A DNA stretch of 23,136 bases, taken from the IMG/VR virus record IMGVR_UViG_3300032273_000054, positions 1-23,136 of that record; one strand, written 5' to 3'. This stretch comes from a virus. A program made the translations under genes and the position numbers. This document shows, piece after piece, positions 1-23,136 of the stretch (the first letter of the stretch is position 1; every line of letters begins with the position of its first letter). Below the pieces are notes generated by a model. That model ran no database searches and was not told the DNA's origin. It saw nothing but the letters and a program-made list of their open reading frames with translations.

Positions 1-43
1 AGATGACGAGATCTATAACCGCGGTAATAAAGAGGAGAAAAAA

Positions 44-124
44 ATGAAAAAAATAGTTTATATGTTGAAAGTTTCCACAGTATTTTCAACTATGATAAGT
101 GTATCTTTAGTTTTAGCTAGATAG
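44..124 (+). CDS. 26-residue signal-peptide-like small ORF
   Basis: A good ribosome binding site (AGAGGAG, 32-38) precedes an ATG at 44. The ORF encodes a short basic start (MKK), a hydrophobic stretch and an ending SLVLAR, then a TAG stop. This is the shape of a secretion signal with no mature protein behind it. The same frame is open to the left window edge, so it could instead be the tail of a longer gene. It may be a leader peptide, a small membrane peptide, or an exported gene broken after its signal sequence. A rho-independent terminator follows at 184-216. No family recognised. Confidence 0.35.
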   Translation: MKKIVYMLKVSTVFSTMISVSLVLAR

Positions 125-183
125 ACTCAATCAGAATCGAATAAAATGTTTAAATATAGACATTTTATTAATATAGTATTTTA

Positions 184-216
184 AAGCCAACTAAAATTAT
201 TAGTTGGCTTTTTTAT
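184..216 (+). terminator. Rho-independent terminator
   Basis: A perfect 10-bp stem (184-193 with 201-210) and 7-nt loop, followed by a T-run. It would end transcripts from the short ORF at 44-124. The sequence between 217 and 295 is AT-rich and shows nothing else. Confidence 0.8.
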
Positions 217-295
217 TTCTATTCTGTTTAAAGAGCCGATTTTATTACTTTTATTTCTATACTAGATTATTTAAATATCTTTTTTTAAATTTAGT

Positions 296-324
296 TTGAC
301 TTTAATCTTAATTTAAGTTAAACT
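296..324 (+). promoter_or_regulatory. Candidate sigma-70 promoter of small RNA
   Basis: TTGACT at 296-301 and TAAACT at 319-324 are spaced by 17 bases. This would start transcription at about 331, just ahead of three consecutive hairpins and with no ORF in between. Confidence 0.5.
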
Positions 325-330
325 TTATTT

Positions 331-472
331 GCAGTGAGTCCTTATAATATATATGCATTATTCTTCCCAGAGATCCATGTATAGGACTCATGACAGTAAA
401 TTTATTACGGACTTATAAATTTACTAATTTTCCTCAGACCTCTCATTACTTTAGTAATGAGAGGTTTTTTTT
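331..472 (+). ncRNA. Candidate structured small RNA with three hairpins
   Basis: Three helices follow one another with no coding frame. Helix 1 pairs TGAGTCCT (335-342) with AGGACTCA (383-390), extended by a TATA/bulge, and encloses an AT-rich loop with a TTCCC segment. Helix 2 is a perfect 11-bp stem (395-405 with 415-425) with a 9-nt loop. Helix 3 is a terminator, 13 perfect base pairs (438-450 with 453-465) and a long T-run. A promoter-like sequence lies at the right distance upstream. The unit converges with the argH remnant on the other strand, so it does not look like a 5' leader. I do not recognise an Rfam family; 6S RNA architecture does not fit. Confidence 0.5.
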
Positions 473-524
473 ACAATTAAAATTTTTAACCCATTTAAAA
501 ATTTTATCCCAAGAAACCACACTA

Positions 525-1453
525 TTATTTCCTTTCTAAAAACACCCTTGCTTCTACTATTTGTGTTTTTAAAGATTCAAAACTAGTTCCTCCAAAACTT
601 CTACGATTATTAACACAATTTTTAATACTTATAGCTTCTTTAATATTTTCCTCAAAAAGAGGGTTAAATCTTTTGAATTCATCCAATGTAAGCTCAGAAA
701 TCGATTTTTTATTCATTTCACAATAAACGACAATTTCACCTACAATCCTATGAGCATCCCTAAAAGGAAGTTTTTCCTTAGCTAAATAATCTGCTACATC
801 TGTAGCATTTATAAATCCATTTTCAATATTTTTATACATATTATCTTTGTTAATTTTCATAGTAACTAACATCTCTTTAAATATTATAAGGGAAATCTTA
901 ATAGTATCAATAGAATCAAATATTCCTTCCTTGTCCTCTTGGGTATCTTTATTGTAAGCTAAAGGTAATCCTTTCATGACAGTTAAAATACCCATTAAGT
1001 TTCCATATATTCTACCTGTTTTTCCACGGAGAAGCTCTGCTATATCAGGATTTTTTTTCTGTGGCATGATTGAAGATCCTGTAGAATATGAGTCATCTAA
1101 ACTTACAAATGCAAATTCACTTGTAGACCATATTATTACCTCTTCAGCCAGTCTAGACATATGCATAGATATCATAGAAATTATAAAATTTAATTCGATT
1201 ATAAAATCTCTGTCACTGACACTGTCTAAACTATTTTTAGTAACACTAGAAAATCCAAGTTCAGACGCCACAAAATGCCTGTCAATATTATAAGTCGTCC
1301 CTGCCAAGGCTCCTGCTCCTAATGGCATTACGTCCAACCTTTTATACGAATCCACCAGTCTTCTGTTATGTTCTTTCTTTATTCTATGTTTGGAAGCCTT
1401 GTTTCTATAGGGATTGATCCACTTATCAAATTTCCCTCCTTTTTCAAACTACA
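525..1453 (-). pseudogene. argH: 5'-truncated argininosuccinate lyase
   Basis: ArgH cleaves argininosuccinate to arginine and fumarate in arginine synthesis. The frame carries the C-terminal part of the family, including the fumarase/lyase signature GSSIMPQKKNPD (residues 93-104 counted from a GTG at 1355) and the PLGAGALAGT segment. Complete ArgH is roughly 460 residues; only about 276 are present here. ArgH-like sequence runs a little upstream of 1355 (RRLVDSYKRLD), and the frame stays open to a TAG near 1453, but there is no ATG and no N-terminal domain. The N-terminal 180 or so residues, including residues needed for the active site, are absent. The gene is probably dead. The upstream DNA is noncoding, so this is a deletion, not a frameshift. 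Confidence 0.8.
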
Positions 1454-1584
1454 TAACATCATACATTTACAAAACTACTAAAATAAGTGTAAAATCAAAA
1501 TTTTATTAAACAACATTAGAAAAACATTAGAAAAATAGTTTTTTTTTATGAGAAAATTAAGTTTTTATAGAATTGATATTATGT

Positions 1585-1590
1585 TAGAAT
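1585..1590 (+). promoter_or_regulatory. Possible extended -10 promoter of riboswitch transcript
   Basis: TGTTAGAAT (hexamer 1585-1590 with an upstream TGn) is an extended -10 match. The -35 position is weak. It would start the leader about 55 bases before the c-di-GMP aptamer. Confidence 0.35.
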
Positions 1591-1649
1591 ACACACGTAA
1601 TAATATATTGAAACTTAACACATTAAAAAAGTTGAAACAAAAACACTTA

Positions 1650-1720
1650 AAATAAAAAACGGCAAACCATAAGAAATTATGGGACGCAAAACTACAGGGT
1701 CTTTTAGGAAGATAGCCAGC
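1650..1720 (+). ncRNA. Cyclic di-GMP-I (GEMM-I) riboswitch aptamer
   Basis: The class signature is clear: GGCAAACC (1661-1668), a hairpin closed by CCATAA/TTATGG with a GAAA tetraloop (P2), then GGGACGCAAA (1681-1690), and a P3 arm of the form CTACAGGGTCT...AGGAAGATAGCC. The conserved G, A and C that contact c-di-GMP in the known class-I structure can be placed in GGCAAACC, GACGCAAA and ATAGCC. The GAAA loop should dock into the P3 receptor. A terminator follows directly, then an iron-dependent alcohol dehydrogenase in the same direction, so c-di-GMP probably controls read-through into that gene. Whether it switches on or off cannot be settled by eye. Confidence 0.94.
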
Positions 1721-1748
1721 TATAATTAATTTTATAGCTTTTTTTTTG
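1718..1748 (+). terminator. Expression-platform terminator of the riboswitch
   Basis: AGCTATAA (1718-1725) pairs with TTATAGCT (1732-1739), followed by about ten T. The 5' arm starts at the 3' edge of the aptamer (GCCAGCT), so aptamer closure and terminator formation could compete. Confidence 0.8.
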
Positions 1749-1803
1749 TAAAGTTTAATATTTTTATACGAATATAAATATTATATAAGAGGAGATGATT
1801 AGT

Positions 1804-2961
1804 TTGGATTTAAAATGGTTTAGAGTACCAAAAGATATTATATTTGGAGAAGGTACGTTAGAATACTTATCAACTATAGAGGGAAAAAAGGCAGTTTTAG
1901 TAACTGGTGGAAATTCTATGAAAAAATTTGGTTTCTTAGATGAAGCTAAAAAACAACTTGAAAAAACAGGTATGGAAGTAATGATAATAGATGGTGTAGA
2001 ACCAAATCCTTCAATAGATACTGTTATTGATGGTGGAAAGAAAATGGCAGAATTTAACCCTGATTGGATTGTTGCAATTGGTGGAGGATCTGCATTAGAT
2101 GCTGCAAAAATCATGTGGATATATTATGAAAAGCCAGAAACTAAATTTGAAGACCTTGTTGCTGGAAAATTCCCAACATTGAGAAAAAAAGCCAAATTTA
2201 TAGCAGTACCTTCTACAAGTGGAACGGCTTCAGAGATCACTGCATTTTCTGTAATAACAGATACTGTAAATAAAATTAAATACCCATTGGTATCTTATGA
2301 GATGACTCCTGATGTGGCTATCTTAGATCCAATTATTCCATCTAAGATGCCGGCACATATTACTGCAAATACAGGTATGGACGTAATGACTCATGCAGTG
2401 GAATCATATGTTTCTATTGCTGCTAATTGTTATACAAAGCCATTATCTATGGAATCAATTAAAATGGTTTTTGAAAGTCTTGAGACTGCTTATAACAATG
2501 GAGACGATATTAAAGCTAGAGAAGCTATGCATAATGCATCATCTCTTTCTGGAATGGCCTTTACAAATGCTTCTTTAGGTATAGTTCATAGTTTAGCACA
2601 TAAGATCGGTGGAGAATTTGGAATCACTCACGGACTTGCTAATGCAATATTATTACCATATATTGTAGAATATAATAAAAAATCTACTAATAGTTTTACT
2701 GAGATAGAAAAAACATTAGGGATAGAAGACTTAGTTGTTGCTATTAAAGAGTTAAATAAAAAAGTAGGAATACCTCTTTCTCTAAAAGAAGTAGAAGAAG
2801 TAGAGATTTCAGAGGAAAAACTTAAAGAAGTTATAGATAGAATGAGTACAAATGCATTTAACGATCCTTGTACTTTAACAAACCCAAGAAATACATCACC
2901 AGAAGATATCAAAGAGATCTATCTGGCTGCATATTATGGAACAACAGCTAAAAATATATAA
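1804..2961 (+). CDS. Iron-containing alcohol dehydrogenase
   Basis: Group III, iron-activated NAD(P)H-dependent alcohol dehydrogenase, cytosolic, about 385 residues, the usual full length. An N-terminal dinucleotide-binding domain shows VTGG and the GGGSALDAAK loop (about residues 93-102). The C-terminal all-helical domain carries the metal site: D in TGMD, H in MTHA, H in VHSLAH and H in ITHG (about 193, 197, 262, 276). The family reduces aldehydes to alcohols; 1,3-propanediol, butanol and ethanol types are all possible. A TTG at 1804 sits 9 bases after GAGGAG and is the likelier start; the ATG at 1795 abuts the ribosome binding site. The gene stands alone behind a c-di-GMP riboswitch and before a strong terminator, a one-gene operon. 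Confidence 0.95.
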   Translation: MDLKWFRVPKDIIFGEGTLEYLSTIEGKKAVLVTGGNSMKKFGFLDEAKKQLEKTGMEVMIIDGVEPNPSIDTVIDGGKKMAEFNPDWIVAIGGGSALDAAKIMWIYYEKPETKFEDLVAGKFPTLRKKAKFIAVPSTSGTASEITAFSVITDTVNKIKYPLVSYEMTPDVAILDPIIPSKMPAHITANTGMDVMTHAVESYVSIAANCYTKPLSMESIKMVFESLETAYNNGDDIKAREAMHNASSLSGMAFTNASLGIVHSLAHKIGGEFGITHGLANAILLPYIVEYNKKSTNSFTEIEKTLGIEDLVVAIKELNKKVGIPLSLKEVEEVEISEEKLKEVIDRMSTNAFNDPCTLTNPRNTSPEDIKEIYLAAYYGTTAKNI

Positions 2962-2975
2962 AGTCTAATATGATG

Positions 2976-3004
2976 TAAGAGCCTGTTTTACAGGCTCTTA
3001 TTTT
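2976..3004 (+). terminator. Terminator after alcohol dehydrogenase
   Basis: A perfect 10-bp stem (2976-2985 with 2991-3000), loop TTTTA, then TTTT. Confidence 0.85.
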
Positions 3005-3093
3005 AATCTAGTAGAAATTTAAATTTATTTTAGTCCTTATTTATTACGTTTTCAAAAGAAAATCACTTTCTTTCTTTTGAACGATTATTATGT

Positions 3094-3099
3094 TATAAT
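3094..3099 (+). promoter_or_regulatory. TATAAT -10 box ahead of nfo remnant
   Basis: TATAAT at 3094-3099 lies about 30 bases before the ribosome binding site (TTGGAGG) of the nfo stub. An inverted repeat (TTCAAAAGAAA at 3050-3060 with TTTCTTTTGAA at 3071-3081) overlaps the -35 zone and might be an old operator or the end of an upstream transcript. Confidence 0.4.
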
Positions 3100-3129
3100 A
3101 ATTACAAAAATAGAAGTTGGAGGAAAATT

Positions 3130-3201
3130 ATGAATAAATCGACTAGAAAAAGTAAACACCTTGGAGCCCACGTTAGTGCCTATGTTCTCCAAAGTAACTA
3201 A
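3130..3201 (+). pseudogene. nfo: 5' stub of endonuclease IV-like gene
   Basis: GGAGG (3119-3123) precedes an ATG at 3130. The 23-codon frame begins with a lysine-rich stretch followed by KHLGAHVSA, the hallmark start of endonuclease IV (Nfo, the AP-endonuclease TIM barrel, normally about 280 residues). After that the match is lost, and YVLQSN is followed by a stop that sits inside a strong terminator. This is what a deletion would leave if it fused the start of nfo to the last codons of another gene. With only nine matching residues the family assignment is tentative. Confidence 0.45.
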
Positions 3202-3241
3202 AAAAGATCCTAAATTCCTTAGGATCTTTTTTAGTTACTTT
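3191..3241. terminator. 23-bp perfect inverted repeat, bidirectional terminator
   Basis: Positions 3191-3213 and 3219-3241 are exact reverse complements around a 5-nt loop (ATTCC). A-run and T-run flank the GC core (GATCCTAA/TTAGGATC), so it can terminate in both directions. Confidence 0.8.
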
Positions 3242-3479
3242 CGCTTATATCTGTTTCTACCTATAGCTTGTAATAGTGGTGCTAATTTCTGCCTGTTCAT
3301 ACAACGGTATAATTATAGAGAAACCTTTTGTTTTTTAAGGGGTTATACTCAACTTTTTAAGTTCTTCTTTTGAAGAACGCACCACTCTATATTTACACGC
3401 AAAATATAGTATGTCTAATTTGAATTGGGCAGACAGTGTCTGCCCAATTTCATCTTACCTCTAAAAGCTTCCCCTTAAT
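3242..3479 (-). other. Eroded intergenic strip with gene fragments and hairpins
   Basis: No intact gene is visible. On the minus strand a frame reading ...CKYRVVRSSKEELKKLSITP then stop (roughly 3319-3430) looks like a protein tail but has no start codon. A perfect palindrome of 13 bp arms lies at 3423-3449, and a smaller hairpin (GTTCTTC/GAAGAAC) at 3361-3378. The palindrome could be the end of the transcript from the ATPase/TOPRIM unit, though it lacks a T-run. Together with the nfo stub and the argH remnant, this strip looks like decaying DNA. Confidence 0.35.
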
Positions 3480-3746
3480 TCATTTTATTTTTATTTTTTC
3501 TGAATCTTGAGAAATACCTGAAAATCCTTCTTTTATCCATAGTTTTTCTATGTCAAACCCTTTTTCGTCTAATTTTGCATATAAATTAGTACTTGGTTTG
3601 ATAGATCTAGCTATTGACGCCACATTTTTAGTCAAAACATTAAGGACTTTAACCTTACCACTAATTATTAATCCAGCTTCTTTTAAGACGTTTATGACTT
3701 TTTGCTCTGTTTCTCCTTCTAAAATATACATATAGTTATTCATCAC
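3480..3746 (-). pseudogene. Short TOPRIM-like (RloB-type) partner protein, probably internally deleted
   Basis: 88 codons, starting (GTG/ATG) inside the last codons of the ATPase gene, so the two are translationally coupled. The N-terminus YILEGETEQKVINVLKE has the EGxTE acidic motif of TOPRIM-like proteins paired with AAA ATPases (RloB-like and AbiLii-like). Known partners are about 180-220 residues. Here sequence after the first beta/alpha unit (ARSIKPSTNLY) jumps to what looks like a C-terminal segment (LDEKGFDIEKLW). The DxD-bearing middle part is missing. An in-frame internal deletion is therefore likely and catalytic function doubtful. It could also be a genuinely small adaptor protein. 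Confidence 0.5.
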
Positions 3747-4833
3747 TCATCAACTCACTAGCATATTCTTCCAGTAAAAAAGTATTAGGAATTGTTCCAA
3801 ACACATCATTTTCTACAGCATTTTTTAAAGATCGATTATTACGTTTTATTATAGATTCTGGTTTTACTGCTGTAATTTTGTCTGATTTTTTTAAAAAAAG
3901 AAATGAATGAATAGGTAAATTCATATCTAATAATTCCATATTGTGAGTTGTAAAGAATAATTGACTCTCTTTTCCTAACATTTCTATCATTAAATTAAAA
4001 ATAGCTATTTCTACATCACTTTGAATATAAGAAAAATTTTCATCTATATAATGAATTCCTTCTCTTAAAGCATTTATTGCGGATAATGATCTAGCTATTG
4101 AAATTCCTTCTACAGTTCCACTAGATAATCTATTTTTATTAACAATTTCTCCATCTTGAATAATAATTTTTTCATCTGAATTTTTAAAAGATATTAAAAA
4201 TGTATTTTTTGCTTCACTACTTTCTCTTATACTCTCAATAGATGGATCTAAAGTTCTTAATACAATATCTAATAATTTATTTGAAATCAAATGTCCACGG
4301 ACTGAAGTATCAGGGAAAGAAAAGCCCCAATGAAGATCTTTAATATCTATTTTTTCCAATCCTTCTAAAAAATTTAGATTATTATTTATGTTGAATTCTT
4401 CATAAATAATTTCTAATTTTTCTTTACATTTTTCATAATTGTCAGTTTTATTTATTTTACATTTTTTTATAATTAAAGTTGTTAATGCTCTATCAAAAAA
4501 AAGACACTCTATACTCCATAAATATTCCCCTTTAGAAACTAGATCTATTTTAAAGGAAGCTTCTTTTTGATTATTAGCAATTAAGGAAGTAACAGAATTT
4601 ATTACCTTGGTATCTATAAAATTAAAAATCCCTTTCATAACTCTTCCTAAAGAAGTTTTTCCTGAAGCATTAGCTCCCATTATTACGTTAACTCTTTTAA
4701 ATCTAAAATTTGGTTTGTCTTCAAGATATTCAAAAGGAATACTTGTATTTACAATTTTTTTAGGATAAGAAAAGTTAATTCTAAAATCTTCAAAACCTAA
4801 AATATTATCTAACTCAAGATTCATTATTATCAT
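3736..4833 (-). CDS. AAA (ABC/OLD-like) ATPase, probable phage-defence component
   Basis: 365 residues with a full ATP-binding-cassette set: Walker A GANASGKTS (53-61), signature-like LSSGT (236-240), Walker B with catalytic Glu in GIHYIDE (259-265), and switch His in FFTTHNMELL (295-298). This AAA_15/AAA_21 layout is seen in RloA-like and AbiLi-like ATPases and in Septu/PtuA-type defence proteins. These proteins sense infection and act with a TOPRIM or nuclease partner. Here the downstream coupled partner is short and looks damaged. The ribosome binding site GGAGG is 8 bases before the ATG at 4833, and a good promoter lies just upstream, so the unit is autonomous. The defence role is inferred from family and pairing. 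Confidence 0.8.
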   Translation of the reverse strand: MIIMNLELDNILGFEDFRINFSYPKKIVNTSIPFEYLEDKPNFRFKRVNVIMGANASGKTSLGRVMKGIFNFIDTKVINSVTSLIANNQKEASFKIDLVSKGEYLWSIECLFFDRALTTLIIKKCKINKTDNYEKCKEKLEIIYEEFNINNNLNFLEGLEKIDIKDLHWGFSFPDTSVRGHLISNKLLDIVLRTLDPSIESIRESSEAKNTFLISFKNSDEKIIIQDGEIVNKNRLSSGTVEGISIARSLSAINALREGIHYIDENFSYIQSDVEIAIFNLMIEMLGKESQLFFTTHNMELLDMNLPIHSFLFLKKSDKITAVKPESIIKRNNRSLKNAVENDVFGTIPNTFLLEEYASELMSDE

Positions 4834-4856
4834 AAGTTACACCTCCATATTACATA

Positions 4857-4885
4857 ATTATATTCTATTAGTTCAGAAAAAGCAA
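4857..4885 (-). promoter_or_regulatory. Promoter of the ATPase/TOPRIM unit
   Basis: On the minus strand TTGCTT (4885-4880) and TATAAT (4862-4857) are 17 bases apart, with the start codon about 24 bases downstream of the -10 box. This gives the unit its own expression, independent of the prophage late operon. Confidence 0.6.
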
Positions 4886-4972
4886 ACTAATAATAGTGTG
4901 TTCGATTTTTTAAATAATTACGGACAAAATTTAAAGATAATCGAAGACAGAATAAGAAATAATACTAAATAA
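4869..4972 (+). pseudogene. Possible 3' end of an unknown gene
   Basis: A plus-strand frame running to a TAA at 4970-4972 reads as a plausible helical C-terminus (SVFDFLNNYGQNLKIIEDRI) and is immediately followed by a terminator hairpin. It has no start of its own and runs back into the ATPase promoter. It may be the tail of a gene cut when the ATPase unit arrived. Family unknown. Confidence 0.25.
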
Positions 4973-5000
4973 AAAGACAGTAAATTTATACTGTCTTTCT
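4973..5000 (+). terminator. Hairpin terminator
   Basis: AAAGACAGTA (4973-4982) pairs with TACTGTCTTT (4989-4998). The T-run is short. The hairpin begins directly after the stop codon of the plus-strand fragment. Confidence 0.5.
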
Positions 5001-5084
5001 AAGCCTTATTTTATTGATATCTATTTTGAAAGTTACAAAAGAATTAAAACGTAACATAACCGTTATTATATTTTTTTTATTAAT

Positions 5085-5348
5085 TCAATCTGATAAGCAT
5101 TTTGGAATTTCTATTGTCCCTTTTATGTAGTTATATTTGATTATTTTTAAACCAGACTCTTTGCATTTTATTAAATGTTCCCCTTCTGAATTTTCTAATT
5201 TGAAATAATCTTTCAGTGTTTCTTCTTTATATTTTATTCCAAACAATTTGCAATATTTTTTTAGATAATGCTTTACTCTTTTATCCATTAATTCGCAGTT
5301 TGTAGTTATATTTGTACTTATTAACTCACCTAGGCAACGAGCATCCAT
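5085..5348 (-). CDS. Small cysteine-containing protein of unknown function
   Basis: 87 residues, no family recognised. It starts at ATG 5348 behind a very strong AGGAGGAG site and has its own extended -10 (TGGTATAAT, 5394-5386). Five cysteines (residues 5, 18, 33, 62, 84) are spread out without an obvious zinc knuckle; the first half is helical and basic. A terminator lies between it and the next small gene upstream, so it is a separate transcript at the prophage distal edge and could be prophage cargo or host. Confidence 0.65.
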   Translation of the reverse strand: MDARCLGELISTNITTNCELMDKRVKHYLKKYCKLFGIKYKEETLKDYFKLENSEGEHLIKCKESGLKIIKYNYIKGTIEIPKCLSD

Positions 5349-5385
5349 TTTTCTCCTCCTAAATCAATATTTTTTTATTAATTTC

Positions 5386-5394
5386 ATTATACCA
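5386..5394 (-). promoter_or_regulatory. Extended -10 promoter of the 87-residue protein
   Basis: TGGTATAAT on the minus strand; no good -35 hexamer at 17 bases, as is usual for extended -10 promoters. Confidence 0.5.
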
Positions 5395-5402
5395 TTTCCC
5401 AA

Positions 5403-5437
5403 AATAAAAAAGGGATATTTTTCAATACCCCTTTTAA
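5403..5437 (-). terminator. Terminator of the distal small-gene transcript
   Basis: On the minus strand AAAAGGGGTATTG pairs with AATATCCCTTTT (one bulge) and is followed by a T-run. It separates the 39-residue gene upstream from the 87-residue gene downstream. Confidence 0.6.
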
Positions 5438-5457
5438 TCTATTTTTTAAGAGTAAGT

Positions 5458-5577
5458 CTACGTTTCTAATATTAGTAAATAAAACTCCTTGAAAGTTTTT
5501 TTAAGCGTAATTTTTAGCCCTTTTTTCTTTAACTCTTCCATAGTTTGATAAATTTCAGTATAAGCTTTTTTTACCAT
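5458..5577 (-). CDS. 39-residue small protein
   Basis: ATG at 5577 with GGAGGTGG 7-8 bases upstream, 39 codons, stop at 5458. The product is strongly basic in the first 30 residues (many Lys) and amphipathic, ending FYLLILET. It lies 37 bases after the TM/zinc-motif gene and before a terminator, so it is probably the last gene of that transcript. No family recognised. Confidence 0.5.
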   Translation of the reverse strand: MVKKAYTEIYQTMEELKKKGLKITLKKTFKEFYLLILET

Positions 5578-5614
5578 TAGATATCCACCTCCATGCTTAA
5601 TCAAAATTTAGATT

Positions 5615-5830
5615 TTATCTTTTATTACATATTTTGCAAGGGGTATATCCTTTTTTAATAGCTTTTTGTAAATTTATTGGTTCTAACTTTTTAGCATAAG
5701 GGCATTCTTCTTGATGATATTTTTTAGTTTTTTCATTTATAAAAACAAAATTTATTGATTCTTTTTCTTCAATTTTTATAATCAAAAAAATGATTACAAT
5801 TAATATTACAACTAAGATTATTTTTATCAT
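5615..5830 (-). CDS. Membrane-anchored protein with Ada-like metal-binding motif
   Basis: 71 residues. Residues 2-19 are an unbroken run of I/L/V, a transmembrane anchor. The rest contains YHxxxC at 38-43 (H39, C43) and GYTPCKIC at 61-68 (C65, C68). This H/C-C-C arrangement matches the small Ada-type metal-binding fold also found at the end of some nucleases and phage proteins. In the Ada DNA-repair protein it binds zinc and reacts with methyl groups; here only the fold, probably metal binding, is inferred. The ribosome binding site is AGGAGG. It lies 18 bases after the zinc-finger gene, probably on the same transcript. Confidence 0.7.
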   Translation of the reverse strand: MIKIILVVILIVIIFLIIKIEEKESINFVFINEKTKKYHQEECPYAKKLEPINLQKAIKKGYTPCKICNKR

Positions 5831-5848
5831 ATTTTCCTCCTATTTTAT

Positions 5849-5995
5849 TTAAACAGTCCCACTTACGCCTCTCCCAAATCGCTGAGTACTCTTCTTACAT
5901 TTACTGCATATTCTACTATATGGGATTCCTTTTAAATCAATTTGAGTAATAAATATTCTTTTACATTTTAAACAAATAACTTCTTTTTTTTCCAT
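5849..5995 (-). CDS. 48-residue zinc-ribbon protein
   Basis: ATG at 5995 after AGAGGTGA. It has two CxxC knuckles, C8-C11 and C30-C33, 18 residues apart, with a basic tail (RFGRG). This is a minimal zinc ribbon. In size and position among small phage genes it recalls Com-type translational activators of Mu-like phages, but the fold is too generic for a name. It may bind nucleic acid. It is the first gene of a three-gene set, with the TM/Ada-like and 39-residue genes. Confidence 0.6.
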   Translation of the reverse strand: MEKKEVICLKCKRIFITQIDLKGIPYSRICSKCKKSTQRFGRGVSGTV

Positions 5996-6135
5996 CAGTA
6001 TCACCTCTTTGAAAATTTACAATATTTTTAGTAAGAGTGTACTACATTTATACGAATATTAAAAATAATTAATAAATTTTTAAGTTTAATCATTAAAATT
6101 TTATATACTATTATTTATTATTTCCTTTTTTATAT

Positions 6136-6163
6136 AAAAAAAGAAGAGGTTTAATCCTCTCCT
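6136..6163 (-). terminator. Probable terminator of the late/lysis transcript
   Basis: On the minus strand AGAGG...CCTCT (6160-6156 with 6149-6145) is followed by a run of T (6142-6136). The stem is short but the T-run is good. The rest of 5996-6251 is AT-rich; one start-less open frame was seen and rejected. Confidence 0.5.
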
Positions 6164-6251
6164 AAAAATAACGCCTTTATTGAATTAGCTCTCCTAAAAA
6201 TTTTAAACTGAAATAATTTAGTTTTATAATTCCATGGATCTATCTTAAATT

Positions 6252-6554
6252 CTAATCCTTTTCCTTTAATTCGGAACCCTCCAAACCCAACGACACCTTA
6301 TATTTATTCACTTCATTATCTATCTGATCATTGGAAGTTAAATTGACATCTCCATTATATTTAGAGCTTTTCAGCCCTTCAGCAAAATCTATTAACACTT
6401 TATACGTTACATCTCTAGCCTTTTCTCCTCCTACACCTTCAATTGCATCTCCTACCTTATCCCCTGTTTTTTTAATCAATGGTGATGGTAGAACTAATAA
6501 TATAATTCCAAATACTATCTGTAATACTAATGGATTTGTAAATAATTCTTTCAT
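6252..6554 (-). CDS. Single-TM protein of the lysis cassette, possible holin
   Basis: 100 residues. N-terminal hydrophobic segment at about 8-26 (LVLQIVFGIILLVLPSPLI), then a mixed charged region. The gene follows the endolysin with 12 bases between them. Position and one TM segment suggest a holin or lysis accessory. A second TM protein lies upstream of the endolysin, so which one is the holin is open. The ribosome binding site (GGGAGAG) is moderate. No family recognised. Confidence 0.6.
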   Translation of the reverse strand: MKELFTNPLVLQIVFGIILLVLPSPLIKKTGDKVGDAIEGVGGEKARDVTYKVLIDFAEGLKSSKYNGDVNLTSNDQIDNEVNKYKVSLGLEGSELKEKD

Positions 6555-6566
6555 TTTTCACTCTCC

Positions 6567-7067
6567 CTATAATTCTCTAAATGTTTCGCGATAATTTTCA
6601 GGAACGATCTTTACTATTGGATCCGGCCAACTACAAAATAAATTCCTTTCTGATATTCTCCTTCTAAGTAATCCTTTGGATCTCTTCTTAGCTACTTTTG
6701 ACCATAAATTGAAGATCCTACAAGCTCCTATAAAATTCCTACTGTTTACTAAATTAACTATGTCAGATTTCCTAAAACTAGACCCTCCAATGTTGTAACA
6801 AAGAGAGACCAGGGCATCATATTGATTCTGATTGATTTTTTTTATCATTATAACTTTTTTGACTACATTTTCATAGGTTCGCAATTGTCTTTTTAGTTCT
6901 ATGTCTGCCACTTCTAGGGGCATAATATCGCCTTTTTTGACCTTCATACCATTAATTTGAGTGAAGCCCCACCCAATAGTCCACACTCCAGCAGGGCAAG
7001 TATAAGCTCTCATTTCGTAACTCTCGAAATGCTTTAAAAGTTCTATTCCTTTTTTAGATATTTTCAT
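6567..7067 (-). CDS. Phage endolysin, GH24 lysozyme/muramidase
   Basis: 166 residues, normal length for T4/P22-type lysozymes, which cut the MurNAc-GlcNAc bond of peptidoglycan. Catalytic Glu is E15 in HFESYE, and T30 lies in GVWTIGWGFT. The position of T4 Asp20 is Cys24 (AYTCPAG), giving the E-C-T triad seen in P1 Lyz-type endolysins. The family motif NQNQYDALVSLCYNIG is at 80-95. There is no signal peptide or N-terminal hydrophobic anchor, so release by a holin is expected. AGGAGG precedes ATG 7067, 3 bases after the TM/coiled-coil gene. Confidence 0.93.
   Translation of the reverse strand: MKISKKGIELLKHFESYEMRAYTCPAGVWTIGWGFTQINGMKVKKGDIMPLEVADIELKRQLRTYENVVKKVIMIKKINQNQYDALVSLCYNIGGSSFRKSDIVNLVNSRNFIGACRIFNLWSKVAKKRSKGLLRRRISERNLFCSWPDPIVKIVPENYRETFREL
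7011..7030. repeat. Copy 1 of the ATTTCG...CGAAAT motif, inside the endolysin gene
   Basis: Minus-strand ATTTCGAGAGTTACGAAATG encodes residues 13-19 of the endolysin, including catalytic Glu15. It matches the intergenic copy at 12461-12480 in 17 of 20 bases. Confidence 0.5.
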
Positions 7068-7070
7068 GTT

Positions 7071-7325
7071 TTACCTCCTATCTTTTAATAGATCAATAGC
7101 TATTTTTATATGTTCCAAAAGGCTTTTATGGTCTTCTTGATGATTTTTAATATATGTTTTAAAGTCACTTTTATCCACCTTCTTATCATCTAAAAACCTT
7201 TCCATGCTTTTAATCTCTGTTTTGATTTTCCCTTGCTCTCTCCAAAGGTATAAACTAAATAAAATAATGATGACAATTAATCCTTTTAATGGATCATCTA
7301 GAATTAAATTAAATAATGGTATCAT
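7071..7325 (-). CDS. Holin-like protein with one TM segment and coiled coil
   Basis: 84 residues. Hydrophobic segment at about 14-28 (KGLIVIIILFSLYLW), then a highly charged, probably coiled-coil tail rich in K, E and D. Size, topology and position directly before the endolysin match small phage lysis proteins such as XhlA- or BhlA-like holin components. AGGAGG lies 5 bases before ATG 7325. Confidence 0.65.
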   Translation of the reverse strand: MIPLFNLILDDPLKGLIVIIILFSLYLWREQGKIKTEIKSMERFLDDKKVDKSDFKTYIKNHQEDHKSLLEHIKIAIDLLKDRR

Positions 7326-7333
7326 TCTGCCTC

Positions 7334-7921
7334 CTAGTTATAATAGTAGTTAATTCGATCAGATCTTTTAGGATATATTTTTTCTATCGATATGTTTATG
7401 TTCGTATAATTATTAGGAACATCTTTCCAAGCTTTATGCCATACTTTAATATCAGCACTTTCATCTTCAGTTAATTTCTCTTCTATTCCCATAAAAATAT
7501 TATTAGCTAGTTTTTGATAAGCAGTGTATTCTTTTTCCCTTTGTGTTCGAGCTTTTTCTTTCTCACTATCTAAAGTTATTGTTCCTTCATTAATATAGTC
7601 TTGCCTAGTCTTGTCTACTATTTGTTCATCTACTATTTTTTGAGAGTAACTATCATAAGAAACTATCTTTCCATTGATAAGAACTTCTCCATCATTTAAA
7701 ACTCTATCTCCTCTTTCTAGTTTTTCTTCTTCAGTTGCACTTCTTATGGAATCACTTTCTTTTAGGTAAGTGATAAAATGAGGGAGATCTTCTCCATGAA
7801 ATTCTACTGCATTTCCTTCAAAATATTCTTTATAGGTTTCTATCTTTGTTTCTGATATTTCAAATACTAAAGAGACTCCTTCTTTAGCTTTTTCTCTATC
7901 TAAATAAATATATTTTTTCAT
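7334..7921 (-). CDS. Tail fibre assembly-like protein
   Basis: 195 residues from the ATG at 7921, chosen because GGAGG lies 8 bases upstream; this ATG overlaps the macro-domain stop as TAATG. The C-terminal part (LTEDESADIKVWHKAWKDVPNNY...IEKIYPKR) has the W...W.D.P layout common at the end of phage tail-fibre assembly chaperones, which help the fibre fold and attach. The N-terminal 130 residues are acidic and unassigned. It lies two genes after the tail fibre. Function is inferred from the short motif and position. Confidence 0.5.
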   Translation of the reverse strand: MKKYIYLDREKAKEGVSLVFEISETKIETYKEYFEGNAVEFHGEDLPHFITYLKESDSIRSATEEEKLERGDRVLNDGEVLINGKIVSYDSYSQKIVDEQIVDKTRQDYINEGTITLDSEKEKARTQREKEYTAYQKLANNIFMGIEEKLTEDESADIKVWHKAWKDVPNNYTNINISIEKIYPKRSDRINYYYN

Positions 7922-8490
7922 TATTTTATCCTCCATTCATCAACTTTAGAATCAAACCAAGTATTAGGAAAAGGTCTATTTATAAAATCATCATAAGCTT
8001 TTCTCATTTGCCTTGCTACTACAAATGGGTTCATTCCACCTACACCTGTTCCTAATCCAGGTATTCCTATATTTTTAATGTTTTTTTTATTTTTTATGGT
8101 ATTTAATATTGCTTTCATTGCTAAATATGGATTCAAATTTTCTGAAGAAAGAGATTGAGGAGTTCTCATTGTTGGTGCACAAACTACTGATTTTATAACT
8201 GTATTATTAGTTTTTATAATAACAGCTTCTCCAACTAGTAACTCTCCCATAGGTCTCTTTTTTATAATTGATTGTAATTCTTCCATAATATCCCATCCTA
8301 GATTTTCAGATATTAATAAGTCTAATCCTCCATCCATAAATCCAAATGAATTTGCAGGACTAATAATAGTATCAAAGTTTTGTGAGAATATATCTCCTAA
8401 AATTATTTTTATTTCTTTTACATCTTTAAAAGATTCTGAAAATGCTTGGTATAAAATAGGATCTATTGAAATTAATGAGATTTTTTTCAT
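7921..8490 (-). CDS. Macro-domain (ADP-ribose-binding) protein
   Basis: 189 residues from ATG 8490 (AGGAGG 8 bases upstream, TAATG overlap with the fibre gene). The macro-domain set is complete: GDIF near 32-35, ISPANSFGFMDGGLD at 43-57 (the Asn-containing ribose-binding loop), CAPTMR at 104-109, and the phosphate loop GIPGLGTGVGGM at 142-153. Macro domains bind ADP-ribose and often remove it from proteins, nucleic acids or O-acetyl-ADP-ribose. It is wedged between fibre and fibre-assembly genes and would be expressed late. Possible jobs are countering host ADP-ribosylation or NAD-based defence, or a structural role. The domain is certain; the role is inference. Confidence 0.88.
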   Translation of the reverse strand: MKKISLISIDPILYQAFSESFKDVKEIKIILGDIFSQNFDTIISPANSFGFMDGGLDLLISENLGWDIMEELQSIIKKRPMGELLVGEAVIIKTNNTVIKSVVCAPTMRTPQSLSSENLNPYLAMKAILNTIKNKKNIKNIGIPGLGTGVGGMNPFVVARQMRKAYDDFINRPFPNTWFDSKVDEWRIK

Positions 8491-9956
8491 TATGCTGTCC
8501 TCCTCCAAATATTAACCACTCTATATGGGTTCATGATATTAAATGCTGATCCACTACCACTACTTCTTGTAGTTCCTGAAATTGTATGATTATGATTTCC
8601 AGTTGTAGAAGTGTTAGGATTTTGATAATTTGTATATGGACTAGCTCCACCTGTATTTTCTCCACCTGCTGAATTTGTATAAGAAGTACGTGTAGAATTA
8701 TCTGACATAGTTTTAGTTTGAGCTCTACTACTTCCATATCCATATCCACCTGTTATACTGTGTGTATGTCCTGGTTGTGTATGTGCGTGATTATCAACTT
8801 TATGTCTATGATTCCCACCTTGATGATAGTGATTACCAGTAGTGTTAGTAGTTCCACTAAATCCATGGGTATGAGCAGCTATATTAGCTAATGTTAGTGC
8901 TACAGTTGATCTTCCACCTTGTGTTCCTAATGCATAACCATTAGAAGTTCCTAATAACACTCGACCTTCTAATTTGGTCCATGTAGTCCCTGTCCACTTA
9001 GTTGCAGGATTAGATGTAGATTCTGTTATCCAATAGTCTCCTACACCATGAGGACAACCTACTAAATTATCAAGACTATGATTATGATTTCCTCTAGGAA
9101 TATCATTGCTACCTGTTCCATAGTTTTTATTAAAAGCGCTACCTTTATTAAATTTAGGTTCTTTTTCACTAGCAAGAGAATAAGCTTCATTTGCTTTTGT
9201 CTGAGCTGAATTAGCTGTATTTTGAGCTGTTGTAGCTTTACTTAATGCTGCTGCGCCTTTATCATAAGCAATCTTTACCGCATATGCTGAAGCTACTAAT
9301 ACTTTACTAGTTGAACTGATTACATGAGAGAAACTTCTATTAAAAGCAGTTTTTTTAGCAAATGCAGCTTCTCCACCTAGATCAATAGCTCTTTTATTTC
9401 CTTCCATTACTGTTCCTAAAATAGTTCCAAATGGTTTATTGAAAGCTCCGTTCTTATTAAATATATTTTCCTTAGTTGCCAAACCTTCTACAAGGTCTTT
9501 TATGGTAGCATAAACATTACTTTGATCTATAACTGCATTGATAGTTGCTGCACTTGAAATGTAGGTGATGATATCTTCTACAGATTCAATTATTCCACTG
9601 GGTTCATTTGGAATTAAGTTAGGCGTATCTGTATTACAATAAGAATAGAGGACCTCTGTTCCATCTTCTCCCCTAGCAAAAACTCCTACTTCTCTTAAGT
9701 ATGTATCATCTATAAACCCCTTATTGTTAAAAGATATCCTTATCCTATACCCTCCATTAGGTAGTTTAGAGGTACTAGTGATACTTAAAATTTTAAAACT
9801 ATCTACTAAGGTAGTTAAATTTTCTTTATTTGTTCCTGGAGAAACTATTCCTTTACCGATCTCTACCTTGGTAAAAACTATTACTTCTCCTAATATAGCT
9901 CTAGCTAATAATTCCTTTCCTTTATTGGTAAGGATTGTTCCTGTATATTTAGCCAT
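8490..9956 (-). CDS. Phage tail fibre protein, tail-collar type with His-rich tip
   Basis: 488 residues. The N-terminus (MAKYTGTILTNKGKELLARA... to about 150) is the tail-collar fibre domain that joins the baseplate in P2/Mu-like phages. Residues 165-280 hold three spaced AFNK/AFNR units (170, 203, 273) and an Ala-rich coiled-coil stretch (235-265). The C-terminal part is Gly/Thr/Ser/Asn-rich with seven HxH pairs (291, 362, 376, 383, 390, 397, 455) and ends NPYRVVNIWRRTA, as many receptor-binding fibres do. In T4 gp37 such HxH pairs hold iron along the trimer axis. AGGAGG lies 5 bases before the start. Confidence 0.9.
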   Translation of the reverse strand: MAKYTGTILTNKGKELLARAILGEVIVFTKVEIGKGIVSPGTNKENLTTLVDSFKILSITSTSKLPNGGYRIRISFNNKGFIDDTYLREVGVFARGEDGTEVLYSYCNTDTPNLIPNEPSGIIESVEDIITYISSAATINAVIDQSNVYATIKDLVEGLATKENIFNKNGAFNKPFGTILGTVMEGNKRAIDLGGEAAFAKKTAFNRSFSHVISSTSKVLVASAYAVKIAYDKGAAALSKATTAQNTANSAQTKANEAYSLASEKEPKFNKGSAFNKNYGTGSNDIPRGNHNHSLDNLVGCPHGVGDYWITESTSNPATKWTGTTWTKLEGRVLLGTSNGYALGTQGGRSTVALTLANIAAHTHGFSGTTNTTGNHYHQGGNHRHKVDNHAHTQPGHTHSITGGYGYGSSRAQTKTMSDNSTRTSYTNSAGGENTGGASPYTNYQNPNTSTTGNHNHTISGTTRSSGSGSAFNIMNPYRVVNIWRRTA

Positions 9957-10554
9957 TTCTTCCTCCTAAATATTTTTCAAAATCTGAAGCTACATTAGGA
10001 TCTAATGGAATAACTTCATAAAGTGATGAATGAAAGAGAGTGCCGGAATAATTTGCTCCTTCCCATTGGCTACTGACTATAATTCCATCTAGGGAACTTC
10101 TCTCATTTTTAGTCATATTGATTGATTTATATAGTTCTTTTAGTTTTTCGCTTGTTGGTGGAACACTTCCAATGATCTTAAAATGGTATGGAGATCCTTC
10201 ATATTCTGGCCATTCTAACAGTTCAAAATCACCATGTATATCTTTCATTGTTTTTTCTACTGCATACCTGGTCCCCTTGGTTTTTCTTACGATATATGCA
10301 GTTTCTACTAAACTAGCTTTAATATCTTTAGAAAGGGTCTGTTCATACCCTTCAACTCTCCATTGATAGGCTAATTCATCTAAGATGGGTTCATTTAAAA
10401 CTTTAAAATCACCATAAAGAAAAAGATTCTTTTCTTTAGAATTAATTAAATCAAACTCTTCCTGGATAACTTGAATTAGGTACTTTATTTCTTTATCTTC
10501 CTGAAGAAAATTAGGAAGAAGTCTTAAAATGGAAATATCATCTATTTTAATCAT
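9949..10554 (-). CDS. I: Phage tail protein I (baseplate)
   Basis: 201 residues from ATG 10554 (GGAGG 8 bases upstream). Matches P2 gpI-type baseplate proteins: ILRLLPNFLQEDKEI at the start, PILDELAYQWRVEGYE in the middle, and a TKGTRYAVEKTMKDIHG region. The family sits at the baseplate edge and links it to the fibre. Its start overlaps the end of J by 8 bases, its end overlaps the fibre start, and the order J-I-fibre is that of P2 and Mu. Confidence 0.9.
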   Translation of the reverse strand: MIKIDDISILRLLPNFLQEDKEIKYLIQVIQEEFDLINSKEKNLFLYGDFKVLNEPILDELAYQWRVEGYEQTLSKDIKASLVETAYIVRKTKGTRYAVEKTMKDIHGDFELLEWPEYEGSPYHFKIIGSVPPTSEKLKELYKSINMTKNERSSLDGIIVSSQWEGANYSGTLFHSSLYEVIPLDPNVASDFEKYLGGRNG

Positions 10555-11644
10555 CTTCAACTCCTCCATATCTAATATTTAAACTCTTTTCTTTTGCTAC
10601 TTCAAATGAATTAACTAGTTTAAAACTTGGTGAAACTATAGCAACTCTTTTGGCTCCTGCACTTCTTACTAAATATATTAATTCTGTAGGAGTAATATCT
10701 CTTTTTAAAGTTCCTTTTTGCCAAGTAATATACTCGCTTACAGCCTTATTTACTTTATCTTGAATCTCATTTACTAACCCTACATTTCTACTTGAAATAT
10801 AGTAGGTAAAATCTATATCATAATTAATTTGCACGGGTTTATTCACTATTAAATTATCAGTTAATGGTCTTCTCTTATCTGCATTACAAGTATCAAATAC
10901 ATCTTTGATCACACTATCTGTAGGAAGTTCTCCACCTGTCATTAGAGGAGTAATTCGGACTGTTCCTGGTGTTGTCATTTCTACATTTACATCTATGATT
11001 TCTTGATTAGCAGTTTTCGCCCAATAAATATATCCATCTCCTGGTCCTGCAGTTGAAAACTTACTTGGAGCAGTTCGAATTCTTTCTTTTAAACTTTCAA
11101 TTGATTCTATCTCAGCTCCTCCTTGAGATATTTCCTTGTTTATGACAGCTTTAAAAAATGGAAAAGGATCTACTATCTTATTTATTTCTCCTGGAAGATA
11201 CCCATTCCCAATTATTCCTTCTTTAGTACAAATAGCAATAACTTCTTTAACAGTTTCTCCAGGTTTAAATTCAAAATATGGTGTTAAAAAAAAGATATTA
11301 TTACCTGGTGTAACTCTAATTGGATTAATTCCTAAAAGATCTTCTTTTGCTTCTTCAATCTCAAATTTTAAAAGTACACTAGCTTTTTTAGCTTCTAATC
11401 TTTCGGTATCTGTGAAGGCACCTATCTCAGCAGCATAATCTCCCTTTGTGTACCTCAAAAGATTCATCTTTAAACCTTCATTAGTAGTTTCATTTCTAAC
11501 AAAAAGAGCGTAAGCTACTGTCTGAAGGAGCCACCTTCTTTCGTCTGCTAATCCTAAAGAAACACCACTTAACTCTTTATATCTATTTACCATTCGCCCA
11601 AGGATCTCTTCAGAATTTTCATTATGTATATTTAAATCACTCAA
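10547..11644 (-). CDS. J: Baseplate assembly protein J
   Basis: 365 residues, the length of P2 gpJ/Mu gp47 baseplate wedge proteins. The segment LVRSAGAKRVAIVSPSF and the N-terminal ERRWLLQTVAYALFVRN region are typical of the Baseplate_J family. The start is a TTG at 11644, 9 bases after GGAGG and overlapping the W stop. Its place between W and I supports the call. Confidence 0.92.
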   Translation of the reverse strand: MSDLNIHNENSEEILGRMVNRYKELSGVSLGLADERRWLLQTVAYALFVRNETTNEGLKMNLLRYTKGDYAAEIGAFTDTERLEAKKASVLLKFEIEEAKEDLLGINPIRVTPGNNIFFLTPYFEFKPGETVKEVIAICTKEGIIGNGYLPGEINKIVDPFPFFKAVINKEISQGGAEIESIESLKERIRTAPSKFSTAGPGDGYIYWAKTANQEIIDVNVEMTTPGTVRITPLMTGGELPTDSVIKDVFDTCNADKRRPLTDNLIVNKPVQINYDIDFTYYISSRNVGLVNEIQDKVNKAVSEYITWQKGTLKRDITPTELIYLVRSAGAKRVAIVSPSFKLVNSFEVAKEKSLNIRYGGVEDD

Positions 11645-11936
11645 TTATACTCACCTCCATGATAGGTTTTAAAGAACCTCTTTGATGATCTATTATGTAT
11701 GTAACCTTATGTATTTTTAATCTAGGTTCATATTTTTTAAATTGAGATTTTATATTCATTAAGGAAGCACTTTTATTTAGAGGTGAATCTACTATATCTC
11801 CATCTATACCAATTCCCCTGGCTAAGATCACTTCCCCAATAACTACAGAAAGTATATTCCTTCCATTTTGAAGAATTCTATCTATTCCTGTAGCTTTTAA
11901 ATCAATTTTATTTTGTGGCTCTAATGTATAGATCAT
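11637..11936 (-). CDS. W: Baseplate protein W, gp25-like
   Basis: About 99 residues from the ATG at 11936, 8 bases after GAGG (a GTG at 11945 abuts the site and is less likely). The pattern IDRILQNGRNILSVVIGEVILARGIGID matches the GPW/gp25 family, named after T4 gp25, a baseplate wedge protein with remote lysozyme resemblance. It lies immediately upstream of J, as in P2 and Mu. Confidence 0.9.
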   Translation of the reverse strand: MIYTLEPQNKIDLKATGIDRILQNGRNILSVVIGEVILARGIGIDGDIVDSPLNKSASLMNIKSQFKKYEPRLKIHKVTYIIDHQRGSLKPIMEVSIIE

Positions 11937-11947
11937 TCTTTTCACCT

Positions 11948-12448
11948 CTATCTAGATATAGCTCCTTGATTAAAATCTTTATTAACTATTTTTTTCCTAG
12001 TTTCTTTTTTAGGTTTAATTACTATATCTGTATTTTTGTATATTATTTCTATGTATTCTTCTAAAGTTAGGGAAACATCTATTTTTCTTACCTTTCCACT
12101 ATTGGTTATATACTCATATCCTGCATCATAAGAAGTGATAACATATTGGCCACTTCCTATAGGGATGTTTCCTAAGTTAAAATCTAGTATTTCACCAACA
12201 TTCTTATACCTATTCAATTTTTTAAGAAGTTCTTGAGGATCTACTCCAAAATCACTCCTAAGACTCATTTTGAAAGTAAGAATATCAGCTTTTAAATCAA
12301 TAAATTCAAGAGCAGGTTTCTGTCCTTTACGAGTATGTTTTTCATAGTTAGCCCCACCACTTCGTTTTAAGTTGGTAAAATTTAATATTTTTTTATTCTT
12401 TCCATCAAAGGAGACTTCGAATGGAATATCTCCTAATTTTCCTATCAT
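11948..12448 (-). CDS. U: Phage tail protein U-like
   Basis: 166 residues from the ATG at 12448, 8 bases after GAGG; earlier GTG/ATG codons at 12457-12452 sit on the ribosome binding site. The N-terminus (IGKLGDIPFEVS) and central ALEFIDLKADILTFKMSL / GQYVITSYDAGYEYITNSGKVRKIDVSLTL resemble the P2 gpU family, a tail completion protein. In P2, U lies between T and X; here it lies between V and W, a rearranged order. The gap before it holds a repeated palindrome and a plus-strand transcription unit. Confidence 0.75.
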   Translation of the reverse strand: MIGKLGDIPFEVSFDGKNKKILNFTNLKRSGGANYEKHTRKGQKPALEFIDLKADILTFKMSLRSDFGVDPQELLKKLNRYKNVGEILDFNLGNIPIGSGQYVITSYDAGYEYITNSGKVRKIDVSLTLEEYIEIIYKNTDIVIKPKKETRKKIVNKDFNQGAISR

Positions 12449-12460
12449 TGTCATCACCTC

Positions 12461-12480
12461 GATTTCGTTACTCGCGAAAT
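12461..12480. repeat. Copy 2 of the ATTTCG...CGAAAT palindromic motif
   Basis: Minus-strand reading ATTTCGCGAGTAACGAAATC, an imperfect palindrome. It ends directly before the ribosome binding site of the U-like gene. It matches the copies at 22385-22404 (18 of 20 bases) and 7011-7030 (17 of 20). Confidence 0.7.
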
Positions 12481-12493
12481 ATGAATCCTAAAT

Positions 12494-12525
12494 TTGACTT
12501 TTTGAGCATTTAAAGATACTATAAT
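12494..12525 (+). promoter_or_regulatory. Plus-strand promoter, unit A
   Basis: TTGACT (12494-12499) is followed at 17 bases by TACTAT (12517-12522) and at 20 bases by TATAAT (12520-12525). It is related to the sequence at 17798-17829: both have GACTTTT, a TTTAAA block and AAGATACTA in the same order and spacing. It points against the late operon. Confidence 0.45.
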
Positions 12526-12531
12526 TAAGCA

Positions 12532-12584
12532 TTCAATGCCTCAAAATTGTTTGTTTAAGGCAGGAATTTTTCCTGTCTTTTTTT
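12532..12584 (+). ncRNA. Candidate short plus-strand RNA, unit A, with terminator
   Basis: Between the promoter-like element and 12584 there is no ORF, only a 5-bp TGCCT/AGGCA pairing and a terminator: GGCAGGAA (12559-12566) with TTCCTGTC (12570-12577, one G-T pair), then seven T. The minus strand lacks a T-run here, so late transcription should pass. The product would be about 55 nt. Confidence 0.4.
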
Positions 12585-12587
12585 ATT

Positions 12588-13187
12588 CTATTGCGGTACT
12601 GTAGTTGGTCTATTTTCTGCATCTTTATGTTTATGCATATCTACATCTCCTTTAGGAGTTGTTAATTTAGTTACTCCCACTTCTTCAGCAGTTATATTTT
12701 TAGCTGTTGTAACTGCATTTATATCTAATGAAGTTCCTGCAATAGAGGTAGCCTTGGCATTGATAGTTAATTTATCAGTAGTCATTACTATATTTTTAGA
12801 AGATATATTTACATTGTTTGCTCCCTTTATATCTATGTCTCCTACACAATCAATTTCTAATAGGTGTGTTTCAAAGTTATATTTAATCTTAGTTCCATCT
12901 GGAAAGATAATATATTTTATCTTACCGGTATCTTTAGGAAGGTTCTTTTTACTTGAATAACTACCTAAGATAAAACCAAACCCTTCATCTGAACCTGGTA
13001 AAAAAATACAAACTACATTTTCTTTTACACTTGGCATTGAATAACTTCTTTCTGTATTTGTATGATCTGTTAGAACTTGTAAAGGTTTAGATATTTCTCC
13101 AGGAGTATCATCAAATTCTACCCTTGCTGTAGTCATCTTATAATCAATAGATGATACCTTTCCAGTCCTTAAAAATCTAAATTCCAT
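12588..13187 (-). CDS. V: Baseplate assembly/spike protein V
   Basis: 199 residues from ATG 13187 (AGGAGG upstream, TAATG overlap with D). An N-terminal OB-fold-like part (GKVSSIDYKMTTARVEF...VLTDHT) is followed by VVCIFLPGSDEGFGFILGSYSS. A C-terminal region of short repeated beta strands (IDIKGANNVNISSKNIVMTT...) forms a beta-helix needle. It ends in MHKHK and a Pro/Thr tail. In P2 gpV a C-terminal HxH binds iron at the membrane-piercing tip; H185 and H187 are the likely equivalents. Confidence 0.9.
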   Translation of the reverse strand: MEFRFLRTGKVSSIDYKMTTARVEFDDTPGEISKPLQVLTDHTNTERSYSMPSVKENVVCIFLPGSDEGFGFILGSYSSKKNLPKDTGKIKYIIFPDGTKIKYNFETHLLEIDCVGDIDIKGANNVNISSKNIVMTTDKLTINAKATSIAGTSLDINAVTTAKNITAEEVGVTKLTTPKGDVDMHKHKDAENRPTTVPQ

Positions 13188-14221
13188 TAAAAGTCCAACC
13201 TCCTTCTCATATCTAAACTGCATGTATATTCTCTAGTAATATCATGAGTAACTGAAGTAATCAGATAAACTCCATCATACCTTCCAAATCCTAAAACTCT
13301 AGCTGTAAGTCCTGCTAAATATTCAGGATCTCCCATATGAGATATTTTCATTTTTGTTTCATTTTTATTCAAATTTCTAAGCATCTTTTTTGCTCGTTCG
13401 TTTAAAAACTTTTCTTTCTCTTCCTTAGTAGTTCCTATAACTTTAGTATCTACATTTTTATAGAGGATCTTTCCTGTTTTTACTTTATAGAATGAATTCA
13501 TAGGAGCTTCATATTTACTTTTTAAGAATTCACCTAAGATAGGGTCATAGAATGTTAGTTCACAGGCATCATAGACCTCTAAATCGTCACATTGAAGGCT
13601 ATATCTCGTTAGATCGGACTTATTAAAAGTAATTACTGTTTCTTTATCCTCATATGCCTTTTCATCAAAGATAATAACCTTATCCATAGTTATCTTTAGA
13701 GCCATTCCTTGTTCTTTTGATATTCTAGATAATAAACTAGCATCTGATTCTTTTAATTGATTTACTTTATCAAAAGTAAACTCTTTAGAACAGTCATAGA
13801 ATAGATCCATGGAATAGTTTTTTGATATTTCTTGTGCTATTTCTTTTAAAGATACATTTTCCCAAGTATTGTCTTTTTTTACTCCCTTGAGATCCTTGGT
13901 TATGTCTATAGAAGTTCCGGAGATATTCATGATATCTGGTGTCCCTGAAAAAGATAGATCATCTATGGTAAATATTCCACATTTTAAGATCCTATTATCT
14001 CCTTCATTTCTCCAGTTAATTACTCCTATCTCAATTTTTAGTTTATCTCCCTTTAAGATAGCCCATTCTTTAATCCATTTATCACCTATAAGGCTAAGAG
14101 TTACACTATCACCTTTATCTAAATTATCTGTATATGAGAACCCCTTGATATATGAAGATATGTCTCCTGTGATATCTTTTCCTTCATAAGTTACATTTAG
14201 ATAAGTTCTCCTGGATATCAT
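13187..14221 (-). CDS. D: Late control protein D-type baseplate hub
   Basis: 344 residues from the ATG at 14221, 5 bases after GGAGG. Belongs to the gpD/gp27-like hub family that joins the tube end to the spike. Seen are RTYLNVTYEGKDITGDISSYIKGFSYTDN at the start, a central SDASLLSRISKEQGMALKI, and the C-terminal VYLITSVTHDITREYTCSLDMRRRLDF. It lies between X (LysM) and V as in P2-type hubs. In P2 itself D doubles as an antirepressor of a satellite phage; nothing here tests that. Confidence 0.88.
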   Translation of the reverse strand: MISRRTYLNVTYEGKDITGDISSYIKGFSYTDNLDKGDSVTLSLIGDKWIKEWAILKGDKLKIEIGVINWRNEGDNRILKCGIFTIDDLSFSGTPDIMNISGTSIDITKDLKGVKKDNTWENVSLKEIAQEISKNYSMDLFYDCSKEFTFDKVNQLKESDASLLSRISKEQGMALKITMDKVIIFDEKAYEDKETVITFNKSDLTRYSLQCDDLEVYDACELTFYDPILGEFLKSKYEAPMNSFYKVKTGKILYKNVDTKVIGTTKEEKEKFLNERAKKMLRNLNKNETKMKISHMGDPEYLAGLTARVLGFGRYDGVYLITSVTHDITREYTCSLDMRRRLDF

Positions 14222-14433
14222 GATTGCCTCCAAGGTGGAAGGGTTAAGTTTTTAGTATTGGGAATATCAGGACAGATTAGTTCTATCCCACCACTGAAGA
14301 TAGCTATATTCATATATCTAGGATTAGCTCTTATTAAGGATTTAGAAAATTTTTCTTCTCCATATACTTTGTAACTAATGTTATCCCAAGTATCTCCTTG
14401 TATAGTTTTGTATATATCCACTTCTCTAATCAA
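14218..14433 (-). CDS. X: Tail protein X, LysM-like
   Basis: 71 residues with a LysM-like fold: YKTIQGDTWDNISYKVYG then a segment ending LICPDIP. This is the P2 gpX family, thought to help baseplate assembly or contact peptidoglycan. The start is a TTG at 14433 after GGAGGG. Its end overlaps the D start by 4 bases, and its start overlaps the tape-measure end by 8. Confidence 0.88.
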   Translation of the reverse strand: MIREVDIYKTIQGDTWDNISYKVYGEEKFSKSLIRANPRYMNIAIFSGGIELICPDIPNTKNLTLPPWRQS

Positions 14434-17275
14434 AACTTACCCTCCTTTCTAATTTTGCATGTTTACTTATTGTTTTTTCTACTATTTCTTCTACTATTTT
14501 TGCGAGATCTTCACTTGAATTTTTTAATATCTCAGTTATATTATCTATATTCCCTTGAATAGTAGGATTGTAATCTATTTTAATTTCTATCTTGTTTTCA
14601 ATATTCGTCTTTAATACTTTCTCTTTAACATCAGAAGCTATAGCCGGTATTCCTTTTCCTGCAAACATTCCTAGTTTAGATCCTGCGTTATACCATAAAT
14701 CTTTAGATTGCTTACTTCCATCATGAGGAATAATTGATTCAGGAGTTCGCCCATCTCCTACTAATGCTAGATGAGGATTACTTACTACTCCTCCTTTTGC
14801 ATAGGCAGGACCTGTCCAATTACCAGATAGGTTTGATTTCGAAGAAATATTTTGTCTTCTAGGATTTTTATTTTGTATTAAATTTGATCTTTTAATTTGT
14901 TGTAAAGGAGGTATTTTATTTGTCTTTTCTCCTTTAATTTTTTTCCAATAACCATATAGTTTTTTAATACCTTTTATCCACATTCCTAAAGGAGAATATT
15001 CAAATATTTTCCCTATTGGACTTTCTTTAAATGTATTCCATAGTTCGATTGTTTTAGTTTTAGCTTTAACTAATCCTTCTTTTACTTTATCCCAGTTCTT
15101 GTATATTAAATATACTCCTCCTGCTAATGCTACAAAAGCTAATCCCCATGGTGAGAATAATAGTGCCATTCCTGACCTACCTAAAGAAGCCATTCCACTT
15201 CCTAAACTTTTAAATGCTGTTCCTCCTACTTGAGTAAATAATTTAAAAGCATCAGCACCCTTTCTTCCTGCTATGGAAGCACCTGTTTTAAAAGCTTCAA
15301 AAGACCTCTTACTATTAGTAGTTAGGAAATTAAAAGCAGTTCCACCATGGGTTTTAATTCCAGTAAATAATGAATTAAATTTAGATTTACTACCTGAAAT
15401 AACTGGACCCCATTGTTTCCATTCTTTGATTTTTTTACCTGCAGACATAAATGCCTTATAGTCATCTTTCATTTTAAATACTTGTTCTAATCCTAACCTG
15501 GCTCCACCTGAAGCTAACCTTAATCCTACTAATCCTGTAATACCATAAGCTACTGCTTTAGACATTCCTGGATGATTTTCTGTAAAGGAATTAATTCCAT
15601 CAGTTAGAGAAGTTATACCAGTTGTAGTGCTTTTAATAGCAGGTAACATTAAGCTAGTAAATGACATAACCAGTTGTCTACTAGATCTAATAGCTACTTT
15701 CATTGAACTGGCAGTTGTATCCATCTTATTTTTTAGTTCTGACATTGAACTACCGGAATACCCTGATTTATCTTTAACTAATTTTAGGTTATCTCCTAAA
15801 AATTTTAAATTATCTGTTAAAAGTGGAACTGTAGTCAGCGCTTCTTCACCAAATAGTTGCTTAGTCACTGCTAATTGTTCTGATTTATCTAGCTCTTTTA
15901 TTTGTTGAAATACTTTAAACATGGTTCCAGTGGCATTATCTTGTAACTCCATACTAAGATCTACTGGATCTAAACCTAATTTTTGTAGAGCTTTAAGTTT
16001 ATCTCCGCTAGCTGAAGCTCCTGCACTTAAAGTAGTAAATACTTTTTGTAACCCTGTAGCTGCCCTTCCAGTATCAGATACACCTAATGCTACTAAAGTT
16101 CCCCCTAGTGCTGCTGTTTCTGCTTCAGAAAAATTAGCTATTTTACCTAAACTTCCAATTCTTGTAGTTAGTTCTGCAATTTGTGCAGGAGAAGCTTTTA
16201 TCTTAGCTCCTAAATAGTTCATTTTATCTGCTAGATCTACTACTTCACCTTGAGTCATCTTGAATGATTGTCTCCAGGTAGCTAACATATCGCCTGCTTG
16301 ATCTGTATCCATATCAAAGGCTACTGATACCATTGCAGTGTCCTTTGTAAACTTTGTAAGTTCATTCATCTTTATACCAGCTTGACCTGCAGCAGCTGCA
16401 ATCTCATAAATTTGATTATTAAATAGAGGTAACTCCTTAGTTGCATTTAGAATATCTCTTTTAAATTTAAGAGCTTCTTTTCCTTGTAACCCTGTAGTTT
16501 TCTTTACATCTGCAAAGGCTGATTCATCATCTATTGCAAATTTGACTCCTACACCAAGAGCAACTGCTTGACCGACTCCTCTATAAAGAGAATTTCTTCC
16601 TTTTTCTTTATTAGAGTCTCTAAACTTTTTAAATCGTTCTTGATTCTCCTGGTGTAAGGCTTTTTTCATCTCTTTTGATAATTTTATTCTTTCTTCATAC
16701 ATTTTAGTTATTTCTGTATCTCTAGCTAATCTATTCTGTTGCTTTGAAACTTTACTTATTTGTTTAGATAGTTCTTCTTGGCTTAGGCCATATTTATTTG
16801 ATTCCTGTTTAACCGACTTCATTTTGCGCATCATATCGGTTAAAGATTTTCTTTCTTTTTCTGTACTAGCTCTTAATTTATCTTCAGCTAATTTAGCCTT
16901 TTGGAATTCATTAACCATTTTCTTAGTAGGATTAGATGTTTTTTCTAAAGCATTCTTTAAATCTTTAGTTTTTTTAGTCATTTCAAACAAAGATCTCTGT
17001 TGTTCTGAATAAGTTTTTCTACCTTGAGTAAATTGAGTTTCTAGTTTTTTACTCTTTTCTTCTAACTTTGAGATCTCACGACTAGTAGTTTTAAGATTCT
17101 TCATTTCACTACTTAATTTTCTAACTTCTTCTGAACCTTTAGCAAAATTTATATCTTTAACTTTTTTCATATGATCGCTAAGTTTTTTAACTTCTTTTGA
17201 ACTCTGATTAAAACTTTTGGTTAAGGAGGGATCTAGCTTTCCTCCAATTTTTAATATAAAATCTCTAATACTCAC
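14426..17275 (-). CDS. T: Tail tape measure protein
   Basis: About 949 residues. The GTG at 17275 is the likelier start: GGAGG lies 9 bases before it, whereas the upstream ATG (17308) has no such site and lies inside the E' frame. The N-terminal 220 residues are highly charged coiled coil. Next is the TP901-type core (LFNNQIYEIAAAAGQAGIKMNELTKFTKDTAMVS... and ALGVSDTGRAATGLQKVFTTL). A hydrophobic segment follows near residue 715 (LAFVALAGGVYLIY). The end has the typical VVSNPHLALVGDGRTPESIIPH. The protein sets tail length and is ejected with DNA. Confidence 0.95.
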   Translation of the reverse strand: MSIRDFILKIGGKLDPSLTKSFNQSSKEVKKLSDHMKKVKDINFAKGSEEVRKLSSEMKNLKTTSREISKLEEKSKKLETQFTQGRKTYSEQQRSLFEMTKKTKDLKNALEKTSNPTKKMVNEFQKAKLAEDKLRASTEKERKSLTDMMRKMKSVKQESNKYGLSQEELSKQISKVSKQQNRLARDTEITKMYEERIKLSKEMKKALHQENQERFKKFRDSNKEKGRNSLYRGVGQAVALGVGVKFAIDDESAFADVKKTTGLQGKEALKFKRDILNATKELPLFNNQIYEIAAAAGQAGIKMNELTKFTKDTAMVSVAFDMDTDQAGDMLATWRQSFKMTQGEVVDLADKMNYLGAKIKASPAQIAELTTRIGSLGKIANFSEAETAALGGTLVALGVSDTGRAATGLQKVFTTLSAGASASGDKLKALQKLGLDPVDLSMELQDNATGTMFKVFQQIKELDKSEQLAVTKQLFGEEALTTVPLLTDNLKFLGDNLKLVKDKSGYSGSSMSELKNKMDTTASSMKVAIRSSRQLVMSFTSLMLPAIKSTTTGITSLTDGINSFTENHPGMSKAVAYGITGLVGLRLASGGARLGLEQVFKMKDDYKAFMSAGKKIKEWKQWGPVISGSKSKFNSLFTGIKTHGGTAFNFLTTNSKRSFEAFKTGASIAGRKGADAFKLFTQVGGTAFKSLGSGMASLGRSGMALLFSPWGLAFVALAGGVYLIYKNWDKVKEGLVKAKTKTIELWNTFKESPIGKIFEYSPLGMWIKGIKKLYGYWKKIKGEKTNKIPPLQQIKRSNLIQNKNPRRQNISSKSNLSGNWTGPAYAKGGVVSNPHLALVGDGRTPESIIPHDGSKQSKDLWYNAGSKLGMFAGKGIPAIASDVKEKVLKTNIENKIEIKIDYNPTIQGNIDNITEILKNSSEDLAKIVEEIVEKTISKHAKLERRVSFD

Positions 17276-17773
17276 TAGGTATCGCCTCCAACCAATTAAC
17301 CAATTCATTTAATCGCATTTTATAGAAAAAATCCGCCCCACTTTTTGTTAACTTTCCTGCCATTAGGATAGATTCTCTTAAATCCTTAATCTTTTTTTTT
17401 GAGTTGAGATCTATCCTAGTAAGAAACCCTTGGTACATTCAGTTACCGTTTTAAAATCTTTAGATTTTAGCTCTAATATTGCCTCAAATGGCATTCCTGA
17501 AGCTTTCGCTGCAATAGCTGCTTGATATGCAGTTGAATAATTTGTATCTGGTAAAGGAGTATAAAATCTTCCTAATGCATCACTTTCAGCATCACAGATA
17601 TCTACTCCAGTAAGTGAATTAAAATCTAATTCTAATTTCTCTATTTTTTGATCATTAAAACTGATAGAAGCTCCTAAAGTAATTATTATGATTTCATTTT
17701 TTATTTCTATTTCACTCTTTTTTTTAACTTTTTTCACCTCTGATTTTCCTGCTACTTGTTCGTCTTTAGGCAT
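17265..17773 (-). CDS. E': E' frameshifted tail assembly chaperone (-1 product)
   Basis: Reading E to the slippery heptamer and then shifting -1 at 17423-17429 adds about 52 residues, giving a product of about 169. The added part (RIDLNSKKKIKDLRESILMAGKL... ending ELVNWLEAIPSEY, stop at 17265) reads as a real protein domain and fills what otherwise looks like a 100-base gap. P2 E/E' and lambda G/GT chaperones coat the tape measure in this way. E' overlaps the tape-measure start by 11 bases, the usual position. Confidence 0.85.
17411..17773 (-). CDS. E: Tail assembly chaperone E
   Basis: 120 residues. A Lys-rich start (about residues 1-25), a beta segment IIITLGASISFNDQKIEKLELDFNSLTG, and an alpha part (TAYQAAIAAKASGMPFEAILELKSKDFKTV) as in the P2 gpE-type family. 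It lies between tail tube and tape measure and carries a slippery heptamer at its last codons. AGGAGG is 7 bases before ATG 17773. Confidence 0.85.
   Translation of the reverse strand: MPKDEQVAGKSEVKKVKKKSEIEIKNEIIIITLGASISFNDQKIEKLELDFNSLTGVDICDAESDALGRFYTPLPDTNYSTAYQAAIAAKASGMPFEAILELKSKDFKTVTECTKGFLLG
17423..17429 (-). promoter_or_regulatory. Programmed -1 frameshift site GGGTTTC
   Basis: On the minus strand the zero frame reads AAG GGT TTC, i.e. G GGT TTC, the canonical X XXY YYZ form. It lies three sense codons before the E stop (TAG at 17411). A -1 slip opens the E' frame. Confidence 0.85.
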
Positions 17774-17797
17774 ATTATTCCTCCTCCAAAATTTAAG

Positions 17798-17829
17798 TCG
17801 ACTTTTAGTTTAAATTAAGATACTAATAT
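17798..17829 (+). promoter_or_regulatory. Plus-strand promoter-like element, unit B
   Basis: TCGACT (17798-17803), 17 bases, TACTAA (17821-17826), with TAATAT 20 bases downstream of the first hexamer. It shares order and spacing of GACTTTT / TTTAAA / AAGATACTA with the element at 12494-12525. Confidence 0.35.
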
Positions 17830-17911
17830 ATGTGTATTAATATTACTCCCCAGTAATTATTGGTATCAACTTCCGGTAATGAGCTTTCGTTTAAATACGA
17901 AAGCTCTTTTT
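17830..17911 (+). ncRNA. Candidate small RNA, unit B, CCCC-loop hairpin plus terminator
   Basis: Three hairpins in a row and no ORF. The first is ATTACT-CCCC-AGTAAT (17842-17857). The second pairs TTATTGG (17857-17863) with CCGGTAA (17873-17879), two G-U pairs. The third is a terminator with a 10-bp perfect stem, GAGCTTTCGT (17881-17890) with ACGAAAGCTC (17897-17906), then T5. There is no T-run on the minus strand. The CCCC loop could pair with Shine-Dalgarno purines, as C-rich loops of Gram-positive small RNAs do. Confidence 0.45.
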
Positions 17912-17914
17912 ATC

Positions 17915-17943
17915 TTGACATAAGAGTTTTATAGTGTGATAAT
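17915..17943 (+). promoter_or_regulatory. Strong sigma-70 promoter, unit C
   Basis: A perfect TTGACA (17915-17920), a 17-base spacer, GATAAT (17938-17943) and an extended -10 TGT directly before it. It is the best promoter in the window, and it points away from the late operon direction. Confidence 0.75.
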
Positions 17944-17949
17944 AACTTT

Positions 17950-18015
17950 AGTGTTACACCCCAACCGTAACACCTTTTTGAAGCTCTAGTTTGGACTATT
18001 CTAGAGCTTTTTTTA
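17950..18015 (+). ncRNA. Candidate small RNA, unit C, about 65 nt
   Basis: From the predicted start there are two hairpins and no ORF. GTGTTAC (17951-17957) pairs perfectly with GTAACAC (17967-17973) around a 9-nt loop ACCCCAACC. A terminator follows: AAGCTCTAG (17981-17989) with CTAGAGCTT (18001-18009), then seven T. The C-rich loop again suits pairing with ribosome binding sites. It ends just downstream of the tail-tube gene stop and lies antisense to the tube-E intergenic mRNA. Confidence 0.6.
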
Positions 18016-18018
18016 TTC

Positions 18019-18534
18019 TTATAGAAAATCATCATCTTCTAGATAATTAATTCCATCTACTACAAATTTATTGTTTAATTTATCTATATGAAGAGTTTCT
18101 ATCTCGTCAATAAATACTCTTAAACTGATTACTTCCATTTCTGCTTCTGTATCCATAGCTTTAGCGGTTTCTGCTTTCCCTAAGTTTTTATTCTTAGGAG
18201 TTACCTTAGCCATTATTCTAATCTTTCTATTTCTCATCTTTCCAATTGGGCTTCCTGGATCAACCATCTGAAGATTACCTCTAAAGGCTAACTGATGTGT
18301 GATTGGTGCAAGAAGTGTTGTAAATTGAGCATTAACAGCTCTTTTCTTTATCTTCATAGTCATTGATTTAGTCAGTCCTGCGATAGGAACTTCTATCTCT
18401 CCTGCTATTCCTGAACCTGTAACTGTATCTGTCATAAATTGGATATTAGGTAGTTCTAAATCTACTGTTCCTACTTCTCTTAATGCATTCATGTATAAAC
18501 TAAATCCTTGTAAGGATACTGGAAATCCATTCAT
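18019..18534 (-). CDS. FII: Major tail tube protein
   Basis: 171 residues, as P2 gpFII. The N-terminus MNGFPVSLQGFSLYMNALREVGTVDLELPNIQF and the central IEVPIAGLTKSMTMKI match contractile-phage tube proteins. Many copies form the inner tube through which DNA passes. The start overlaps the sheath stop (TAATG) with GGAGG upstream; expression with sheath is expected. Confidence 0.92.
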   Translation of the reverse strand: MNGFPVSLQGFSLYMNALREVGTVDLELPNIQFMTDTVTGSGIAGEIEVPIAGLTKSMTMKIKKRAVNAQFTTLLAPITHQLAFRGNLQMVDPGSPIGKMRNRKIRIMAKVTPKNKNLGKAETAKAMDTEAEMEVISLRVFIDEIETLHIDKLNNKFVVDGINYLEDDDFL

Positions 18535-19982
18535 TACTTACCACCTCCAAATAATTTCTTTAAGTATTCTGTATCATACTCTAGAGCTGATTCTATCTTT
18601 TCTGCTACTCCTACTGGAGTCATATATCTTTTAAAGTTATACTTACCATCCATTAATTTAGTAGTGGGATTGTCTTGTTTATTAAACTCTATCCTACCGC
18701 CTAAGATGGCTCCTGTAGTTACTAAACCATTGTAGTAGTCGTTGTAACTATCTACGATTTTATCCATGAGTTTATTGTTAGCCGGCTTATCCACATCTAA
18801 CCAATAAGTTAGTGTAAAGTTGTTGTTGTCCCAGATAAACATCCTCTTACATGAGATCGTATTATCTTTAATATCTCTATTAGATGGATAACATCCAGTT
18901 CTATTCCCCCATAGTCTCCAACCATTGTTGAAGTTAATAGAAGTTGCGATTCCATTATCATTTAAATAATCCGCCTGAGTTAATAGAAGATCTACTTCTG
19001 TTTTATTCTTCAGACAGATCCCTGTAATATTTAGAGGTTTATTAGATGGCGATTCATATGGAATATTTCCATTTTTACCATCTACTACATACATAGAAGC
19101 AGCCGCTAAAGTAGAAATATGATAAAGAGTTTTATCAATTAAACCCATTGGCCAAAAGTTATACAAGTTTTCATGGATATAACTATTATCGTTTTTCCAT
19201 GCAGGAACTTTGTTATACTGGTTTATTCCAGTTGCATCTATATCAGCTAATGCTATACCAGTAAAGACCTCATTAATACTTTTCATCCCAGATACTAGGG
19301 CAGTCATTACTTTGCTCTTATCTGTCCAACCAGGAGCTAATCCGATGTTTGGCACTTTATTGTATTTAGGAAATATTTGATTAATTAAAGCTATTCCTTC
19401 AGTCTTTAAAGTAGCGGTATCTATTCCTCCTATAATATCTGCTTCAGCTACTAAACTAGGTTTTAATTTATCGTAACTTACTTTTCCTGCAGTTAGAGTT
19501 CCTGCTAATGTTTCATCTGTAATTATGATACTTACAGAACCATTTTCATTAAATACTGCAGTATATTTTTCTTTAGGAACTAGAGTATCATTAGCTTGCT
19601 TTAAAGATAGACTCGGTAATAAAATTCCTTTATCTGCTATTGTTCCTTTTTTCTTAGTAAATGTGATAGCTTTATCCGCTACAGCTTCCTTGTGAGTGGT
19701 AGGATCTAAAACATTTATAAATACTACTGGTCCTACTTTGAATAGCCTAAAAAATACATCTATAGCTTCACAAAGGGTATAACTTGCCCAATCATCTGAA
19801 TATCCAAAAGCTTCTATAGCTTCTCTTTCTGAATAACAAAGAACAGGGGTATTTATTTGAGCTTTCTTTGCTAAATTTACTGGTGCAGTTCCTATAATAA
19901 CTGCACAATTTCCACTTTCTATTACACTAGCCATCGAGGTGGAAGTCTCGCTTGTTTTTACTCCATGATTTATAGAACTCAT
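18534..19982 (-). CDS. FI: Tail sheath protein
   Basis: 482 residues, the contractile sheath subunit. The N-terminus HGVKTSETSTSMASVIESGNCAVIIGTAP, a middle NKVPNIGLAPGWTDKSKVMTAL and the C-terminal domain with NGWRLWGNRTGCYPSN, RRMF-like CKRMFIWDNN and a YNFKRYMTPVGVAEKIE end fit the P2 FI/Mu L family. The start is 10 bases after GGAGG and overlaps the preceding stop. It proves a myovirus-type tail. Confidence 0.95.
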   Translation of the reverse strand: MSSINHGVKTSETSTSMASVIESGNCAVIIGTAPVNLAKKAQINTPVLCYSEREAIEAFGYSDDWASYTLCEAIDVFFRLFKVGPVVFINVLDPTTHKEAVADKAITFTKKKGTIADKGILLPSLSLKQANDTLVPKEKYTAVFNENGSVSIIITDETLAGTLTAGKVSYDKLKPSLVAEADIIGGIDTATLKTEGIALINQIFPKYNKVPNIGLAPGWTDKSKVMTALVSGMKSINEVFTGIALADIDATGINQYNKVPAWKNDNSYIHENLYNFWPMGLIDKTLYHISTLAAASMYVVDGKNGNIPYESPSNKPLNITGICLKNKTEVDLLLTQADYLNDNGIATSINFNNGWRLWGNRTGCYPSNRDIKDNTISCKRMFIWDNNNFTLTYWLDVDKPANNKLMDKIVDSYNDYYNGLVTTGAILGGRIEFNKQDNPTTKLMDGKYNFKRYMTPVGVAEKIESALEYDTEYLKKLFGGGK

Positions 19983-20275
19983 TAGTTCATTACCTCCTCT
20001 AACGCTTTATTAAAAAGGATATTTGTTATTGTTCCTGGTTGATCTATTTCATTTAAAGATTCTACATATTTTTCTTCAGAAACAAACATAGGAATTATAG
20101 AGGGATATTTTTCTTTTAATTTTTCTACTTCTTTAGGAAGATTTCCTCTAAAGATAGCTCCTTTATCTAAAATACCTCTTTGAACTCCTGGACCTATATA
20201 GAATGTGCTTATTTTTTTCTTTATCTCTTCCGGTTCTTTTATTGTCTTTTTTTTCGTTACTTTTTTTACTGCCAT
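19982..20275 (-). CDS. Small pre-sheath phage protein
   Basis: 97 residues from the second ATG (20275; GGAGG is too close to the first at 20278). Lys-rich N-terminus, then FYIGPGVQRGILDKGAIFRGNLPKEVEKLKEKYPSIIPMFVS. Small proteins of this size often sit just upstream of the sheath in Mu-like phages, but I do not recognise the family. Translation is coupled to the sheath. Role unknown; perhaps tail assembly. Confidence 0.7.
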   Translation of the reverse strand: MAVKKVTKKKTIKEPEEIKKKISTFYIGPGVQRGILDKGAIFRGNLPKEVEKLKEKYPSIIPMFVSEEKYVESLNEIDQPGTITNILFNKALEEVMN

Positions 20276-20284
20276 CATTCCTCC

Positions 20285-20764
20285 TTACAAGTAGTCATCT
20301 TGTGGCTGCGTTACTGCTATTTCAAATGAACATTTAGTTTCACCAAGATAATATGGGAACTCTACTTCTCCATAAACGTCATGCTTCATAGACCTCTTTA
20401 ATATCCCAAACTCAAAATTAGTATTTTTAAAGAAATCTTCTCTAATTTTATCTATTACTGAAAGTACATCCCAATGACCAGTTGCATGACTTTGGTTTTC
20501 TAAAGCTTCATTTTTCAAATCTTCTCTACTTAATCCAATAGTTCCATACAAAATATTAATATTTGCTATACCGCTTAACTCCTCATCACTAATATGGGTA
20601 GTTTGAATTAATATATACGGTTCTCCTCTAGCTGCTGATTTAGGTAGAACTCCTGTTTCAACAAGTGGTAAAACAAATTCACCTTTACTATTTATTAACT
20701 GAATCCCTTTTACAGCTTCAGTTATTCTTCTTTTTATCTCTTGCTCTAGATTTCTTACTGACAT
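20285..20764 (-). CDS. Probable tail terminator/completion protein
   Basis: 159 residues: helical N-terminus (EQEIKRRITEAVKGIQ), a beta-rich part with YILIQTTHIS, then HWDVLSVIDKIREDFFKNTNFEFGIL and a final YYLGETKCSFEIAV strand. Size, the 'Vir-DKIR' helix and the place between connector/minor tail genes and sheath fit tail terminators (gpU-lambda/gp37-like folds). Assignment is by layout, not by motif. AAGGAG lies 6 bases before the ATG. Confidence 0.55.
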   Translation of the reverse strand: MSVRNLEQEIKRRITEAVKGIQLINSKGEFVLPLVETGVLPKSAARGEPYILIQTTHISDEELSGIANINILYGTIGLSREDLKNEALENQSHATGHWDVLSVIDKIREDFFKNTNFEFGILKRSMKHDVYGEVEFPYYLGETKCSFEIAVTQPQDDYL

Positions 20765-20767
20765 AGG

Positions 20768-20875
20768 CTACTCCTTTTTATTGGCATTTATTGGTGGGAC
20801 TTCTTTAACTACATTTGAAATATCTTTAACAGTATTTGAGATCCCTATCATTTTTTTTATGTTTTTAACAGACAT
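20768..20875 (-). CDS. 35-residue small protein
   Basis: ATG at 20875 with AAGGAGG upstream, 35 codons, stop at 20768, 3 bases before the next start. The product is basic at its N-terminus (VKNIKKM) and amphipathic (ISNTVKDISNVVKEV). It starts 9 bases after the SPFH gene and is probably co-expressed with it. The good ribosome binding site and tight packing support a real gene. No family recognised. Confidence 0.6.
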   Translation of the reverse strand: MSVKNIKKMIGISNTVKDISNVVKEVPPINANKKE

Positions 20876-20884
20876 AATGCCTCC

Positions 20885-21778
20885 TTAGTCTCTAAGATCT
20901 ATTAGTGGCGATCCTCCAGAAGTTACTTTTGGTAATTGGCCATCCCATCTTAAAATTTGCTCATATTTGATTAACTCAGTAGATAAAGATTTTTTCTTTA
21001 GGTCATTAGCTTTAGCCTGGGCTTTTGCTACAGTTAATATTCTTTCCGCTTCTGCTTCTGCCTGAATCTTTTTAACATTAGCTTTTCCCTGTTCCTGGAT
21101 AGCATTTCTTTCTGCTTCAATTTGAGCTTTTTGTTTTTCTATTTTTTGTCTTTCTAATTCTTGTTGAGTATTTACTCTTTGTTGTATAACAGTAGCAGTG
21201 GCTTTATCTAATCCTATTCTTGAAAAGTTAACAGACTCAATGATTATTCCATCTTTAGCAAACTTTTCTTTAATATGTTGATAAGTTTTTAAGTTTAAAT
21301 CCGCTCGTCTAGATCCATATATATCTAGAACACTAAATTTAGAAGTTACTTCAGAAACATACGCTTTTATCTTTACTCTGGTGTATGTATTTTGAATAAC
21401 TTCACCACTTTTACCTTTAAATCGAGTAAAGATTTTAGCTACCTTATTTTCATCATATCTATATGAATACTCTAAATCCACATTGACCATTTTCCCATCT
21501 GAAGTAGGAACGATGAAAGAGTCGTTATCTTCTGATCCTTCTCTTTCGTCTGCAGATAGATATGCCTGTTCAGTTCCAACGGTGTATTCTGTTACATTTT
21601 TAAAAGGATTGATAAGGTTGTACCCTTGAGTTAAAACTTTTTCTTGAACTCCTCCATTAGGACTGTATACAACTCCTACATATCCTGCTGATATTTTATG
21701 ACATGATTTGAATGTCATTAATATCCCTATAACTATTATCACCATTACCGCGCTAAACTTTTTCCCATTAATTATCAT
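20885..21778 (-). CDS. SPFH/band-7 (prohibitin/HflC-like) membrane protein
   Basis: 297 residues. N-terminal TM anchor at about 8-23 (FSAVMVIIVIGILMTF), then an SPFH domain (AGYVGVVYSPNGGVQEKVLTQGYNLINPF... to about 185, with the typical VNVDLEYSYRYDENKV and the GIIIESVNFSRIGL end). A long Glu/Lys/Ala/Gln coiled coil (about 200-255, ERQKIEKQKAQIEAERNA) and a short hydrophilic tail follow. The family forms large membrane rings or cages; HflK/HflC restrain the FtsH protease. It is unusual inside a tail gene cluster. AGGAGG lies 6 bases before ATG 21778. It is co-transcribed with structural genes, so late expression is expected; role unknown. Confidence 0.88.
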   Translation of the reverse strand: MIINGKKFSAVMVIIVIGILMTFKSCHKISAGYVGVVYSPNGGVQEKVLTQGYNLINPFKNVTEYTVGTEQAYLSADEREGSEDNDSFIVPTSDGKMVNVDLEYSYRYDENKVAKIFTRFKGKSGEVIQNTYTRVKIKAYVSEVTSKFSVLDIYGSRRADLNLKTYQHIKEKFAKDGIIIESVNFSRIGLDKATATVIQQRVNTQQELERQKIEKQKAQIEAERNAIQEQGKANVKKIQAEAEAERILTVAKAQAKANDLKKKSLSTELIKYEQILRWDGQLPKVTSGGSPLIDLRD

Positions 21779-21796
21779 TTTTGTCCTCCTAATATT

Positions 21797-22348
21797 TTAT
21801 TTTTCAAAGAATTTATCTACTTGTGTTCCTAAGTTCTTTTCTAGTTTTTCTTTAATCAGATCCTCAATAAATTCAATAACATTATTTGTTTCTAACATCC
21901 CACCTGTGGAATATCCTCTTTGTATCTCAATCTGTTTTCTGTCTTCCTTATCTCTTCTAAATACCTGAACATTTCCAGGTTGATTTTTAGGAGACATTAC
22001 AAATCCTCTTTTTAGTTCTTTTATCCCACCACTCCTACTTTGAGCTACCTTGATAGGACCATTACTTGGAATATCTACTTTAAATCTTTTAAGAGTAAAG
22101 GAATCTTTTTTTCTATTATTTTTTACTTGAGCTACTGTATTACTTTTATTAGCTCTTTTTATTGTTATACTGGCATTTATAGGTTGCTTATCAATATAGA
22201 ATTCATCTATAATACGACTAACAATATCTTTTTTAGCTTCCAGTGCTGCCTTATTAGCAGCCCCTGAAACTACACTTTCAATACCATCTGTTATTCCTTC
22301 TAGTTCTTTTTGGATTTTATCCATTAATTTACTGTCTATCTCAATCAT
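21797..22348 (-). CDS. Prophage minor tail protein Z-like
   Basis: 183 residues. Resembles the minor tail Z/gp10-type family: N-terminal helix with KAALEAKKDIVSRIIDEFYIDKQPINASITIKRAN, a central beta part (SFTLKRFKVDIPSNGPIKV...), then KRGFVMSPKNQPGNVQVFRR and a helical C-terminus (IEFIEDLIKEKLEKNLG). Such proteins act in the neck or tail completion. Start at ATG 22348, 7 bases after AGGTG. The leader just before it carries a double palindromic repeat. Confidence 0.75.
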   Translation of the reverse strand: MIEIDSKLMDKIQKELEGITDGIESVVSGAANKAALEAKKDIVSRIIDEFYIDKQPINASITIKRANKSNTVAQVKNNRKKDSFTLKRFKVDIPSNGPIKVAQSRSGGIKELKRGFVMSPKNQPGNVQVFRRDKEDRKQIEIQRGYSTGGMLETNNVIEFIEDLIKEKLEKNLGTQVDKFFEK

Positions 22349-22365
22349 AAGATTTCACCTTGGGT

Positions 22366-22404
22366 ATTTCGTGAGTCCCGAAATGATTTCGGGACTCGCG
22401 AAAT
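22366..22404. repeat. Copies 3 and 4 of the ATTTCG...CGAAAT motif in head-to-head array
   Basis: 22366-22385 reads ATTTCGTGAGTCCCGAAATG on the plus strand and 22385-22404 reads ATTTCGCGAGTCCCGAAATC on the minus strand. Together they form an almost perfect inverted repeat of about 38 bases in the gap between the connector and Z-like genes. There is no T-run on either side, so it is not a simple terminator. Confidence 0.75.
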
Positions 22405-22407
22405 TGA

Positions 22408-22725
22408 TTATCTATAATTAGTAGCTATATCTATCCGATAAGTATTACCATGATCTTCTATATCAATAATTTCATAAGATTCACCATCTAGTTCTACTCT
22501 GTCATTTGGCGCTAAATATGATGGGAAATCTATTTTCTTAATAGAAACACAAATTCCATTTGTGTAGACTCCCATCTGTTCTGCTTTTCCTTTGTACTTT
22601 TTCTTGAAACTTTCTGAAGATTTAACTACTACGATTTCTTTACCTTCAAAGATAACTTTATCGCCTATTTCATTAGGATCAAACAGAAGATCTAGGTCTT
22701 CATCCATCATGTCCTTAAAGTTCAT
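22408..22725 (-). CDS. Head-tail connector protein
   Basis: 105 residues. Helical acidic N-terminus, then a small beta-barrel-like part (GDKVIFEGKEIVVVKSS, DRVELDGESYEIIDIEDHGNTYRIDI). This is the layout of lambda gpFII/head-tail joining proteins, which close the head and receive the tail. The ATG at 22725 overlaps the upstream gene by 11 bases without a clear ribosome binding site, so coupling is expected; internal ATG codons (22713 or 22710) follow AAGGA and are alternatives. Confidence 0.65.
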   Translation of the reverse strand: MNFKDMMDEDLDLLFDPNEIGDKVIFEGKEIVVVKSSESFKKKYKGKAEQMGVYTNGICVSIKKIDFPSYLAPNDRVELDGESYEIIDIEDHGNTYRIDIATNYR

Positions 22726-23026
22726 CTTCAGCTTCTATGATAGCTTCTATGATATCGGCTTTTTTAGTGACCTCTAGTTGAAGTTCCATATCCACTGCCA
22801 TTTCTTTTAATTCAGGAATAGTTAATTCATCCAGTTCTTTTGTTCTTTTTTCATGTGCTAACTCTTCAGGAGTTTTCTCTTCTTGGAAGTTTGATCTTAT
22901 TTCCATTACAAAATCAGATTTAATAAGATCATCTGCATCTTTATCATCTAGTTGTATAATCTTTCCTGGCTTATATATCTTCCCTTTGTATTCAATGGCT
23001 GTTAATTTTACTTTACATTTTTTCAT
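22715..23026 (-). CDS. Small head-region protein with HeH/SAP-like C-terminus
   Basis: 103 residues. The N-terminal part (KLTAIEYKGKIYKPGKIIQLDDKDADDLIKSDFVMEI) is common in short phage proteins encoded beside the capsid gene. The C-terminal part (LDELTIPELKEMAVDMELQLEVTKKADIIEAI) has the helix-extended-helix pattern of SAP/HeH/LEM-like domains, which bind nucleic acid or protein. The ribosome binding site is a weak GGGGG stretch. Role unknown; perhaps head completion. Confidence 0.65.
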   Translation of the reverse strand: MKKCKVKLTAIEYKGKIYKPGKIIQLDDKDADDLIKSDFVMEIRSNFQEEKTPEELAHEKRTKELDELTIPELKEMAVDMELQLEVTKKADIIEAIIEAEDEL

Positions 23027-23035
23027 TGTTACCCC

Positions 23036-23136
23036 CTATATTACTTTAGCTGCGATCCAACCTTGAGCATCTTCTGGTATGATTAATGGTGAAGATTTTA
23101 GTTCTAATAGATCTGTATTACCTTCAGGTGAAGGAA
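23036..23136 (-). CDS. C-terminus of probable major capsid protein (partial)
   Basis: The window edge cuts this gene. The last 32 codons are visible: a segment ending with SPLIIPEDAQGWIAAKVI and a TAG at 23036-23038. It is followed after 9 bases by the HeH-like gene. Position at the head end of the operon and the sequence style of the tail suggest the major capsid protein. Too little is present to assign a family. Confidence 0.5.
   Translation of the reverse strand, partial: PSPEGNTDLLELKSSPLIIPEDAQGWIAAKVI

Follow-up and report, generated by a model that had tools for sequence, protein, structure and literature searches.

The 245-bp gap between the tail tube and tail assembly chaperone genes of a marine fusobacterial prophage (positions 17774–18018) is probably an insertion hotspot for noncoding morons, that is, self-contained small RNA (sRNA) genes that carry their own promoters and would act in trans. 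The window, by which we mean the whole analysed stretch of 23,136 nucleotides, is IMG/VR virus record IMGVR_UViG_3300032273_000054, and its late operon lies on the minus strand. The tail tube protein of the window is closest to proteins of IMG/VR contigs (90–95%), some of them prophages from a single isolate genome; its next matches are in Propionigenium maris and a Fusobacteriaceae MAG (68–81%). The nearest genomes are Psychrilyobacter-like, a genus name that is presumptive.

An earlier note on this DNA described two plus-strand units in the gap, hereafter called units B and C, each composed of a promoter, a hairpin and a terminator and free of open reading frames. The coordinates and elements of both units are confirmed (Table 1), no convincing ORF was found in either, and both hairpin loops contain CCCC. 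The near-consensus extended −10 promoter claimed for unit C matches the consensus at 11 of 12 positions and is the top match across the late region. The promoter-like element claimed for unit B is also present, although its −35 element is degenerate: the relatives of unit B have TTGACT (family promoter TTGACT-18-AATAAT). The predicted RNA of unit B folds at −24.0 kcal/mol (z −5.8 versus shuffles) and that of unit C at −19.8 kcal/mol (z −5.5 versus shuffles). The CCCC of the unit B loop, at 17848–17851, lies inside the subfamily loop motif CCCAGU.

Table 1. Features of the two late-operon gaps and of the genes that flank the tube/chaperone gap.
Feature	Position	Strand	Basis or remark
Third unit	12494–12583	+	TTGACT promoter; terminator stem 12557–12579; terminator scan, weak R1 match
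Conserved CATTCAATGCCTCAAAATTGTTT in third unit	12530–12552	+	kept in G056, G060 (twice) and G002
Tail assembly chaperone (gpE-like)	17411–17773	−	downstream of gap; phrog_3140 2.7e-19; Pfam PF10109 score slightly under cut-off
Unit B, whole	17798–17914	+	RNA family R1 member, 97.5 bits; among the 10 sequences that built the model
Unit B promoter, TCGACT-18 bp-ACTAAT	17798–17827	+	family alignment A6; weak −35 TCGACT 17798–17803; −10-like ACTAAT 17822–17827
Unit B 5′ hairpin	17834–17867	+	fold; covariation
Unit B intrinsic terminator	17881–17911	+	stem 17881–17906, then T run
Unit C, whole	17915–18015	+	promoter, hairpin, terminator
Unit C promoter, TTGACA-17-TG-GATAAT	17915–17943	+	sequence; TTGACA 17915–17920, 17-bp spacer, TG and GATAAT 17938–17943
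Unit C hairpin, GTGTTAC-ACCCCAACC-GTAACAC	17951–17973	+	fold; loop ACCCCAACC
Unit C intrinsic terminator	17981–18015	+	fold and terminator scan
Tail tube gene (FII)	18019–18534	−	upstream of gap in late operon; Pfam PF04985 9e-33

Unit B is a member of R1, an RNA family for which a covariance model was built from 10 units. Sister Psychrilyobacter-like prophages carry one to three units of like layout in the tube/chaperone gap: TTGACT, 16–18 bp, a TAATAAT-like −10 element, a hairpin, a linker and a terminator, the loop of which is often UGACU(U/A)U. R1 matches with E ≤ 1e-5 occur in only 5 of 61 Propionigenium-family genomes, and every one of them lies in a tube gap or a prophage remnant. In the Rfam search, no unit scored above the gathering threshold, and permissive E-values returned chance matches only. 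R1 is an RNA family of fusobacterial prophages without an Rfam entry. In addition, the gap DNA has no meaningful match among phage and plasmid records, and two terminator/promoter pattern scans of the viral contigs returned the known loci and no new ones.

We examined covariation in a MAFFT alignment of 17 units, with 24 pairs in two helices. Across the alignment 96.3% of the cells are paired, and 13 pairs have changed on both sides, as compared to 5.9 in shuffles (0 of 500 shuffles). When the partner strand is slid by 1–3 columns, the pairing falls to 40–53%, but the structure was derived from the same sequences that were tested, and part of the excess over the slid versions is therefore expected. 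The covariation argument accordingly stands on the comparison with shuffles and on the body helix: the terminator helix holds most of the covariation, and the body helix has 4 of its 10 pairs changed on both sides, with 95% paired. The alignment contains 40 G–U cells versus 4 A–C cells, which indicates that it is the plus-strand transcript, the antisense of the late operon, that folds. Identity across the 17 units is 70–80% in the stems, 45% in the loop and 34% in the linker, the loop and linker thus being the most variable transcribed regions. The CCCAGU loop is common to six units, and the CCCC run is found in the window only. A search for covarying stems and conserved CCCC loops had been proposed in the earlier note; the stems of the unit B family do covary, while the C run is not conserved and unit C is without relatives to compare.

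Unit C matches R1 weakly (27.3 bits, E 0.016), an exact search of the viral contigs for its hairpin gave no match, and a comparison of its body against all loci revealed no relative. It is an orphan unit, a candidate defined by its promoter, fold and terminator. Because unit C has no relatives beyond the weak R1 match, the statements on conservation concern unit B and its family.

A further conserved plus-strand unit is present in a second gap of the window's late operon, at 12458–12587; this third unit was absent from the earlier note. The 23 bases with which its transcript is predicted to begin recur almost unchanged in four other copies, and the G056 prophage holds a series of such units in its second gap. 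A small minus-strand ORF across the third unit was rejected, as its start codon is not conserved in L110. Another late-operon gap contains a long near-perfect inverted repeat, TTTCGTGAGTCCCGAAA-TGA-TTTCGGGACTCGCGAAA, at 22349–22407.

The tube/chaperone junction is occupied differently in related prophages. Those without a unit have short gaps (9 bp in L044, 44 bp in L010 and 48 bp in L036), and the tube gaps of L035 (Propionigenium) and L012, both prophages of the Propionigenium type, contain unrelated promoter-hairpin-terminator units. Morons are defined by their insertion pattern, in which relatives have no insert or a different one (PMC3573128), and this is the pattern found at the junction; moreover, the units are oriented opposite to the surrounding genes and end in their own intrinsic terminators. 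The GC content of the gap insert (0.316) does not deviate from that of the surroundings (0.28–0.38); a deviating base composition is an often quoted but non-required moron trait, which is absent from the definition in PMC3573128. The pid locus of P22 (PMC3573128) is likewise a junction insert that is absent or different in relatives, opposite to the late genes, and equipped with an intrinsic terminator. However, pid encodes a protein, whereas the units of the window family are noncoding, form tandem arrays and share an RNA scaffold. The missing or unrelated inserts elsewhere, together with the retention of the units in decayed prophages, make noncoding morons the best reading of the units.

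The strong R1 matches outside the tube gaps fall in such decayed prophages. In two species (G060 and G056), a remnant adjoins the same grd genes and retains one unit. From the −35 element through the terminator, the two units are identical at 112 of 118 positions (95%), with identical loops, and the neighbouring block containing the grd genes is 92.5% identical; the remnant flanks of 350 bp and 180 bp have only 57% and 69% identity with many gaps, and the surroundings are otherwise unalignable. The unit and flank identities differ with a Fisher p of 1.5e-15, a value that overstates the precision, as the flank comparison mixes substitution, deletion and non-homologous sequence. A small ORF (~65 aa) beside the remnant unit, at ~6500–6837 of L097 and in the matching part of L095, is ~95% identical between the species and is the sole other conserved block in the grd remnant. 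In the G057 remnant, one unit from each gap survives, ~120 bp apart, with the intervening tail genes lost, and these two unit blocks are the parts that can be aligned to the G060 remnant. The remnant units retain 23–24 of the 24 pairs, while the nearest intact unit, mutated at the observed divergence, retains 15–20 on average. This test has less force than it might seem to have, as some of the divergence may have arisen before the decay. The preservation of RNA genes while the surrounding prophage decayed offers a natural test, and it suggests that the host bacterium probably benefits from the RNA. The covarying stems, the plus-strand pairing and the persistence in dead prophages also lend support to the proposal of the earlier note that these are plus-strand small-RNA genes that have promoters of their own and do not depend on the late operon, and they imply that the RNAs probably act beyond their own operon.

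How would these RNAs act? Each unit would be the gene for an RNA of ~65–90 nt, with a housekeeping-type promoter, a 5′ hairpin and a terminator hairpin. Judging from the promoter sequences, the units would be transcribed in the lysogen during the silence of the late genes, and the RNA may then pair in trans by means of the 5′ hairpin loop and the unpaired linker. Two roles appear about equally plausible. When a related phage enters the cell, the RNA may pair with its late transcripts, which bear the complements of the units, and thereby cause superinfection exclusion; or the RNA may control host mRNAs or sRNAs, as a form of lysogenic conversion. We slightly favour superinfection exclusion, since the loops differ from phage to phage on a scaffold that is retained. 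Variability in the loop and linker is easier to reconcile with recognition of particular phages than with one conserved target in the host; the two grd remnants, however, share the same loop. G056 and G060 were searched for exact copies of the 11-mer complementary to the remnant loop, and apart from the units themselves they share no such site. In the second-gap unit, the conserved stretch has a complement that resembles a ribosome-binding site (RBS) with start codon (GAGG-6-ATG). This target was rejected: the sites examined, one in a tuf-like sequence and the others inside apparent ORFs, lack a convincing RBS context.

An exclusion role has a precedent in STnc6030, an antisense RNA of prophage BTP1 for which superinfection exclusion was reported (PMC7067206). 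Both STnc6030 and the units are prophage RNAs antisense to late tail genes; position and strand polarity both set the units antisense to the late transcript. STnc6030, however, is ~500–790 nt long and overlaps coding genes (PMC7067206), whereas the units are ~65–90 nt, intergenic and built on a hairpin scaffold. A bolder proposal is a phage-borne antisense immunity array, in which one scaffold carries interchangeable loops, units are gained and lost singly at the tail junction, each loop matches a late transcript from a rival phage, and the host keeps the array as a memory-like defence after the prophage decays; we regard this as a rather unlikely elaboration.

Might the units instead serve their own operon only? 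As cis-acting antisense RNAs, they would tune or insulate it by removing late mRNA that leaks through or by stopping antisense read-through. They lie between tail genes, in antisense orientation to the late transcript, and the plus-strand terminators keep antisense transcripts from the tube gene. Nevertheless, the units survive intact at sites where the operon has been deleted or reduced to pseudogenes, so purely local control cannot be their sole role, and many related prophages have no units; we consider cis-only action unlikely. The earlier note had regarded the CCCC loop as a seed that blocks ribosome-binding sites. RsaE/RoxS-like sRNAs carry a conserved, C-rich unpaired seed complementary to the Shine-Dalgarno sequence, and no such conserved seed is found in the units. 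Although C-rich loops occur in the window and in the six-member CCCAGU subfamily, the loop is highly variable across the family, and the energies of the loop–RBS duplexes in the window's operon are no better than those of shuffled loops; the seed reading is thus unsupported, and sRNAs of this type seem improbable here. GGGG occurs in 1 of 23 RBS regions, and the statement that almost every gene has GGAGG was too strong, since it holds for 10 of 23 genes with starts as called.

It is very improbable that the units are chance or terminator-only elements with no functional RNA body. Promoter matches by themselves mean little in AT-rich DNA (83 were observed over the AT-rich late region versus 82.5 expected), and the terminator helix dominates the covariation; but the body helix covaries as well, and the conserved block in the remnants extends from the −35 element to the terminator. 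Moreover, the gap has two strong (at least 9 bp) plus-strand terminators, a number reached in 0 of 1000 dinucleotide shuffles, and the gaps of 11 unit-bearing prophages contain 19 plus-strand versus 4 minus-strand terminators. Finally, the units are small, repeat-like RNAs carried by phages and have conserved hairpins, as might be expected of RNA anti-CRISPRs (Racrs), which mimic CRISPR repeats. An identity as Racrs is very improbable, since Cas1 is missing from G056, G057, G060 and G061, all of which bear units; in addition, the units are two-hairpin promoter-terminator genes with no match to an Rfam CRISPR repeat.

Prophage sRNAs and morons are each already known. In E. coli, the AgvB and AsxR anti-sRNAs (PMC4104026) and the Pas sRNAs (PMC13192938) are small prophage-encoded RNAs like the units, and the Pas genes likewise sit next to structural genes of the phage, with diversifying sequences and differing copy numbers (PMC13192938). 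The units differ from both in having no Rfam relation, a Fusobacteriota host and a fixed tube/chaperone gap. What is new is the noncoding moron array at a fixed tail junction in Fusobacteriota, with tandem units, one shared scaffold, variable loops and no Rfam match: these morons would bear RNA instead of protein. In the library searched, no paper names both Psychrilyobacter and prophage; culturable Psychrilyobacter strains make the function of the prophage sRNAs directly testable.

Several other features of the window deserve mention. Close to the end of the prophage, an AAA ATPase gene at 3736–4833, followed by a short ORF, matches the defence models AbiLi (2.7e-24) and AriA (9.5e-9) and is accessory or defence-like in character. 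A macro-domain protein (7921–8508; Pfam 7e-14, weak DarG match) is encoded among the tail fibre genes, and an SPFH/Band 7 protein (20885–21778) within the structural gene operon. A c-di-GMP-I riboswitch (1651–1727; Rfam 55 bits) lies directly upstream of an alcohol dehydrogenase-like gene.
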